Shown in pieces: positions 1-64,000 of a stretch of DNA of 64,000 nt (within the stretch, counting starts at the first letter, position 1; each line of letters begins with the position of its first letter). The position numbers and the translations under genes are program-made. Source of the stretch: Flavobacterium aquatile LMG 4008 = ATCC 11947 (GTDB taxonomy: Bacteria; Bacteroidota; Bacteroidia; Flavobacteriales; Flavobacteriaceae); NCBI RefSeq assembly GCF_000757385.1, contig NZ_JRHH01000001.1, positions 186,001 to 250,000 of the forward strand, given 5' to 3'. The notes beneath the pieces are model-generated. The model made no database searches, had not been told where the DNA came from, and was given only the letters and a program-made list of their open reading frames with translations.

Positions 1-2
1 AC

Positions 3-425
3 AACGATCATCACGGCTATGAAACAGAAACTCATATTGGTCGATACATTGGAAAAATGCAATGGTTAATGCCGTTCATTGGCTTTGATTGGCGTTACCG
101 CGAAATGGAAAAAGGCGAAATGGAAAGAAACCTATTCAACCAATCCAATACCAAAGATAACCGTTCCGTATTTAGCGCAGGTCTTGAATACACTTTACCA
201 ATGCTAATAAAAGCACAAGCTGAGGTATTTACTGATGGTAATTTTAGATTTCAATTAGAACGAATGGATATTCCTGTTTCCAAAAGAGTCCGAATGGATT
301 TAATGTGGAATACAGATAAAGAATACATGGCAGGATTACGATACATCATCAAAAGAAATTTTAGTGCCAGGACTCATTATGACAGTGATATGGGATTTGG
401 TGTAGGTGTAAATTTGAATTATTAA
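3..425 (+). CDS. C-terminal fragment of a copper-resistance outer-membrane/multicopper oxidase-type protein (5' truncated by window)
   Basis: The reading frame is open from base 3, so the gene starts outside the window; the first internal Met is at 57. About 140 residues are visible. They are rich in aromatic residues and alternating polar/hydrophobic stretches (MPFIGFDWRYREM, EYMAGLRYI, THYDSDMGFGVGVNLNY), as expected of closing beta-strands of an outer-membrane barrel, and the last residue is aromatic (Tyr). From memory, such tails occur in CopB-like proteins and at the end of Bacteroidota CopA-type multicopper oxidases. The metal-efflux genes downstream fit a copper role. The exact family needs the missing upstream part. 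Confidence 0.6.
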   Translation, partial: NDHHGYETETHIGRYIGKMQWLMPFIGFDWRYREMEKGEMERNLFNQSNTKDNRSVFSAGLEYTLPMLIKAQAEVFTDGNFRFQLERMDIPVSKRVRMDLMWNTDKEYMAGLRYIIKRNFSARTHYDSDMGFGVGVNLNY

Positions 426-506
426 AAGACCATCGCAATCGTAAAATAACACAAACTTTTAATACTCTTAATTTATTTATAAATAAAAAATCCTATTTTT
501 ACACTC

Positions 507-839
507 GTGAAACTCTTAAACTACATATTATCAATCTATCTAGTGGTACTATCATGTTTGCCTTGTGCAGATATGGAAGTAAGTAGCGCAGCACATAAAG
601 CTGTTGAGATTTCAGATAATCATGATGAAAAATCTCATAATCACGATAAAGAAAATGATTTATGTTCGCCTTTTTGCAACTGCAATTGTTGTGGCTCACA
701 AATAGTAAGTTATTTTAAGATTACTACTTTTAGTTTTACACCAATTACAAAGAGTATAAAAACTCAATTACCGTCGTATACCTCTATATTTACTTCCAAT
801 TTCTTCGGAAGTATATGGCAACCGCCTCAAATAGTATAA
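507..839 (+). CDS. DUF6660-type small exported Cys/His-rich protein
   Basis: A 110-aa protein that begins with GTG. The N-terminus (MKLLNYILSIYLVVLSCLPC) is a signal peptide or lipoprotein-like export signal. The mature part is rich in His, Asp and Glu, followed by a Cys cluster around residues 52-64 (LCSPFCNCNCCGS) that could bind soft metals. The C-terminus ends in FFGSIWQPPQIV. Small proteins of this kind commonly precede CusA-type efflux genes in flavobacteria, and here the RND gene starts 95 bp downstream. The biochemical function is unknown. A periplasmic metal sensor or carrier is a guess from composition and position. Confidence 0.65.
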   Translation: MKLLNYILSIYLVVLSCLPCADMEVSSAAHKAVEISDNHDEKSHNHDKENDLCSPFCNCNCCGSQIVSYFKITTFSFTPITKSIKTQLPSYTSIFTSNFFGSIWQPPQIV

Positions 840-889
840 TGATGCCCGAGTAGTTTCGGGTTAGAAACTTGTGAGCCTATCACAAATAA

Positions 890-909
890 TAGCAAAACTA
901 TTTTTGCTA
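890..909. other. Short perfect hairpin upstream of the RND efflux gene
   Basis: TAGCAAAA, CTAT, TTTTGCTA form a perfect 8-bp stem with a 4-nt loop 26 bp before the start of the efflux pump gene. It could be an operator, a transcript structure or a weak terminator of the preceding small gene. A second weak hairpin (CCCGA/TCGGG) lies near 845-860. Only the symmetry is seen; no role is shown. Confidence 0.35.
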
Positions 910-934
910 ATTTCTAATTCATTATACAATTTCA

Positions 935-3900
935 ATGTTAGACAAAATCATACAATTCAGTATCAAGAACAAGTTTATAATACTATTATTTACTTTAGTT
1001 CTAATAGCGTTTGGTAGCTATTCTATAAAACAGTTACCACTCGATGCGTTACCCGATGTAACCAACAACCAAGTACAAATAATTACTACTGCTCCAACTT
1101 TAGCCAGTCAAGAAGTCGAGCAATTAATTACTTATCCTTTAGAACAATCTTTTAAAACAATCCCAAAAGTTATCGAGTTACGAAGTATTTCTCGTTTCGG
1201 ACTTTCAGTAGTCACCGTTGTTTTCAAAGACGATGTAGATATTTATTGGGCTAGAGAACAAATATTTCAACGCCTTAGTCAAGCCAAAGAAAATATTCCT
1301 GCTTATGCTGGTTCTCCAGAGTTAGCACCAATATCAACTGGATTAGGCGAGATTTATCAGTATGATGTCTATGCCAAAAAAGGATATGAAGACAAATACG
1401 ATGCTGTAAAATTACGAACCATTCAAGATTGGATTATTATTCCACAATTACAAGGTATTGAAGGCGTTGCCGAAGTTAGTACTTGGGGTGGAAAACTAAA
1501 ACAATATGAAATCGCAGTTAATCCAAATACATTAAATAGTTTGGGCGTAACCATTACAGAAATTTTTGAAGCGTTAGAGAAAAACAATCAAAATACAGGT
1601 GGAGCTTATATCGAAAAAGACCAATACGCTTACTTTATTCGCGGTGTTGGGATGGCAACTGGCATTAAAGATTTAGAAAATGTAGTAGTCAAAAACAGAA
1701 ATGGTGCACCAGTTTTAGTTCGCGATGTAGCTAATGTACGTGAGGGAATTGCATTAAGATATGGTGCTTCGACCAAAGACGGTAAAGGCGAAATTGTTTG
1801 CGGTTTGGCTTTAATGTTAAAAGGCGAAAACTCAAGTGCCGTTGTAGAAAGAGTGAAAGAAAAAATGGCGCAAATCAATAAAACCTTACCCGAAGGAGTG
1901 GTTGCCGAAGCATTCATTGACAGAGGTAAATTAGTGGATAACGCAATAGGAACTGTTACTAAAAACCTTTTGGAAGGTGCATTAATAGTAATATTTGTAC
2001 TGATATTATTTCTAGGTAATCTTCGAGCTGGATTAATTGTTGCATCAGTAATTCCGCTTTCAATGCTTTTTGCAGTAATCTTAATGAACCATTTTGGCGT
2101 AAGCGGAAACTTAATGAGTTTAGGAGCAATCGACTTCGGAATTATAGTCGATGGAGCAGTAATTATTGTAGAAGCAACGATGCACCATTTACAAAAACTC
2201 AAACGACAAAAGAATTTAACCCAAGCAGAAATGGATACTGAAGTATATAAATCGGCTTCAAAAATTCGTAATAGTGCAGCATTCGGGGAAATCATAATCT
2301 TAATTGTTTACTTGCCAATCCTTGCATTAGTAGGAACAGAAGGAAAAATGTTCAAACCAATGGCAATGACAGTAGGTTTTGCAGTTATTGGAGCGTTTAT
2401 ACTTTCATTAACTTATGTACCAATGATGAGTGCAATGTTCTTATCAAAAAACACCGAACACAAAACTAATTTTAGTGATAAAATGATGGCGTGGTTTGAA
2501 AAAATCTACACACCATTTTTAGACCGAGCATTACGATTTAAAAAAGCGGTTCTAGCCATTTCGTTAGCAATGTTTGTCTTTGCCATTATCGTTTTTCAGA
2601 ATATGGGTGGCGAATTTATTCCAACTATCGAAGAAGGAGATTTAGCCATTAATGCTACTATTATGACAGGAAGTTCGCTATCCCAAATGGTAGAAACCAC
2701 AACCAAATACGAAAAAATCTTAAAAGCAAAATTCCCGGAAATCAAAACAATTGTTACAAAAATTGGAAGTGGAGAAATCCCAACCGATCCAATGCCAATA
2801 GAGAGTGGCGATTTGATTATTGTTTTAAAAGATAAAGACGAATGGACATCTGCTGACAATTGGGAGGATTTAGCCAACTTAATGAAAGAAGAAATGGAAG
2901 CCATTCCTGGTGCAAACATCGAAATTTCGCAACCCATTCAAATGCGTTTCAACGAATTAATGACAGGAAGCCGAAGCGATATTGCCATTAAAATTTTTGG
3001 CGATGATTTAGAAGTTTTAGATACAAAAGCCAAAGAATTAATTTCTAAAGTAAATACTATTGAAGGTATTGGTGATTTAAAAGCCGATAAAGTAACAGGA
3101 CTTCCTCAAATCACAGTCAAATACGATTATAATAAAATTGCTTTGTATGGTTTAAATATTGCCGACATCAATCAAATTATACGTTCTTCATTTGCAGGCG
3201 AAAGCGCAGGTAAAATTTACGAAGAAAGCAAACGTTTTGATGTAGTCGTGCGTTTAAATAAAGACAATCGTACTGACATTACTGATGTTAGTAATTTGTT
3301 TATTCCATTACCAAATGGGCAACAAGTACCACTTGCGCAAGTAGCATCAATCAATTATGAACAAGGTCCGGTTCAAGTTTCTCGTGAAAATGGTAAACGT
3401 AGAATTACAATAGGTTTAAATGTTCGTGGTCGTGATGTAAAAAGCGTTGTAGAAGAAATCCAACAAAAATTAGAAACCAGTTTTAAACTTCCTGCTGGGT
3501 ATTATGTTACGTATGGCGGACAATTTGAAAATTTAGTCGAAGCCAATAAGCGTCTTTCGGTAGCTCTACCAATCGCTTTAGGATTAATTATGGTGTTGTT
3601 ATTTTTTACTTTCAATAGTATGAAACAAGCCGCATTAATTTTCACAGCCATTCCATTATCGGCAATCGGTGGTGTTTTTGCACTTTGGTTACGAGGAATG
3701 CCTTTTAGCATTTCGGCAGGTATTGGATTTATTGCTTTGTTTGGAATAGCTGTATTAAACGGAATTGTATTAATATCCTATTTCAATCAACTCAAATCCG
3801 AAGGAATAACTGACCCATTACAACGGGTTTTAATAGGTACAAAAACCAGACTTAGACCAGTATTAATGACTGCTGCGGTTGCTTCATTAGGATTTTTGCC

Positions 3901-5251
3901 AATGGCATTATCAACTAGTGGTGGTGCCGAAGTACAAAAACCATTAGCAACAGTAGTTATTGGCGGATTAGTTTCGGCAACATTACTAACCTTAATCGTT
4001 TTACCAATACTTTATTTATTATTTGAAAAGGGAATTAAAAGAAGAAAAAAAATGTCAAATCCAATTGTAACAATACTCGTTTTGTTAATTAGTAGCTTTT
4101 CGTTTGCTCAAAACAGCCAAACAATTACTTTAGAAAAAGCCATTGAAAAAGCAAAAGCAAATAGCATCGACTTAAAAATCGCGGATAAGGAAATTGAAAA
4201 ACAAACTGTTCTCAAGAAAACGGCGTTTCAAGTAGATCCTTTACAAGTGCAGTACCAAGGCGGACAATTCAATAGTGTTGATTACGACCACAATGTTTCC
4301 ATTCAACAGTATTTTCCAATTGGTAAAATCACAAAAGCCAACCGTCAGTTGCAAGAAGAATTGGCAAAATTAGCTGAAAAACGAAAAGCATTAACGGAGT
4401 ATGAAATTGAAAAAGCAGTGTCATTAGCCTATTATCAATATTTATATGGAGTTTCTATTCAAAAACTAAATAATGAGTTATTTGAAATTTATTCCAAATT
4501 CCTAAAAAATGCAGAGCTTCGTTTTCAAACTGGAGAAAGTGGGAATATCGAAGTAATAAGTGCCAAAGCCAAATCAAAAGAAATAGAAACCCAAAAAGCA
4601 CAGTTAGAATATGATTTGGTAATCTATCAAAAGCAATTGCAATACTTCATTCAAACAGATGAAAACATAGTTCCTGATACCAATACACCATTGCAATATG
4701 CTAAACCAACAACGAGTAAAGATGACAAAATACAAGGATTAGTAAGCGATTATTACACACAGCAAATTTCAGTGTATCAAAAGGAAGCCAATACGTTCAA
4801 AGCAATGCGAACTCCTAAATTAGGTTTGGGTTATTTTGGTCAAACCATCGATACCAAATCCTATTTTCAGGGTTTTACTGCCGGATTGCAAATTCCTTTA
4901 TTTGGTGGTGCAAATACAGCAAAAGCCAAAGCATCAGAAATTAGTATTTCGCAATCGCAATTAGAATTAGATAAAAGCAAATTGACTTTGAAATTACAGA
5001 AAGAAGAACTACAAAATGAGTTCGAAAAACAGAAAAAAGCACTTTTATATTACCAAAACGAAGGATTGCAATATGCCGAACAAATTATTACAACGGCTCA
5101 AAAAAGCTATGCCAATGGTGATATGAGTTACTGGTCATACATTAGTTTTTTAAACCAAGCCATTGACATCAAAAAGCAAAATGCCGAAGCCGTTAATACT
5201 TACAATCAAAGTGCTATTCAATTGCAATTTCCATCTTTCAACAACAATTAA
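935..5251 (+). CDS. CusA/CzcA-family heavy-metal RND efflux pump fused to a TolC-like outer-membrane factor
   Basis: A 1438-aa protein. Residues 1 to about 1035 are a complete heavy-metal RND transporter: an N-terminal TM helix (IIQFSIKNKFIILLF), a porter region with the PLDALPDVTNNQVQI motif, a TM4 acidic motif near residue 400 (AIDFGIIVDGAVI) for proton relay, and a C-terminal six-helix bundle. From Met1040 the frame runs without a break into a second module that starts with its own signal peptide (LLISSFSFA|Q) and continues as an outer-membrane efflux protein with coiled-coil repeats to 1438. RND-OMF fusions of this length are known in Bacteroidota. The adaptor gene follows after 11 bp. 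The substrate is probably Cu, Ag, Zn or Co; the sequence does not settle which. Confidence 0.93.
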   Translation: MLDKIIQFSIKNKFIILLFTLVLIAFGSYSIKQLPLDALPDVTNNQVQIITTAPTLASQEVEQLITYPLEQSFKTIPKVIELRSISRFGLSVVTVVFKDDVDIYWAREQIFQRLSQAKENIPAYAGSPELAPISTGLGEIYQYDVYAKKGYEDKYDAVKLRTIQDWIIIPQLQGIEGVAEVSTWGGKLKQYEIAVNPNTLNSLGVTITEIFEALEKNNQNTGGAYIEKDQYAYFIRGVGMATGIKDLENVVVKNRNGAPVLVRDVANVREGIALRYGASTKDGKGEIVCGLALMLKGENSSAVVERVKEKMAQINKTLPEGVVAEAFIDRGKLVDNAIGTVTKNLLEGALIVIFVLILFLGNLRAGLIVASVIPLSMLFAVILMNHFGVSGNLMSLGAIDFGIIVDGAVIIVEATMHHLQKLKRQKNLTQAEMDTEVYKSASKIRNSAAFGEIIILIVYLPILALVGTEGKMFKPMAMTVGFAVIGAFILSLTYVPMMSAMFLSKNTEHKTNFSDKMMAWFEKIYTPFLDRALRFKKAVLAISLAMFVFAIIVFQNMGGEFIPTIEEGDLAINATIMTGSSLSQMVETTTKYEKILKAKFPEIKTIVTKIGSGEIPTDPMPIESGDLIIVLKDKDEWTSADNWEDLANLMKEEMEAIPGANIEISQPIQMRFNELMTGSRSDIAIKIFGDDLEVLDTKAKELISKVNTIEGIGDLKADKVTGLPQITVKYDYNKIALYGLNIADINQIIRSSFAGESAGKIYEESKRFDVVVRLNKDNRTDITDVSNLFIPLPNGQQVPLAQVASINYEQGPVQVSRENGKRRITIGLNVRGRDVKSVVEEIQQKLETSFKLPAGYYVTYGGQFENLVEANKRLSVALPIALGLIMVLLFFTFNSMKQAALIFTAIPLSAIGGVFALWLRGMPFSISAGIGFIALFGIAVLNGIVLISYFNQLKSEGITDPLQRVLIGTKTRLRPVLMTAAVASLGFLPMALSTSGGAEVQKPLATVVIGGLVSATLLTLIVLPILYLLFEKGIKRRKKMSNPIVTILVLLISSFSFAQNSQTITLEKAIEKAKANSIDLKIADKEIEKQTVLKKTAFQVDPLQVQYQGGQFNSVDYDHNVSIQQYFPIGKITKANRQLQEELAKLAEKRKALTEYEIEKAVSLAYYQYLYGVSIQKLNNELFEIYSKFLKNAELRFQTGESGNIEVISAKAKSKEIETQKAQLEYDLVIYQKQLQYFIQTDENIVPDTNTPLQYAKPTTSKDDKIQGLVSDYYTQQISVYQKEANTFKAMRTPKLGLGYFGQTIDTKSYFQGFTAGLQIPLFGGANTAKAKASEISISQSQLELDKSKLTLKLQKEELQNEFEKQKKALLYYQNEGLQYAEQIITTAQKSYANGDMSYWSYISFLNQAIDIKKQNAEAVNTYNQSAIQLQFPSFNNN

Positions 5252-5262
5252 TATTCCATTAT

Positions 5263-6531
5263 ATGAAAAATATATTTTTAAAACCAAATTGTAATCGAAG
5301 TTCATACTTCAACCTCTTTATTCTATTTTCTATTCTCTTTACTCTAAATTCTTGTGGAGAAAAGAAAACCGAAGAAACCCACGAAGAAGAAAAATCAGAA
5401 ACCGAAGTTGCCTTGACAGAAGCGCAATTTAAAACTATTGGTATCGAAACAGGCAGTATCGAAATGAAAAACCTAAATACGGTAATCAAAGCCAATGGTT
5501 ATACAGCAGTTCCACCACAAAACATGGCTAATATTTCAACCTTAATTGGTGGTGTAGTAAAAGATATTTATGTGTTAGAAGGAACTTACGTTGCAAAAGG
5601 TAAAACATTGGCAACTATTCAAAACCTTGAAGTTACCGAAATGCAGGAAGATTACAATTCAGCTATTGCCAACATTGAATACTTGCAATTGGAATATAAT
5701 CGTCAAAAAACATTGAGCGATGAAAATGTAAATCCTCGCAAAACATTTCAAGAAGTAAAATCAAAATTAGCAGTAGAAAAAGCTAAAGCACAAGCCGCAA
5801 AAAACAAGCTACAAGCGTTAAATGTTAGTTTAAGCGGAAACACTTCGTTAATTCCAATTGTTTCGCCAATAAGCGGTTATGTGGGTAAAATCAGTATAAC
5901 AAAAGGAGCATTTGCAGAAACAGGCGTAACACTTTTTGAAGTAGTTGATAACAGCCAAATGCACTTGGATTTAAATGTGTTTGAAAAAGATTTGGGAAAA
6001 ATTTCCGTAGGTCAAGAAGTCGATTTTGTATTAACCAATCAGTCCAATAAATCCATTAAAGGAAAAATATTTGGCATCAATAAATCATTTTCAAACGAAA
6101 GCAAAACAGTTGCGGTTCATGCCAAAATCAATCCAAGCGATGCCAAAGATTTAATTTCCGGAATGTATGTCGCTGCCAATATCAATATCACCAATCAAAC
6201 AGTTCAAGCACTACCAAAAGATGCAATTGTTAGAAATGGCGATAAATATTACATTTACATTCAAGAAGAACACCAAGAACAAGCTCCAAAAGTAAAAGAA
6301 GAAGAGCATCAACATAAAAAAGGAGAAGAACATTCAGACCACGCTGAAGGCGAAGAAGAAGGACACAATGAAGTGCACTTCAAAGCAATCGAAGTGGTTC
6401 CTGGAACTACTGATTTAGGTTACACCGAAATAAAATTAGTCGAAGAAATTCCTGCCGATGCGAAAATTGTTATAAAAGGTGCTTTTTACTTACTAGCAAC
6501 TTCAAAAGGTGGCGGAGAACACGAACATTAA
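5263..6531 (+). CDS. CusB/CzcB-type periplasmic adaptor (membrane fusion protein), lipoprotein
   Basis: A 422-aa adaptor linking the inner-membrane RND pump to its outer-membrane factor. The N-terminus has a hydrophobic stretch ending in a lipobox (TLNSC, Cys31), so it is probably lipid-anchored in the periplasm. A lipoyl/barrel-sandwich half (about residues 85-115, IGGVVKDIYVLEGTYV), an alpha-helical hairpin (about 125-190) and the second half (SPISGYVGKISITKGAF) follow in the usual order. The beta-barrel region is followed by a His/Glu-rich insert (about residues 340-375, EEHQHKKGEEHSDHAEGEEE) that probably binds metal. It starts 11 bp after the pump gene, so the two are one operon. Confidence 0.92.
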   Translation: MKNIFLKPNCNRSSYFNLFILFSILFTLNSCGEKKTEETHEEEKSETEVALTEAQFKTIGIETGSIEMKNLNTVIKANGYTAVPPQNMANISTLIGGVVKDIYVLEGTYVAKGKTLATIQNLEVTEMQEDYNSAIANIEYLQLEYNRQKTLSDENVNPRKTFQEVKSKLAVEKAKAQAAKNKLQALNVSLSGNTSLIPIVSPISGYVGKISITKGAFAETGVTLFEVVDNSQMHLDLNVFEKDLGKISVGQEVDFVLTNQSNKSIKGKIFGINKSFSNESKTVAVHAKINPSDAKDLISGMYVAANINITNQTVQALPKDAIVRNGDKYYIYIQEEHQEQAPKVKEEEHQHKKGEEHSDHAEGEEEGHNEVHFKAIEVVPGTTDLGYTEIKLVEEIPADAKIVIKGAFYLLATSKGGGEHEH

Positions 6532-6562
6532 AAATAAATTATTAATCATTAAATAAATTCAA

Positions 6563-6919
6563 ATGAAAAATTCAATTTTAAAATCAATCTTTTTTTTAAC
6601 ACTATTATTTTTTACAAGCAATACTGCTTCTGCTCAAAAAACCAATCAAAAAGCTGTAATCAAAACTTTTTTACATTGTGATCATTGTAAAGAATGTGAA
6701 ACTTGTGGCTTGAAATTCAAAACCGAAATGCTCAAAATAAAAGGTGTAAAAATGTATGAGTTAGATGATAAAGCGATGACGTTTACAATTTATTACAACC
6801 CAAAGAAAACTACACTGCAAGCTATTAAGGAAGGCATAGCCAAGTTGGGTTATGATGCTGACGAAGTAAAGGCTACTGCCGAAGGAATTGCTTCTTTGGA
6901 TGGGTGTTGTAAAGCATAG
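6563..6919 (+). CDS. Exported heavy-metal-associated (HMA-like) protein with a four-Cys cluster
   Basis: A 118-aa protein with a signal peptide cleaved after TASA (residue 24). The mature part looks like a ferredoxin-like HMA domain, but the usual CxxC is expanded to CDHCKECETC (Cys39, 42, 45, 48), and the protein ends with DGCCKA. It starts 31 bp after the adaptor gene, so it is probably in the same transcript. A periplasmic metal chaperone or buffer that delivers metal to the efflux complex is a reasonable inference. The regular spacing of four Cys residues suggests binding of more than one soft-metal ion. Confidence 0.8.
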   Translation: MKNSILKSIFFLTLLFFTSNTASAQKTNQKAVIKTFLHCDHCKECETCGLKFKTEMLKIKGVKMYELDDKAMTFTIYYNPKKTTLQAIKEGIAKLGYDADEVKATAEGIASLDGCCKA

Positions 6920-6967
6920 CAATTATGAATTTAAAAATCAATTAGATACACGCTAATTCCTTATCGT

Positions 6968-7486
6968 ATGAAAATTAAAACAAAAATTGAAAAAGTAAAA
7001 ATTGATTATAAAGGAAAAAAAGTTACAGCTGATAAACTAACCATTACGTCAGAGATTCCAATAGATATCGATACAGCTTGGAGCAAAGTTCAGACGAGTG
7101 CATTATTGAATTTTGTCACGAAAGGAAAGGTCAGATTCAAACCTACAGGAGGAGAATTTCCTAAAATATGGAAAGAAGGAAATACGGTTACAACAAAAAT
7201 GCTTGTCTATGGTTGTATTCCATTTGGTGGACTCCATTCACTCTATTTTGAAAAAATAGATGATAAGAATAAAATTTTAAAGACACAAGAATGGGACGAT
7301 GCTGCGAAAGTATGGAACCATAAAATAACATTAAAAAAAATCACCGACTTTACAATAATGTATGAGGATGAAATAGTTATTTATGGTGGTATACTCACCG
7401 GTTTAATTACATGGTGGGCAAAATCATTTTATAGACACAGACAAAATAGATGGCAATTAGTAGCCAAAGAGCTTGTAATAGGTTAG
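6968..7486 (+). CDS. SRPBCC-like (START/polyketide cyclase fold) hypothetical protein
   Basis: A 172-aa protein without a signal peptide. The pattern TITSEIPIDIDTAWSKVQTSALLNFVTKG, a central segment with FPKIWKEGN, and a C-terminal helix (GLITWWAKSFYRHRQNRWQLVAKEL) resemble the SRPBCC/START helix-grip fold, which binds lipids or other hydrophobic ligands. It lies between the HMA protein and the P-type ATPase on the same strand, 48 bp after the former. No metal motif is seen, so its role in the block is unknown. Confidence 0.55.
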   Translation: MKIKTKIEKVKIDYKGKKVTADKLTITSEIPIDIDTAWSKVQTSALLNFVTKGKVRFKPTGGEFPKIWKEGNTVTTKMLVYGCIPFGGLHSLYFEKIDDKNKILKTQEWDDAAKVWNHKITLKKITDFTIMYEDEIVIYGGILTGLITWWAKSFYRHRQNRWQLVAKELVIG

Positions 7487-7543
7487 ATGGGTGAGAATGA
7501 TTAATGATTTTATTTACACAACAAAAATAAAAAACAAAATACT

Positions 7544-9535
7544 ATGGAACATCAACATAAATACGATGCTAAAGGCAATCAGCTTTGTTGCACTCTCGAA
7601 GAAAAAATAAATAAAAAAACCGAAAATCATTCTAATGATGACGGACACGATCACGAGCATTCCAGCGAAGAAAAATCTACGTTTCAAATGTTTTTGCCAG
7701 CAATCATAAGTTTTATTTTATTATTGGTTGCCATTGGTTTTGATAATTATTTTAAACAATTGTGGTTTACAGGTTATGTTAGAATAGGATGGTATATTTT
7801 AGCATACATTCCAGTAGGATTGCCAGTAGTCAAAGAAGCATTTGAAAGCATTCGCAAAGGCGATATATTTTCAGAATTTCTTTTAATGAGTATTGCAACT
7901 ATTGGCGCGTTTGCCATTGGCGAGTTTCCAGAAGGAGTTGCTGTAATGTTGTTTTATGCCATTGGCGAAATATTCCAAACATTGGCGGTTCAAAGAGCAA
8001 AAGCAAACATAAAAACCTTACTCGACCAGCGACCTGACGAAGTAACTATTCTCGAAAACAATGTTGCCAAAACAATCAAAGCATCAACTGCTAAAATTGG
8101 AGATATTATTCAACTAAAAGCAGGAGAAAAATTAGGATTAGATGGCGAATTACTTTCAGATACTGCTTCTTTTAATACAGCAGCATTAACAGGAGAAAGT
8201 AAGCCAGACACCAAAGCAAAAGGAGAAACTGTTTTAGCAGGAATGATAAACTTAAATTCGGTTTGTCAAGTAAAAGTAACGGTTGCTTATACAGATAGTA
8301 AACTGTCAAAAATTCTCGAAATGGTGCAAGATGCTACAGCCAAAAAAGCACCAACAGAATTATTTATCAGAAAGTTTGCCAAAATATATACACCAATTGT
8401 AGTTGTTTTAGCCATTGCAATATGTGTTGTACCGATGTTATTTGTAGAAAATTACCAGTTTAGAGATTGGTTGTATCGAGCTTTAGTTTTCTTGGTTATT
8501 TCGTGTCCTTGTGCATTAGTTATAAGTATTCCTTTAGGTTATTTTGGAGGAATTGGAGCAGCTTCTAAAAACGGAATCCTTTTCAAAGGAAGTAATTTTC
8601 TTGATGTAATGTCCTCTATTCAAAACGTGGTAATGGACAAAACAGGAACAATGACCGAAGGCGTCTTCAAAGTGCAGGAAGTTGTTTTTAATACTGATTT
8701 TAACAAAGAGGATTTGTTACAATTGGTAAATGCTTTAGAAAGTCAAAGCACACATCCAGTGGCAACAGCTATTCATCAGTTTGTTGGAAAAATTGATAGT
8801 ACAATTGAACTAAAAAATGTAGAAGAAATTTCAGGACATGGTTTAAAAGCTGAAGTTGACGGAAAAGAATTGTTAGTTGGTAATTTCAAACTAATGGATA
8901 AATTCTCGATTGCTTATGATATTGATCCAAAAAGTATTGTTTACACGTTAATTGCAGTTGCTTATGATAAAAAATTCGCTGGTTATCTTACAATTGCAGA
9001 TAGTATAAAAGAAGACGCACAAACCACAATCGACAGACTAAAAGCATTAGGTATAAAAACCATAATGTTAAGTGGAGATAAAGACAATGTAGTTCAATTT
9101 GTAGCACAAAAACTCGGAATTACTAATGCTTATGGTGATTTATTACCCGAGGATAAAGTAAATAAAGTAAAAGAAATAATTGCAAAAAATGAAACAGTTG
9201 CTTTTGTTGGTGATGGTGTAAACGATGCGCCTGTAGTTGCTTTAAGTAACGTTGGAATAGCAATGGGTGGTTTAGGAAGCGATGCCACCATAGAAACTGC
9301 CGATGTAGTAATTCAAGACGATATGCCTTCAAAAATCCCAATGGCAATAAATATTGGTAAACAAACAAAGAAAATTGTTTGGCAAAATATCATTCTAGCA
9401 TTTACTGTTAAAGCAATTGTCCTAATTTTAGGTGCAGGTGGTTTGGCCACAATGTGGGAAGCAGTTTTTGCTGATGTTGGAGTTGCTTTATTGGCTATTT
9501 TGAACGCGGTTCGAATCCAGAAAATGAAATTTTGA
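7544..9535 (+). CDS. P1B-type heavy-metal-translocating ATPase (Zn/Cd/Pb/Co class likely)
   Basis: A 663-aa ATPase that pumps metal ions out of the cytoplasm. The N-terminus lacks a full HMA domain but has LCC (residues 15-17) and a His/Asp-rich stretch (NDDGHDHEHSSEE) that can bind metal. Then come TM helices, the actuator loop TGES (near 218), the transport-site CPC motif in TM6 (SCPCALVISIP, about 319-322), the phosphorylation site DKTGT (Asp near 365), the SxHPVA nucleotide-binding motif, and the hinge GDGVNDAP (near 557). The final TM has DVGVALLAILNAVR; an Asp in this position with CPC is typical of P1B-2 Zn/Cd/Pb pumps. Cobalt cannot be excluded. Confidence 0.92.
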   Translation: MEHQHKYDAKGNQLCCTLEEKINKKTENHSNDDGHDHEHSSEEKSTFQMFLPAIISFILLLVAIGFDNYFKQLWFTGYVRIGWYILAYIPVGLPVVKEAFESIRKGDIFSEFLLMSIATIGAFAIGEFPEGVAVMLFYAIGEIFQTLAVQRAKANIKTLLDQRPDEVTILENNVAKTIKASTAKIGDIIQLKAGEKLGLDGELLSDTASFNTAALTGESKPDTKAKGETVLAGMINLNSVCQVKVTVAYTDSKLSKILEMVQDATAKKAPTELFIRKFAKIYTPIVVVLAIAICVVPMLFVENYQFRDWLYRALVFLVISCPCALVISIPLGYFGGIGAASKNGILFKGSNFLDVMSSIQNVVMDKTGTMTEGVFKVQEVVFNTDFNKEDLLQLVNALESQSTHPVATAIHQFVGKIDSTIELKNVEEISGHGLKAEVDGKELLVGNFKLMDKFSIAYDIDPKSIVYTLIAVAYDKKFAGYLTIADSIKEDAQTTIDRLKALGIKTIMLSGDKDNVVQFVAQKLGITNAYGDLLPEDKVNKVKEIIAKNETVAFVGDGVNDAPVVALSNVGIAMGGLGSDATIETADVVIQDDMPSKIPMAINIGKQTKKIVWQNIILAFTVKAIVLILGAGGLATMWEAVFADVGVALLAILNAVRIQKMKF

Positions 9536-9748
9536 ATTTGTTTTATACATGTAAGAAATATAAAATATATAGTTTCCAATTGACTTTGCAAAATTAGAAA
9601 AGTCGTAAAAATGAATCAGCTGTTGGTTTGATATTTTGACTGACATGTATCGCATTTATATTTTAGTTAAAGCAAACTGCTTAAATTTGTTAGAAATTGA
9701 ATGTTTTGGTTCGAAAATAGGTCAATAGCGTTCACTAAAAAAATATAA

Positions 9749-10546
9749 GTGATTATATTATACTTACTATTTACATTAGGCGCAGCATTTTTTCTTTTTG
9801 TTATTTACTCAATAATCGAAGAAAAATATGGTGTGCTTTTTCATAAACCATTTTTTGTTCATTTCTATCCAACTGTAAAAACATTGGACGCTAATCAGTC
9901 ATACATTTTAAACAAAAAGTTCCACTACTATAATTCGCTTTCCGATAAAAAGAAAAAATATTTCGAACATCGAGTAGCCACTTTCATTGAGAAATATGAA
10001 TTTATAGGGAAAGAAGATTTTATAATAACCGACGAAGTTAAAGTTCTAATTGCATCTACATCTATAATGTTAAGCTTCGGATTAAGAAATTATTTGTTCA
10101 CTAATTTTGATAAAATAGTTATTTATCCATCACAATATTACTCCAACATTAACGAGGCCTTTCATAAAGGAGAATTCAATCCAAGAATGAAAGCCGTAGT
10201 TTTTTCATGGGAAGATTTCATCGCTGGATATGAAACTACCAGTGACAACCTAAATCTCGGAATTCATGAATTTGCTCACGTTTTGCATATTCACGGATTA
10301 AAAAGTCAAGATACAAGCGCCATTATTTTTTCTAGAATGTACAATCAAATTCAAAAAGAAATAAATTTCCCAGCTAATAGAGATAAATTAATCAATTCCA
10401 ATTATTTCAGAATTTATGCCTATACCAATCAATTCGAATTTTTAGCTGTTATTTTGGAACATTATTTTGAATCACCCAACTCATTTAAGCAAGAGTTTCC
10501 TAAACTTTATAGTAATGTGAGTAAAATGCTCAATCATAAACATTAG
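9749..10546 (+). CDS. MtfA-like zinc-dependent peptidase
   Basis: A 265-aa protein starting with GTG. A single N-terminal TM helix (ILYLLFTLGAAFFLFVIYSI) would anchor it with a cytoplasmic soluble domain. The metal-binding HEFAH motif is at about residues 173-177, and a downstream Glu in FEFLAVILEHYFE is the likely third ligand, as in the gluzincin-like M90/MtfA family. E. coli MtfA interacts with the Mlc regulator and cleaves peptides; the target here is unknown. No partner gene is adjacent: the ATPase ends 213 bp upstream, and the downstream gap holds a degenerate array-type element. Confidence 0.8.
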   Translation: MIILYLLFTLGAAFFLFVIYSIIEEKYGVLFHKPFFVHFYPTVKTLDANQSYILNKKFHYYNSLSDKKKKYFEHRVATFIEKYEFIGKEDFIITDEVKVLIASTSIMLSFGLRNYLFTNFDKIVIYPSQYYSNINEAFHKGEFNPRMKAVVFSWEDFIAGYETTSDNLNLGIHEFAHVLHIHGLKSQDTSAIIFSRMYNQIQKEINFPANRDKLINSNYFRIYAYTNQFEFLAVILEHYFESPNSFKQEFPKLYSNVSKMLNHKH

Positions 10547-10604
10547 ATTTTTTTTCAATATTTCCCTGAAGACAAAGACTATAATATGAGTTTCTCAATT
10601 CTTG

Positions 10605-10729
10605 AAGTCACTAAAATCTCTAAAATTGTCGCAAGCAAATTTAATTATTAGAAAATGCTTTATGTAAAAACTTAAAGACAAAAGCTATTTTATAAGCCCC
10701 AAGCTCAGTAATTGAGTAAAACGGTTGTT
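10605..10729. repeat. Degenerate copy of the array element (element Z)
   Basis: In the 370-bp gap 10547-10916 the segment ending GTAATTGAGTAAAACGG-TTGTTAG matches the right arm of the elements found at 12.2-18 kb. AGTAAT replaces CGCAAT exactly 20 nt before GTT, as in all six clear copies. On the left, TTGTCGC sits at about +21 from AAG at 10605, where AAC and GTTGCG would be expected. The length (125 bp) also fits. The left arm is poorly conserved, so this looks like a decayed copy or half copy. I see no gene in the rest of the gap. Confidence 0.45.
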
Positions 10730-10916
10730 AGCGATTGTGGTTTGTTTACAATTATTACTATCATTATGATTGGAAAAGTAGGTAATAATCATTTTATGTT
10801 AGCAAGTAATTTACAAGACAGAAATTATTTTACTTAGATTTTATGTGAAATAATATTATTTTTCAATGCAAATATTATATTTTTATAACATGAAAGAAAA
10901 CAAAAAAAAATAAAAA

Positions 10917-12158
10917 ATGAAAAATATTTTGAAGCTAATATTTTTACTACTTACAAATTACGCAATTGGACAGACAAGTGTGAGTGGTGGAATTTTTAGT
11001 AATACCACATGGGGTTTAAGTGGAAGTCCATATATTGTAACTGACGATATAGCAGTGTTTCCAGGATATTCACTAAATATTGAACCTGGTGTAATTGTAA
11101 AATTCAATCCTTCTACAAAATTAATTTTAAGAGGTTCATTAATTTGTAACGGTACCTTAACAAATAAAATAATTTTCACATCCGCCGCAACTAATCCAAA
11201 TGCTGGTAGTTGGAACGGAATCGAAATAGAAAACCTGCAAGGTGGTAAAATTATCGGTTCCCATATGATAGGTGAATATGCAGATAATTTTATAAAAATC
11301 TTGGATAGTTCTAATGGAGAAGTATTGAATTTAAATCATGTAGAAATAAAAAATTGTAATTATGCTTTCTTTGGTAGAGATGGGCATTCAAATCATACAG
11401 TAGTTTTAAATAATTTAAATGTTCATCATAATGATTACGGCTATATCTATGCACAAAATGTTACTTTAACAAACAGTATTTTTTCTGATGGAGAAAAAGG
11501 AATACATTGTTGGGAAATTGTTCCTAATATGCTCATATCTAATTGTGAATTTTTTAATTTTAGTGTATGGCCATTTAATACAGAAGGGCAAATTGATAAT
11601 TGTTACATTCATGATAATGCGGTCGGGATTAGAATGTTGCCAGCATTAGAAGTAACAAACTCTATTATCCAATCCAATATTATTGGAGTTGAGTTAAATT
11701 ATCCATTTCCAATTTCTGGTAGCACTATTCACGACAATACAATTTGCAACAACACCCAATATAATTTTAAACATTTCTATAGTTACCCTATTAATGTCTC
11801 TAATAATTGCTGGTGTTCAAGTAATACAAATGATATATCTCAAACTATTTACGACGGCTACGATAACGTTTCATTAGGGATTGTAACATTTACGCCTATT
11901 ACTAGTAATTGTTCATTAAATATTCCTGAATATATATATGAACAAAATTTCTACCCTAATCCAGCTCATGATCAGATTGTTTTTAATGATGAATCTGAAA
12001 AAAACTATACTCTTTATGCTATGAATGGCATTATTGTAACGCAAGGAATTGCCAAAAAAGTATTAGATGTTTCTCATATTCAAAGTGGAGTGTATATTTT
12101 AAAAATTTCTAAATTAAATCAATCACAATATAGTTTTAATAAGTTAATAAAAAATTGA
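10917..12158 (+). CDS. T9SS-secreted right-handed beta-helix-like protein
   Basis: A 413-aa exported protein. The signal peptide ends at about residue 19 (LTNYAIGQ). Residues 40-310 are short repeats with Asn/Ile/Ser ladders (IIGSHMIGEYADN, NLNVHHNDYGYIY, LTNSIFSDGEKGIHC, YIHDNAVGIRM) typical of parallel beta-helices such as NosD/pectate-lyase-like folds. The last ~75 residues (NFYPNPAHDQIVFND ... VLDVSHIQSGVYILKIS) are a type A T9SS sorting domain, so it should be secreted or attached to the cell surface. It is on the plus strand, opposite to the array genes that follow. Substrate unknown. Confidence 0.85.
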   Translation: MKNILKLIFLLLTNYAIGQTSVSGGIFSNTTWGLSGSPYIVTDDIAVFPGYSLNIEPGVIVKFNPSTKLILRGSLICNGTLTNKIIFTSAATNPNAGSWNGIEIENLQGGKIIGSHMIGEYADNFIKILDSSNGEVLNLNHVEIKNCNYAFFGRDGHSNHTVVLNNLNVHHNDYGYIYAQNVTLTNSIFSDGEKGIHCWEIVPNMLISNCEFFNFSVWPFNTEGQIDNCYIHDNAVGIRMLPALEVTNSIIQSNIIGVELNYPFPISGSTIHDNTICNNTQYNFKHFYSYPINVSNNCWCSSNTNDISQTIYDGYDNVSLGIVTFTPITSNCSLNIPEYIYEQNFYPNPAHDQIVFNDESEKNYTLYAMNGIIVTQGIAKKVLDVSHIQSGVYILKISKLNQSQYSFNKLIKN

Positions 12159-12219
12159 GATAGTAACTAACTTGAAACTGAGTAATTTTATTATTAAACT
12201 TTTTTTATGCTTGACGGTT

Positions 12220-12343
12220 AACATTTTGTAGCTGGCAGAAGTGGCGAATTAAGGAAGCCTAAACTTTTGCTTAATGACTATTATCCAAGTACAAAACCAA
12301 TTGTAAATAAAGCCCAAGCCCGCCATTTTTGCAAACTGCTGTT
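12220..12343 (-). repeat. Array element A (124-bp structured cassette boundary)
   Basis: This is the leftmost clear element, bounded by AAC (12220) and GTT (12341). GTGGCG at +21 pairs with CGCCAT located 20 nt before GTT. The arms (GCTGGCAGAA and TTTTGCAAACTGC regions) pair with a few mismatches and a 4-nt bulge (ATTT) after AAC. The central ~74 nt differ from all other copies. The stop codon of the minus-strand lipoprotein gene lies 11 bp to the right. Strand is given as that of the associated gene. Confidence 0.8.
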
Positions 12344-12353
12344 GCCAGCAGGT

Positions 12354-13013
12354 TTAATTTATTTTTGTTATTTTCAATGTTGATGGAATATAAGTTTTCA
12401 AATCTTTAGTTTCATAACTAATTTCAATAGTTCCACCTGTAGCTTCTCCATCTTCATCAGTTAAACCTCTGATTCCAATCAAATAATTTCCATTTTTAGT
12501 TATGCTAATTTCATTTTCATTTCTACCAGAAATATATGAGTAATTTTTAATTTTAGATTTTATTTCAGAATCTAATTTTTTAGATTCACTTTCTGTTAAT
12601 TTTTCATAACCGTTTCCTAAATCAATTAAGTCATTATTTTTTATTTGTAATTTTTGATGTTGAACACAACCACCTGTTCCGCAAGTTTCCCAATAAAGTG
12701 AAATTATATTGTCTTTAAAACTTGTTATTTCTTTCAAATATTCTTCGTCATTTGCTCTCGCCGTTTCTTCTTTTGTTAAAACATATGTCATATTTTCAGA
12801 AATTTTATTTATTATTTCGTCAGAATACTTGGCAAATTCTTTTGAATAATCACTTTTTTTCAAAGTGTCAGATATTTGCGTAATTGTCATTTTTTCCTCA
12901 ACAATTGAATCTTTTTTAGTTTCTGTTGCAATTTCAGCTTTTTTCTCGTTTTCAGTATTTTTACAAGACAAAATTGACATTGCTAGTAAGCTACAAATAA
13001 TAATTTTTTTCAT
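12354..13013 (-). CDS. Hypothetical lipoprotein, first (leftmost) array cargo gene
   Basis: A 219-aa protein with a lipoprotein signal (CSLLAMSILSC, Cys17) followed by a charged Lys/Glu/Thr linker. The soluble part has a GTGGCVQHQK segment and a C-terminal beta-rich region (GIRGLTDEDGEATGGTIEISYE). I do not recognise the family. The stop codon is 11 bp from element A and the start is about 67 bp from element B. Its flanks are weakly complementary (GTTGCCAGCAGG at the right end of A against the bases before AAC of B, 10 of 12 pairs counting G-T). Confidence 0.75.
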   Translation of the reverse strand: MKKIIICSLLAMSILSCKNTENEKKAEIATETKKDSIVEEKMTITQISDTLKKSDYSKEFAKYSDEIINKISENMTYVLTKEETARANDEEYLKEITSFKDNIISLYWETCGTGGCVQHQKLQIKNNDLIDLGNGYEKLTESESKKLDSEIKSKIKNYSYISGRNENEISITKNGNYLIGIRGLTDEDGEATGGTIEISYETKDLKTYIPSTLKITKIN

Positions 13014-13079
13014 TTTAAATTAAGTTTTCTGGTTTATGTTTCGTTTTCTATTTCTACGGTTTTTTCAAAACTTGCTTAT

Positions 13080-13203
13080 AACGTTCTGGCGCTTGGCGAG
13101 GTTGCGAATTTCGGAACTGATTATTTTCAGTTAAAGATAAAAATTCTTGCGAAATGTAAACGTGAATTTACTACAAAATTCGCAATTGAGAGAAACGCCT
13201 GTT
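13080..13203 (-). repeat. Array element B (124 bp, main sequence class)
   Basis: Bounded by AAC (13080) and GTT (13201). GTTGCG begins at +21 and CGCAAT begins 20 nt before GTT. It shares most of its sequence, including the centre (GTTAAAGATAAAAATTC, AATGTAAACGTGAATTTAC), with elements C and F, so these three are one class. Its own right-arm spacer (TGAGAGAAACGCCT) differs from that of F. Confidence 0.88.
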
Positions 13204-13214
13204 AGTAGATGTTT

Positions 13215-14816
13215 TTATTTAGTAACAATAACTTTGACCATTTTATTACCATATGTAGTTTGAATTCTTACTATGTAAATGCCTGAATGTTCTATTGATG
13301 TAGAGAATTCTAATTGTAATGGCATTATTTCATTTATTTTTTGTCCTAATAGTGTAAATATTTCTACTTTTTCAACTAAGGAATTAGACTTAATTGTGAA
13401 ATTTCCATTGCTAGGATTTGGATATAGATAAGTGTCATTGCTATTAAAGTCGGAAATAGCTAATGGTAAGCACTCTGTAGTTGAAGTTAGGTTCGCTAAC
13501 GTAATAAGGTAAGTTGTTGTATCAGGTATTGATTGCGGCGTAAGTAATGGCGTTTGGGTAATAGCTATTGTAGGAACTGATAAGGTTATGTTTTCGTTAG
13601 TCATAGTTATGTTTGCATCGAATCCGTTGCATGCTGAGTTTCCCGAACTGTCAGTACTAAAAATTGTGGGTTGATCATTATCTATATTAATCCAATTTTG
13701 ATCGAATCCATTAACTGCAAAATACCATTCGTTTGCATTTTTTTCGTAAAGCTCACTGGCTGATGTACTATTTCTGTATCCCTTTGCCCAGATAAGATTC
13801 CCATTGGCTGTAATTTTGAGAACATAGTTTAAACGTACATTGTCAGTGTAATAAGTCTGGTCAATTATGGATACAACTATTTCACCCGAAGCCAATTCTT
13901 TAATGCCTCCAATGTAATCGCATGCTATTTTTTTGGCCCAAACTAAATTTCCGTTAGTATCAATTCTAAGAAGTAATCTTCCAAAGTTATTAGCATATTC
14001 TAAAATACAGCTAACTAATAAGTCGCCATTGCTAAGGATTTTGGTATTTGGAGCATTAACACTATCAGCTAAAAAAGTTGATGTACTTTGAAATTGTATT
14101 TCTCTTGCCCATAATAATATATCATTCTGATTGAATTTACATATTTGATTCCAAATTAAAGCAAAATAGTTTCCGGTACTTTCTTCTTTACTCATTGAGT
14201 AAACCGTCCCTCCTAATCCTTGCAGGATAGTGCCGTTCAATAAATTTCCATCCAAATCGAAATTCATTATGACCGGGACCGGGAATTGAGTTGGTGGTCC
14301 TTTCCGACCGCCAATTTTTATAGTGTTAGCATTTTTGAGAAAGGCATCGAACGGAGTAATAAAATCGTTGTTAGCAACTGACCCAATTTCTTTTGACCAA
14401 ATTGTCTGTCCCTGATCATTTAATTTATGGAGTACAAATCTAGGGCAATACCATTTTACTGAAGATGGCGAAGGTGATAGCTGAGCATAGAAGCAACCAG
14501 CTCTTGCAAAAAGAACTGAGCTTCCATCAGGGAAAGTAAGTACCCTTTTATTATTTAAATATCCTCCAAAACTTTTTTTCCAAATAGGAGCAAAATTAGC
14601 ATCAGTCTTAATAAGTACAGTACTATCGTCGCGTCCATTAGAAGAGTCGTAACTGTATTGTAATAAGTGTCCACCATCATATGTATCTATGATTGGAGCA
14701 AAATCGGCATTACTAACAAAGTCATTGAAAACATTGTATTTTCTGGTGACTTGAGCAGATGAAATCAAACTCAAAAAAAGTACTGTTAAATGGAAAAAAA
14801 TACTAGTGTTTTTCAT
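13215..14816 (-). CDS. T9SS-secreted hypothetical protein carried as an array unit
   Basis: A 533-aa protein with a signal peptide (HLTVLFLSLISSA|Q). The body has repeated short beta-strand units with W-A-K/R motifs (ILLWAREIQFQ, LVWAKKIACDY, LIWAKGYRNS), suggesting a beta-propeller-like fold. The last ~75 residues (LYPNPSNGNFTIKSNS ... YIVRIQTTYGNKMVKVIV) are a type A T9SS sorting domain. The stop is 11 bp from element B and the start 47 bp from element C. At 1.6 kb it is large for cassette cargo. Its unit flanks pair over 14 bp with three G-T wobbles. Confidence 0.82.
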   Translation of the reverse strand: MKNTSIFFHLTVLFLSLISSAQVTRKYNVFNDFVSNADFAPIIDTYDGGHLLQYSYDSSNGRDDSTVLIKTDANFAPIWKKSFGGYLNNKRVLTFPDGSSVLFARAGCFYAQLSPSPSSVKWYCPRFVLHKLNDQGQTIWSKEIGSVANNDFITPFDAFLKNANTIKIGGRKGPPTQFPVPVIMNFDLDGNLLNGTILQGLGGTVYSMSKEESTGNYFALIWNQICKFNQNDILLWAREIQFQSTSTFLADSVNAPNTKILSNGDLLVSCILEYANNFGRLLLRIDTNGNLVWAKKIACDYIGGIKELASGEIVVSIIDQTYYTDNVRLNYVLKITANGNLIWAKGYRNSTSASELYEKNANEWYFAVNGFDQNWINIDNDQPTIFSTDSSGNSACNGFDANITMTNENITLSVPTIAITQTPLLTPQSIPDTTTYLITLANLTSTTECLPLAISDFNSNDTYLYPNPSNGNFTIKSNSLVEKVEIFTLLGQKINEIMPLQLEFSTSIEHSGIYIVRIQTTYGNKMVKVIVTK

Positions 14817-14863
14817 AAGTTCTATTTGTTATATATACTTCCTTATTGCTATGAATATCTGCT

Positions 14864-14986
14864 AACGTTCCGGTGCTTGGCGCAGTAGCGGCTGCGTGAA
14901 CGATTATTTTCTGTTAAAGATAAAAATTCTTGCGAAATGTAAACGAGAATTTACTACAAAATTCGCAATTGCGAGAAACGGCTGTT
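14864..14986 (-). repeat. Array element C (123 bp, main sequence class)
   Basis: Bounded by AAC (14864) and GTT (14984). The centre and right arm are nearly the same as in elements B and F. The left arm carries GTAGCG-GCTGCG where B and F have GTTGCGAA. CGCAAT lies exactly 20 nt before GTT. The GNAT gene stop codon follows 11 bp after GTT. Confidence 0.88.
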
Positions 14987-14997
14987 ATGTGAAGTTA

Positions 14998-15534
14998 TTA
15001 TTCTAATCTTATCAAGTCAAAATACATAAATCTATGCTTTTCTTCTTCGTCAGAATTTAAAATAAATATGAAGTCGTTTTTTTGATACATTGCTATTTGT
15101 TTAGGTTGATTATAAGCATCTAATATCAATAATCTACAAGCAGGTTTGTGTTCAATAAATGTCCAGCCCTTTATGAAATCTAATAATTGATGGGACAACT
15201 TATTTCCTTGGTAATTTTTATCGATACCTAACCTTGCAATTTTAACAGCTGGATATTGTCGAATCCTCTTTTCATTTGGCAGTTTAATTTTTCTATGCAA
15301 CTTATTCCAAATGGAATTCTCGTAACCTAAATCATTTAAGCAATCGTTCGATATAGAAAAAAAGGCAACTATTACATTGCCTTCTTTGAATAAATATGTG
15401 TTAGTGATTTTTTCGTTTTGAAAATTTTTAGAATCTTCAAGAAAGAATTCATTTATTTCCTTGTCTTCACAATCAAAGTTATCTAAAACTTCATCATGAG
15501 TTAATGATAAAAATGCAAAATCTGATAAATCCAT
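14998..15534 (-). CDS. GNAT-family N-acetyltransferase, probable toxin of a toxin-antitoxin pair
   Basis: A 178-aa protein with a GNAT fold. The central segment VKIARLGIDKNYQGNKLSHQLLDFI contains beta4 and the acetyl-CoA binding loop (Q/R-x-x-G-x form), followed by LLILDAYNQPKQIAMYQKNDFIF, the usual beta5-alpha4 with Asn and Tyr positions. The compact length and N-terminal FDCEDKEINEFFL resemble TacT/AtaT-like GNAT toxins that acetylate aminoacyl-tRNA. A 51-aa gene ends 3 bp upstream on the same strand, as expected for an antitoxin. A housekeeping acetyltransferase is the alternative. Confidence 0.78.
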   Translation of the reverse strand: MDLSDFAFLSLTHDEVLDNFDCEDKEINEFFLEDSKNFQNEKITNTYLFKEGNVIVAFFSISNDCLNDLGYENSIWNKLHRKIKLPNEKRIRQYPAVKIARLGIDKNYQGNKLSHQLLDFIKGWTFIEHKPACRLLILDAYNQPKQIAMYQKNDFIFILNSDEEEKHRFMYFDLIRLE

Positions 15535-15537
15535 TTA

Positions 15538-15693
15538 CTATGCTTTTTTCGCAAGCACTTTACCTACTAGAGTAAAAATTTTGTCTTTTTTAGCTTCAGA
15601 AATTTTATTTGTTTTACTAGTAGATATGACAGCATTGAATTTTTTAGATTCTTTACCTTTTACAACCGGAGTAATTTTAATTGTTGTTGCCAT
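15538..15693 (-). CDS. 51-aa small protein, candidate antitoxin for the adjacent GNAT protein
   Basis: A short gene read directly from the minus strand: ATG at 15693-15691, TAG at 15540-15538. The product begins MATTIKITPVVKGKESKK and ends KIFTLVGKVLAKKA. It is strongly basic (about 13 Lys), with an N-terminal beta-like strand and C-terminal amphipathic helix. Only 3 bp separate its stop from the GNAT start, so the two are translated together. An antitoxin that binds DNA and the acetyltransferase is the likely role, by analogy with GNAT toxin operons. I do not recognise the family. Confidence 0.75.
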   Translation of the reverse strand: MATTIKITPVVKGKESKKFNAVISTSKTNKISEAKKDKIFTLVGKVLAKKA

Positions 15694-15728
15694 AATTAAT
15701 AATTTTAGTAAAAATATAATTTTCTTTG

Positions 15729-15736
15729 CAAATATA
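15729..15736 (-). promoter_or_regulatory. Candidate -7 box for the GNAT/51-aa operon
   Basis: TATATTTG on the minus strand matches the Bacteroidota TAnnTTTG -7 consensus and lies 36-43 bp upstream of the 51-aa gene start. No clear TTG is seen at -33. This unit has the longest leader of the array (about 94 bp), so it may carry its own promoter. Confidence 0.45.
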
Positions 15737-15787
15737 CAAATTTTGGACCATTTTCATTTTTATGCGTTCTAAATAATAATTTCACAT

Positions 15788-15910
15788 AACGTTTGGCGGC
15801 TTGCAGAAGTTGCGAACTTCGTGACCGTTTTTTTTCTACTAAGATAGAATTTCCTGCGAAAGAAATTTGTCAATTTTGCAAAATTCTCGCAATTTCTGCA
15901 AACCGCTGTT
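15788..15910 (-). repeat. Array element D (123 bp, second sequence class)
   Basis: Bounded by AAC (15788) and GTT (15908). The arms are the best-paired of the set: CGGCTTGCAGAAGTTGCG pairs with CGCAATTTCTGCAAACCG at 17 of 18 positions (one G-T, one C/A mismatch), then a GTTT bulge and AAC/GTT close the stem. The centre (CCGTTTTTTTTCTACTAAG, CCTGCGAAAGAAATTTG) is unlike elements B, C and F. Confidence 0.88.
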
Positions 15911-15921
15911 GTGAGCAGTAC

Positions 15922-16707
15922 TTATATTAAATTGTTATAATCAATTTTTGCGAACCTTTCTGTTTCTGTTTTTAGTTTTGACCAATCAAAATTATATAAT
16001 TCTTCGTCTTTCCAATCGTCCGGAAAATCTACAATTAAGTAATTTCCAATTCCAAAACCGCCACCAAAGTAGGAATCTGTATTTACTCCTAAACTTTGAC
16101 CGCCAGGCATAAAATCTTCAGTTCTAAATTGTGAAGAAAGAATAACGCATAATCCTGAGTATGCATCAATTAAATTACCAAAATTTGCCTTATCAAAACT
16201 ATGAACTCTATCATGTTTAGATTGGTTATATGCTTGATACCATGATAATGGAAGATTATTTTTCCACGCTTCAAATGGCTTTCTTATATTTAATTGTCCT
16301 TTCCAAAACGGTAATTCAATCCCGTAATCATCTAAATGGTGTGTTTTATTCACAATTTTAAAATCGTCAATTTTCCAATTTTTTTCAGAACGAAGTTTCC
16401 CAAATTTATCTTTTGGATCAAAAATATTTTCTCTTAGAATAGCTTTGAAGTTGGCTTCAACTTCAATACAAATTCTAATTAATAATTCGTGAATTCTAAA
16501 CGAATAAGTCGCATTATTAATATCGGAAGGTTCAACATATTCAAATAGTTTAATGACATCTTCTTGAATTATTGAAAAAGCTCTCGTGTAATATTCAGGA
16601 TTTTCGGAATAACTGCGGTCAACAATATACGCCCAACTACTATATCCTGAATTGGGGCCAGCTTTTACTGGTCGATAATTTCTGTGAAAAGGTTTGTCAA
16701 AACTCAT
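15922..16707 (-). CDS. Hypothetical 261-aa protein, array cargo (weak HEPN-like features)
   Basis: No signal peptide or TM. The middle is mostly helical (IIQEDVIKLFEYVEPSD, SFRIHELLIRICIEVEANFKAIL), followed by AYNQSKHDRVHSFDKAN. An N-x-x-K-H motif in a helical protein occurs in some HEPN-type proteins, but the classical R-x4-6-H catalytic motif is not clear. The C-terminus is Gly/aromatic-rich (SYFGGGFGIGNYLIV). I do not recognise the family. The stop is 11 bp from element D. The unit flanks pair over 15 bp with a single G-T wobble. Confidence 0.72.
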   Translation of the reverse strand: MSFDKPFHRNYRPVKAGPNSGYSSWAYIVDRSYSENPEYYTRAFSIIQEDVIKLFEYVEPSDINNATYSFRIHELLIRICIEVEANFKAILRENIFDPKDKFGKLRSEKNWKIDDFKIVNKTHHLDDYGIELPFWKGQLNIRKPFEAWKNNLPLSWYQAYNQSKHDRVHSFDKANFGNLIDAYSGLCVILSSQFRTEDFMPGGQSLGVNTDSYFGGGFGIGNYLIVDFPDDWKDEELYNFDWSKLKTETERFAKIDYNNLI

Positions 16708-16745
16708 AATTTATTTTATCACTTTCGTCCGATAGTATTGCTCAC

Positions 16746-16868
16746 AACGGTCTCGGCTATGAGTAGTTGCGTGGGTTAGCGATTAACTGTGCAAGTACAC
16801 ACCAAACTGAAAATCCGCGAGGATTTTCAGAGGTAGGTGAGAACAAGCAATTACTTATAGCCATTGTT
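16746..16868 (-). repeat. Array element E (123 bp, third sequence class with internal perfect hairpin)
   Basis: Bounded by AAC (16746) and GTT (16866). The left arm CGGCTATGAGTAGTTGC pairs with GCAATTACTTATAGCC. AGCAAT is again 20 nt before GTT. The centre contains a perfect 10-bp hairpin at 16807-16830 (CTGAAAATCC, GCGA, GGATTTTCAG) not present in other copies. Despite the different sequence the total length is the same. Confidence 0.86.
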
Positions 16869-16881
16869 GGCAGTTCGTTGT

Positions 16882-17769
16882 TTATTCTTTCGGTTTGTTC
16901 AAAAACTTTTCAATCATTGGCACAACAAATTCACTTTCTTTCGTGTCAGATTTTAATGTTGTGATTTCTCCAATATATTCTCCGTGTCCACCTGGGATTA
17001 TTGCCAGTTCAGAGTTTTCAATTTGTCTGTGCAATTCAATGGCGTGTTCTAGTGTAATAATGTCTTTGTCGCCAATGATGATTAATGTCGATGCCTTAAT
17101 GGACTTTATCTGCTCATCTGGAATATCTTTGAAATTCACCATTCGCTTTGCATCTCGGTCGTGCATTACCTGTAAACCACTTGTATCTGTTGCAACTTGT
17201 TTGTATGCCGTTTTCAGTTGTTCGGGCATATTTTCCAATTTCGCTTGTTCCATAAAACCCCAAAACCATTCGGGAACTCCGCTTCGTTTAGCAAGGGCAG
17301 AACCCAAGACAATTTTATTTACAATTTCAGGGTGTCTAATGGCGATTTGCAAAGTGGTTGTCCCGCCATTGCTAAACCCGAAAAAATCCGCTTTGTCAAT
17401 GTTTAAGTTTTTCAGAAGTGTTGCAATATCGTCCGCATCTTGTTCAAACGTTAAGTCTGCGTTTCGGTCGCTTGTCCGTCCGTGTGCTTGAAGTTCAACC
17501 GCAACTACCTTTCTGTTTTTTGCGAATAATGGAATAATTTTTTCAAAGTTGGACTGAATTGTCGAACCACCACCGTGAATGAGGACAAGCGGTTGGCCTT
17601 GTCCGTAAATCTCATAATACATTTTCAGTCCGTTCACTTCGGAATATCCGCTGTCAAAAGTCAGTTCATTTGTCGTTGCTACTTCCATTCTTTTAGTTTC
17701 TGTTTTGTCTTCGTTACACGCTGTTAAAGTGAAAAGCGTCAAACCGAAAATTGTAATTATACCTCTCAT
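16882..17769 (-). CDS. Alpha/beta-hydrolase, lipoprotein, array cargo
   Basis: A 295-aa protein with a lipoprotein signal ending in LFTLTAC (Cys18), so it probably sits in the periplasm or on the membrane surface. The hydrolase fold is clear: oxyanion region LVLIHGGGST, nucleophile elbow GFSNGG (Ser near 139), acid GDKD near 236 and catalytic His in GGHGEY near 260. The substrate cannot be told; esterase or C-C hydrolase/haloperoxidase-like activities are typical. Its base composition looks less AT-rich than its neighbours, which fits a recent arrival. The stop is 13 bp from element E. Confidence 0.88.
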   Translation of the reverse strand: MRGIITIFGLTLFTLTACNEDKTETKRMEVATTNELTFDSGYSEVNGLKMYYEIYGQGQPLVLIHGGGSTIQSNFEKIIPLFAKNRKVVAVELQAHGRTSDRNADLTFEQDADDIATLLKNLNIDKADFFGFSNGGTTTLQIAIRHPEIVNKIVLGSALAKRSGVPEWFWGFMEQAKLENMPEQLKTAYKQVATDTSGLQVMHDRDAKRMVNFKDIPDEQIKSIKASTLIIIGDKDIITLEHAIELHRQIENSELAIIPGGHGEYIGEITTLKSDTKESEFVVPMIEKFLNKPKE

Positions 17770-17818
17770 TTATGTTGTCCTTTTTTTGTTTGTCTTGTCG
17801 TTCTTCACAATGACTGCC

Positions 17819-17942
17819 AACGTTCCGGCGCTTGGCGAGGTTGCGAAGTTCGGAACCGATTATTTTCTGTTAAAGATAAAATTTCATGCGAAATGTAAAC
17901 GTGAATTTACTACAAAATTCGCAATCTTGCCAAACGACTGTT
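17819..17942 (-). repeat. Array element F (124 bp, main sequence class)
   Basis: Bounded by AAC (17819) and GTT (17940), and very similar to element B over its whole length. The left arm TTGGCGAGGTTGCG pairs with CGCAATCTTGCCAA over 14 positions, two of them G-T on the plus strand. A C/A mismatch and a GTTC bulge follow, then AAC/GTT. Confidence 0.9.
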
Positions 17943-17952
17943 AGCTGACGTT

Positions 17953-18549
17953 TTAACTAAGCGCAATAAACTGATATTTTGACTTTAACTCTGCATAAAA
18001 ATTACCTTCTTGATAAAGAAGATTCGTAGATTGGAAGTCGTCTTCATTTTCATTTATGAAAAGGTTTAATATCTTTTTACTTTCAAACTTCACAATTATC
18101 CCAACGTCGGCCATTATTACTTTTTCTATTTTAATATTAATCTCTGTAGGTAAATCTTCAGTTGGATTTATTTGGGAGCTCTCTGATTCAAAGAGATTTT
18201 TTTTGATTTCTCTTACTTCAGTAAAATATAATTTTGTCTTAACCATTTCTATTTCTGATATTTCCTCATTTTCAACCAATAATTCGCTTCCCGATTGAGC
18301 AACAAACTTTTCATCTTTAAAGATAATTTGTGTCTTCATAGCATATTGAGTCTGAATAGTATCTTCTTCTTTGCTTTTTGAAGATTGAGAAAGATTTATT
18401 TTTTCGGCAAGTTTAATTTCTAGTAAAAAGTGAAAGCTTCCATATTCAAAGACATAGCAAATATTTTCGAACCAAATGCGGATTGGTGAATTGTCCTTGA
18501 TATATTTTAAATGGAATAATTCTTCGTCGGAGAAAAGATAAGTTTTCAT
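17953..18549 (-). CDS. Hypothetical 198-aa protein, last (rightmost) array cargo gene
   Basis: No signal peptide. The start (MKTYLFSDEELFHLKYIKDNSPIRIWFENICYVFEYGSFHFLLEI) and the alternating strand pattern suggest a compact beta-rich cytoplasmic protein; a charged Glu/Lys/Ser loop lies near residues 58-75. I do not recognise the family. The stop is 11 bp from element F. The start is only about 24 bp from the AAC at 18573, so there is no room for a full promoter inside the unit. Its flanks pair over 15 bp with one wobble. Confidence 0.72.
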   Translation of the reverse strand: MKTYLFSDEELFHLKYIKDNSPIRIWFENICYVFEYGSFHFLLEIKLAEKINLSQSSKSKEEDTIQTQYAMKTQIIFKDEKFVAQSGSELLVENEEISEIEMVKTKLYFTEVREIKKNLFESESSQINPTEDLPTEINIKIEKVIMADVGIIVKFESKKILNLFINENEDDFQSTNLLYQEGNFYAELKSKYQFIALS

Positions 18550-18563
18550 GGTTACGGTTAAAA

Positions 18564-18655
18564 ATGTCAGCTAACTTGTATATATAAGCCATAAATCACA
18601 CATATCTACCTTTTAGTAGGTGGCTTTGTGCCATAAATTGGCTATTCTATTTCTT
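18564..18655. other. Right-hand end of the array: half site plus hairpins
   Basis: GTCAGCTAAC (18566-18575) is the perfect inverted copy of GTTAGCTGAC at 17940-17949, so it closes the last gene unit. The sequence to the right does not continue as a normal element: GTTGCG is not found at +21. Instead AAGCC...GGCTT with inner CTAC...GTAG (about 18587-18625) and TGGC-TTTGT-GCCA can form small hairpins. In integron terms this is where an attI-like site would be expected. Confidence 0.55.
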
Positions 18656-18665
18656 TCCAAATATA

Positions 18666-19022
18666 TTAAATATTATCTTCCTTGCGCAGTTCCTTTACAA
18701 ATTCTTTCATGCGCTGGAGTTCGTTGGGTGTCATTTCTATTAACTCTTTTATCAAGTTTATGTCGGTTTGCTTTACCCATTCTTTTAGCGGTGTGTTGTC
18801 TAGACTGGTGCTGTCTTTGGGCAGTTCTATGGCTAGTAATTCCTTAGGTGTGCAGTTTAAGTAGGTGCAAAACTTGTAGAGGTCGGCAAGGTCAATTGTC
18901 TTTTGGGTGCCGTTAAGTATTTTTTGGGCACGCGTTCTCGGGATTCCCATCTTTAATAACTGAAAATAAGGTCTCAAAATTCCTTTTTGAAGGAACATTT
19001 CTTTCACTTGTAGTACAAACAT
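18666..19022 (-). CDS. XRE-family helix-turn-helix regulator
   Basis: A 118-aa DNA-binding protein. Residues 20-65 (FQLLKMGIPRTRAQKILNGTQKTIDLADLYKFCTYLNCTPKELL) form an XRE helix-turn-helix, in which the AQKILNG helix would read DNA. A helical C-terminus (LIKELIEMTPNELQRMKEFVKELRKE) probably dimerises. Ten tandem palindromic 21-bp units lie just upstream of its start (19062-19271), which suggests that it binds there and controls itself. It lies next to the right end of the cassette array, but there is no direct evidence linking the two. Confidence 0.85.
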   Translation of the reverse strand: MFVLQVKEMFLQKGILRPYFQLLKMGIPRTRAQKILNGTQKTIDLADLYKFCTYLNCTPKELLAIELPKDSTSLDNTPLKEWVKQTDINLIKELIEMTPNELQRMKEFVKELRKEDNI

Positions 19023-19061
19023 AATGGCCTAATTTAATGATACAATAGTCAAATATACGAA

Positions 19062-19271
19062 AATTGTCGTTTGACAACCCAAAATTGTTATTTAACAACC
19101 TATAATTGTTATTTGGCAGTACAAAATTGTTATTTAGCAACCTATAATTGCTATATGACAACCCATACTTGCTATCTGACAATCCATACTTGCTATCTGA
19201 CAACCAATTATTGCTATATGATAACCCAAACTTGTTATCTGACGACCTAAACTTGTTATTTGAAAACTAAA
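19062..19271. repeat. Ten tandem 21-bp repeats, each with an internal palindrome
   Basis: Ten uninterrupted 21-bp units, read from 19062 to 19271. The core is TTGTTATTTAACAAC and variants (TTGCTATCTGACAAC, TTGTCGTTTGACAAC). Each core is near-palindromic (TTGTTA/TAACAA). The period of 21 bp is two helical turns, so all sites face the same side of DNA. There are no spacers, so this is not a CRISPR array. It resembles an iteron or operator array for the adjacent XRE protein. I see no gene in 19272-19470. Confidence 0.9.
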
Positions 19272-19470
19272 ACAGCCAAAAAGCACAATTAGAATACCTT
19301 TTTTATTGATTTAGGGTGTATATAGTATAGCTAAATAGGAATTAATTATCAAGTTGCTCATTTGTAGAATTGTATTATATTTGACTTTAATTAAAAAAAT
19401 CTAGCTTGACAATTGATTTTCGGCAGATTAGACTTGGGTTTGTCAATCTTTACTAAATATAAATTGAATT

Positions 19471-22400
19471 ATGAGAGTAAAATTATCACTTTTATTTATT
19501 GTTTTTACACTGTGTTGTACAGCGCAAACGGTTACAATTCCTGATATTAATTTTAAAAATGCATTAATTAGTTCCTTGTGCGTTGATGCCGATTTAAATG
19601 GTACTTATGAAAGTGATGCCGATTTAAACAATGATGGGCAGATTCAATTTACAGAAGCGCAAGCCGTTAAAAGATTAAAGGTTTCCAATAAATCTATTTC
19701 TAGTCTTACTGGTATTTCTAGTTTTTCAACTTTAAAAATTTTGTTGTGTGATAATAATTTGCTTACAACGCTTAGTTTGGCAACTAGTTTTAGCGCAATA
19801 ACAAGTCTTGAATATTTAGACTGTTCTCATAATTCGTTAACAAGTTTAAATTTATATCCAAATTTTACGCAATTAGTAAATTTAGATGTGGTTAATTGTT
19901 CTTTCAATCAGCTCACGGCGATCAATCTTTTATATACAACGCTTACAAGTTTAGATATTTCAAATAATAATTTTTCATCAATAACTCAGAACAGTGGTTA
20001 TTATAATGATTTAACCGATTTAAACATTAGTAATAATCAGTTTACAAGTTTTACAGTTGATTTTCCTGCTTTAGTAAATTTTCAATACGCCAATAATCCT
20101 TTAACCACTTTAGTTTTCTCGACCTATTCGAACAATGTGATCAATGTTACCAATTTGCCAACACTTCAATCATTAACTTTTCAATATCAAGTACTAGTTC
20201 CAGAAATTAATTTGTCGCAATTACCTTCGCTAAATTATCTACGTGTACATGCCACCATTCAAAATGATTTACTTTTAGCTAATTTGCCATCGTTAAACGC
20301 TGTAATTTTTCAAAATTCAGCAAGTGATTTAGTCTTGTCAAATAATCTGGGTTTTACCGCTATAAATACAGGTTTTGGAGATCCAAATTCAATAAATATC
20401 CATGCAAATAGTTTTCATATTACCAATGCACCTGAAATTAGTACCATTAACATTCAAAGTTTTAATGTGGTTCATTTTGCTGTAGACACAATGCCAAATT
20501 TAACCTCGTTAAAATTCCCTGATGGTGATCTTCTTCAATCGATAACGGTAAATTCAATGCCAGCATTACAAACGCTAGAAATAGGAAGTGTGTATTCTTC
20601 AGCAAATTCAAATTGTATTGATTTATCGATTCAAAATTTTAGCAACTTAACTTCATTGGTAATTAAAAGAATTAAACTCGGAACTTTGGTGATAGATTCA
20701 CTACCATTATTACAAAGTTTCAGCAATAGTGGCACAAGCTGCAATGCTACAACATCTAGTTTGACATTAAATAATTTGCCAGCACTTTACACTGTAAAAT
20801 TATTTGATTGGGATTTAGCCAATTTAAGTGTTACTAACTTAAATAGTTTACACGATTTAGAGATTGAGAATAGAAAATTTACATCATTAAACCTAAGTTC
20901 ATTACCACAATTGTACAGCCTAATTTACAACGTACAAACAGGTTCGCCAGCAGCATTACTACCAATGTTGAACATAGAAAATTTTCCTAGCTTGTATTCA
21001 ATAAAAGTAAGTAGACCAAATATAGGAGGAATAAACCTAGCTAATCTTCCTAGTTTATATAGTCTGATTGTAACCGTTGATGAATCTAGTGCTTTTTATC
21101 AATCCAATTCTATGAACTATTTAATAAATAATTTCCCAAGCCTTTATTATGTTCAATTGGATAATATTGTAACATCAAATCTTGTGTTCTCTAATGTTCC
21201 AAACTTAAACACTTTAAAATTAAAAAAATCAATTATTGGTCCATCGTATTCTTTTGAAAACTTATCATTAGAAACTGTTTTTTTTGAAGAGATGTCAACA
21301 ATCAATGGACTTGCGTTCAATAATTTGCCTAATTTTAAACACCTTAAAATTCAAAATTGCACTAATATTAATTCGTTTAGTCTAGGCAATACAAATGCAA
21401 CTTTGCAAACATTTTTTATTGATGCTACTGCATTCATAGCGAGCACTTCTATATCAAGTTTAAATTTTACAAATTTTCCACAATTAACCTCATTAACTGC
21501 GAAATTTAATTTGCTTAATTTAACACTTAGTAATTTACCAAATTTAACTTATTTAGATTGTTCTAGTAATAGGCTTAACACGTTAACTTTAACCAATTTT
21601 CCGTCTTTAAATGAATTGGTTTGTAATTATTTACAACCAACCATTACATCAAGTGCTTATAAAATTCCTATTGTGTTAGATCTTCCGCAACTCACAAAAT
21701 TGGATGTTAATTACAACAATAATAAATTAGCCGATTTAGACTTGTCTAATTGTCCATTGCTGAATGAATTACATTATATATTATTTAATTACACATCAAA
21801 CGGAACTATTCCTTACATAAGTTTAAAGAATGGAAATCCGAACTTTGCAATTTTTGAGTCCAATCCTATAGCCAAAATTTGTGTAGATACTACTGCAGAA
21901 AAAACACTATTACAATCGTTAAATTCGAATTTAGCAACAACAATTTTTACAACCTATTGCACTTTTACTCCAGGCGGAACGTATTATGTTGTTCAAGGAA
22001 ATAGTATTTTAGACACCAATAATAACGGCTGCGATTCATCGGATATTCAATTTCCTATGATCAATTTAAATATACTGTCTCAAGGAGTTACTTCTACATA
22101 TTTTGCCAATACTACAGGAACCTATTCATTACCTTTGATAGAAGGGCAATATACAATTACACCATCATTCGAAAATCCAACGTATTACACCTTTTCACCA
22201 GCTTCAATAAATGTTGATTTCCCAACAACGGCAAGTCCGTTAAACCAAGCATTTTGTATTTCTCCAAACGGAAATCACAATGACTTAGAAATTACTTTTT
22301 TACCATTTGTTCCTGCAAGGCCAGGTTTTAATGCAGTTTATAAACTAACTTATAAAAACAAAGGAAATCAAGTGCAATCTGGAACAATAGATTTGAACTT

Positions 22401-23316
22401 TAACGATGCTCTTTTAGATTTTGTTTCAAGTAGTCCTGTTGTAGTAAGTCAAACTACAAATTTATTAAACTGGACATTTACCAATTTACAGCCATTTGAA
22501 ACTAGAACTATCACGGTAACTTTAAATGTAAATACACCAACAGAAACTCCGCCAGTTGTATCGGGTACAATTCTAAATTATAATGCGCAAATCAACGGAT
22601 TGACCGATGAAAACATTAGTGATAACACTTCTATTTTAGATCAAGCTGCAGTGAATGCATACGATCCAAACGATAAAAATTGTTTAGAAGGTCCAGTTGT
22701 AACGACTAGTACAATAGGGAAATATGTACATTATATGGTTCGTTTTCAAAATACAGGAACTGCTAATGCGGAAAATGTTGTGGTTAAAGATTTAATCGAT
22801 ATCACAAAATTTGATGTTTCAACTTTAGTTCCAATTAGTGGAAGTCATAATTTTTATACTAGAATTACAAATACAAATGAGGTAGAATTTATCTTTGAAG
22901 ATATAAATCTGCCTTTTGCCAATGGATCCAACAATGGGTATGTTTCTTTTAAAATAAAGACAAAACCAACGTTAATTGAAGGCGATACTTTTAGTAATCA
23001 AGTAAATATTTATTTCGATTATAATTTTCCAATTGTAACTAATAATTATGTGACACTAATTCAAAACCCTTTGAGTAATGACCAATTTGAAAGCGAATAT
23101 GTATCGGTTTATCCAAATCCGGTAAGTGATGTATTGTATTTTAAAACATTAGAGGAAATTTCCAAAGTTGAGGTTTATGATATTTCTGGAAGAATTTTAA
23201 GTTCAAATTCAATTTTAGACAATAAACTAGATGTAAATAGATTACAATCAGGGAATTATATTCTTAAAATTTATACTCAAAACAGAATCCTAACTAGTAA
23301 AATAATAAAACAATAA
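19471..23316 (+). CDS. Large T9SS-secreted leucine-rich-repeat-like protein
   Basis: A 1281-aa exported protein. A signal peptide (LLFIVFTLCCTA|Q) is followed by an EF-hand/dockerin-like stretch (DADLNNDGQIQF, residues ~45-60). Then come about 700 residues of irregular leucine-rich repeats (TSLEYLDCSHNSLTSLNL, LPSLYSLIV, FPSLNELVC), usually 19-24 residues each. Residues ~835-900 are a SdrD B-like module, then a DUF11/DUF7619-like domain with NAYDPNDKNCLEGP and YVHYMVRFQNTGTANAENVVVKD. It ends in a type A T9SS sorting domain (VSVYPNPVSDVLYF). Probably a surface adhesin; ligand unknown. Confidence 0.88.
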   Translation: MRVKLSLLFIVFTLCCTAQTVTIPDINFKNALISSLCVDADLNGTYESDADLNNDGQIQFTEAQAVKRLKVSNKSISSLTGISSFSTLKILLCDNNLLTTLSLATSFSAITSLEYLDCSHNSLTSLNLYPNFTQLVNLDVVNCSFNQLTAINLLYTTLTSLDISNNNFSSITQNSGYYNDLTDLNISNNQFTSFTVDFPALVNFQYANNPLTTLVFSTYSNNVINVTNLPTLQSLTFQYQVLVPEINLSQLPSLNYLRVHATIQNDLLLANLPSLNAVIFQNSASDLVLSNNLGFTAINTGFGDPNSINIHANSFHITNAPEISTINIQSFNVVHFAVDTMPNLTSLKFPDGDLLQSITVNSMPALQTLEIGSVYSSANSNCIDLSIQNFSNLTSLVIKRIKLGTLVIDSLPLLQSFSNSGTSCNATTSSLTLNNLPALYTVKLFDWDLANLSVTNLNSLHDLEIENRKFTSLNLSSLPQLYSLIYNVQTGSPAALLPMLNIENFPSLYSIKVSRPNIGGINLANLPSLYSLIVTVDESSAFYQSNSMNYLINNFPSLYYVQLDNIVTSNLVFSNVPNLNTLKLKKSIIGPSYSFENLSLETVFFEEMSTINGLAFNNLPNFKHLKIQNCTNINSFSLGNTNATLQTFFIDATAFIASTSISSLNFTNFPQLTSLTAKFNLLNLTLSNLPNLTYLDCSSNRLNTLTLTNFPSLNELVCNYLQPTITSSAYKIPIVLDLPQLTKLDVNYNNNKLADLDLSNCPLLNELHYILFNYTSNGTIPYISLKNGNPNFAIFESNPIAKICVDTTAEKTLLQSLNSNLATTIFTTYCTFTPGGTYYVVQGNSILDTNNNGCDSSDIQFPMINLNILSQGVTSTYFANTTGTYSLPLIEGQYTITPSFENPTYYTFSPASINVDFPTTASPLNQAFCISPNGNHNDLEITFLPFVPARPGFNAVYKLTYKNKGNQVQSGTIDLNFNDALLDFVSSSPVVVSQTTNLLNWTFTNLQPFETRTITVTLNVNTPTETPPVVSGTILNYNAQINGLTDENISDNTSILDQAAVNAYDPNDKNCLEGPVVTTSTIGKYVHYMVRFQNTGTANAENVVVKDLIDITKFDVSTLVPISGSHNFYTRITNTNEVEFIFEDINLPFANGSNNGYVSFKIKTKPTLIEGDTFSNQVNIYFDYNFPIVTNNYVTLIQNPLSNDQFESEYVSVYPNPVSDVLYFKTLEEISKVEVYDISGRILSSNSILDNKLDVNRLQSGNYILKIYTQNRILTSKIIKQ

Positions 23317-23360
23317 TTAGGTTCAATTATTTATTGGTTGATTAATGTAAGCTTGCAACT

Positions 23361-24233
23361 ATGAAATTAGTAAAATATATCGTGTTATTGGGTTTGGTTT
23401 CGTGTTCATCAACTACTAAAAAAGACACGTTGCTCTTTTCGTTTCCTAAAAGAGTTAAAGAAGTTTCGGGTATTAAAACTACTGCTAATTCTAATTTAAT
23501 TTGGACTATTCAAGACAGTGGTAATCCTAACGAAATTTATGGTATTGATCAAAAAGGTTCGGTTTCTAAAACCATTTCTGTGTCAAATGCAGAAAATATC
23601 GATTGGGAAGACATCACTTCAGACAACGAAGGAAATTTATACATTGGCGATTTTGGTAACAATAACAACGAACGAAAAGATTTAGCTATTTATAAAATAA
23701 GCAGTAAAAATTTGGAACAATCCGAAGTAGAGTCGGAGTATAAAATCATGTTTTCTTATCCAGAGCAAACCGATTTTCCGCCCAAAAAGAAAGAGCTATT
23801 TTACGACTGTGAAGGTTTTTTTGAAATGAACAATCACTTTTATTTATTTACAAAAAATAGAAGTAAAGGTTTTGACGGGACAACTTTTGTGTATAAAATT
23901 CCGAATACTCCCGGAAATCACCAGGCGGTTTTACTTGGAAAATTTAAAACCTGTAGCGAATACAACACGTGCGTAATTACTAGTGCAGCTATAAGTCAAG
24001 ACCTGAAAAAAGTAGTGATTTTAAGTCATGATGCAATTTGGCTTTTCGAAAATTTCACCGATGATAATTTCCTTAACGGAAAGGCAACAGCTTTGCAATT
24101 AGATAATTTTTCTCAAAAGGAAGCTATTTGTTTTAAAGACAACAACACGCTTTATATTGCAGACGAAAAGACCAAAAAAATTGGTGGAAATTTATATGAA
24201 TATACTATTTCAAGTTTAAAACCCAAACCCTAG
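23361..24233 (+). CDS. Hypothetical lipoprotein, beta-propeller-like
   Basis: A 290-aa protein with a short lipoprotein signal (IVLLGLVSCSS, Cys15). The sequence has repeated short blades: SGIKTTANSNLIWTIQDSGNPNEIYGID, DWEDITSDNEGNLYIGDFGNNNNERKDLAIYKI, and a last one DNNTLYIADEKTKKIGGNLYEY. The Asp/Asn-rich loops suggest calcium-binding propeller blades. It starts 45 bp after the LRR protein and may be co-transcribed. The 3' end overlaps the convergent metallophosphoesterase gene by 18 bp. Function not known. Confidence 0.72.
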   Translation: MKLVKYIVLLGLVSCSSTTKKDTLLFSFPKRVKEVSGIKTTANSNLIWTIQDSGNPNEIYGIDQKGSVSKTISVSNAENIDWEDITSDNEGNLYIGDFGNNNNERKDLAIYKISSKNLEQSEVESEYKIMFSYPEQTDFPPKKKELFYDCEGFFEMNNHFYLFTKNRSKGFDGTTFVYKIPNTPGNHQAVLLGKFKTCSEYNTCVITSAAISQDLKKVVILSHDAIWLFENFTDDNFLNGKATALQLDNFSQKEAICFKDNNTLYIADEKTKKIGGNLYEYTISSLKPKP

Positions 24234-27200
24234 TCCAAAGGCGACTCTCGCTTTGTCGGTATCAGTTAAGTTTTTAAAATAGGTAATTCTTGCTGTTAAA
24301 ACGTTCAGTCCGTTCAGCCATATTCCGCCGCCAACCGATTGATGCCATTTGTTGGATTTTTCACCATCTAGCCAAACTCTACCATAATCATAACCGCCAA
24401 TAAATCCGTAACTCATTGGTACTAAACTTCCTTTAATTTTGCCAACACTAATACGTAAATCACTACTTTGAAAAAACGATTGGTTTCCTAGAAAGCGTTC
24501 GTTTCTAAATCCTCTCAAGTCAGTATCTCCGCCCAAAGTAGCACCTTGGTAGAACTCGAAATTATTGTTTAAAATTGATTTTCCTTTTAATAATGTGGCT
24601 AAAACAAAACGACCGTTGGCGTCAATTTTGTGATTGAAATTAAGTTTTGCTTCCAATGTTGGAAAGTTTCTTTTAATTTGAGTCAAATTGGTTTTCCAGC
24701 TTCCAGCAATAGCAAAACCCATTCCCATAGTTGGATTGGATTTATTGTCATAGTTTTCATAACCATATTGCAATTTTATTTCAGCAAATTGTTGGTATTC
24801 AAATACTTTAGGATTAATGCTGTTGGGGATGTTTATAAATCGATCATTTGTTTCTTCAACTTCAATGTTTTCCAATATAGGTTGAATAATGATTTCACTT
24901 CCAAATCGACCTAGTTTTCTCAAAATTGGTGAAACTTTGAACATTTGAATTCGAACTCTATTGTAATCCATTCCAAATTCACGATCATCGTTTACGGTTT
25001 CGTTTCCGTAACCAAAATAATTCTGAGCAAAATTTGGACTTGTAAATCGTGATTCCAATTCGAAATCCCATTTGCCAAATAATTTAGGGAATTTAGCATC
25101 GTATGTAATTTCGAAACCGTTGGTAGCAAAGTAATAATTGGCTCTAAAACTGTGCTTTTGCGTGTATGGATTTTGTTTAAAACCGTTTACGGTGTAATTT
25201 ATAACAGCACCAATTTTAATTTCATCATCTGGATTAAATCCAATTCCTGGTAAACCTGTCCAAGCGTTGAACTTTGGTTTTTTATAGTTGTATAAATTTA
25301 CATCATAATCATCGGTAATGACTTTTCTAGATGCACCATCGATTTCAAAGGTGTTTTCCTTCGATTTAAAATCATAAATAATTACGTTTCTACCATTTTC
25401 AACTTTGTAATTATCGTGATTTTGTCCGCCAATTAATCGTATTTTTATCTTAGATTTTTCACTACCAACTACTTCATAAACATCATCATCATCCAATCCA
25501 TAAATCCAAACTTCATTGGTTTCATTTTCAAAAATAGTTTTCTTTAAAATAATTTCTTCACCAGATTTTTTAAGTCTAATAGTTTGAATTTCAATTTGTT
25601 TCGGAGTAAATTTTGAAATTATAAATTTCTCTTTTTTATTGGTTCCTACTATTACAATGGTTTTTTGAAGCACTTTGTAATAAGCCGAAGCATATTTTTC
25701 TAAATTTGATTTTCTAGTTTTTAGTTTATACTTGATGCTTTCAATGGTTTTGTCTTGAACTTCAATTGGCAGTTGTTTAAAAGCATCAGCAATGGCATCA
25801 TTTGATAAATTTTCTTGTATAAATTTGGCTTGAGCAATCCAATCTTGCTTCGTTGACGATTTCAAAAAGGCTAAGTCTAAAGCATAAGGTTCGCGATTAA
25901 ACCATTTTACGTTTGCTATTTTATGATTGAATGTTTGCATGTGACGCAAATCGGGAATATTCATTGCTATTGCCAAAAAAGCACCGTCATATTTTGTAAA
26001 AGCTTGATCTCTATCACGCGGAATTGGTTTGTAAATAATTTTATCATTTACTTTATATTCACCCCAACGCCATTGGTCGGAATGTCTGTCCCAATCACCA
26101 ATAAGCATATCAAAAAGACGTGCTTTTATGTATTCTTTTTCGTCTATAGCATATTTTTCGTCACTATTTAGATTTTTTAAAACATCATCGGTCCCAACAA
26201 TTGCATCAGGTTTTCCGAAAGATTCTAAATCTTTTTGACTGTCTGAAGGTCGTTCTTCTACCAAATATAATTCGTCGCCAAAATCATTATTGAAAAGTTT
26301 TAGATCTTTATGTTTTGGTATGTAATATAGTTTTGGATTGGAGTGACTTACGCCAATTTTATCTGCTAATAATCCTACAGCAAAAGGCGTGTAAGGATGC
26401 GATGTTGTGTAAAAGTCCAATAAAAAATCTTCGGCGTAGGTGTTTTTAAATTCTTTTTCTACATATTGATCTTTAAAAGCAACCGATTGTAAAAATCGTG
26501 AAGCACTTTTCTTTATGGCACGCATTACATATTCTTTACCATTCTTATCTTTCAATCGAAGTGAGTTTGATTGGTGTCCGCCACCGGCTTGAACAGGTTG
26601 TAATCCGCCAAAGAGCATGTCTAAAGTTACCGTTTTGGCTTCTATTGGCAAACTGTAATAATCTTTGTAATGTTTTCCTAAAAACCAATTGTGAAACCAT
26701 GTTTTGGTTGTCATTTCTTTGGTGTAAACCGATGTCGTTGTTTTAGACGGAAATGAACTTTTGTAAGTAACTTCAAGTTTTTCTATCGTTTTATTAATAG
26801 ATTTTTGCCATATAAGTTCTTTTTTGCCTTTGTCAGTTCCGTAAAAAGATAAAATTTGCTCACCATTTTTTAGAACATCAATGGTGACATATCCGTTTCT
26901 TCCATACGAAAAATCGTTTCTATTGACTGCTTTTGCGGCTTCAGTTTTTGAGCCAGAACCACTAATTACCTGTGTAATGTTTTCTTTGTCAATATATTGT
27001 AGATTATGGTCGTGGCCAGAAACTACAATGACATTATCTTGGCCTTGTAGTAGCGCTTTAATTCTTTTACTATAAATGGTATAATGTTTATTTTGAATGT
27101 CTTGCGGATTTGCACCAGAAGTTTTGCGGAGTAAATTGATAAACGAACCAATTACAGGTAAAGGAAAATTGATTTCTAGAGGAAACAATTGTTTTATTAA

Positions 27201-27953
27201 AGAAGTTTGTCCGCCATGGGTTCCATTGCTTAGTATCGGATGATGAGTTGCAATGATTTTAATTTTGTCTTGATTTTTGTTTAAAATATCTTCTAATTCA
27301 ACAAAAAAATCTTCTTTAGTTTTTATGTCACAATCATCATTTATTCTTGGATGTTTGTTCCAATCTTCAAGAAACCACTCGCTATCTATGGTAATTAAAA
27401 CTATATTTTTACTGATTTTAACATCTTCAATGGCGCAATTCTTTCTAGGTAAAAATGCTTTTTTATCGTTTAGATAGGTTGTTACAAATTTAGATTGTGC
27501 TTCTAATCCATCCAAACCATTATACCAATCGTGATTTCCAGGAATAAAAATTGTTTTCCCTTTAAAATTAGTGGTTGCTTTTAATTGGTTGGAGATTTTA
27601 ATTTCGGCATCAGCATAGTTTGAATCCGATTTTTTAGCTGGCATTCCTTTAGGGTAAATGTTATCGCCTAAAAAAAGTAGGGTAGTATTAGTATTAGCCG
27701 ATTGTAAGTCGTTATTTAAAATTGAAAGTGTAGATTGTGTATTTTGTTCATCTGCATTTCCGGCGTCACCAATTAAGTAAAAAGAATGTTCTATTGAAGA
27801 AGTGTCTATCTCATTTTTGGTGAATTGTGAGGAGTTGTTTTTTCCAAATTGTTGATTGTGCGTGGCACAAGATTGGGATAAAACAACTACAACAAGTAAT
27901 TGAACATAAATTATATTTTTTAATTTTATTGAATTTACCCAAAACATTTTCAT
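24216..27953 (-). CDS. Metallophosphoesterase fused to a BamA/TamA-like outer-membrane barrel, lipoprotein
   Basis: A 1245-aa protein. The lipobox is near Cys29 (VVVLSQSCAT). Residues ~55-370 are a calcineurin-like phosphoesterase with all its metal motifs in order: GDAGN, GDNIYP, GNHDWY, THHP and SGHDHN. The middle (~430-800) contains SLRLKDKNGKEYVMRAIKKS and LFDMLIGDWDRHSDQWRW. The latter resembles a kinase-like DxxxGDxDRH motif, as in HipA/Fam20-type folds. The C-terminal ~350 residues end in GGDTDLRGFRNERF and GGGIWLNGLNVLTARITYF ... VAFGLGFGF, a BamA-like beta-barrel closing in Phe. The three-part design suggests a phosphatase displayed at the outer membrane. Substrate unknown. Confidence 0.82.
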   Translation of the reverse strand: MKMFWVNSIKLKNIIYVQLLVVVVLSQSCATHNQQFGKNNSSQFTKNEIDTSSIEHSFYLIGDAGNADEQNTQSTLSILNNDLQSANTNTTLLFLGDNIYPKGMPAKKSDSNYADAEIKISNQLKATTNFKGKTIFIPGNHDWYNGLDGLEAQSKFVTTYLNDKKAFLPRKNCAIEDVKISKNIVLITIDSEWFLEDWNKHPRINDDCDIKTKEDFFVELEDILNKNQDKIKIIATHHPILSNGTHGGQTSLIKQLFPLEINFPLPVIGSFINLLRKTSGANPQDIQNKHYTIYSKRIKALLQGQDNVIVVSGHDHNLQYIDKENITQVISGSGSKTEAAKAVNRNDFSYGRNGYVTIDVLKNGEQILSFYGTDKGKKELIWQKSINKTIEKLEVTYKSSFPSKTTTSVYTKEMTTKTWFHNWFLGKHYKDYYSLPIEAKTVTLDMLFGGLQPVQAGGGHQSNSLRLKDKNGKEYVMRAIKKSASRFLQSVAFKDQYVEKEFKNTYAEDFLLDFYTTSHPYTPFAVGLLADKIGVSHSNPKLYYIPKHKDLKLFNNDFGDELYLVEERPSDSQKDLESFGKPDAIVGTDDVLKNLNSDEKYAIDEKEYIKARLFDMLIGDWDRHSDQWRWGEYKVNDKIIYKPIPRDRDQAFTKYDGAFLAIAMNIPDLRHMQTFNHKIANVKWFNREPYALDLAFLKSSTKQDWIAQAKFIQENLSNDAIADAFKQLPIEVQDKTIESIKYKLKTRKSNLEKYASAYYKVLQKTIVIVGTNKKEKFIISKFTPKQIEIQTIRLKKSGEEIILKKTIFENETNEVWIYGLDDDDVYEVVGSEKSKIKIRLIGGQNHDNYKVENGRNVIIYDFKSKENTFEIDGASRKVITDDYDVNLYNYKKPKFNAWTGLPGIGFNPDDEIKIGAVINYTVNGFKQNPYTQKHSFRANYYFATNGFEITYDAKFPKLFGKWDFELESRFTSPNFAQNYFGYGNETVNDDREFGMDYNRVRIQMFKVSPILRKLGRFGSEIIIQPILENIEVEETNDRFINIPNSINPKVFEYQQFAEIKLQYGYENYDNKSNPTMGMGFAIAGSWKTNLTQIKRNFPTLEAKLNFNHKIDANGRFVLATLLKGKSILNNNFEFYQGATLGGDTDLRGFRNERFLGNQSFFQSSDLRISVGKIKGSLVPMSYGFIGGYDYGRVWLDGEKSNKWHQSVGGGIWLNGLNVLTARITYFKNLTDTDKARVAFGLGFGF

Positions 27954-27978
27954 AATTTAGTGTTTTAAAAATTAACTT

Positions 27979-29163
27979 ATGAATATCATAGAACAAGCCG
28001 AAGATTTCGTCTATAAACTTCTCAAAGATAAACTTTCTAATTCGTTTTTGTACCATAATTTTAGTCATACTTTATCTGTTGTAAATGCAGTAAAAGAAGC
28101 ACTAGATTCACAGATGAGTGATGCAAAAGAAAAAGAAGTACTTCTTTTAGCTGCTTGGTTTCACGATACAGGTTATTGTGAAGGTGCTAATGATCATGAA
28201 GAAAGAAGCGCAAAAATTGCTGGCAAATTTCTTTCTGAACAAGGATATGATTCTAATTATATCTTGGAAGTTTCCAATTTGATTTTGGTTACTAAAATGG
28301 ATTTTATTCCAAAAACTAGCAACGAGATGATAATTAAAGATGCTGATTATTATCATTTTACCTCAAAAGAATATATTTCAAATAGCGAATTACTTCGCAA
28401 AGAATGGGAAATAACACAAAAGAAAGTTTTTACCGATTTAGAATGGTTGAATTCCAACTTAGATATGCTGAAAAATAAGCATAATTATTATTCGTCTTAT
28501 GCTTTGTCACATTGGCAACCAAAGAAAGAAAAAAATATTTCAAAAATCGTAAAACAAATAAACAAACTCACTTTGGGAAATAACGAAATAATAGATAGTG
28601 AAAGCAAGAAAAAAGCAAAGGAAGAACGAGCTGAAAAGAGTGTTGACACCATGTTTAAAATCACGCTTACAAATCACATTCGATTGAGTGAAATTGCTGA
28701 TAGTAAAGCCAATATTTTACTTTCGGTTAATGCAATTATCATCTCGATTGCCTTGTCTACATTGATTCCCAAACTCGATAGTCCAAGTAACGTGCATCTT
28801 ATTGGCCCAACTTTTGTGATGATATTATTTAGTGTAATTTCTATAATTTTTGCTATTTTATCTACAAAACCAAAAGTTACATCTGGAAAATTTACTAGAA
28901 AAGATATTGAAGATAGAAAAGTAAACTTGTTGTTTTTTGGTAATTTTTTTAAAATGCCGTACGAAGAGTTTGAATGGGCAATGAAAGAAATGATAAACGA
29001 TAAACAGTATTTACATAATTCTATGATTAAAGATTTGTATTATCTAGGATTAGTTCTAGAGCGAAAATACCGATTATTACGAATTACTTACAATATTTTT
29101 ATGATAGGAATTATTGTGTCAGTAATATCATTTGTAATTGCTTTCAAATCATTTAATCCGTAA
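27979..29163 (+). CDS. HD phosphohydrolase fused to a Pycsar-type transmembrane effector domain (PycTM)
   Basis: A 394-aa protein. Residues 1-190 are an HD domain: YHNFSHTLSV (His30), AWFHDTGYC (His62-Asp63), HEERSA (His73) and a downstream KDADYYHF Asp. Residues ~225-394 are PycTM-like: MFKITLTNHIRLSEIADSKANILLSVNAIII, two TM helices (about 245-297) and a third at the C-terminus (IFMIGIIVSVISFVIAF). In Pycsar defence, PycTM effectors bind cyclic UMP/CMP made by a cyclase and damage the membrane. No cyclase is visible in the window. The HD module might degrade the nucleotide signal. The start is only 25 bp from that of the divergent phosphoesterase gene. Confidence 0.83.
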   Translation: MNIIEQAEDFVYKLLKDKLSNSFLYHNFSHTLSVVNAVKEALDSQMSDAKEKEVLLLAAWFHDTGYCEGANDHEERSAKIAGKFLSEQGYDSNYILEVSNLILVTKMDFIPKTSNEMIIKDADYYHFTSKEYISNSELLRKEWEITQKKVFTDLEWLNSNLDMLKNKHNYYSSYALSHWQPKKEKNISKIVKQINKLTLGNNEIIDSESKKKAKEERAEKSVDTMFKITLTNHIRLSEIADSKANILLSVNAIIISIALSTLIPKLDSPSNVHLIGPTFVMILFSVISIIFAILSTKPKVTSGKFTRKDIEDRKVNLLFFGNFFKMPYEEFEWAMKEMINDKQYLHNSMIKDLYYLGLVLERKYRLLRITYNIFMIGIIVSVISFVIAFKSFNP

Positions 29164-29172
29164 TAAATTGTA

Positions 29173-31491
29173 TTAATTTTCAGAATTTATTACTTTTACT
29201 CTTATACCTTTTAGTCCAGAAACACCTTGTAAATCTTCAATTTCAAATTGCTCGATTTCGTTTTCTATGATGTTTTTAAATTGTAAATATTTGATATAAT
29301 TTAAATATTCGGCTTCTTCGTGTTTGTGAGAATAGACAATAGTTATTTTTTCTTTTTCGGTGATCCTAGTGTCCGTATTTTTAATATGTGCTTTGTCAAT
29401 TCGTTTTTTGACTACCTCATATCTTGCGTTGTAAGCTCCATCAACATCAAATCGTTTTTCGTCCATTCTAAATCTAATAGTTATAGGAGAACTAAAAACC
29501 AGAATTAAAGAAGATACATCAAGACTATAAGGCAATTCTTTTTTTAGTTTATGATGTTCCAATTCCATCTCACAAAGCGTTTGTAACTGCCATAATCTTA
29601 AGTTGTTAAGATACATTTTTTCAAACTTTTTTGTTGGATCAATCGATGCACCAATATATAAATTGTGTTCGACCCCATCAGTTTTAAATCGTTCGTAGTA
29701 ATGCGGAAAAATTTGTTGCGCATCAATTTGTTTTTCGTCTAAAATAGAAGCTAATTTTTTATTAATTATAGATAAGGAATTGTCGAATTTTTTTCGTGAA
29801 TGATAAAACATTCCGGTTATTTCGTCAATTTTTTTAAAGTATTTGTTGGTTAAAAGTTGCGTGTCTTCATCAAGATTGGCATTCCTAATTATAGGATGAA
29901 TTTCTTGTTCAACATAATTTTGAATTTGTTGCTCGGTATCGGCTCGTAAAGGTTGTTCAATTTCATCAATATAGTTTTGTAATTCAAACTTTTTTTGTTC
30001 GAGAAGCACTAAATTAGAATGAGAATTTAATTTTTCAATTATGGTTAAAAGTGTCGTTAACTGATTTTTTAAATCTTCTTTTACCGTTAAATTTCGATGT
30101 TCAGACGAACCTTTTATATCTATTCCGCCAAATAGCGGATAGACTTCTTTAAAAACAATTTCTTTAAAACTATAGTCTTTAGAATTACCAAAGGTTTCTA
30201 AGTATTTTTTAGCTTCTTTAGTAAATTTCCAATAGACACTTGGGTGAATTGCAGTATATTCTTTTTGTACCACAGCTTCGACTTGATTTTCTAATTCAAT
30301 ATTATAGCGATCAATTGTATCAATTAAAAATGGCAATATTAAACTTAACTTATTGGCATTTAAGCTGTTTAAAACTTTAGGTTTTTCTGATGCTAATTCT
30401 ATGATTCCCATTAGTTTATCGTTTTTAACAATTGGGTAAAGAATACAACTCTGAATGTTTTGCTTTAATAAATGATTTCCTAAAAGTTTGTTTTCTTTTT
30501 GTTGTATAAAATGAGCAACATTTGAAATAGTAAACGGCTCTTTGTTCTCTATTATTGTTTGATAAAAGCACTGAATCATTGCATCGTCAGAGGAAACTTC
30601 ATTGTTACAGTCTAAAATAAAACTGGGAATGTCGTTCGACTCGTAAGGAGTGTGAATTAACTTTTTTTCAAGTTCATTATAAACGGTAAATCCAACTTTT
30701 AAATCGGGAATTTTATAAATAGAACGAAATATATCTTCAAAATTTTTACTAGATTTATCCTTTTTAGTATCCGATTTTAATAAGTCGCCTTTCAATATAG
30801 AAACGGCACTTTCGATCGTTGCATCAAATAATTGTACAATACTAAAACCTTTCATTAGCCAACTTTGCTCTGGAAAATAAGTTTTCCAAAGTTCTATATT
30901 CTCATAACTATCAATTAAAATATCAATGTCATTTTGTGAAATTGGCAATGCTTTTTCTGTTGGAATTATTTCAACAAAATCGGCATTGTAAAGAATTCGA
31001 TAGTGTTTTATAATGCCGTTTGCATCGGGAATATCATAAAATAGAGGACTGTTAAAATCAATATTTTGCTTGTAATAAAAGTTTAAAATTAAACAACAAC
31101 TCATGATATAAAATTGATCGTTGTTAAAGTCTCTAAAATTGGCGTCAAATGTTACTCCAGCATCATTTAGTATTTTCTTAAAGCGTTCAGAATAATTGAA
31201 AGTAAAATTTTGAAACGGAATAGAAACTGCTTTTATCTCATTGTTTGTTAATGCTGTTGGAAATAAATCGGCTAATAAATACTTTATTAAAGTTTCATTT
31301 TTTTCTATTACTGATAAATCGTTTATACCTGTTCTAAACTCAGGAATTGGTTCAATTTGCTTCAATAAACCTTTGGCATAGTTGGATCTGTAGTCAACGT
31401 CTGACAGAGCAATTTCTTCTAAACTCTCGATAAGTTTATGAAATGAAATTTGAATTTGAAATGGACTTTCTCCAGATAATGTTGCCGCCAT
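29173..31491 (-). CDS. GAF-domain protein of unknown function
   Basis: A 772-aa cytoplasmic protein without TM helices. Residues ~270-400 look like a GAF domain (LKVGFTVYNELEKKLIHTP, ... NIQSCILYPIVKNDKLMGIIELASEKP), a common small-ligand sensor. The rest is helical with long charged coils (about 470-600). No kinase, cyclase or HTH module is seen. It ends 9 bp from the convergent HD-PycTM gene. Proteins of this size and layout are frequent in flavobacteria, but I know of no assigned role. Confidence 0.72.
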   Translation of the reverse strand: MAATLSGESPFQIQISFHKLIESLEEIALSDVDYRSNYAKGLLKQIEPIPEFRTGINDLSVIEKNETLIKYLLADLFPTALTNNEIKAVSIPFQNFTFNYSERFKKILNDAGVTFDANFRDFNNDQFYIMSCCLILNFYYKQNIDFNSPLFYDIPDANGIIKHYRILYNADFVEIIPTEKALPISQNDIDILIDSYENIELWKTYFPEQSWLMKGFSIVQLFDATIESAVSILKGDLLKSDTKKDKSSKNFEDIFRSIYKIPDLKVGFTVYNELEKKLIHTPYESNDIPSFILDCNNEVSSDDAMIQCFYQTIIENKEPFTISNVAHFIQQKENKLLGNHLLKQNIQSCILYPIVKNDKLMGIIELASEKPKVLNSLNANKLSLILPFLIDTIDRYNIELENQVEAVVQKEYTAIHPSVYWKFTKEAKKYLETFGNSKDYSFKEIVFKEVYPLFGGIDIKGSSEHRNLTVKEDLKNQLTTLLTIIEKLNSHSNLVLLEQKKFELQNYIDEIEQPLRADTEQQIQNYVEQEIHPIIRNANLDEDTQLLTNKYFKKIDEITGMFYHSRKKFDNSLSIINKKLASILDEKQIDAQQIFPHYYERFKTDGVEHNLYIGASIDPTKKFEKMYLNNLRLWQLQTLCEMELEHHKLKKELPYSLDVSSLILVFSSPITIRFRMDEKRFDVDGAYNARYEVVKKRIDKAHIKNTDTRITEKEKITIVYSHKHEEAEYLNYIKYLQFKNIIENEIEQFEIEDLQGVSGLKGIRVKVINSEN

Positions 31492-31520
31492 TTTGCTAAT
31501 AATTAAATATTAGTACAAAC

Positions 31521-32183
31521 TTAAAATGTGGTTTGCTTTTTTAAATCAATAATTGTTTGCGTCGGATTTTCTGCCTTGAAAACATAATTTCCTGCAACCA
31601 ATACATCAGCCCCAGCTTCAACCAATTGCGTTGCATTTTTATTAGTAACGCCACCATCAATTTCGATAATTGTCGAAGCGTTATTTCTAATAATGATTTC
31701 TTTTAAATCTTTGATTTTTTTGTACGTGTTCTCAATAAATGATTGACCTCCAAAACCAGGATTGACACTCATGATACAAACCATATCAATATCGTTAATG
31801 ATGTCTTCTAATAAACTCACATTAGTATGCGGATTTAATGCCACTCCAGCTTTCATACCTTCGGCTTTAATAGCTTGTAGCGTTCTGTGCAAATGCGTGC
31901 ATGCTTCGTAGTGAACGGTTAAAATATTTGAACCTAATTGAGCAAATGTTTTAATATATCTATCAGGATCAACAATCATTAAGTGCACGTCAATTGTTTT
32001 TGTAGCATGTTTAGTAATTGCTTCAAGAACTGGCATTCCAAAGGAAATATTCGGAACAAAAACGCCATCCATAATGTCAATATGAAACCAATCGGCTTCA
32101 GAATTGTTGATCATTTCGATGTCGCGTTGTAAGTTGGCAAAATCAGCAGCAAGAACTGAAGGTGCAATAAGTGTATTTTTCAT
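31521..32183 (-). CDS. rpe: Ribulose-phosphate 3-epimerase
   Basis: A 220-aa TIM-barrel enzyme that interconverts ribulose-5-phosphate and xylulose-5-phosphate in the pentose phosphate pathway. The family motifs are present: IAPSVLAADFANLQRDI (N-terminal strand with catalytic Ser), WFHIDIMDGVFVPNISFG (metal-binding His and Asp), VHLMI, VNPGFGGQSF, and EIDGGV near the C-terminus. Length is normal for the family. It lies downstream of rpoD, separated by a terminator and its own -7 box. Confidence 0.96.
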   Translation of the reverse strand: MKNTLIAPSVLAADFANLQRDIEMINNSEADWFHIDIMDGVFVPNISFGMPVLEAITKHATKTIDVHLMIVDPDRYIKTFAQLGSNILTVHYEACTHLHRTLQAIKAEGMKAGVALNPHTNVSLLEDIINDIDMVCIMSVNPGFGGQSFIENTYKKIKDLKEIIIRNNASTIIEIDGGVTNKNATQLVEAGADVLVAGNYVFKAENPTQTIIDLKKQTTF

Positions 32184-32209
32184 TTTGTAGTTTGTGTATT
32201 GTTTTTTTG

Positions 32210-32217
32210 CAAAGATA
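32210..32217 (-). promoter_or_regulatory. Candidate -7 box for rpe
   Basis: TATCTTTG on the minus strand matches TAnnTTTG and lies 27 bp upstream of the rpe start. It sits just after the rpoD terminator. No convincing -33 TTG is visible, because the T-rich terminator tail occupies that place. Confidence 0.5.
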
Positions 32218-32231
32218 ATTATAAAAAAATA

Positions 32232-32256
32232 AAACTCCGGTAATCAGCCGGAGTTT
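32232..32256 (-). terminator. Rho-independent terminator of rpoD
   Basis: A perfect 9-bp GC-rich stem (AAACTCCGG / CCGGAGTTT) with a 7-nt loop. On the minus strand it is followed by a T-rich run (32222-32231). It lies 54 bp after the rpoD stop. Confidence 0.88.
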
Positions 32257-32309
32257 CAATCATCAATCAAAAAACGAACAGTTTTGAAACTGTTGTTGTG
32301 TTTATAGGA

Positions 32310-33173
32310 TTAACCTAAATATGTTTTCAAGATTTTACTTCTTGAGGTATGTTTTAATCTGCGGATTGCTTTTTCTTTAATTTGACGAACTCTTTCACGA
32401 GTTAAGTCAAACGTTTCTCCAATTTCCTCTAATGTCATTGGATGTTGATCTCCTAAACCAAAATACAAGCGAACAACATCTGCTTCTCTTGGTGTAAGAG
32501 TTTCTAACGAGCGCTCAATTTCTGTACGTAACGATTCGTGAATTAATTCTCTATCAGGATTTGGCGATTCACCAGAACGTAAAACGTCGTATAGATTAGA
32601 ATCTTCTCCTTCAACTAAAGGTGCATCCATTGATAAGTGACGACCAGAATTTTTCATAGATTCTTTTACGTCATTTACTGTCATGTCTAGTTCTTTTGCA
32701 ATTTCTTCAGCAGAAGGTGGTCTTTCATTAGATTGCTCTAATAAAGCGTACATTTTGTTGATTTTATTGATAGAACCAATTTTATTTAATGGCAAACGAA
32801 CGATACGAGATTGTTCTGCCAAAGCTTGAAGTATCGATTGACGAATCCACCAAACTGCATAAGAAATGAATTTGAAACCACGAGTTTCATCAAATCGTTG
32901 TGCTGCTTTAATTAAACCTAAGTTTCCTTCGTTAATTAAATCGGGTAATGTAAGTCCTTGATTTTGGTATTGTTTTGCAACAGAAACCACGAAACGTAAA
33001 TTAGCTTTTGTTAATTTTTCTAACGCACGTTGGTCACCGGCTTTAATTTTTTGAGCTAATTCTACTTCCTCATCGGCAGTAATCAAATCAACTTTTCCAA
33101 TTTCTTGTAGGTATTTGTCTAAAGAAGCAGTTTCACGATTAGTTACCTGCTTGGTGATTTTGAGTTGTCTCAT
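32310..33173 (-). CDS. rpoD: Primary RNA polymerase sigma factor (short RpoD/SigA)
   Basis: A 287-aa sigma-70 factor. Region 1.2 ([27 protein letters not shown]), region 2 ([13 protein letters not shown] ... [37 protein letters not shown]), region 3 and region 4 ([28 protein letters not shown]) are all present. The N-terminal region 1.1 is missing, as is normal for Bacteroidota. It recognises TTG/TAnnTTTG promoters like those noted here for rpsO and ppa. An AAAGGAG stretch lies about 12 nt before the ATG, unusual in a phylum that rarely uses Shine-Dalgarno sites. Start chosen at the conserved MRQLKI. Confidence 0.97.
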
Positions 33174-33211
33174 GTATTCTTTTCTCCTTTAATTTAAAGC
33201 GTTCAAGTAGT

Positions 33212-33239
33212 TATACGTTATGAAACCCAAAAAAGTTAC
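33212..33239 (-). promoter_or_regulatory. ECF-like promoter candidate upstream of rpoD
   Basis: On the minus strand GTAAC, 17 nt, CGTATA is found 39 to 66 bp upstream of the rpoD start. This resembles the (T)GTAAC-N16-18-CGTCTA pattern I associate with extracytoplasmic-function sigma factors in Bacteroidota more than the TTG/TAnnTTTG housekeeping pattern. Distance to the ATG would give a ~30-nt leader. Confidence 0.45.
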
Positions 33240-33256
33240 AAAAAAATATTTTTTTT

Positions 33257-34975
33257 TTAGTTTACTTCAAAAGTATCCGATATAGAAACAGGTTCTCCGT
33301 CTTTCGTAAATCCTTCAATAATTATTTCAAATGTACCTTTTACATCAGATGTATAAAATGAAATTGTTTTATTTATATCATATTCTGGAAGCCATAAAAG
33401 TTGGTGTCTGTAATCGGGAATTCTGGTATTACTTTGTTTAGAATAATCTGGCGAATAATATTCTTTTTTAGAATTTGTTAGAATTTGATTACTTTTTACT
33501 ATAAAACTCCCACTTAGTTTTGAATCATAATCATGATTTTTAGAAATTATACTTACCATACCGTTGTAAATATTTGGACCATAATAATATCCGCCTTTAA
33601 TAGTGCTTATTTTGTAAATAGAGTCCATTTTTAAATCTATAAGTTCATTTGCATCTTGAATTAGTAATCCGTCAATTAGCAATAAAGTTGGTGCTTCAAT
33701 TTCTGTCTTTTTGTCAAAATCTCTAACTCCAATTTTGTATTGATTTTCGTTTTCTGTATAATATACTTCTTTTAAAACTTCTGTTATAGTTTCTTTAAAT
33801 GTTGGAAATCTATTGTAATCGTCTAGAATATAGTCTTTTTCTATTGGGTTGTAAAATAATTTTGAATTTGATATTTTTACAATGCTATCTTTCTTATTGT
33901 TAAAATAGGCGTTTTCTATTTGAGTTGCAATTGCTCTTTCCTTAATAGATTGAATCATGCTTTTATCTAAAGATAGGCTAGTAGTTGTGGCTGAATTTAT
34001 TTCTATATTTTTATTGGTGTTAATCGAAATTTCGTACTCTTTTCTATTAGGATTGATTACTTGAATGGTGAAATTTGGATTAGTATATTCTTTATCAATT
34101 GTAAAAAAGAATTTGCCTAATGAATTTGTTTTCACTATTTTAAATAAAAAATCTTCTCCAGGAATAGAAAGTCCGACTGATATTTCATTAACAGTATTTT
34201 GATTGTTTTTTGTTGTTACGGTTCCAGAAATTATTTCTCCTCTAAATTCGGGTAAAAAAGAGGTGTAAATAATTTCAGAATTTGTATTTAAATTTGAAAA
34301 AGTAATTGAATTATCTTGCTTTTGTGTAGTAAAGGCATCAATTTTATTTACAGAAACCGAGTAGTTTCCATCTGTTATTTGTGATAATGAGTTTAATTTA
34401 TAGCTTACTAATTCTCTTTGAGAGTAATTTTTCTTTGAAGTAATAATTGTGCTTGTGGTTGTTTTATTGTTTTTAGATTGATTAACAATTGTAGTTGTTG
34501 TTTCTAAAGGTTTACTAATTATGTTTTTAGATTCTTCTTGAAATGGATTTACAATGGTTATATTTTTTGTAAAATACTTGTCTTTTCTTTTGTTAAGCGT
34601 CCAGTTTGTATAACCTATAAGTTTATAATTTCCTGAATTTAAAGAACTCGGAATAAAAATATCTCCATAACCTGTGCCATTTTTTAGAGCCATTTTTTGT
34701 TCGGCAACAACTTTATCGTCAGATGTTAAGAGTTTAATATGTGCAATTTTACTAATTTCACTTGGCTTAAAGTTTTCTGAATTTAAGCAATATAATTGAT
34801 AATATAAAGTTTCGCCAGTTACAAATGCGTCATTATTAGAATGAACATAAATGGTTTCTGATGTAGAAATTTTTATATTTTTTTCAATAGTGGAGGTGTT
34901 GCTTTTTTGAGCATAAAGCAAGGTTGAATTAATTAATATAATTAATAACAATGAAAGTTGTTTTAGTCTATCCAA
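33257..34975 (-). CDS. MG2-like/plug-like exported protein of the TonB receptor operon
   Basis: A 572-aa protein with a signal peptide (LIILINSTLLYA|Q). The N-terminal ~120 residues (SETIYVHSNNDAFVTGETLYYQLYCLN) resemble the MG2 domain of alpha-2-macroglobulin-like proteins. A carboxypeptidase-regulatory-like region follows (~250-310). Near 430-480, LLLIDGLLIQDANELIDLKMDSIYKISTIKGG resembles a TonB-receptor plug, without a barrel. The start overlaps the DUF4249 gene by 13 bp, so translation is coupled. Probably a periplasmic or surface partner of the receptor. Confidence 0.72.
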   Translation of the reverse strand: MDRLKQLSLLLIILINSTLLYAQKSNTSTIEKNIKISTSETIYVHSNNDAFVTGETLYYQLYCLNSENFKPSEISKIAHIKLLTSDDKVVAEQKMALKNGTGYGDIFIPSSLNSGNYKLIGYTNWTLNKRKDKYFTKNITIVNPFQEESKNIISKPLETTTTIVNQSKNNKTTTSTIITSKKNYSQRELVSYKLNSLSQITDGNYSVSVNKIDAFTTQKQDNSITFSNLNTNSEIIYTSFLPEFRGEIISGTVTTKNNQNTVNEISVGLSIPGEDFLFKIVKTNSLGKFFFTIDKEYTNPNFTIQVINPNRKEYEISINTNKNIEINSATTTSLSLDKSMIQSIKERAIATQIENAYFNNKKDSIVKISNSKLFYNPIEKDYILDDYNRFPTFKETITEVLKEVYYTENENQYKIGVRDFDKKTEIEAPTLLLIDGLLIQDANELIDLKMDSIYKISTIKGGYYYGPNIYNGMVSIISKNHDYDSKLSGSFIVKSNQILTNSKKEYYSPDYSKQSNTRIPDYRHQLLWLPEYDINKTISFYTSDVKGTFEIIIEGFTKDGEPVSISDTFEVN

Positions 34976-36189
34976 AATGTAGGTCTTATGTTAGATGAAA
35001 AAGTTGTACAATCGCCACAAGGTGACAATACATATTTGTAAATTATAGATGGTGATGGTGGAATAGGATGTTCTACAAAAGTAAATTGGTTGTTTATTAC
35101 ATAACCATTTAGTCTTTCGCCATCGCATCCAGCATTAGGATCAAAACAATAATCAAACTCCTGGATAGTGCAATCTACAAAATACGGAGGTTGTAATTCT
35201 CCTGGAAATAATTCTTCGTAATTAAAAAATATTCTTTTTGACGATACAGATGCCACTTCAAAAAAGCCAATAACCTTTTCATTTTGATTGGTATCAGATT
35301 TAATATTACCTAATAAAAAACCAGGTTGATTTGGCGATAATATGTCGCCACCAGAAGCAGATAATTCTTTTAATGTAGTGAAATAAGTGAAGGCTTCAAG
35401 ATTTTGAATGTATTGTTTTACATTAATAGAATAGCGTTCTCCAATAGTGTAATCGCTATCTGCAATAAATCGTAAAGGAAAATTAATTACTCTATCTTCT
35501 ATCAAATTGTTGGTCGAAGTTAAATAAAGATTTTTACTTTTTTCTGTTGAATAACATATTCTTGCTTCTGTAACTCTAGGGAAAAGTTCGATATATGGAT
35601 GGCCAACCGCATTGTCAAGATCAGGATTTACAACTGCATATTCAGATTTCCATTCTGGCGCAGTTACTTTTGAAGTTTCTTCATATTCATAGCGATAATA
35701 TTTAGAGGTATTTGTTGGGTCAAAACTATTAATAGCTATCTCCACACCTCTAATTCCGTCATTATTAGTTACTACAGAAGCTATAACACTTTCTATGTCG
35801 GTTTGAGTGGTTAGCTTTTGTTTAGTTGAACTGTATGATTTTCCATCGCTTGTTGTTACATGTAATTCATATTCTTTATTAGCAACAGCCTGAAATTCTG
35901 CGGTTGAAACATATTTATCAGTTTCATATTCAAAGTTGTATTGGTTTCCATCAGAATCTTGTACAAATACATCTGCATCGCTAATTAAAGCATCTTCATT
36001 GTCTTCTCCAGATCTATAAGTTTTAGAAATTTTTACTTCTTGTTTTTTTAATTCATTACTTACAGTTGCTTCAATTACAATTATTTCTTCAAAATTTGAA
36101 TTTTGTAATTGATACGGATCAACACAACTAACAAGACTAAAGAAGAGTCCAATTAATATTAATAATTTATTATTTACTACCTTTTTCAT
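34963..36189 (-). CDS. DUF4249 lipoprotein
   Basis: A 408-aa lipoprotein; the lipobox ends LVSCVDPY (Cys22), a typical DUF4249 start. The first domain (IIVIEATVSNELKKQEVKISKTY ... DADVFVQDSDGNQYNF) is beta-rich, and the end has paired Cys (CTIQEFDYCFDPNAGCDG; SPCGDCTTFSSN) that may form disulfides. DUF4249 genes usually sit beside TonB-dependent receptors, as here (6 bp after the receptor gene). Probably a surface-exposed accessory for uptake of an unknown substrate. Confidence 0.88.
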   Translation of the reverse strand: MKKVVNNKLLILIGLFFSLVSCVDPYQLQNSNFEEIIVIEATVSNELKKQEVKISKTYRSGEDNEDALISDADVFVQDSDGNQYNFEYETDKYVSTAEFQAVANKEYELHVTTSDGKSYSSTKQKLTTQTDIESVIASVVTNNDGIRGVEIAINSFDPTNTSKYYRYEYEETSKVTAPEWKSEYAVVNPDLDNAVGHPYIELFPRVTEARICYSTEKSKNLYLTSTNNLIEDRVINFPLRFIADSDYTIGERYSINVKQYIQNLEAFTYFTTLKELSASGGDILSPNQPGFLLGNIKSDTNQNEKVIGFFEVASVSSKRIFFNYEELFPGELQPPYFVDCTIQEFDYCFDPNAGCDGERLNGYVINNQFTFVEHPIPPSPSIIYKYVLSPCGDCTTFSSNIRPTFWID

Positions 36190-36194
36190 AGATG

Positions 36195-38975
36195 CTAAAA
36201 TTTAAAATTGTAAGTAATTGTTGGAACTGGCATAGCAAAAATTGAAGTTTTATAAGCTTTAATTTGTCCGTCAGTAGTTACAAAAAATACAGAATATGGG
36301 TTGTTTCTTCCTAATATATTGTAGATAGAAAAGTTCCAAAAACTATGTGCGAGTTTTTTCAATTTGTGATTACCTTCTACATTAATACCAATATCTAATC
36401 TAAAATAATCGGGTATTCTAAATTTATTTCTATCGCTATATAATGTGTATTCTGCGCCGCCATATTCGTAAGTTCCAATAGGATAAGTTATTGGTCGTCC
36501 AGTTTGGTATACAAAATTAGACGATAAACTATAGCGTTGTGTGAATTTATAGTTTAAAACAACGCTTATATCATGAGGCTTATCAAAGTTAGCAGGAAAA
36601 TATTCTCCGTTATTTACTTTTTCCTCGTTAAATTGACTGTCAAGTTTAATAAACGTTCTTGAATAGGTATAACCAATCCAACCGTTTAATTTACCTGCAG
36701 ATTTTTTTATTAAAAATTCAACTCCATACGCTTTTCCGTCGCCTTGCAATAACTCAGTTTCTATATTCTCGTTAAGTAAAATTTGAGCTGCTACTTTATA
36801 GTCTAAAAAGTTTTTAGATTTTTTATAATATCCTTCAATGCTAAATTCTAAATCGGGATTAGAAATGTTTTTAAATATTCCGAATGAAAATTGTTGTGCA
36901 GCTTGAGGTTTTACATTTAAATCAGATAATTTCCAGGTGTCTGTTGGAGACTGCGTTGTGTTGCTTGATAATAAATGAATGTATTGATAAGTTTTATCAT
37001 AACTTGCCTTTATGGTTAAGTCATCCATTAAAAAGTAGCGTGCCGATATTCTTGGTTCTAATCCTCCGTATGATTTTATAACTTCATTTTTACCATAATT
37101 TTTTACTTCAATAACGGTTGCATCGTTTATTGGAACTCCAGCTTGATAAATTCTTTGTGATGATGCTCCAAGTGCAGAAAATCTAGAATATCTCAATCCA
37201 ACATCAATAAGTAATTTGTCTGAAAACTTATAATTATCAGATGCGTAAACTGCCGATTCTATACCACGCTCTTTTTCTATATTGATAGGATTTAATATTG
37301 TTTCTCCGTTTTTTGGATCCAAATTTCCTGGATTAATTCCGTACAATTTGCTTGAAATTCCGTAACTAATTTTATGCTTTTCATTATATAAATAGCCCAA
37401 TTTAAGTTGAAGTTGTGTGTCAGAAATTTTATATCCAAAATCAAACGATCTCGGATTATTAGCATCATATTCAATATTAAATTTGTATTCTGAATTTGTA
37501 AAAATCAATTCACCTTTACTTTTTTCATTAAAAGTATGATCCCATTTGGCGGTAAATAATCGGTTTGTATATTTAAATACTGAATCAGATGAAATGCTAA
37601 AGGCATCTTTGCTGTTGTAAAAAGTTGTTTCAACTTGATTTTTAGCATTAAATTTATGACTGTATTTAGCTATAATATCATAAAATGAAGCTTGACTATT
37701 TTTAAGTTGTTCGTCTTTTAGTGATTTTAAAATCCAATCTGAATAGGTTAGTCGTCCGCCAACAATTAAACTTGATTTTTCTTTTAAAATTGGAATTTCC
37801 AACGATAAATTACTTGTAACTGGTCCAATTCCAGCTTCGCCAGATAGTTTTTTGAGATTACCACTTTTTGTTGTAATGTCAAAAACAGATGAAAGTCTTC
37901 CTCCAAATTCTGCAGGAATACTTCCTTTGTAAACCATAGCTCGCTTTGTAGTAAATGGATTTACAGCAGAAAATAAACCAAAAAAATGTGATGGATTATA
38001 GATTAATCCGTTGTCTAAAAGAACTAAATTTTGATCTTCTTTTCCGCCTCTAACGCTATATCCAGACGCGCCTTCTCCAACATTTTTAATTCCTGGTAAA
38101 GCAGCTGCTACTCTAAAAATGTCTCGTTCGCCCAGAATTAGAGGTATTGTTTTTATTTTTTCTATCTCAATAACTGTAACACCTGTAACTGTCGATTTTA
38201 TTTTTTCTGAAGCTTTAGAATTAATTATAACTTCATCCAATTCATTGATGTTTTCTTTAAGGTTTACATTGAGTTTTCCGTCATTATATAAAACTATTTT
38301 TTTTGTTGACTTTGTAAAAATTACTGATTCAAACTCCAAAACGCTTATTCCTGGTTCCAAATCAATGGTGTAAAATCCAGAATTGTCTGTAACTGTGTTT
38401 CTTTTGCTGTTTTTTACTTTTATGAAAAGATTTGAAATTCCTTCTCCAGTTTTTAAATTTTTTACAAAACCAGATAAAGTATATAGCTTTTTTGAATTCG
38501 ATTTTGACTCTTTTCCAATAGAAAATTGGTCAATTTTTCTTTCACTAGATGTTGGCTTTATAGAGTCGTATTGTTTTAAATAGATTGGTTTTCGGGTGAA
38601 AATCTCTTCTTTTTTAACATTGGTTTCAGATGGAAGGTCAATTAAATTTTTTTCTAAATCACTTATTATACTAGTGTTTTTAGTTAAAATAACTTTCTCA
38701 TCATATATAAAATAATTTAAATCGGTTTCGTCAAGAAGATCTGTTAAAATTGCATCAATAGACTTTTCTTGATAATTTTTAGTGATTTTTAATGTATCGT
38801 TAATCAGCCATTTCTCATCAAAATAGAATTTATAACCCGATTCTGTTTCTAATGTTTCTATACTATTTTTTAAAGTTGCATTATTGAGTTGCAGTGATGT
38901 CTTTTCTTTTGCTTGTTGTGCGAAAATACTAATGTTAAAAAGAAAAAGTAACAAGGTGAAAATAATTTTCCTCAT
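36195..38975 (-). CDS. TonB-dependent receptor with N-terminal STN-like and carboxypeptidase-regulatory domains
   Basis: A 926-aa outer-membrane receptor. Signal peptide (LLLFLFNISIFA|Q). Residues ~25-95 resemble an STN/secretin N-domain (TLKNSIETLETESGYKFYFDE ... DETDLNYFIYDEKVIL), often used for signalling to anti-sigma factors. A carboxypeptidase-regulatory-like domain follows (~165-245), then the plug (IPLILGERDIFRVAAALPGIKNVGEGASGYSVRGG) and a barrel ending in YNFKF (Phe). No sigma/anti-sigma pair is nearby. Substrate unknown. The neighbours DUF4249 and MG2-like proteins make the usual three-gene uptake set. Confidence 0.92.
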   Translation of the reverse strand: MRKIIFTLLLFLFNISIFAQQAKEKTSLQLNNATLKNSIETLETESGYKFYFDEKWLINDTLKITKNYQEKSIDAILTDLLDETDLNYFIYDEKVILTKNTSIISDLEKNLIDLPSETNVKKEEIFTRKPIYLKQYDSIKPTSSERKIDQFSIGKESKSNSKKLYTLSGFVKNLKTGEGISNLFIKVKNSKRNTVTDNSGFYTIDLEPGISVLEFESVIFTKSTKKIVLYNDGKLNVNLKENINELDEVIINSKASEKIKSTVTGVTVIEIEKIKTIPLILGERDIFRVAAALPGIKNVGEGASGYSVRGGKEDQNLVLLDNGLIYNPSHFFGLFSAVNPFTTKRAMVYKGSIPAEFGGRLSSVFDITTKSGNLKKLSGEAGIGPVTSNLSLEIPILKEKSSLIVGGRLTYSDWILKSLKDEQLKNSQASFYDIIAKYSHKFNAKNQVETTFYNSKDAFSISSDSVFKYTNRLFTAKWDHTFNEKSKGELIFTNSEYKFNIEYDANNPRSFDFGYKISDTQLQLKLGYLYNEKHKISYGISSKLYGINPGNLDPKNGETILNPINIEKERGIESAVYASDNYKFSDKLLIDVGLRYSRFSALGASSQRIYQAGVPINDATVIEVKNYGKNEVIKSYGGLEPRISARYFLMDDLTIKASYDKTYQYIHLLSSNTTQSPTDTWKLSDLNVKPQAAQQFSFGIFKNISNPDLEFSIEGYYKKSKNFLDYKVAAQILLNENIETELLQGDGKAYGVEFLIKKSAGKLNGWIGYTYSRTFIKLDSQFNEEKVNNGEYFPANFDKPHDISVVLNYKFTQRYSLSSNFVYQTGRPITYPIGTYEYGGAEYTLYSDRNKFRIPDYFRLDIGINVEGNHKLKKLAHSFWNFSIYNILGRNNPYSVFFVTTDGQIKAYKTSIFAMPVPTITYNFKF

Positions 38976-38985
38976 GAATTAAATT

Positions 38986-39702
38986 TTATTGTAAACCGTT
39001 TATATAATTAAATAAATTTTTCATAAATGATGCTCTATCAGCTTCAAACGATTTATTGTTTTGTAGGAAAAAATTATTTATTTGTGTTTTTAACTCTGGA
39101 AATAGTTTTGTTATTGAATTTTTAGAATCTACTTTGTGAAAATTACTTTTGTAAAAGAGATAATATTCTTTTCTTAATTCATACTCATATATAACTTTGT
39201 TTTCTGCAAATATTTCTCTTTTGCTTTTTTTGTGCTTTACATAAAATTGAAATGAATTATTGGTTAAAACTTCTTCATAATAACCATTGACATTATCATT
39301 TTTTATTGCGTCATTATAATTTAAGTTTACAAATTTTTTCCCTTTAAAAATAAATGATTCGTTCCTTTTCTTAATCAGAATTAATGCATTTCTGTCCTTT
39401 TCGCTGTAAGGTTTAATTAATAAGGCGTCTTCAAATAAATCATAATTTATACAAATAGAATTGTAGTACTGATTGTCAAATAAAACTTCGCCAATTAGAA
39501 ATTTTTCATCTTCAAAATAGCGATTAGTCTTTTTATTAGTTGGGTAAACATCGTTGAAAAGGCGTCCGTTATTAACGGCTAAATTGTGGTTTCCTATTTC
39601 TGAGTCATACCAATTTGATAATGAATTTTTTGTTTTTTCTTGACAAAATATTGTTTTAAAACATAAAAGAAGTAGGAGTGAAAATAAAGTTTTTTTTTGC
39701 AT
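38986..39702 (-). CDS. Hypothetical exported protein, first gene of the TonB receptor operon
   Basis: A 238-aa protein with a signal peptide (FSLLLLLCFKTIFC|Q). The body alternates short strands and charged turns (GEVLFDNQYYNSICINYDLFEDALLI), and the C-terminus is helical (TQINNFFLQNNKSFEADRASFMKNLFNYI). I do not recognise the family. It ends 10 bp before the receptor gene and is probably the first gene of its transcript. A periplasmic accessory role is inferred only from position. Confidence 0.7.
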   Translation of the reverse strand: MQKKTLFSLLLLLCFKTIFCQEKTKNSLSNWYDSEIGNHNLAVNNGRLFNDVYPTNKKTNRYFEDEKFLIGEVLFDNQYYNSICINYDLFEDALLIKPYSEKDRNALILIKKRNESFIFKGKKFVNLNYNDAIKNDNVNGYYEEVLTNNSFQFYVKHKKSKREIFAENKVIYEYELRKEYYLFYKSNFHKVDSKNSITKLFPELKTQINNFFLQNNKSFEADRASFMKNLFNYINGLQ

Positions 39703-39810
39703 TTGGTATTTTTGGAAATGATTGATTTGGTGCTTTCAAAAATAGTATTAATTTACTTACAAATTTAAAATGTTTAAACTTTAACATTTAGGGATTTTTT
39801 AGGCAAAGAA

Positions 39811-39840
39811 AAACCCTAACTCAAAAATAAGTTAGGGTTT
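39811..39840. terminator. Hairpin terminator-like palindrome
   Basis: AAACCCTAACT and AGTTAGGGTTT form a perfect 11-bp stem with an 8-nt loop. A and T runs flank both sides, so it could work in either direction. It lies 109 bp upstream of the minus-strand operon start and just before the remnant frame at 39891. Confidence 0.65.
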
Positions 39841-39890
39841 AATTATCTAGTAATTTTAATTACTATAATTTTTTAAATAAAAAGAAAACG

Positions 39891-40064
39891 TTTACTATTA
39901 AATTAGATAGCGATAAAAATGTTTTTAGAATTGAGGCAATAAGTGAAGGAGAGAAAAAGATGAATACGGCAATGCTTCATTTAATTGATAATGAAAGGGT
40001 TTTTGAAATGTCGACTAATTTAAAGAAAGGCGATAAAACTTCAATAACTATTATCAAAAATTAG
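39891..40064 (+). pseudogene. Remnant open frame without start codon (C-terminal fragment)
   Basis: The plus-strand frame is open across 39891-40064 and reads FTIKLDSDKNVFRIEAISEG ... KGDKTSITIIKN before TAG. The frame continues upstream through the hairpin at 39811 without an ATG; the first Met is at 39960. The sequence reads like protein, not noise, and is followed by a terminator hairpin, as a gene end would be. It looks like the surviving 3' end of a lost gene. I do not recognise the family. Confidence 0.5.
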
Positions 40065-40073
40065 ATTAAAAAT

Positions 40074-40105
40074 AAACCCCAATTCGATCACTTGAATTGG
40101 GGTTT
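40074..40105. terminator. Bidirectional terminator (first of two with identical stems)
   Basis: AAACCCCAATTC and GAATTGGGGTTT form a perfect 12-bp stem with an 8-nt loop, followed by T-rich sequence on the plus strand and A/T on the other. It lies 8 bp from the stop of the minus-strand gene at 40114 and 9 bp after the remnant frame. The same stem occurs at 40811. Confidence 0.82.
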
Positions 40106-40113
40106 TCGTCTTT

Positions 40114-40767
40114 TTATTCCGATTTTAAAATTTCTCCTTCAAATTCCATTTCCAAAAATGATTCTCTGTCAATCCAATATTCGGATGTAATTAATTCAAA
40201 ATTGGAATTATCTGAAGTGTTTAATTCCCATATTATACTTTCAGCATCTGGAAATTCGGCTTCGGTTGTCATTGGTTCGTCAAATAATCTTCTGATAAGA
40301 TTGCTGTCGTTCAAGCTGTTGTTAAACGCTTTTAAAATATCCGATTTTGATAAGGATTCCAATTCGTTATCTGAAATAGAAAATTTTATCAAACTCGCTT
40401 TTGCATTCGGAAAAGTTCCATTATAGGCTTTGTAAAGCAGTTGGTTTATCGAAAATAAATGTTTGTGCATATGAATTTCAGGATATTCCTCACACACTTT
40501 ATCAATCAGCATATCATTTGAAATCTGATCAATCTGACCTTCATTTAAATCGTTACTTAATTTATATGTCAGCACTATTTTAGCTGCTTCTTTAGGTTCA
40601 AAATCACTAATAGCCATCTGCAACATTTCAAACAAATTTTCTGGATTCAACGATTTTCCATCTTCAAAACTAAATGCATCAAGCAATGCTACATAATCTT
40701 CGTTTGTCCAATAATTAGGAATTTCTTCAATGGAATAAATCGATTTAATTTGGATGTTCACTTTCAT
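40114..40767 (-). CDS. Hypothetical 217-aa cytoplasmic protein
   Basis: No signal peptide or TM. Acidic and mostly helical: SIEEIPNYWTNEDYVALLDAF, ENLFEMLQMAISDFEPKEAAKIVLTYKL, then a predicted beta end (FELITSEYWIDRESFLEMEFEGEI). I do not recognise the family. It stands alone between two terminators with identical stems, so it is probably its own transcription unit. Confidence 0.7.
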   Translation of the reverse strand: MKVNIQIKSIYSIEEIPNYWTNEDYVALLDAFSFEDGKSLNPENLFEMLQMAISDFEPKEAAKIVLTYKLSNDLNEGQIDQISNDMLIDKVCEEYPEIHMHKHLFSINQLLYKAYNGTFPNAKASLIKFSISDNELESLSKSDILKAFNNSLNDSNLIRRLFDEPMTTEAEFPDAESIIWELNTSDNSNFELITSEYWIDRESFLEMEFEGEILKSE

Positions 40768-40810
40768 AAAAATTTATTTAATAATTATAAAGGTATTGAT
40801 TATAAAAGCA

Positions 40811-40842
40811 AAACCCCAATTCATTCATTTGAATTGGGGTTT
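40811..40842. terminator. Terminator after pnp (stem identical to that at 40074)
   Basis: The same 12-bp stem AAACCCCAATTC / GAATTGGGGTTT, but with a different 8-nt loop. It lies 20 bp beyond the pnp stop on the minus strand and is flanked by T runs on both sides. Confidence 0.85.
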
Positions 40843-40861
40843 TTTTATGATTTGAAATAAA

Positions 40862-43012
40862 TTATTCCGCTTTTGGAGTAATTTTATTTTCTTCTCTTGG
40901 AGGTCTTGGTAAAAGTGCTTTTCTAGAAACTTTTTCTTTTCTAGTTTTAGGATCAACTCCTAAATATTTCACCATAAACACGTCACCCATGTTTACAACA
41001 TCGCCTACATTTTCTGTTCTTTCCCAAGCCAATTCAGATACGTGCAATAAAACTTCGTTTCCTGGAGCTGAAGTATATTCTACAACCGCACCAAAATCTA
41101 ACATTTTAATTACTTTAACTTCATAAGCTTCTCCCATCGCTGGTTTGAAAATGATAGAGTCAATTTTAGCTAAAACTGCTGCAATTCCGTCTGGATCAGT
41201 ACCAAGAATTTCAACAACTCCTTGTTCGTCAACTTCGTTAATAACAATTGTAGTTCCAGTTGCTTTTTGTAATTCTTGAATCACTTTTCCTCCAGGTCCG
41301 ATTAACGCACCAATGAAAGCACCAGGAATAGTTCTCATGATAATTTTTGGAGCATGAACTTTCACATCTGCATTTGGTTTAGCCAATGTTTCAGTTAATT
41401 TCCCTAAGATATGTAAACGTCCGTCACGAGCTTGAGCTAACGCTTGCTCCATGATTTCATATTTCAATCCGTCAATTTTGATGTCCATTTGACACGCTGT
41501 AATTCCTTCTGAAGTTCCAGTTACTTTGAAATCCATATCACCTAAATGATCTTCATCACCTAAGATATCAGATAAAACAGCGAAACGTTCTCCATCAGTA
41601 ATTAATCCCATTGCAATTCCAGAAACGGGACGAATCATTTGAACTCCAGCATCCATTAAAGCTAATGTTCCAGCACAAACTGTTGCCATAGAAGACGAGC
41701 CGTTAGATTCTAATACTTCAGAAACAATTCTGATGGTATACGGATTTTCAGCAGGAATCATGTTTTTTAAGGCACGTTGAGCCAAGTTTCCGTGACCAAC
41801 TTCTCTTCTTGAAGTTCCTCTTAATGGACGAGCTTCTCCTGTTGAAAATGGTGGGAAATTATAGTGTAAATAGAATTTTTCTTCTCCTTGTTCAGATGGT
41901 GAATCAATTTGGTTTGCTTCTCTAGAAGTTCCTAAAGTTGCAGTAGCCAATGCTTGAGTTTCTCCACGTGTAAACAATGCCGAACCGTGAACTGATGGTA
42001 AATAATCTACTTCACACCAAATTGGTCTGATTTCAGTAGTTTTTCTTCCGTCAAGACGAGTACCTAAATCTAAAGTTACATTACGAACTGCTTCTTTATT
42101 GGTTTTGTAGAAATATTTAGAAACTAAATCTCCATTTTCTGCCAATTCTTCTTCAGTAAATAATGCTTTTACTTCTTCTTTTACAGCGTCAAATGCAGCC
42201 GAACGTTCGTGCTTAGCCGAACCTTTGCTCGCAATAGCATAGATTTTATCATAAGCCGCAGCTTTTACTTTAGCGTAAATAGCTTCGTCAGATTTTTCTG
42301 TTTCATATGTGCGAACTTCTTTTTTTCCAAATGCTTGCGCCAATCTTTCTTGAGCAGCAATCTGTACTTTAATATGTTCGTGAGCAAATTTAATTGCTTC
42401 TACCATTTCTTTTTCTGAAATTTCTTTCATTTCACCTTCTACCATTGCGATAGAATCTGTTGAAGCTCCAATCATCATGTCGATATCCGACAATTCTAAT
42501 TGTGCACGAGACGGATTGATGATAAATTTACCATCAATTCTTCCAACTCTAGCTTCTGAAATTAATGTTTCAAATGGAATGTCAGACAATGCAAGTGCTG
42601 CCGAAGCTGCTAATCCTGCAAGTGCATCTGGCATAACTTCATCATCATGAGACATTAACTGAATCATAACTTGAACTTCTGCATGATAATCACTTGGGAA
42701 AAGCGGACGCAATACGCGGTCAACCAATCTCATTGTTAACACTTCGCTATCGCTTGGACGTGCTTCTCTTTTAAAGAAACCACCAGGAAAACGACCTGCT
42801 GCAGCAAATTTTTCTCTGTAATCTACCGTTAACGGTAAAAAGTCGATACCTGGACTTGCTTTTCTAGCGGAAACAACTGTACCTAATATTACAGTTTTTC
42901 CAATTCTTACTACTACAGAACCATCAGCTTGTTTTGCCAAACGTCCTGTCTCGATTGTGATGCTTCTGCCATCACCTAAATCGATGCTTTCTACAAATAA
43001 TTGTGGAATCAT
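40862..43012 (-). CDS. pnp: Polynucleotide phosphorylase
   Basis: A 716-aa 3'-5' exoribonuclease that degrades RNA with phosphate. Two RNase PH-like cores are present ([50 protein letters not shown]), then a KH domain ([20 protein letters not shown], about 565-620) and an S1 domain ([19 protein letters not shown] ... [23 protein letters not shown]). Length and order are standard. It lies downstream of rpsO, the widespread rpsO-pnp pairing, although a hairpin separates them. Confidence 0.97.
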
Positions 43013-43121
43013 AAATTAATTCTCTAAGTTAAACATGGGTTCTAGTTGTGTTGTTGTTTGTGTAGTTGTTGCCTAAAACCCAATGAAAAACTAAACTTTT
43101 TTCTATAAACGATGCAAAAAA

Positions 43122-43145
43122 AAAGAGGCGCGTGAGCACCTCTTT
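43122..43145 (-). terminator. Terminator of rpsO
   Basis: AAAGAGGTGC, TCAC, GCGCCTCTTT on the minus strand: a 10-bp stem with one mismatch and a long T run after it. It lies 8 bp after the rpsO stop and may attenuate rather than end transcription into pnp. Confidence 0.85.
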
Positions 43146-43152
43146 TTATGTA

Positions 43153-43422
43153 TTACTTTCTAATACCTAATTCTTTAATTAACTCACGATATTTTACAAC
43201 ATCTTTCTTTTTTAAGTAGTCAAGAAGAGATCTTCTTTTACCTACTAAAAGAACTAATGAACGCTCAGTGTTATAATCGTGACGATTTTTTTTCAAGTGC
43301 TCTGTTAAGTGAGAGATTCTAAAAGTGAAAAGTGCTACTTGACCTTCTGTAGAACCTGTGTTTTCAGCTTTTCCTCCGTGTTTAGCGAAGATTTCAGCTT
43401 TTGTTTCTTTACTTAAATACAT
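43153..43422 (-). CDS. rpsO: 30S ribosomal protein S15
   Basis: An 89-aa protein that binds 16S rRNA and helps assemble the central domain of the small subunit. The family core is clear: STEGQVALFTFRISHLTEHLKKNRHDYNTERSLVLLVGKRRSLLDYLKKKD, with the conserved H-D (residues ~45-48) and the RR-LL-YL helix. It matches the usual S15 length. Confidence 0.98.
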   Translation of the reverse strand: MYLSKETKAEIFAKHGGKAENTGSTEGQVALFTFRISHLTEHLKKNRHDYNTERSLVLLVGKRRSLLDYLKKKDVVKYRELIKELGIRK

Positions 43423-43479
43423 TCCAATATTATGTTAAATGATTATTATGTATGAAAAAGGATTTTCCTAATTCGTGTG

Positions 43480-43509
43480 CAAAGATAATTTTATTTTTCG
43501 AAAGAACAA
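43480..43509 (-). promoter_or_regulatory. Promoter of rpsO (TTG-N19-TATCTTTG)
   Basis: On the minus strand TTG (43509-43507), 19 nt, TATCTTTG (43487-43480) fits the Bacteroidota housekeeping consensus TTG-N17-23-TAnnTTTG. It lies 58 bp before the start codon. Confidence 0.75.
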
Positions 43510-43542
43510 GTGATATTTTGGAATTTGTGAAATTGCTTTTTA

Positions 43543-44484
43543 CTATTCACTTGATAAGGTAAACGGAAGTAAATAAGAACATCGAACTTTTCTTCCTCTT
43601 TGAAGTGCAGGAATCCATTTGTCATAACTGAGTAAGACTCTGATTGCTTCCTCGTCAAGTCCATAACCTAGTCCTTTGATAATTTTTGGTTCAACTATTT
43701 TACCATCTTTGTCCACTATAAATTGAACAATAATTTTGCCGTTAATTTTTTGTCGTTTGGCGGCTATCGGATAGGAGAATTTTTTTGCAATAAAATCGTA
43801 AAAATGCTGCACACCTTTTTTAGGTTTCGGCCTTACTTCTAAAACGGTATATTCATTTTTAGTTCCGTCTTCCTCAGTACTTATTCCAGAAATTAATTTT
43901 CCGTCTGAGTAAATCTCTTCATATTGAAAAGCTTTTTTTAATGATTTACCATTCCATTTTCCATCACGGTAACCATTTTTATAATTTCCATTTTCATCGT
44001 AGTATTCATTTTTTGAATTGACAAAGCCATTTCCATTAATTACCGTTTTCTCACCGTTTTCATTCCAAAAATTTATCATTTTAAAATGTTTTTCTGTCGC
44101 GGATTTCTCGCTATTGAATTCGCCCTCCTCTTTTAGTTTTCCATCTTCATACCAAGTATAAGTTTTACCGTGTCTTGTTTTATTTTCGTATGAAACAGAA
44201 CAGCTTTTATTACCATTTTCATAGTATTGTATTTCTTCACCAATTAAGTAACCACCATCTTTTTCTGATACTGTTTTCTCTTCTTTAAGTTTATTGCTTT
44301 TATAAAACAGTAAGTTTTTATATTCCGATTTCTCAAGGTAGTAATCCTTTATAACTTTAGTGTAGAACTTGTTTTCTTCATTAACTTCTTTATACAAGGA
44401 ATCCAAATAAGTAATTTTGTCATTGGATTCTTGTGCAAATGCAACTTTAGAGATAATTAAAAATAGAAAGATGATTTTTTTCAT
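43543..44484 (-). CDS. TonB C-terminal-domain protein with MORN/YwqK-like repeats
   Basis: A 313-aa protein from Met at 44484; a longer frame to 44535 would run into thyA and lose the signal peptide (MKKIIFLFLIISKVAFA|Q), so the shorter start is preferred. The middle has YwqK/MORN-like units (EIQYYENGNKSCSVSYENKTRHGKTYTWYEDGKLKEEGEF, NEYYDENGNYKNGYRDGKWNGKSL). The end (SYPIAAKRQKINGKIIVQFIVDKDGKIVEPKII ... WIPALQRGRKV) is a TonB C-terminal domain, but there is no N-terminal membrane anchor. It starts 10 bp after thyA. Role unclear; periplasmic contact with TonB receptors is possible. Confidence 0.8.
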   Translation of the reverse strand: MKKIIFLFLIISKVAFAQESNDKITYLDSLYKEVNEENKFYTKVIKDYYLEKSEYKNLLFYKSNKLKEEKTVSEKDGGYLIGEEIQYYENGNKSCSVSYENKTRHGKTYTWYEDGKLKEEGEFNSEKSATEKHFKMINFWNENGEKTVINGNGFVNSKNEYYDENGNYKNGYRDGKWNGKSLKKAFQYEEIYSDGKLISGISTEEDGTKNEYTVLEVRPKPKKGVQHFYDFIAKKFSYPIAAKRQKINGKIIVQFIVDKDGKIVEPKIIKGLGYGLDEEAIRVLLSYDKWIPALQRGRKVRCSYLLPFTLSSE

Positions 44485-44494
44485 GGTCAATAAA

Positions 44495-45319
44495 TTATAC
44501 CGCAACAACTCCTTTAATATGCGGATGCGGATCATAATCTTCTAAAGTAAAATCTTCAAAAGTGAAATCGAATATGTTTTTCACATTTGGATTTAATATC
44601 ATTTTTGGAAGTGGTCTTGGTTCGCGTGATAATTGTAGTTCTACTTGCTCAAAATGATTGTTGTAAATATGGGCATCACCAAAGGTGTGAATGAATTCGC
44701 CAACTTGCAAATCACAAACTTGTGCAATCATCATTGTAAATAAAGCATAAGAAGCAATGTTAAATGGAACGCCAAGAAATATATCGGCACTTCGTTGGTA
44801 CAATTGACACGATAATTTTCCATCTGCAACATAAAACTGGAAGAAAGCGTGACATGGAGGCAAAGCTACTTTTCCGTTTTCTATATTTTCTGCAAATGAT
44901 TTTGATGTGTCTGGTAAAACCGATGGATTCCAAGCAGAAACTAACATTCGTCTGCTGTTTGGATTTGTTTTTAAAGTATCGATTAATTCAGTGATTTGAT
45001 CTATTTCTTCACTATTCCAATTGCGCCATTGGTGACCATAAACCGGGCCTAAATCACCATTTTCATTCGCCCATTCGTCCCAAATTCTTACTCCGTTTTC
45101 TTTTAAGTAACCAATATTAGTATCGCCTTTTAAAAACCAAAGCAATTCGTAAACGATTGATTTTAGATGTAACTTTTTAGTTGTTACCATTGGAAAACCT
45201 TCTGCTAAATCAAAACGCATTTGGTAGCCAAAAACACTTTTGGTTCCGGTGCCAGTTCTGTCGCCTTTTTGAGTTCCGTTTTCTAAAACGTGTTTTACTA
45301 AGTCGTGGTATTGTTTCAT
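44495..45319 (-). CDS. thyA: Thymidylate synthase
   Basis: A 274-aa folate-dependent enzyme that methylates dUMP to dTMP. Family motifs: [19 protein letters not shown], the catalytic [11 protein letters not shown] (Cys), [23 protein letters not shown], and [12 protein letters not shown]. The C-terminus ends in Ile-Lys-Gly-Val-Val-Ala-Val, near the usual A-x-A-V. It is slightly longer than the 264-aa E. coli enzyme. It sits in front of the TonB-like gene with a 10-bp gap. Confidence 0.97.
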
Positions 45320-45438
45320 GTCATTGCGAGGAACGAAGCAATCTTAAAATTGTATCGTTTTTTTAGTTATACTTTCTAAATAAATTCCCTTCGACTTTAG
45401 TTTATGCTGAGCGAAGTCGAAGTGCTCAGGGTGACAAA
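45317..45438. repeat. Dispersed intergenic repeats (two REP-like motifs)
   Basis: Directly before thyA lies GTCATTGCGAGGAACGAAGC (45319 region), a motif I remember as common between genes in flavobacteria. At 45388-45436 there is an imperfect inverted repeat of CTTCGACT...GAGCGAAGTCGAAG followed by CTCAGGGTGACA, another widespread Bacteroidota intergenic repeat. They overlap no gene except the last bases of the thyA start. Confidence 0.65.
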
Positions 45439-45464
45439 TCTGTAATCTGCAAACTGCAATCTTT

Positions 45465-46094
45465 TTAAGATTCTCTTTTAGAAATTTCGTCTCTAATTCG
45501 TGCTGCTTTTTCATAGTCTTCTTCTTGAACTGCCATTTCTAGAAATTCATGAAGTTCTGATAAACTAAATTTATTGTATCCATCATTCGATTTTTGATCG
45601 TCAGATTCTAAGCCAAAAGTTTCTGGTGTAGATAAAACGCCGTCATCATCTGGATTTTGACCTTCTAATTCTGATGGATTGGCATTTAAATAAATTCCGG
45701 CTTTATCAAGAATGTTTTTATAAGTAAAAATTGGAGCAGAAAAACGCAATGCCAAAGCAATAGCATCTGAAGTTCTCGCATCAATTATTTCTTCAATTTT
45801 ATCTCTTTCGCAAATAATACTTGAGTAGAAAACACCGTCAACTAATTTGTGAATAATAACTTGTTTTACGACGATGTCAAATCTATCGGCGAAACTTTTA
45901 AATAAATCGTGCGTTAATGGACGTGGCGGTTTTATTTCTTTTTCTAGAGCGATTGCAATAGATTGTGCTTCGAAAGCTCCAATTACTATGGGAAGTTTTC
46001 GTTCACCATCAACTTCGTTCAAAATCAATGCATAAGCACCATTTTGTGTTTGACTATAAGAGATTCCTTTTATTGTTAGTTTTACTAAACTCAT
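45465..46094 (-). CDS. Bifunctional nuclease family protein with C-terminal UVR motif
   Basis: A 209-aa protein. Residues 1-145 are a bifunctional nuclease (DUF151) domain: LPIVIGAFEAQSIAIALE, PRPLTHDLFKSF, IDARTSDAIALALRFSAPIF. Residues ~172-207 (FSLSELHEFLEMAVQEEDYEKAARIRDEISKR) are a UvrB/UvrC interaction motif. The combination is usual in Bacteroidota. A role in nucleic-acid processing is inferred from the family; the exact substrate is not known. Confidence 0.88.
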   Translation of the reverse strand: MSLVKLTIKGISYSQTQNGAYALILNEVDGERKLPIVIGAFEAQSIAIALEKEIKPPRPLTHDLFKSFADRFDIVVKQVIIHKLVDGVFYSSIICERDKIEEIIDARTSDAIALALRFSAPIFTYKNILDKAGIYLNANPSELEGQNPDDDGVLSTPETFGLESDDQKSNDGYNKFSLSELHEFLEMAVQEEDYEKAARIRDEISKRES

Positions 46095-46191
46095 ATTATA
46101 TTGTTTTGCCGCAAAGGCGCAAAGTCACTAAGTTTCTTGTTTTTATGAAAGTGTATTGAAAACAGATTTCTATTCAATACAGATTACAATT

Positions 46192-46259
46192 TAGCCCTGA
46201 TAGCAGTGGAAATCCTTGCTTTTTTATTTAAAAAAGCAAGATTGCAACGGATAGCAGGA
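46192..46259 (+). repeat. Two-armed dispersed repeat, copy 1 (hairpin insert)
   Basis: TAGCCCTGATAGCAGTGGAA on the left and TTGCAACGGATAGCAGGA on the right enclose a perfect 11-bp hairpin (CTTGCTTTTTT, ATTT, AAAAAAGCAAG; 46215-46240). The arms recur at 63024 and, inverted, at 51973, whereas the insert is different each time. Confidence 0.8.
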
Positions 46260-46311
46260 ATTGCGACTGCAAAGTAACAAAAAAGTTTCGCTTCTAAAAA
46301 TTCATTTATAA

Positions 46312-46346
46312 AAAAAGCTACCTAAAATTACTTTAGATAGCTTTTT
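46312..46346 (-). terminator. Terminator of etfA
   Basis: AAAAAGCTATCTAAA and TTTAGGTAGCTTTTT form a 15-bp stem with one mismatched position, with A and T runs on both sides. It lies 22 bp after the etfA stop on the minus strand. Confidence 0.85.
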
Positions 46347-46368
46347 CAAATTTGAGTTAGTTCTATTT

Positions 46369-47337
46369 CTAGTGATTGCTAGCTTTAAATTCTTTTAATT
46401 TCGCAGTCAAACGAGGTACGATATCGAAAGCGTCGCCTACAATTCCGTAATCAGCCACTTTAAAAAATGGTGCTTCTGGATCGGCATTGATAACTACTTT
46501 TACTTTAGAAGAGTTGATTCCTGCAATGTGTTGGATTGCTCCAGAAATTCCTACAGCGATGTATAAATTGGTTGCCACTGGTTTCCCTGTTTGTCCAACG
46601 TGTTCGCTGTGAGGACGCCATCCAAGATCTGAAACTGGTTTAGAACATGCTGTTGCAGCTCCAAGAACTGATGCTAATTCCTCTAGCATACCCCAATTTT
46701 CTGGACCTTTTAATCCGCGACCACCAGAAACTACAACGTCTGCATCGGCAATGGTTACTTTACCTGTTGTTTTTTCTACAGATTCTACTTTTACGTTAAA
46801 ATCGGCATCATTTAATGTTGGAGCGAAATCTTCTTCAGATAATGACGAAGAAGTTTCTACTAATCCGAAAGAGTTTTTACCAATTGCAACAATTTTCACG
46901 TCAGTTGAAATTTCTGTGATATTGAAAGCTTTGTTAGAAAAAGCTGTTCTTTTTACTTGAAATGGTGCAGTTGAAAGTGGTAAGCCAACAACATTTGATG
47001 CAAATCCAGCTTCTAATCCTACAGCAACAATTGGCGCAAGATATAAACTGTCTGTTGTAGAAGAAAGTACAATTACTTTTGCACCTTCTTTTTGTGCTGC
47101 TTGTTTTACAACATCGGCGTAAGCTTTGGCATTGAAATTGGCTAATTTATCATTAGTTACTTTCAAAACTTTGTCTACACCATATTTTGATAATTCAGAA
47201 ACATCTGATGTGTTTACAGTTACTGCTGTTACAGTTGTGCCAAGAGATTCGGCTACTTTTTTTGCATACGATGCTAATTCAAAAGCTACTTTTTTGAATT
47301 TTCCATCGGCTGATTCTGCGTATATTAATAATGACAT
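46369..47337 (-). CDS. etfA: Electron transfer flavoprotein alpha subunit
   Basis: A 322-aa subunit that binds FAD and, with the beta subunit, carries electrons from acyl-CoA dehydrogenases to the quinone pool. The C-terminal FAD domain is clear: [73 protein letters not shown]. The N-terminal domain (1-190) is of the usual length. The etfB gene ends 75 bp upstream, so the two form an operon. Confidence 0.96.
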
Positions 47338-47412
47338 AATTTTTTATTTTAAATTTTGAATTATAAATTTTGAATTAATTTAAAATTCAGAATTTATAAT
47401 TTATAATAATTT

Positions 47413-48159
47413 TTAGATAACTTTCGCTTCATTGTGTAATGCGCTAACTAATCCGTCTAAATCGTCTGCAGAGAATAATTTTACTGCCGATTTTGGGGCT
47501 GGTTTTTCAAATTTTACCGCTTTAGTTTCTACAGAAGCCGTAACTGGTTCAAGAACTGTTAATGCTTTAGTTCTAGCAGTCATAATTCCTCTCATATTTG
47601 GAATACGTAAATCTTTTTCTTCAACTAAACCTTTTTGTCCACCAATTACTAATGGAAGTGAAGCTGCAATGATTTCTTTTCCACCATCAATCTCTCTTGA
47701 TGCTTTTGCAGAAGTTCCGTCAACTTTAAGTTCTGTGCAAGAATTTACAAAGTTGTAGTTCAATAATCCAGCAAGCATTCCTGGAACCATTCCACCATTG
47801 TAATCTAATGATTCTTTTCCGCAGATTACTAAATCGTAATTTCCAGATTTTACAACTTCTGCTAATTGTTTAGCAACATAAAAACCATCAGTTGCAGCAG
47901 CGTTTACACGAATTGCCTCGTTTGCTCCAATTGCTAATGCTTTTCTTAGGGTTGGTTCAGTATCGGCACCGCCAACATTTACAACAGTAACGGTTGCTCC
48001 TTGTTGTTCTTGAAACCAAATCGCTCTTGTTAATCCGAATTCATCATTTGGATTGATAACATATTGAACGCCATTGGTGTCAAATTCTGAATCGCCATTG
48101 ACGAAGTTGATTTTTGAAGTAGTATCAGGTACATGACTGATGCAAACTAATATTTTCAT
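47413..48159 (-). CDS. etfB: Electron transfer flavoprotein beta subunit
   Basis: A 248-aa partner of etfA that binds AMP. Motifs: ILVCISHVPDTTSKI, INPNDEFGLTRAI, LVICGKESLDYNGGMVPGMLAGLL and the recognition-loop region SREIDGGKEIIAASLPLVIGGQKGLVEEKDLRIPNMRGIMTARTK. Slightly shorter than some family members but complete. The order etfB-etfA is standard. Confidence 0.96.
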   Translation of the reverse strand: MKILVCISHVPDTTSKINFVNGDSEFDTNGVQYVINPNDEFGLTRAIWFQEQQGATVTVVNVGGADTEPTLRKALAIGANEAIRVNAAATDGFYVAKQLAEVVKSGNYDLVICGKESLDYNGGMVPGMLAGLLNYNFVNSCTELKVDGTSAKASREIDGGKEIIAASLPLVIGGQKGLVEEKDLRIPNMRGIMTARTKALTVLEPVTASVETKAVKFEKPAPKSAVKLFSADDLDGLVSALHNEAKVI

Positions 48160-48422
48160 TTTATATAAATTAAAAGATTTTTCAGATTGTAAAAGTATAA
48201 AATATATTTCTAATATTTATATGCGTGCATACTATTTTTTTAAAAAAACATCAGTATTATATCGATTTCGTAGCTATATGTAATTTCATTGCAACAGATT
48301 TAACTTTTGTTGAATTGAAAAAACAAACTATTAACATTGATTATTTACACTTTAATATGTTTTTTTGTCGTTTTAAATTTTTATTTTTGCATTTCAAAAA
48401 TCCGAAGTAATACATATTATAT

Positions 48423-49400
48423 ATGAGAACGATACAATTTAGAGAAGCTATTGCCGAAGCTATGAGTGAAGAAATGCGTCGCGATGAAGCAGTATATTTA
48501 ATGGGTGAGGAAGTTGCCGAATACAATGGTGCTTACAAAGCATCGAAAGGTATGCTTGACGAATTTGGTCCAAAAAGAGTTATTGATACTCCAATTGCTG
48601 AATTAGGTTTTGCTGGAATCGCAGTTGGATCTGCTATGAATGGTTGTCGTCCTATTGTAGAATACATGACGTTTAACTTTTCATTAGTTGGAATTGACCA
48701 AATTATAAATAATGCTGCTAAGATGCGTCAAATGTCTGCTGGACAATTCCCTATGCCGATGGTTTTTCGTGGACCAACAGCTTCAGCAGGACAATTAGGA
48801 GCAACTCACTCACAAGCTTTTGAAAACTGGTTTGCAAATACGCCAGGTTTAAAAGTAGTAGTTCCATCAACAGTTTATGATGCTAAAGGTTTGTTGAAAG
48901 CTGCTATTCGTGATAATGACCCAGTTATTTTCATGGAAAGTGAGCAAATGTATGGCGACAAAGGTGAAGTTCCAGATGGAGAATATATCATTCCGCTTGG
49001 TGTTGCCGATGTAAAAAGAGAAGGTACCGATGTGACTATAGTTTCTTTCGGAAAAATTATCAAAGAGGCATTTGCTGCAGCAGATGAATTGGCTAAAGAA
49101 GGAATTTCTTGTGAAATTATAGACTTAAGAACCGTTCGTCCAATGGATTATGATGCAATTATCAATTCTGTTAAAAAAACAAATCGTTTGGTAGTTCTTG
49201 AAGAAGCTTGGCCATTTGCAAGTGTTGCTTCAGAAATTGCATATATGGTTCAAGATAAGGCTTTTGACTATCTTGATGCGCCAGTTCAAAGAATCACAAC
49301 TGCCGATACGCCAGCACCTTACTCACCAACTTTATTGAAAGAATGGTTGCCAAATGCAAACGATGTTGTTAAAGCTGTGAAAAAAGTAATGTACAAATAA
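48423..49400 (+). CDS. pdhB: Pyruvate dehydrogenase E1 component, beta subunit
   Basis: A 325-aa subunit of the thiamine-diphosphate-dependent E1 enzyme, which decarboxylates pyruvate. Motifs: FREAIAEAMSEEMRRDEAVYLMGEEVAEYNGAYK (with the catalytic-site Glu), DTPIAELGFAGIAVGSAMNG, FRGPTASAGQLGATHSQAFENWF, IDLRTVRPMDYDAI and the C-terminal ITTADTPAPYSPTLLKEWLPN. No alpha subunit or E2 gene is beside it in the window. An E1 beta of a related 2-oxo acid dehydrogenase is a less likely alternative. Confidence 0.94.
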   Translation: MRTIQFREAIAEAMSEEMRRDEAVYLMGEEVAEYNGAYKASKGMLDEFGPKRVIDTPIAELGFAGIAVGSAMNGCRPIVEYMTFNFSLVGIDQIINNAAKMRQMSAGQFPMPMVFRGPTASAGQLGATHSQAFENWFANTPGLKVVVPSTVYDAKGLLKAAIRDNDPVIFMESEQMYGDKGEVPDGEYIIPLGVADVKREGTDVTIVSFGKIIKEAFAAADELAKEGISCEIIDLRTVRPMDYDAIINSVKKTNRLVVLEEAWPFASVASEIAYMVQDKAFDYLDAPVQRITTADTPAPYSPTLLKEWLPNANDVVKAVKKVMYK

Positions 49401-49420
49401 TATAAACTATTATATTTGAG

Positions 49421-49447
49421 GCTTCATCAGAGAAATTTTGATGAAGC
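49421..49447 (+). terminator. Terminator of pdhB
   Basis: GCTTCATCA and TGATGAAGC form a perfect 9-bp stem with a 9-nt loop followed by a run of T. It lies 20 bp after the pdhB stop. Confidence 0.9.
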
Positions 49448-49480
49448 TTTTTTTTTCTAAAATTTCAATGTTGTAAGCAC

Positions 49481-51967
49481 ATGTTTAAAAAATTGTTTTT
49501 TCCGATTTTAGTATTCGCCCTATTCTCAAGTGCTGTTTTTTCGCAAACAAAGATCAGCGGAATTGTTGTTGATAAAAAAAACCAACCCATTTCTTTTGCA
49601 AGTATCGCTTTTAAAAACTCTAGTGAAGGTGTTGTGAGTAATGAAGACGGACGGTTTTATCTAGAATCAAATAAAACCTATGAAGCCTTCTTCGTAGCAT
49701 TCGATGGTTATAGTTCTAGAGAAGTTGAAATCACAAAATCGGTGATGTACGACTTGAAAATTGTTCTTAATGCTGAAGAAGTTTTGCAGGAGGTTAAAAT
49801 CTTTAGAGGAAAAACATCCAAAAAAAATAATCCTGCTTTAGACATTTTGAGAAAAATTTGGGAACGTAGAAGAAAAAACGGACTCAAAATGTTCAATCAA
49901 TACCAATATGAAAAGTACGAAAAAGTAGAATTCGATTTAAATACAATCGATAGTGCTTTTATGAAAAGCAAGATATTTAAAGGAATGGAATTTGTTTTCG
50001 ATCAAGTCGACACTTCCAAAGTTACCGGTAAAACCTATTTGCCAATGTTTATAAACGAAGCTATTTCTGACGTTTATGGAGATAATAAAAAAGGTAAAGT
50101 TAAAGAAATTTTAAAAGCCAATAAAAACTCTGGACTAACAAATGGTGATGGTGTAAATACCTTTATAAAAGACTTATATAACGACTATGACATCTATGAC
50201 AATTATCTAAATTTCTTCGATAAAAGTTTTACAAGTCCACTTTCTCGAACAGGAATTGATGTTTATAATTACGTGCTTTCAGACAGTACTTTTATAGATA
50301 ATAAATGGTGTTACAATATTATTTTCTATCCTAGAAGAAAGAATGAACTAACTTTTAAAGGTGATTTTTGGGTAAACGATACCACATTTGCCATTAAAAA
50401 TATTAATATGGCAGTTACAAAAAGTGCTAATATTAACTGGGTTAAAGAAATTTATATCGAACAAGAATTTGAAGTATTAAATGATTCTGTATTTTTATTA
50501 ACGCGCGATCATATGATGTCTGATTTTGCACTCAATAAAAAAGAATCTTCTAAAGGTGTTTATGGTAAACGCACAACATTAATTAGAAACCACAAATTCA
50601 ACGAAGAAAAACCTGATAAATTCTACAAACAAGAAGTAAACTTTATTGATAATGCGGTCTATGCAAGGTCTGATGATTATTGGAATGAAAACCGATTTGA
50701 AAAACTCAATAAAGACGAACAAGGAATTTACAAAATGCTCGACACGTTAAAAACGGTTAAGAAATTCAAGCAGATGTATAATCTAGTTTCCATCTTGGGA
50801 AGCGGTTACATAGAAATAGGAAATTTTGATTACGGTCCAATTTTCTCTACAGTAGGTTTTAATGAAGTAGAAGGAATCCGACTTCGAGTTGGAGGACGAA
50901 CTTACTTTGGTCCAAATGATATTTGGAGATTGCAAGGTTACACGGCTTATGGTTTTGACGATAATAAATTTAAATATGGTTTATCAGGAAAATGGATGGT
51001 CGATAAGAAAAACCGAGTAATAATCTCCGGAGGAAATCGACGCGATATTGAACAAATTGGCGCCAGTTTAACTACTACAAATGACGTTCTAGGTCGAAGT
51101 TTTGCCTCATCAAGTTTATTTAGTTCTGGAAGTAACGGAAAATTAACCAACATCAATTTAACCACAGCGGCTATCGAATTTGAACCAGTAAAAAACTTAA
51201 CTTTTCAAACCGGTTTTTCATACAGAACTTTAGAATCTGCGTCCAATACTTTTAGCTTAGATTATTATACAGATAACACGTTTACCACAACTAAAAGTGA
51301 AGTAAAGCAATCAGAAGTAAACCTTCAAATAGAATACACACCAGGTAGAAAAACTATTGGTTACGGAGTAGAAAGACGCGAAGTCGATAGTCCGTACAGT
51401 CGCTTTTTTATCAATTACAGCCAAGGATTTAAAGGATTAATTGATAGCGATTTCGATTACCAAAAAGTACAATTGTATTATCGACAACCCATCACAATTG
51501 GACCACTTGGAAGAACCAATTTAACAATGGAATTAGGTAAAACTTTCGGTAAAATTCCACTCGGATTAATGAGTGTTGTGCCAGGAAACCAAACTTATTT
51601 CATCATAGGAAACACCTTCAGTAACCTGAATTTCTACGAATTTGTAACCGACGAATATGCCACTTTTCAATGGGAACATAATTTTCAAGGACGATTATTA
51701 TCAAGAATTCCGTTCATGAGAAAATTAAATTGGAGAGAAATTGTAGGACTTCGAGGCGTTTACGGAACCATTTCTGATGAAAACAGACAATTAAACGCAT
51801 CAGGATTAACGTATCTCGCACCCGAAAAACCCTACTGGGAATACAGCGCAGGTATCGGAAATATTTTCAAAGTTTTCCGTTTAGATTTCGGTTGGAGAGC
51901 CAATTATAGAGACGTTCCAGATGCAAGTAATTTCACTGTTAAAGGCTCGTTTGGATTTTATTTCTAG
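49481..51967 (+). CDS. DUF5686 outer-membrane protein with carboxypeptidase-regulatory-like domain
   Basis: An 828-aa exported protein. Signal peptide (VFALFSSAVFS|Q). Residues ~24-105 are a CarboxypepD_reg-like domain (ISGIVVDKKNQPISFASIAFKNSSEGVVSNEDGRF). The rest is the DUF5686 region, with many beta-strand pairs and a C-terminal barrel-like half ending in FGFYF (Phe), so it should insert in the outer membrane. The family is frequent in Bacteroidota and its function is unknown. It probably has its own promoter after the pdhB terminator. Confidence 0.88.
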   Translation: MFKKLFFPILVFALFSSAVFSQTKISGIVVDKKNQPISFASIAFKNSSEGVVSNEDGRFYLESNKTYEAFFVAFDGYSSREVEITKSVMYDLKIVLNAEEVLQEVKIFRGKTSKKNNPALDILRKIWERRRKNGLKMFNQYQYEKYEKVEFDLNTIDSAFMKSKIFKGMEFVFDQVDTSKVTGKTYLPMFINEAISDVYGDNKKGKVKEILKANKNSGLTNGDGVNTFIKDLYNDYDIYDNYLNFFDKSFTSPLSRTGIDVYNYVLSDSTFIDNKWCYNIIFYPRRKNELTFKGDFWVNDTTFAIKNINMAVTKSANINWVKEIYIEQEFEVLNDSVFLLTRDHMMSDFALNKKESSKGVYGKRTTLIRNHKFNEEKPDKFYKQEVNFIDNAVYARSDDYWNENRFEKLNKDEQGIYKMLDTLKTVKKFKQMYNLVSILGSGYIEIGNFDYGPIFSTVGFNEVEGIRLRVGGRTYFGPNDIWRLQGYTAYGFDDNKFKYGLSGKWMVDKKNRVIISGGNRRDIEQIGASLTTTNDVLGRSFASSSLFSSGSNGKLTNINLTTAAIEFEPVKNLTFQTGFSYRTLESASNTFSLDYYTDNTFTTTKSEVKQSEVNLQIEYTPGRKTIGYGVERREVDSPYSRFFINYSQGFKGLIDSDFDYQKVQLYYRQPITIGPLGRTNLTMELGKTFGKIPLGLMSVVPGNQTYFIIGNTFSNLNFYEFVTDEYATFQWEHNFQGRLLSRIPFMRKLNWREIVGLRGVYGTISDENRQLNASGLTYLAPEKPYWEYSAGIGNIFKVFRLDFGWRANYRDVPDASNFTVKGSFGFYF

Positions 51968-51972
51968 AAGCC

Positions 51973-52112
51973 AATCCTGCTATCCATTACAAGTCCTCGC
52001 TAAAAAAAGTGTTTTTCTACACTATAAAAAGAGCTTCCGTTGGTCGCTTTTTTACAGCAAGAAAAACTACTTTTTTTAGCTCCGGGCTTTTCATTTCTAT
52101 CAGGGCTAATCC
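51973..52112 (-). repeat. Two-armed dispersed repeat, copy 2 (inverted, long insert)
   Basis: Read on the minus strand, TAGCCCTGATAGAAATGA begins the repeat (52091-52112 side) and GGATAGCAGGATT ends it (51973-51985). The arms match copies 1 and 3, but the insert is about 105 bp and carries several A/T-run hairpins (AAAAAAAGTGTTTTT; AAAAACTACTTTTTTT). It ends directly at the start codon of the glycosylase gene. Confidence 0.7.
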
Positions 52113-52706
52113 ATGAAGCAAGCAATAACCCATTTAGTTTCCAAAGACGAAATACTAAAATTCATTCTCGATAATTTTGGAAATCCCATCATTCAAAAAC
52201 GAAAAGAAGGATTTGCTTCCATGTGCCATATTATACTCGAACAACAAGTTTCAATTGCATCGGCAAAAGCTTGTTATGTAAAAATTGAAAATCTTCTAGG
52301 CAAAATATCGCCAAGTACAATTTTAAATGCAACTGATGAACAATTAAGATCATGCGGAGTTTCTCGACAAAAAATAATTTATTTAAAAGATTTAGCACAA
52401 AAAGTAGTAGCTAAAGAAATAGACTTTAAAAGTTTCGCAACAAAATCCGAAGAGCAAATTCGTGCCGAACTAATCACCATAAAAGGAGTAGGTAATTGGT
52501 CAATAGAAGTATACTTAATGTTTTGTCTTCAATCACAAGATATCATTCCTTTGGGCGATATCGCAATTAAAAACACATTAAAAGAATTATATAAATGCCA
52601 AACTCATGAAGAAATGCAAATGCTATCTGATAGTTGGAAACCATTTAGAACATTTGCATCTTTCACTATTTGGCATTATTATTTAAAGAAAAGAGGTAAA
52701 ATCTAA
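52113..52706 (+). CDS. DNA-3-methyladenine glycosylase (AlkA/HhH-GPD superfamily)
   Basis: A 197-aa base-excision repair enzyme that removes alkylated bases. It contains the typical start GFASMCHIILEQQVSIASAKACYVKI and a helix-hairpin-helix with catalytic Asp (LITIKGVGNWSIEVYLMFCLQSQDIIPLGDIAI; GVG hairpin near residue 126, Asp in PLGD near 146). No N-terminal AlkA domain is present, so it belongs to the short form. It starts right at the edge of the repeat, so its promoter is presumably within it. Confidence 0.88.
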   Translation: MKQAITHLVSKDEILKFILDNFGNPIIQKRKEGFASMCHIILEQQVSIASAKACYVKIENLLGKISPSTILNATDEQLRSCGVSRQKIIYLKDLAQKVVAKEIDFKSFATKSEEQIRAELITIKGVGNWSIEVYLMFCLQSQDIIPLGDIAIKNTLKELYKCQTHEEMQMLSDSWKPFRTFASFTIWHYYLKKRGKI

Positions 52707-52707
52707 A

Positions 52708-53151
52708 TTACTTTCTTAAAAGTTTAGCATCTAAACTATATTTTCCTGCGCCAGTAAAAAACAATCCTAAGTAAATTATAAAGTAAGTAAAAGCAGTATT
52801 AAATTCATATCCATTATCTCCTTTGTTTAGTATAGAACCAGGGAAAATTACTAGAAAGATATACGCCATACAAAACAATAGAAAAAACGAGCTCACTCGA
52901 GTAAACAATCCTACTATTAAAAGTAAGCTACACAAAAATTCAGCAAAAACAGTCAAAGCCAAAGGTACTGCTCCTTTCATTCCAAGAAAACTCACTTCTT
53001 TTGCCCAAAAATCTGAATTGGCCATTTCATTAAAATGAATTAATTTTTCATAGCCAATAAAAGCCATTAAAGCGCCAATTATTACTCTAATTAATAGTAA
53101 CCCAAGATCCATGTTGATCGCTTGTCCCGAAAATAATTTTAGTTTATTCAT
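52708..53151 (-). CDS. DoxX-family membrane protein
   Basis: A 147-aa protein from the Met at 53151; a nine-residue-longer frame starts at 53178 but lacks conserved sequence. Four TM helices are visible (LLLIRVIIGALMAFIGYEKL, ALTVFAEFLCSLLLIVGL, FFLLFCMAYIFLVIF, FTYFIIYLGLFFTGAG). DoxX-like proteins are linked to oxidoreductase membrane complexes and stress, but no fixed reaction is known. It is convergent with the glycosylase gene, which ends 1 bp away. Confidence 0.82.
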   Translation of the reverse strand: MNKLKLFSGQAINMDLGLLLIRVIIGALMAFIGYEKLIHFNEMANSDFWAKEVSFLGMKGAVPLALTVFAEFLCSLLLIVGLFTRVSSFFLLFCMAYIFLVIFPGSILNKGDNGYEFNTAFTYFIIYLGLFFTGAGKYSLDAKLLRK

Positions 53152-53298
53152 ACAGTTTTTAGTTTTTTTAAAGTCCAAAATCCAGACTTAATTGGTTAGT
53201 AATTATACAAATATAGTTTTTTTTGGTAATTGTAAAATCAAGATTGTTATCGAAAATAAAAAACTGCCAAAAACCGCTATAATTTTCGTGATTTTTTA

Positions 53299-53328
53299 TT
53301 GTAAAACTTTAATGTTTACGTACTTTTG
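53299..53328 (+). promoter_or_regulatory. Promoter of ppa (TTG-N19-TACTTTTG)
   Basis: TTG (53299-53301), 19 nt, TACTTTTG (53321-53328): a good match to the Bacteroidota consensus. It lies 23 bp before the start codon. Confidence 0.78.
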
Positions 53329-53351
53329 CACTCGAAAAAATAAAGAATAAA

Positions 53352-53885
53352 ATGACTGCAGATAAATTAAAAACGTTCGATGTTTTAATCGAAATTCCAA
53401 GAGGAAGTAGAAATAAATATGAATACGATTTTGCTATAAAAAGAATGCGTTTTGATAGAATGTTATTTTCATCAATGATGTATCCAGCAGATTACGGATT
53501 TATTCCTCAAACATTAGCATTAGATGGCGATCCATTAGATGTTTTAGTTTTAATTAACGAGCCAACTTTTCCTGGTTGTGTAATTGAAGTGAAACCAATT
53601 GGAGTGTTCCATATGGCAGATGACAAAGGTCCAGATGAAAAAATAATTTGCGTTCCAGTTTCTGACCCAATTTGGAATTCATTAGAAAATTTATCAGACA
53701 TCAATCAACACTTATTAAAAGAAATTGAGCACTTCTTTCAAGTATATAAAGACCTAGAAAACAAGAAGGTAGATGTGGAAGGTTGGGGTGATGTTAAAGA
53801 AGCATACCGAATCATTAAGGAATGTATAGATCGTTTTGAAGCAATTCCTGATAGACCAAAAGGATTATTCAGCATAAAAAGTTAA
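53352..53885 (+). CDS. ppa: Soluble inorganic pyrophosphatase
   Basis: A 177-aa family I enzyme that hydrolyses pyrophosphate in the cytoplasm and so drives biosynthesis. Active-site motifs are present: EIPRGSRNKYEYD, MYPADYGFIPQTLALDGDPLDVLVL (with the metal-binding Asp residues), and KKVDVEGWGDVKEAYRII. Normal length. It has its own promoter and terminator and lies directly before a membrane pyrophosphatase gene with the same substrate. Confidence 0.96.
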   Translation: MTADKLKTFDVLIEIPRGSRNKYEYDFAIKRMRFDRMLFSSMMYPADYGFIPQTLALDGDPLDVLVLINEPTFPGCVIEVKPIGVFHMADDKGPDEKIICVPVSDPIWNSLENLSDINQHLLKEIEHFFQVYKDLENKKVDVEGWGDVKEAYRIIKECIDRFEAIPDRPKGLFSIKS

Positions 53886-53900
53886 TAACATTATTAATAA

Positions 53901-53930
53901 AAGACAATCTTGATAAATTAAGATTGTCTT
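53901..53930 (+). terminator. Terminator of ppa
   Basis: AAGACAATCTT and AAGATTGTCTT form a perfect 11-bp stem with an 8-nt loop followed by about nine T. It lies 15 bp after the ppa stop. Confidence 0.93.
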
Positions 53931-53987
53931 TTTTTTTATATGTTTGTTTTATTAACAAATATTAACAACCTATCTAATCAGTTTATT

Positions 53988-56462
53988 ATGAATGAATTTA
54001 TGATTTATGTGCCAATAATTATGGCAATAATCGGTCTGCTTTTTATGGCAGCCAAAAGAGCTTGGGTTTTAAAACAAGATGCCGGCGATGGTAAAATGAA
54101 AGAGATTTCAGATTACATCTACGAAGGTGCATTAGCTTTCCTAAAAGCCGAATACAGATTATTAGCAATATTTGTAGTTTTAGCAAGTATTGTATTAGCT
54201 GGAATTTCATTTGTAGTTCCAACTACTCATATATTAATAGTAGTAGCTTTCGTTTTCGGAGCATTTTTCTCGGCTTTAGCTGGAAATATGGGTATGAAAA
54301 TCGCTACAAAAACGAATGTTAGAACAACACAGGCTGCGCGAACAAGCTTGCCTCAAGCATTAAAAGTTTCATTTGGTGGTGGAACAGTTATGGGATTAGG
54401 AGTTGCAGGTCTTGCAGTTCTTGGTTTAACTGGTTTCTTTATTATCTTATTTCAATTTTTCATGAAAGGTGTTTGGACTTCAACCGAAGACATGACTATC
54501 GTTCTTGAAACTTTAGCTGGTTTCTCTCTTGGAGCAGAATCAATCGCTCTTTTCGCAAGAGTTGGTGGTGGAATTTACACAAAAGCGGCTGATGTTGGTG
54601 CCGATTTAGTTGGTAAAGTTGAAGCAGGAATTCCAGAGGATGATCCAAGAAATCCTGCAACAATTGCAGATAACGTTGGTGATAACGTAGGTGACGTTGC
54701 TGGAATGGGCGCCGATTTATTTGGTTCTTATGTAGCAACAGTTTTGGCTGCAATGGTTCTTGGTAACTACGTTATTAAAGATATGGGCGGAAATATTCAA
54801 GACGCTTTTGGCGGAATTGGACCAATTTTATTGCCAATGTCAATTGCAGGTTTCGGAATTCTATTCTCTATCATCGGAACAATGTTAGTTAAAATTTCAA
54901 GTGATGATGCTAAAGAAAAACAAGTTCAAGGTGCATTAAATGTTGGAAACTGGGTTTCTATTGTTTTAACTGCAATCTCTTGTTATGCTTTAGTAAAATA
55001 TATGCTTCCAGAAGTTATGCAAATGGAATTCTACGGTGAAGGATTAAAAGAAATTTCTTCAATGAGAGTTTTCTATGCAACAATTGTTGGTTTAGTGGTT
55101 GGTGGAGTTATCTCTTCAGTAACCGAATATTATACAGGTTTAGGTACAAAACCAGTATTAGCAATCGTTCAAAAATCGTCAACCGGTGCTGGAACAAACG
55201 TAATCGCTGGTTTAGCTACGGGTATGATTTCTACTTTCCCAACAGTATTATTATTTGCTGGTGCAATTTGGGCTTCTTATGCTTTTGCAGGTTTCTACGG
55301 AGTTGCTCTTGCTGCTTCAGCAATGATGGCTACAACAGCAATGCAATTAGCAATTGATGCTTTCGGACCAATTTCTGATAACGCTGGTGGAATTGCCGAA
55401 ATGAGTGAATTACCAAAAGAAGTTCGTACTCGTACAGACATCTTGGATTCAGTTGGTAACACAACTGCTGCAACAGGAAAAGGTTTCGCAATCGCTTCTG
55501 CAGCATTAACATCCTTAGCATTATTTGCTGCTTATGTAACATTTACAGGAATTGATGGTATCAATATTTTCAAAGCTCCAGTATTAGCAATGTTATTCGT
55601 TGGTGGAATGATTCCTGTAGTTTTCTCTGCATTAGCAATGAACTCTGTAGGTAAAGCTGCAATGGATATGGTATATGAAGTACGTCGTCAGTTCAAAGAA
55701 ATTCCAGGAATTATGGAAGGAACTGGAAAACCTGAATATGGTAAATGTGTAGAAATTTCTACTAAAGCTGCTTTACGCGAAATGATGTTGCCTGGAGTTT
55801 TAACAATCGGTTTCCCAATTGCAATTGTACTTTTAGGTAAATTAGTGTACGGAGATAATAACCAATTAATAGCCGAAATGTTAGGTGGATATATGGCTGG
55901 AGTTACCGTTTCTGGTGTACTTTGGGCTGTGTTCCAAAACAATGCTGGTGGTGCGTGGGATAATGCTAAAAAATCTTTCGAAGCTGGAGTTATGATTAAC
56001 GGTGAAATGACATACAAAGGTTCTGATGCGCATAAAGCAGCAGTAACTGGTGATACTGTTGGTGATCCATTTAAAGATACTTCTGGTCCATCGATGAATA
56101 TCTTAATCAAATTAACATGTTTAATTGGTTTAGTAATTGCGCCAATTTTAGGAAATGGTCATTCAGATGAAGCTAAAAAAGCATCTTGTTGTACTGAAAT
56201 GTCAGCTCAATGTTTTTCGATGTCTAAAGAAGAATGTATCGCTAAAGGTTGTACTAGCACAACTTGCGAACACATGAATGATGCAACAACTGAAGTTAAA
56301 AAAGAAATTACTAAAGAAGTTGCTATCGAAAAAGTAAATGTTGATGGTAAAGTTAAAGCTACAATCACAACTACTTCAAATGATGGTGCACCAACTACTG
56401 AAACATTTGAAGGAACTGAAGCAGAAGTTTCAGCAAAAATAGAAGAGTTCAAAAAGAAATAA
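53988..56462 (+). CDS. hppA: Membrane-bound ion-translocating pyrophosphatase with Cys-rich C-terminal tail
   Basis: An 824-aa protein from the Met at 53988; an upstream ATG at 53940 lies right behind the ppa terminator and is less likely. About 16 TM helices are expected. Signature motifs: GGGIYTKAADVGADLVGKVEAGIPEDDPRNPATIADNVGDNVGDVAG, DAFGPISDNAGGIAEM, and VGNTTAATGKGFAIASAA. The Ala in NTTAA indicates the K-dependent class, which includes Na- and H-pumping members. The last ~100 residues (from about 725) are a soluble extension with Cys pairs (ASCCTEMSAQCFSM, CIAKGCTSTTCEH) and a Thr/Lys-rich end not seen in standard family members. Confidence 0.94.
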   Translation: MNEFMIYVPIIMAIIGLLFMAAKRAWVLKQDAGDGKMKEISDYIYEGALAFLKAEYRLLAIFVVLASIVLAGISFVVPTTHILIVVAFVFGAFFSALAGNMGMKIATKTNVRTTQAARTSLPQALKVSFGGGTVMGLGVAGLAVLGLTGFFIILFQFFMKGVWTSTEDMTIVLETLAGFSLGAESIALFARVGGGIYTKAADVGADLVGKVEAGIPEDDPRNPATIADNVGDNVGDVAGMGADLFGSYVATVLAAMVLGNYVIKDMGGNIQDAFGGIGPILLPMSIAGFGILFSIIGTMLVKISSDDAKEKQVQGALNVGNWVSIVLTAISCYALVKYMLPEVMQMEFYGEGLKEISSMRVFYATIVGLVVGGVISSVTEYYTGLGTKPVLAIVQKSSTGAGTNVIAGLATGMISTFPTVLLFAGAIWASYAFAGFYGVALAASAMMATTAMQLAIDAFGPISDNAGGIAEMSELPKEVRTRTDILDSVGNTTAATGKGFAIASAALTSLALFAAYVTFTGIDGINIFKAPVLAMLFVGGMIPVVFSALAMNSVGKAAMDMVYEVRRQFKEIPGIMEGTGKPEYGKCVEISTKAALREMMLPGVLTIGFPIAIVLLGKLVYGDNNQLIAEMLGGYMAGVTVSGVLWAVFQNNAGGAWDNAKKSFEAGVMINGEMTYKGSDAHKAAVTGDTVGDPFKDTSGPSMNILIKLTCLIGLVIAPILGNGHSDEAKKASCCTEMSAQCFSMSKEECIAKGCTSTTCEHMNDATTEVKKEITKEVAIEKVNVDGKVKATITTTSNDGAPTTETFEGTEAEVSAKIEEFKKK

Positions 56463-56485
56463 GTTTTTCTTTTTTACTAAATATA

Positions 56486-56511
56486 AAATGCCTTACGAAA
56501 GTGAGGCATTT
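56486..56511 (+). terminator. Terminator of the membrane pyrophosphatase gene
   Basis: AAATGCCTTAC, GAAA, GTGAGGCATTT: an 11-bp stem with one G-T pair, a GNRA tetraloop and a T run. It lies 23 bp after the stop. Confidence 0.92.
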
Positions 56512-56559
56512 TTTTATGGTTTTTTATGTAAATTTAGCCATTGATAATTACGAATATTT

Positions 56560-58833
56560 ATGTCTAAAAAACTCACATTTTTATTATTTCTAATAGTTTC
56601 TGTTTCGTTTTCTCAGAATCAATTGCCGTTGATTCCTCAACCTCAATCTTTAAAATTGGAAAGCGGAAATTTTATTTTAAATGAAAAGACAGTAATTTAT
56701 TCCAATCGAAAAGATTCTTTTGAAGCAAATTATTTGAAAGTAGTCATAAAACAACAGACAGGTTTTGATTTAAAAATTGTATCGAATTCTAAAGAAAGTA
56801 ATGAAATTTCATTACAACTTTTTGATGATCAAAAACAGTTTTTAGCAGATGAAGCTTATCAATTAAATATCAAAAAAAATGTAATTTTTATTGTCGCAGA
56901 TAAAAATAAAGGTCTTTTCTACGGAATTCAAACTCTTTCTCAACTGCTTCCATTAGAAAAATCATCCGAAATTAAACTTACTTGTTTAACTATAACAGAC
57001 GAACCCAAATACGCGTGGCGCGGTATGCACCTCGATTGTGCCAGACATTTTTTCCCGAAAGAGTTCGTTAAAAAATACATCGATTATCTCGCCATGTACA
57101 AAATGAATACCTTTCATTGGCATCTTACAGACGATCAAGGTTGGCGTATCGAAATTAAAAAATACCCAAAACTTACCGAAGTTGGTGCATGGCGAAATGG
57201 TTCCATGATTGGACATTATTCCGACCAAAAATTTGATGATAAACGATACGGCGGATTTTACACTCAAGATGATATTAAAGAAATTGTCGCTTACGCAAAT
57301 CAACGGCACATCACCATAATTCCAGAAATAGAAATGCCTGGTCACGCAGTTGCGGCATTGGCATCGTATCCTGAATTTTCATGCACAGGAGGACCATTTG
57401 AAGTTGGGAAAATTTGGGGTGTTTTAGATGATGTTTTTTGTCCAAAAGACGAAACTTTTACGTTTTTAGAAAATGTTTTATCCGAAGTAATAGTTTTGTT
57501 TCCATCTAATTATATTCATATTGGTGGTGATGAATCTCCAAAAGTGCGTTGGAAAGTCTGTCCAAATTGCCAAAAACGAATCAAAGACGAAAACTTAAAA
57601 GACGAACACGAATTGCAAAGTTATTTTATTCAAAGAATCGAGAAATTTGTAAATTCTAAAGGTCGAAAAATAATTGGTTGGGATGAAATTCTCGAAGGCG
57701 GATTGGCTCCAAACGCAGCAGTCATGAGTTGGCGTGGAACCGAAGGCGGAATTGCAGCTGCCAAACAAAAACATTTTGTTGTAATGTCTCCAGGTTCACA
57801 TTGTTATTTTGATCATTATCAAGGTGAGCCAAAAAACGAACCAATTGCTTTTGGCGGATATACAACGGTTGAAAAAGTCTATTCGTTTAATCCAACTCCA
57901 AAAGAATTATCAGCAGATGAAGCCAAATATATTCTCGGCGCACAAGCCAATCTTTGGACCGAATACATAGAAACTCCAAGTCATGCTGAGTATATGATTT
58001 TTCCGAGAATGTTGGCGTTGTCTGAAGTTGTTTGGGGAACTTCAAATCCAGAAAAGTTTGCCGATTTTCAAAATAGGATGATTCAACATTTTGATGTTTT
58101 CGATAAAAAAGGAATCAATTATAGTAAATCGATTTTTGAAATTACTACAAAAGTAAATCCTTCTACTTCTGGAAACGGAGTAGGATTCGAATTAAAATCG
58201 GCCAATAACTCTAACGGAATTCGATACACTACCGATGGTTCGACTCCAAATTCAAGTTCAATTCAATATTTCAATCCAATTGAAATCACAAAGGGTCAAA
58301 CTATAAAAGCAGCATTATTTGAAAATGAAAAACAGAAAAGTGCGGCAATTGAACAGCGATTTTATTGGAGTAAAGCAGTTGGAAAAAAGATAACTTTAGT
58401 AAATCAACCACATGAAAATTATAGTATCGGTGGCGCATTAACTTTGGTTGATGGAATTATTGGAAATCGAAGTAAATTCGGTCGTGATTGGCTAGGTTTT
58501 TCAGGTAAAGATTTGAATGCTGTAATTGATTTAGGTGAAGCACAAACTATATATAAAGTCAAGCTTTGCGTTTTAGAAAGTCAAGGAAGTTGGATTTATT
58601 TTCCAAAGAAAATTGAAGTTTTAATTTCTTATGATGGGCAAGATTTTGAAAGTGTTGCCCAAATCAATTCATCAGAAATTAAAGATGTAAAAGGTGAAGT
58701 TGTGTTGAAAGTTAAATCAAAGAAAGCTCAGTTTATAAAAGTAATAGCAACTAATTTAGGTAAGATATCAGATGGAAATCCAGGCGCAGGCTCAGATGCT
58801 TGGTTGTTTGTTGACGAAATTGGTGTAGAATAA
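56560..58833 (+). CDS. GH20 beta-N-acetylhexosaminidase
   Basis: A 757-aa exported enzyme that removes terminal GlcNAc/GalNAc. Signal peptide (LLFLIVSVSFS|Q). A GH20b N-domain (LIPQPQSLKLESGNFILNEK) precedes the catalytic barrel with RGMHLDCARHFFP, FHWHLTDDQGWRIEIKKYP, PEIEMPGHAVAAL and the catalytic pair Asp324-Glu325 in HIGGDESPK. Then come a chitobiase C-terminal-like domain (IRYTTDGSTPNSSSIQYF, ~540-600) and a discoidin/F5-8-like carbohydrate-binding domain (~620-757). It is first in a four-gene operon; the next gene starts 12 bp later. Confidence 0.95.
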   Translation: MSKKLTFLLFLIVSVSFSQNQLPLIPQPQSLKLESGNFILNEKTVIYSNRKDSFEANYLKVVIKQQTGFDLKIVSNSKESNEISLQLFDDQKQFLADEAYQLNIKKNVIFIVADKNKGLFYGIQTLSQLLPLEKSSEIKLTCLTITDEPKYAWRGMHLDCARHFFPKEFVKKYIDYLAMYKMNTFHWHLTDDQGWRIEIKKYPKLTEVGAWRNGSMIGHYSDQKFDDKRYGGFYTQDDIKEIVAYANQRHITIIPEIEMPGHAVAALASYPEFSCTGGPFEVGKIWGVLDDVFCPKDETFTFLENVLSEVIVLFPSNYIHIGGDESPKVRWKVCPNCQKRIKDENLKDEHELQSYFIQRIEKFVNSKGRKIIGWDEILEGGLAPNAAVMSWRGTEGGIAAAKQKHFVVMSPGSHCYFDHYQGEPKNEPIAFGGYTTVEKVYSFNPTPKELSADEAKYILGAQANLWTEYIETPSHAEYMIFPRMLALSEVVWGTSNPEKFADFQNRMIQHFDVFDKKGINYSKSIFEITTKVNPSTSGNGVGFELKSANNSNGIRYTTDGSTPNSSSIQYFNPIEITKGQTIKAALFENEKQKSAAIEQRFYWSKAVGKKITLVNQPHENYSIGGALTLVDGIIGNRSKFGRDWLGFSGKDLNAVIDLGEAQTIYKVKLCVLESQGSWIYFPKKIEVLISYDGQDFESVAQINSSEIKDVKGEVVLKVKSKKAQFIKVIATNLGKISDGNPGAGSDAWLFVDEIGVE

Positions 58834-58845
58834 AAAAATAAAAGT

Positions 58846-59838
58846 ATGGCAAATCGTAGAGATTTTATAAAAACCGCTGCAATTGGTTCGGTGGCAATGG
58901 CTTTAAATTCGTTCAAATCTAACGAAGATGAAATTCCATTTTTTGATGGAAAAGTAAATAAACCAATCGTTATTTCTACCTGGAATTTTGGAGTCAAAGC
59001 CAATGGCGCAGCTTGGGAAATTCTAAAAAATAACGGTCGCGCACTCGATGCTGTAGAAGCTGGAGTTAAAATTCCAGAAGGCGATCCAACAGAAAGAAGC
59101 GTTGGTTATGGCGGCCGACCAGACAGAGATGGACGAGTTACTCTCGACGCTTGTATTATGGACGAAAATGCTAATATTGGTTCAGTCGCATGTTTAGAAC
59201 ATATTAAGCATCCTATTTCTGTGGCGCGAGCTGTGATGGAAAAAACACCACATGTAATGTTAGTAGGTGATGGCGCATTACAATTTGCACTTTCTCAAGG
59301 ATTTCAAAAAGAAAATTTACTAGTTGAAGATTCAGAAAAAGAATGGAAAGAATGGCTCAAAACCAGTCATTACAAACCCATTGCAAACATTGAAAATCAC
59401 GATACAATTGGAATGATTGCACTTGATAGTTCAGGAAACTTGTCTGGCGCGTGTACCACAAGTGGCATGGCTTTTAAAATGCACGGACGCGTTGGTGATT
59501 CGCCAATTATTGGAGCTGGATTGTATGTTGATAACGAAATTGGAGCAGCAACTGCAACTGGTCACGGCGAAGAAGTGATAAGAATTTCGGGTTGTCATTT
59601 GGTTGTAGAATTGATGCGTCAAGGAAAATCACCTCAAAAAGCGTGCGAAGAAGCGGTTTCCAGAATTGTAAAACTGACGAAAAATAGAGGTAAAAACCTT
59701 AAAGATATTCAAGTTGGTTTTATCGCTTTAAATAAAAAAGGTGAGTATGGTTCGTATTGCATTCAAGGTGGATTTAATTATGCTGTGAACCAAACTTCTG
59801 GAAATAAATTGGTCGATGCTGATTACTTTTTAAAATAA
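58846..59838 (+). CDS. N4-(beta-N-acetylglucosaminyl)-L-asparaginase (glycosylasparaginase), Tat-exported
   Basis: A 330-aa Ntn-hydrolase that cleaves GlcNAc-Asn. The N-terminus NRRDFIKTAAIGSVAMAL is a twin-arginine signal, so it is exported folded. The autocleavage site NHDTIGMIALD has Thr187 as nucleophile. SGACTTSGMAFKMHGRVGDSPIIGAGLYVDNEIGAATATGHGE is the typical substrate-binding region. Its neighbours release GlcNAc and mannose from the same type of glycan. Plain isoaspartyl peptidase activity is a less likely alternative. The stop overlaps the start of cutC (TAATG). Confidence 0.93.
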   Translation: MANRRDFIKTAAIGSVAMALNSFKSNEDEIPFFDGKVNKPIVISTWNFGVKANGAAWEILKNNGRALDAVEAGVKIPEGDPTERSVGYGGRPDRDGRVTLDACIMDENANIGSVACLEHIKHPISVARAVMEKTPHVMLVGDGALQFALSQGFQKENLLVEDSEKEWKEWLKTSHYKPIANIENHDTIGMIALDSSGNLSGACTTSGMAFKMHGRVGDSPIIGAGLYVDNEIGAATATGHGEEVIRISGCHLVVELMRQGKSPQKACEEAVSRIVKLTKNRGKNLKDIQVGFIALNKKGEYGSYCIQGGFNYAVNQTSGNKLVDADYFLK

Positions 59839-60506
59839 TGAACCAACTAGAGATTGCTTGCTTTAATGTTGAATCTGCTGTAATCGCCCAAGAAAATGGA
59901 GCCGATAGAGTAGAACTTTGCGCTTCAATTGAAGTTGGCGGCACTACACCAGATTTTGAAATTACCAAAAAAATAAAAGAATTAATTAACATCGATTTGA
60001 ATGTGATGATTCGACCACGAGGTGGAAATTTCGTTTATTCTGATGCTGAATTTAATCAAATGAAACTAGAAGTAATCGAATTCAAAAAGCTAAATGTAAA
60101 CGGATTTGTTTTCGGGATTTTGAATGAAGATAATTCGATAAATATCATTCAAAATACAGAATTAGTGAATCTGGCCAAACCATTTACGTGTACTTTTCAT
60201 CGTGCTTTTGATGAAGTTTCACATGTTTTTCAATCGCTAGAAGAAATTATTGAATGTGGATTTCAAACCATTTTAACTTCAGGACAAATGCCAAATGTTG
60301 TTGAAGGTGCAAATAGATTAGCAGAATTAGTTTCTAAAGCAAATAAACGAATAACGATAATGCCTGGCGGAGGTTTACGTGCTTCAAATCTTAATTCTAT
60401 TCAAGAAAAGACAAGAGCAGCTTTCTATCATTCTTCTGCTATTACAAACGGATCTGAAACTGCAAATCCCGATGAAATTACAGCATTAAAATCAATTTTG
60501 AAATGA
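59838..60506 (+). CDS. cutC: CutC-family TIM-barrel protein
   Basis: A 222-aa cytoplasmic protein. Family motifs: LEIACFNVESAVIAQENGADRVELCASIEVGGTTPDFE, VMIRPRGGNFVYSDAEF, TFHRAFDEV, ILTSGQ and ITIMPGGGLRASN. CutC was linked to copper tolerance in E. coli, but the evidence is disputed and the enzymatic activity is uncertain. It overlaps both neighbours (1 bp with the asparaginase, 4 bp with the mannosidase), so it is translated with glycan-degrading enzymes and is far from the metal genes at the left. A role in sugar handling is an inference from this setting. Confidence 0.93.
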   Translation: MNQLEIACFNVESAVIAQENGADRVELCASIEVGGTTPDFEITKKIKELINIDLNVMIRPRGGNFVYSDAEFNQMKLEVIEFKKLNVNGFVFGILNEDNSINIIQNTELVNLAKPFTCTFHRAFDEVSHVFQSLEEIIECGFQTILTSGQMPNVVEGANRLAELVSKANKRITIMPGGGLRASNLNSIQEKTRAAFYHSSAITNGSETANPDEITALKSILK

Positions 60507-62980
60507 AAAATATTTTGATGAAATCGTTATTTTTATTTCTTATTCCATTGCTTTTATGGTCTCAAAATAGCGAACGTAATTTAAGTTTAGAAAACTGGAA
60601 ATTCCAAAAAAAAGGCGATTCTAATTTGCTTCAAGCGACAGTTCCTGGAACAGTTCACACCGATTTATTAGCCAATAAAATAATTCCAGATCCATTTTTG
60701 GGAACAAATGAAAAGCAATTACAATGGATTGAAAACGAAGATTGGGAATATGAAACTACATTTTCTTTATCAGAATCGGAATTAAAAAATCAAAATATCG
60801 ATTTGATATTTGAAGGTTTAGATACTTATGCAACAGTTTTTTTAAACGGAAAATTACTTTTAGAAACCGATAATATGTTTCGAACTTGGAACACATCTGT
60901 AAAAAACAAATTGCAAAAAGGAGAAAATCATCTTAAAATAGTATTCAAATCGGCAGTGAATTTTGGAAAAGAAGAAGCTAAAAAATTGCCGTATGTTTTA
61001 CCGGGCGACGAGAAAGTTTTTACAAGAAAAGCGCAATATCAATACGGTTGGGATTGGGGTCCGAGATTTGTTACTGCTGGAATTTACAGACCAATTAAAC
61101 TTCATTTTTGGAATAATTTAAAAATTGAAACTATTCGCTACGAGCAAAATAGTTTAACCGATGAATTGGCAAAACTCAATTTTATAATCACGCTGAATTG
61201 TCAAAAAGATGGAGATTATAATTTGAAAATCAATGATGAAACTTCGCGTTTTAATTTGAAGAAAGGTATAAATAAAATTCAATTTCCTTTTGAAATTTTA
61301 AATCCAAAACGTTGGTGGACGAATGGTTTAGGTGAAGCTAATTTGTATTCTTTTCAAATTAATGTTTTGGAAAATGATAAAATTGTTGATAGTAAAAAGT
61401 TAAATATCGGCTTACGAACTATTGAATTAATTCAGGAAAAAGATAAAATCGGAACTAGTTTTTACATAAAATTAAACGGAATTCCAGTCTTTATGAAAGG
61501 TGCGAATTACATTCCGCCAGATAGTTTTTTACCAAGAGTTTCTGATTCTGTTTATAAAAATATTGTGAAAAATGCCGTCGATGTAAATATGAATATGCTA
61601 CGAGTTTGGGGCGGAGGCGTTTATGCAGAGGATATATTTTATGATGAATGTGATAAAAACGGAATACTAGTTTGGCAAGATTTTATGTTTGCTTGCGCGA
61701 TGTTTCCGGGTGATGAAAAGTTTATTGAAAATGTAAAAAATGAAGTTATTGATAATGTAAACCGTTTGCAAAATCACGCCAGTATTGCACTTTGGTGTGG
61801 TAATAACGAAAGTGACGAAGGTTGGAAAAATTGGGGTTGGCAAAAGCAATACAAGTATTCGGTACAAGATTCTACTAAGATTTGGAACGATTACGGCAGA
61901 TTATTTCATGACGTAATTCCAAAAACTTTAGACAGTTTACTTTCTAAGGAAAAGAATATTTATTGGCCATCATCGCCATCGATTGGTTGGGGAAAAAAGG
62001 AAAGTTTACTGCAAGGCGATTCGCATTATTGGGGAATTTGGTGGGGAAAAGAACCGTTTGAAAACTACGAGAGAAAAGTGGGTCGATTTATGAGTGAATA
62101 CGGTTTTCAAGGAATGCCCAATTTGAAAACGTTTAAAAAATTTGCATCAAATGAAGAGTTGAATTTGACTTCAGAATCTGTGAAATCACATCAAAAACAT
62201 GGAACTGGATATGAAACAATTAATGAATATATGGTACGCGATTACAATGTTCCGAAATTATTTGAAGATTATATTTATGTTTCGCAATTGCTACAAGCGG
62301 ATGGAATGAAAACAGCAATTGAAGCACATCGACGAGCCAAACCTAATTGTATGGGAACTTTATATTGGCAATTGAATGATTGCTGGCCAGTTACTTCATG
62401 GAGTTCGGTGGATTATTTTGGAAATTGGAAAGCTCTTCATTATCAAGTGAGAAAGAGTTTTGAGAATTTGTTGATTTCTGTTGATGAAGACGAATTGAAT
62501 TATAAAATTTATCTAGTAAATGATTCTCTTGAAAATTTTGGTGGAAATTTTTATTTTGATTTACTTGACTTCAATGGAAACAAATTATGGAGTTCAAATG
62601 TCGTCGCTGTTGTTCCAGCCAATTCTTCTTTGATTCATTTTGAGATTTCTAAGAAAGCATTTGAGGCGTTTAATTTGAAGGAAGTTTTACTTTCTGTTCA
62701 TTTTAATTCACAAGACAAAATAGTTAATTCGCTTTACTATTTTGTGAAACCCAAAGACTTGAAACTTACAAAACCATCAATTAAAATCAATAAAATTGAC
62801 GATGTAACTATTGAGGTTTCAAGTGATGTTTTGGCTAAAAATGTTTATTTATCTAGTGATGAAAATACTTTTTTTAGCGATAATTATTTTGATGTTTTAC
62901 CAAATGAAAAAGTGATTGTAAAACTCTCGAAACCAGTTAAAAATATTGTTGTAAAATCGTTATTTGATACTTTAAAATAA
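60503..62980 (+). CDS. GH2 beta-mannosidase
   Basis: An 825-aa exported enzyme that removes terminal beta-mannose, for example from Man-beta1,4-GlcNAc. Signal peptide (FLFLIPLLLWS|Q). A sugar-binding domain (TVPGTVHTDLLANKIIPDPFLGTNEKQLQWIENEDWEYE) is followed by an Ig-like domain and the GH2 barrel: FMKGANYIPPDSFLPR, MLRVWGGGVYAEDIFYDECDKNGILVWQDFMFACAMFP, acid/base Glu436 in WCGNNESDEG and nucleophile Glu532 in FMSEYGFQG. The start overlaps cutC by ATGA. Last gene of the operon. Confidence 0.95.
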   Translation: MKNILMKSLFLFLIPLLLWSQNSERNLSLENWKFQKKGDSNLLQATVPGTVHTDLLANKIIPDPFLGTNEKQLQWIENEDWEYETTFSLSESELKNQNIDLIFEGLDTYATVFLNGKLLLETDNMFRTWNTSVKNKLQKGENHLKIVFKSAVNFGKEEAKKLPYVLPGDEKVFTRKAQYQYGWDWGPRFVTAGIYRPIKLHFWNNLKIETIRYEQNSLTDELAKLNFIITLNCQKDGDYNLKINDETSRFNLKKGINKIQFPFEILNPKRWWTNGLGEANLYSFQINVLENDKIVDSKKLNIGLRTIELIQEKDKIGTSFYIKLNGIPVFMKGANYIPPDSFLPRVSDSVYKNIVKNAVDVNMNMLRVWGGGVYAEDIFYDECDKNGILVWQDFMFACAMFPGDEKFIENVKNEVIDNVNRLQNHASIALWCGNNESDEGWKNWGWQKQYKYSVQDSTKIWNDYGRLFHDVIPKTLDSLLSKEKNIYWPSSPSIGWGKKESLLQGDSHYWGIWWGKEPFENYERKVGRFMSEYGFQGMPNLKTFKKFASNEELNLTSESVKSHQKHGTGYETINEYMVRDYNVPKLFEDYIYVSQLLQADGMKTAIEAHRRAKPNCMGTLYWQLNDCWPVTSWSSVDYFGNWKALHYQVRKSFENLLISVDEDELNYKIYLVNDSLENFGGNFYFDLLDFNGNKLWSSNVVAVVPANSSLIHFEISKKAFEAFNLKEVLLSVHFNSQDKIVNSLYYFVKPKDLKLTKPSIKINKIDDVTIEVSSDVLAKNVYLSSDENTFFSDNYFDVLPNEKVIVKLSKPVKNIVVKSLFDTLK

Positions 62981-63023
62981 AGGTGTTTGGAACTTTGATA
63001 TTTACAAAAGACATTGGCTAATA

Positions 63024-63097
63024 TAGCCCTGATTGCAGTGGAAATAAAAAATGTCCCAATTGTTTTGGGACATTTTTTATTGCAACGGAAAGCAGGA
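63024..63097 (+). repeat. Two-armed dispersed repeat, copy 3 (14-bp hairpin)
   Basis: TAGCCCTGATTGCAGTGGAA and ATTGCAACGGAAAGCAGG enclose a perfect 14-bp stem (AAAAAATGTCCCAA / TTGGGACATTTTTT; 63046-63078) with a 5-nt loop. The hairpin could end transcription from both sides, after the mannosidase gene and after the convergent kinase gene. Confidence 0.85.
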
Positions 63098-63140
63098 AAA
63101 TGGACAACAAAAATGCCCAAGCCATTCGCTTCTAAATATT

Positions 63141-63755
63141 TTAAAATAAACCGTTTAATTCGGCGTCAATTCTATTGATTATCATTCCTAAATCTTCAGG
63201 ATTGTTTACAAAATCAATATTGTCAACGTCAATAATTAATAGTTTTCCTTTGGTGTATGTGGTAATCCAAGCCTCGTAACGTTCGTTCAATCGACTTAGG
63301 TAATCGATAGAAATGGAGTTTTCATATTCGCGTCCGCGTTTGTGAATTTGCCCAACTAAATTTGGAATAGAACTACGCAAATAAATCAGTAAATCTGGCG
63401 CTTCAACTAAGCTTTCCATTAATTCAAAAAGTGATGAATAGTTCTCGAAATCGCGGTTGGTCATTAATCCCATGGCGTGAAGATTGGGTGCGAAAATGTG
63501 CGCATCTTCATAAATTGTTCGGTCTTGAATGATTTTTTTTCCGCTTTCGCGAATTTGTAGCACTTGACGAAAACGACTGTTCAAGAAATAAATTTGTAGG
63601 TTGAACGACCAACGCTCCATTTGATGGTAAAAATCGTCAAGATACGGATTGTCAACTACGTCTTCAAAATGAGGTTCCCATTTAAAGTGTTTGGCTAAAA
63701 AACGCGTAAGAGTTGTTTTTCCAGCACCAATATTTCCTGCTACAGCTATATGCAT
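63141..63755 (-). CDS. Deoxynucleoside kinase
   Basis: A 204-aa kinase that phosphorylates deoxynucleosides in the salvage pathway. P-loop GNIGAGKTTL (residues 7-16), the substrate-binding segment EPHFEDVVDNPYLDDFY, and the QDRTIYEDAHIFA motif (DRx of the dGK/dCK family). A LID-like arginine region (HKRGREYENSISIDYLSRL) is present. Normal length for the family. Its ATG overlaps the stop of the upstream gene (TAATG). Whether dAdo, dGuo or dCyd is preferred cannot be read from sequence. Confidence 0.92.
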   Translation of the reverse strand: MHIAVAGNIGAGKTTLTRFLAKHFKWEPHFEDVVDNPYLDDFYHQMERWSFNLQIYFLNSRFRQVLQIRESGKKIIQDRTIYEDAHIFAPNLHAMGLMTNRDFENYSSLFELMESLVEAPDLLIYLRSSIPNLVGQIHKRGREYENSISIDYLSRLNERYEAWITTYTKGKLLIIDVDNIDFVNNPEDLGMIINRIDAELNGLF

Positions 63756-64000
63756 TATGGTAAAGTAATTTTATAATTTGTAATTCCTTGGTCGGTAAAA
63801 ATAGATAAAATTTGGTCTTTGTAATAAAATTTTTGGAACGTTTTCTCAACAATTTCTATTTCGTAGGTTTTGTTTGTGCTTAGGTCACTCAAATAGAGCT
63901 TGTCATCTTTTGAGAAGAGCATTTTGTTTTCGCTGATGAATTTGGATTTTGTAGCAAATTCTGTTTTTCCGTTAGCAATTATTCGTCCGAAAATCGTGCA
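63755..64000 (-). CDS. Partial hypothetical protein (3' end only)
   Basis: An open minus-strand frame from the window edge to TAA at 63757-63755. The 81 visible residues end FYYKDQILSIFTDQGITNYKITLP and contain FSKDDKLYLSDLSTNKTYEIEIVEK, a pattern of beta-strands and turns. I do not recognise the family from this part. The stop codon overlaps the kinase start (TAATG), so translation is coupled. Confidence 0.65.
   Translation of the reverse strand, partial: CTIFGRIIANGKTEFATKSKFISENKMLFSKDDKLYLSDLSTNKTYEIEIVEKTFQKFYYKDQILSIFTDQGITNYKITLP

Follow-up and report, generated by a model that had tools for sequence, protein, structure and literature searches.

Within the 64-kb window, which denotes the whole stretch of Flavobacterium aquatile DNA analysed here, six elements of 124, 124, 123, 123, 123 and 124 bp (E1 to E6), each beginning with AAC and ending with GTT (6/6), alternate with minus-strand genes in an array of six units, which carry seven genes, namely six ORFs of 178–533 aa and one of 51 aa (Table 1). 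A preliminary description of this DNA had claimed such an alternation of 123–124 bp AAC...GTT elements with seven genes, and its coordinates and lengths are confirmed; the distance from gene stop to GTT, which it gave as 11–15 bp, was measured as 10–13 nt, with the gene lying to the right of each element. In five of the six units, the start and the end of the unit are complementary over 15 bp in a unit-specific manner, and in cassette 6, the sole array unit without matching ends, start and end agree at 4/7 positions. These ends, as well as an attachment-site-like sequence with its crossover at 18575, had not been listed before. PADLOC returned no defence match for the seven cargo proteins, and the 51-aa ORF is a possible antitoxin-like partner.

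The HTH gene next to the attI-like site occupies the place that the integrase gene takes in relatives, in which attI adjoins the integrase; no integrase stands beside the attI of the window, and the earlier remark that none is present locally holds for all 64 kb. Three near-identical copies of the HTH gene reside in the host genome with the same attI behind each, and the conserved HTH-attI module, 0.73 kb in length, has its end at the crossover or a few bases beyond it (other copies: G000 C3, near 578.9k and 674.9k, 92–93% identity). Upstream of the crossover, TATATTTG matches TANNTTTG, the Bacteroidota -7 promoter box, and is a likely cassette promoter. By DNA similarity, the platform attI of the window was found in 2 of 60 genomes, its own included, and attI sequences are therefore lineage-specific.

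Table 1. Positions of the elements, genes and putative attachment module of the array in the window
Feature	Position	Strand	Remarks
Element E1	12220..12343	+	attC-like site of cassette 6; + strand predicted to fold better
Cassette 6 (12220-13079) gene	12354..13013	-	219 aa; weak lipoprotein-family match, below cut-off
Element E2	13080..13203	+	cassette 5 site
Cassette 5 (13080-14863) gene	13215..14816	-	533-aa protein, type IX secretion sorting tail
Element E3	14864..14986	+	cassette 4 site
Cassette 4 (14864-15787), second gene	14998..15534	-	178-aa GNAT-like acetyltransferase, under Pfam cut-off
Cassette 4, first gene	15538..15693	-	51-aa ORF
Element E4	15788..15910	+	cassette 3 site
Cassette 3 (15788-16745) gene	15922..16707	-	261-aa orphan
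Element E5	16746..16868	+	cassette 2 site; lowest score of the six with either model
Cassette 2 (16746-17818) gene	16882..17769	-	295-aa alpha/beta hydrolase
Element E6	17819..17942	+	cassette 1 site
Cassette 1 (17819-18575) gene	17953..18549	-	198-aa orphan; no match in Pfam, NCBIfam or PADLOC
HTH-attI module, conserved	18572..19303	-
attI-like attachment site	18573..18635	-	crossover before GTT at 18575, between TATATACAA and GTTAGCTGACA
TATATTTG, matching TANNTTTG	18658..18665	-	90 nt upstream of crossover
118-aa HTH gene (PF13443)	18666..19022	-

Predicted hairpin elements and cassette ends

The arms covary strongly: among the six window elements, the proposed stem is paired in 91.1% of cells, compared with 28–51% in slid controls, and both sides have changed in 9 of its 21 pairs; for 132 distinct elements, the corresponding values are 95.4%, 37–50% and 18 of 21. 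By computed energy, the strand opposite the gene is the one that folds better. The arms of the elements contain a nearly invariant G.T wobble as well as a C.A mismatch, and an Rfam scan of the elements gave one chance match, to an unrelated family, and none above chance.

The match between cassette ends was measured first on 105 pairs and later on 251, of which 233 agree at at least five of seven positions (positions 4–10), compared with 50 of 322 when the two flanks of one site are scored by the same criterion. Identity is high through position 15 and falls to background from position 16, and the 7-mers at the ends are highly diverse, with 135 distinct ones among 251. Pairing of the R arms inside an array site was considered and rejected, as a site's own flanks match at the shuffled level. 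Unpaired in arrays, the R arm pairs where the two ends of a single cassette meet, in the circle; because this 15-bp arm lies in the two ends, only a circularised unit seems to have a complete site. In circular sites modelled with DNA parameters, the bottom strand is more stable in 207 of 233 cases, and in 223 of 233 when the arms alone are considered.

Read from the inside out, the inner arm L and the outer 15-bp arm R follow the same pattern, G-N-T-(R or W)-NNN-G-NN-(G.T wobble)-mostly T. At pair 11, the wobble is kept in 127 of 132 inner arms, where neighbouring pairs vary, and in 220 of 251 outer arms, with A at the start and G at the end of the cassette. The description of the sites as non-classical is borne out, since 238 of 251 unit starts fail GTTRRRY; the R-box consensus RYYYAAC/GTTRRRY is matched by 13/251 starts and 11/251 ends, and GTTR is kept in all 251 starts.

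Distribution and the array-linked recombinase

Of the 395 Bacteroidota genomes searched with a covariance model, at least 161 have elements, in arrays of up to 20, and 67 of the 161 belong to the window's class; this distribution agrees with the suggestion of a possible new family in this phylum. When 120 cassettes were examined, the longest ORF was in gene orientation in 102 of the 112 that have an ORF of at least 50 aa, and the median distance from stop to AAC was 13 nt.

A tyrosine recombinase of one family adjoins the array in 8 of 13 element-bearing relatives. No such enzyme was found beside the elements of G010 (a one-contig genome), G012, G013 and G020, and in G009 an array-family enzyme lies at the end of a contig, on a stretch that has no element. 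Within a flank of ~1.5 kb, elements are present at 17 of 27 further integrase loci and at 0 of 20 canonical IntI loci (E<=0.1). The notion of covariance model R2 as a mere detector of canonical attC was rejected, since it found none at those 20 loci. Over the 395 genomes, counted with disregard of relatedness, 97 have both integrase (E<=1e-55) and elements, 21 integrase only, 64 elements only and 213 neither, so that no integrase was detected in 64 of the 161 element-bearing genomes at this threshold; with E<=1e-70, the counts are 94, 20, 67 and 214, respectively. Weaker integrase matches include enzymes of ~280–310 aa lacking the N-terminal domain. Moreover, one plasmid bears the integrase together with six elements.

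A conserved crossover site was located in 25 of 27 loci, the window included, and in 24 of the 26 integrase loci, 15 of which have it 89–104 nt from the integrase stop. The recombinase runs in the same direction as the cassettes at 23 of the 24 loci so placed. Cassettes would be added at attI.

After four broken or truncated frames had been excluded, the IntI insertion of the catalytic domain was found to comprise 0 residues in 36/36 aligned array integrases versus 41 in 21/21 IntI, and residues ~206–245 of 2a3v had no match in the comparison. Three array integrases scored 211.8, 203.8 and 216.7 bits with TIGR02249, all under its cut-off of 265, and three members scored 193–218 bits with the NCBIfam XerA model. 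IntI forms one clade (100/100) in a tree that places the 36 array integrases outside it, with a long-branch warning. Among solved structures, those closest to the array integrases are V. cholerae IntI4 (2a3v, 142.6 bits) and enzymes resembling XerC/XerA, and an extra small alpha/beta domain is predicted at the N-terminus. Foldseek returned Xer and IntI folds with poor global superposition (rmsd ~14–21, top 20), and for this reason nothing has been built on it. Judged from its sequence, the array-linked recombinase is not IntI.

A tyrosine recombinase beside an array end elsewhere in the genome had been proposed as something to look for; 11 tyrosine recombinases exist in the host, but none is recognised as belonging to the array-linked family; likewise, no remnant of an array integrase was found in the window or in eight other stretches of the same genome (best E 0.24). 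As the array-family recombinase was not found in the host genome, no activity of the window array on its own is expected, and because its platform is the HTH-attI module, present in three copies, the array is probably either dormant or acted on by a recombinase in trans, a role in which the 11 enzymes may be candidate helpers.

Unit movement and proposed explanations

Recent copies reveal that single units have moved with their 3' element into different neighbourhoods. In four within-genome families (G381, G011, G413 and G327), the following element has been copied with the body at an identity of 0.97–1.0, and in three of the four the preceding element is at the random level. Among 16 pairs of homologous bodies, seven, with bodies 78–99.9% identical, have following elements at the level of random pairs; one of the seven sits within a single genome, G009, and the bodies L099-12 and L102-2 share 99.9% identity across 1315 nt and are flanked on either side by unrelated elements. 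The supposition that gene and element always move jointly was given up in light of these 7/16 pairs.

It is proposed, with a probability of roughly 0.85, that the locus belongs to an integron-like system distinct from the IntI integron, in which gene capture is likely, a different recombinase is predicted, and recombination is what we infer from sequence patterns. The six units would have been captured at the predicted attachment site at the array start by an integron-like tyrosine recombinase of the relatives' type. In an excised cassette, the bottom strand would fold into the L and R arms and bind two recombinase protomers; the folded site would be cut at AA^C (G^TT on the top strand) and then joined to attI, and the cassette would come under the control of the likely promoter ~90 nt upstream. 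The wobble pairs, replaced by A.C mismatches on the opposite strand, may help to set strand choice and, through it, gene orientation. In classical attC, according to the accessible part of one account, strand choice is determined by extrahelical bases together with other features (PMC8946536). The integron-like character claimed in the preliminary description is supported by the recombinase and crossover site that adjoin the arrays of relatives and by units that appear to move singly. Elements unlinked to single genes, the same gene order elsewhere and explanation by a known family had been named as contrary outcomes; what was found is that elements track single gene units, that homologous units differ in their neighbours from one array to another, and that neither Rfam nor a canonical IntI context accounts for the elements.

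Were the array no more than a common integron remnant (CALIN), with divergent attC sites made by some canonical IntI of the lineage, this would accord with its general anatomy and with the occurrence of canonical IntI above the TIGR02249 cut-off in 105 of the 395 genomes. However, just one of these 105 (G075) falls within the window's class and none within its genus, family or order, whereas 67 of the element-bearing genomes are in that class; given also the lack of elements near the 20 canonical IntI genes, the lack of the IntI insertion in the array enzyme and the rarity of GTTRRRY, a remnant of this kind is very improbable. Still less probable is a mobile unit made of the gene body alone, transposon-like, with 15-bp inverted ends and with hairpins as separate fillers or targets. 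The L099-12/L102-2 pair and the other bodies followed by unrelated elements, one pair of them within a single genome, fit it, but the four within-genome families copy the following element and, in three, not the preceding one, and the ends vary by unit, unlike those of a transposon family. Shared terminal inverted repeats plus a transposase, as in transposons or MITEs, were not found, the transposase having been searched for in the window's six units.

Least probable of all are dispersed repeats or structured RNA 3' ends, such as REP-like sequences or terminators, that mobilise nothing. Predicted hairpins near stop codons are what they would lead one to expect, but so specific an association with one recombinase and attI, in linkage and in co-occurrence, is not, nor are units that move singly and whose two ends match one another, and Rfam families match only at chance level. 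The integron-like system thus remains the preferred reading. A bolder version of it, held with less assurance although still favoured, is a second class of integrons across Bacteroidota, older than or parallel to IntI, that needs no IntI insertion, acts on a circle-only substrate, chooses the strand through a single G.T wobble, the 11th pair in each arm, and has bodies and hairpin sites that are separately exchangeable; IntI may then be an insertion-bearing offshoot.

Relation to known systems

The literature searched, which excluded preprints and took in few subscription papers, contained no description of this system, which may be in print elsewhere. Integrons are on record from Bacteroidota, but the sole complete integron named for Bacteroidetes proper in the available portion of a 2022 survey is that of Salinibacter ruber (PMC9024848). 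Integron surveys, according to the accessible text of one source, identify integrases by the IntI-specific domain (PMC9668308), and the array-linked family, being without that domain, would be missed by those that rely on it. Should the system prove to capture genes, Bacteroidota, a very common phylum, would have a widespread cassette system of their own, found also on a plasmid, and with a different recombinase predicted, gene exchange by a common route may have gone unnoticed. The system also provides a natural setting in which to examine the purpose of the IntI insertion and the way in which a recombinase distinguishes one folded DNA strand from the other, a large number of cassette genes yet to be characterised, and possibly a tool for inserting genes in order.

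Like class 1 and Vibrio chromosomal integrons, the system has cassettes in tandem that share one orientation and mostly carry a single gene, on the 3' side of each gene a hairpin site whose bottom strand folds better (as computed here), an attI at the array start that follows a tyrosine recombinase gene in relatives, a G^TT cassette boundary and a likely promoter at attI. Unlike in integrons, the recombinase has no IntI insertion, branches outside the IntI clade and is co-directional with the cassettes; the R arm, of 15 bp, differs from cassette to cassette and is complementary to itself in the circle only; GTTR is kept but GTTRRRY is rare; and a near-constant G.T wobble marks pair 11 of both arms. 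In the chromosomal integrons of Treponema, as presented in the available part of the source, the integrase gene is directed toward attI and the cassettes (PMC3607928), as it is here, but these are described there as intI integrons, whereas the enzyme here is not IntI. CALIN resemble the window array in having no recombinase gene of their own and differ in that the sites here fail the R-box consensus and the window keeps an attI, with three near-identical copies behind an HTH gene.

An integron-like subgroup of simple tyrosine recombinases, in which the catalytic insertion is incompletely conserved, is recognised in the accessible text of another study (PMC8138268). Xer-type enzymes are related to the array integrase by solved structures and by the NCBIfam XerA score. 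From these and from the integron-like subgroup, the array integrase differs in its predicted N-terminal domain, its linkage to arrays and its hairpin cassette sites. XerCD, for their part, act on a fixed dif site.

Hairpin elements and complementary cassette ends

The minus-strand genes of the window are interleaved with six elements of 123–124 bp, each running from AAC to GTT, and the coordinates that the preliminary description gave for this alternation agree with a check of the sequence. The stem is laid out as AAC, a 5-nt spacer, 4 bp, a mismatch and 14 bp; across the six elements 91.1% of stem cells are paired, compared with 28–51% for slid versions, and both-sided changes occur at 9 of 21 stem pairs. 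In a set of 135 elements (132 distinct) aligned to R1, the covariance model built from the six, the distinct elements have 95.4% of cells paired versus 36.9–50.3% in slid versions, the fit to R1 leaning the alignment towards the structure, and double changes at 18 of 21 stem pairs. Doubly changed cells in the 135-element alignment number 628, against a shuffled mean of 178. One stem pair is G.T in 127 of the 132 while adjoining pairs vary, and at 17 other stem pairs G.T (74) outnumbers A.C (18) on the folded strand, which is the strand opposite the genes. These patterns indicate that selection acts on the element hairpin.

The flanks of a single element do not pair with each other; instead, the flank after element k is complementary to the flank before element k+1, so that each gene unit has complementary ends, which make a 15-bp R arm. 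The full set comprised 359 elements at 72 loci, giving 251 neighbouring pairs, in which the cassette ends match in 92–96% at positions 4–9, 73% at position 10 and 82–90% at positions 12–15, and in 13–23% at positions 16–20. Position 11 is identical in 1%, with A at the start and G at the end in 220 of 251 pairs, which likewise gives G.T when the bottom strand pairs. At least five of seven positions match in 233/251 pairs of cassette ends versus 50/322 for a site's own flanks. Four pairs in a first set of 105 were poor: one across an attI, the predicted attachment site at an array start (stretch L048), one each in stretches L087 and L100, and the window's last unit, which is perhaps a fusion following loss of a site.

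Read outward, the L arm (the element's inner arm) and the R arm both have G at position 1, T at 3, variable bases at 5–7, G at 8, variable bases at 9–10, a wobble at 11 and mostly T beyond; at position 2 the R arm has T and the L arm a C.A mismatch. We infer that two recombinase protomers sitting on inverted arms would require such a common layout. Models of the circular site, which cover only the 233 cassettes with matching ends, make the bottom strand more stable in 207, and in 223 when the arms alone are considered.

Array integrase, attI and the window's own genome

A search for tyrosine recombinases covered thirteen relatives with elements and two that lack them, and one family, here called array integrase, adjoins the gene-oriented 5' array end in eight of the thirteen. 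It lies ~3.7 kb and several genes from the array in G015 and at a contig end, on a stretch with no element, in G009, while none was seen beside elements in G010, G012, G013 and G020. One of these, the one-contig relative G010 (L096, L100), resembles the window's genome in having arrays with no array integrase seen next to them. The integrase of G007, which shares the window's genus, Flavobacterium, is 100% identical to one attributed to F. caseinilyticum.

Features of the arrays and their integrases (G, genomes, G000 being the window's own; L, stretches of their DNA)
Feature	Location	Remark
Window's last unit	12344–13079	Ends match 4/7; sole unit of the window array with unmatched ends
HTH-attI module	18572–19303	0.73 kb
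Further HTH-attI copies	L048 near 10868; L049 near 8816	
Broken fourth HTH piece	G000 C3:583305–583451	
Relatives with array integrase at array 5' end	G005, G007, G011, G015, G018, G021, G022, G024	
Long array integrases	L097 6691–8457; L105 3268–5010	Crossover just 36–44 nt from stop
Chryseobacterium plasmid array	L115 14956–28711	Same stretch: IS110 transposase, group II intron gene, other transposase genes

The usual array integrase has ~350 aa, with a small additional domain predicted at its N-terminus (mean pLDDT 78.9 over seven sequences), and two members of ~580–590 aa have longer N-termini. The integron-integrase model scores three members at 203.8–216.7 bits (cut-off 265), the match being split into two stretches, and among solved structures the best match is V. 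cholerae IntI4 (2a3v), whose residues ~206–245 are unmatched. When 36 array integrases were aligned with 21 IntI and 2 Xer-like proteins, four broken or truncated frames having been dropped, every IntI showed 41 inserted residues and the array integrases none. IntI form one clade in the tree (100/100) with the array integrases outside it; seven of the latter group closer to IntI at modest support values (94/79 and 92/65), and the tree carries a long-branch warning from the program. This additional domain defines IntI in published work (PMC9668308), and a recombinase classification describes the insertion as incompletely conserved within its integron-like subgroup (PMC8138268).

The start of the first cassette, taken as the best match to the cassette's end (at least 11/14), was placed in 25 of 27 loci, including the window; L151 and L097 were left unplaced by this rule, the second having been placed in an earlier analysis. 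The crossover lies 89–104 nt past the integrase stop in 15 of 24 placed integrase loci, TATAWACRA preceding GTT at most of these; a few loci, among them plasmid L115 (276 nt), depart from this pattern. Integrase and cassettes are co-directional at 23 of the 24; the remaining integrase, in G021 (L106 4491–5558), is divergent from its array. TANNTTTG, the promoter box of Bacteroidota, is present between -60 and -120 in 16 of 30 attI regions versus 1.2 in shuffles, 14 of the 16 at -85 to -92, suggesting promoter function at attI. In G005, two attI copies (L192 10817 and 6024, minus strand), neither adjoined by an integrase gene, bracket cassettes, and the genes just upstream are, judged from ORFs, presumably thrA-thrB-thrC.

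The window array begins with the same attI as those of relatives, with the crossover at 18575, and a 118-aa HTH gene occupies the relatives' integrase position upstream. Two more copies of this HTH-attI module in the same genome, at 92–93% identity, each head their own array. A run of 21-bp repeats precedes the window module (19039–19269), similar repeats precede both other copies, and the HTH protein may bind to these repeats. Within the array, 14998–15693 is a two-gene cassette of toxin-antitoxin-like layout, in which a 51-aa basic ORF accompanies a GNAT-like acetyltransferase. The preliminary description had proposed a look through the rest of the genome for a tyrosine recombinase next to an array end; the genome (99.98% complete) has 11 tyrosine recombinases. 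At E<=0.001 six of them are matched by the array-integrase alignment, and the highest-scoring (160.2 bits) aligns from position 82 and lacks the N-terminal domain; at E<=1e-55 there is no match. As the stretches around the genome's arrays also yielded no array-integrase remnant, the window array is probably dormant or served in trans.

Spread in the phylum and movement of single units

In the window's own genome R1 has hits at 20 distinct places at E<=0.1 (its 22 rows include two reverse-strand readings of the same places). Across a 40-genome sample of relatives that includes the window's genome it matches 24, and a single genome can contain as many as 53 matches. The proposed covariance search, taken to the phylum with R2 (built from the 135 elements), found elements in at least 161 of 395 Bacteroidota genomes and at least 91 of 170 genera, a lower bound from scoring eight candidates per genome. 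The array-integrase alignment matches 118 of the 395 at E<=1e-55. Of the 395 genomes, 97 have both, 21 only the integrase, 64 only the element and 213 neither (Fisher p 2e-28, without correction for relatedness). The counts at E<=1e-70 are 94, 20, 67 and 214, respectively, and at E<=1e-110 elements occur in 39 of 41 such genomes; weaker matches include enzymes of ~280–310 aa lacking the N-terminal domain. Among 27 of the 30 best integrase loci, three with broken frames being left out, 17 have an element within ~1.5 kb.

Four families of within-genome copies (G381, G011, G413, G327) have body and following element in common at 0.97–1.0, and in three of them the preceding element is no more alike than in random pairs. 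This is consistent with units being cut out and inserted at G^TT together with the 3' site. A 1315-nt body that is 99.9% identical between two species, with different elements on both sides, speaks against a simple cassette rule. In addition, the following element is 0.73–0.79 identical in 7 of 16 homologous pairs (random-pair median 0.75), one of the seven within G009, and either crossovers also at the AAC border or element replacement by homologous exchange would account for this. The array integrase and six elements also occur on a Chryseobacterium plasmid of non-mobilizable type; plasmids can therefore carry the system.

Relation to known integrons

At 20 canonical IntI loci R2 found no element at E 0.1 (best 0.13). 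Canonical IntI exceeds its cut-off in 105 of 395 genomes, just one of them in the window's class, which supplies 67 of the 161 element genomes; hence the phylum holds two systems, canonical IntI and the array-integrase system. Nine genomes outside that class (G040, G045, G054, G136, G195, G301, G322, G332, G341) have both an IntI over the cut-off and an array-integrase match above 390 bits, so both systems can share a cell. A literature search found no description of the array system; for Bacteroidetes proper, one complete integron is named in a 2022 survey (PMC9024848), and a review counts Bacteroidota among phyla with integrons (PMC8618304).

The array system works like an integron, as had been proposed, and the in silico evidence makes a strong case for anatomy, linkage and single-unit movement; recombination, strand choice and promoter function are inferences. 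It is not an IntI integron, because it departs from that group in three integrase criteria and the R-box criterion. Its elements resemble classical attC sites, whose recombinogenic strand is the bottom strand (PMC8946536), in the predicted folding of the strand opposite the genes, and its loci resemble Treponema integrons (PMC3607928) in the co-direction of integrase and cassettes.
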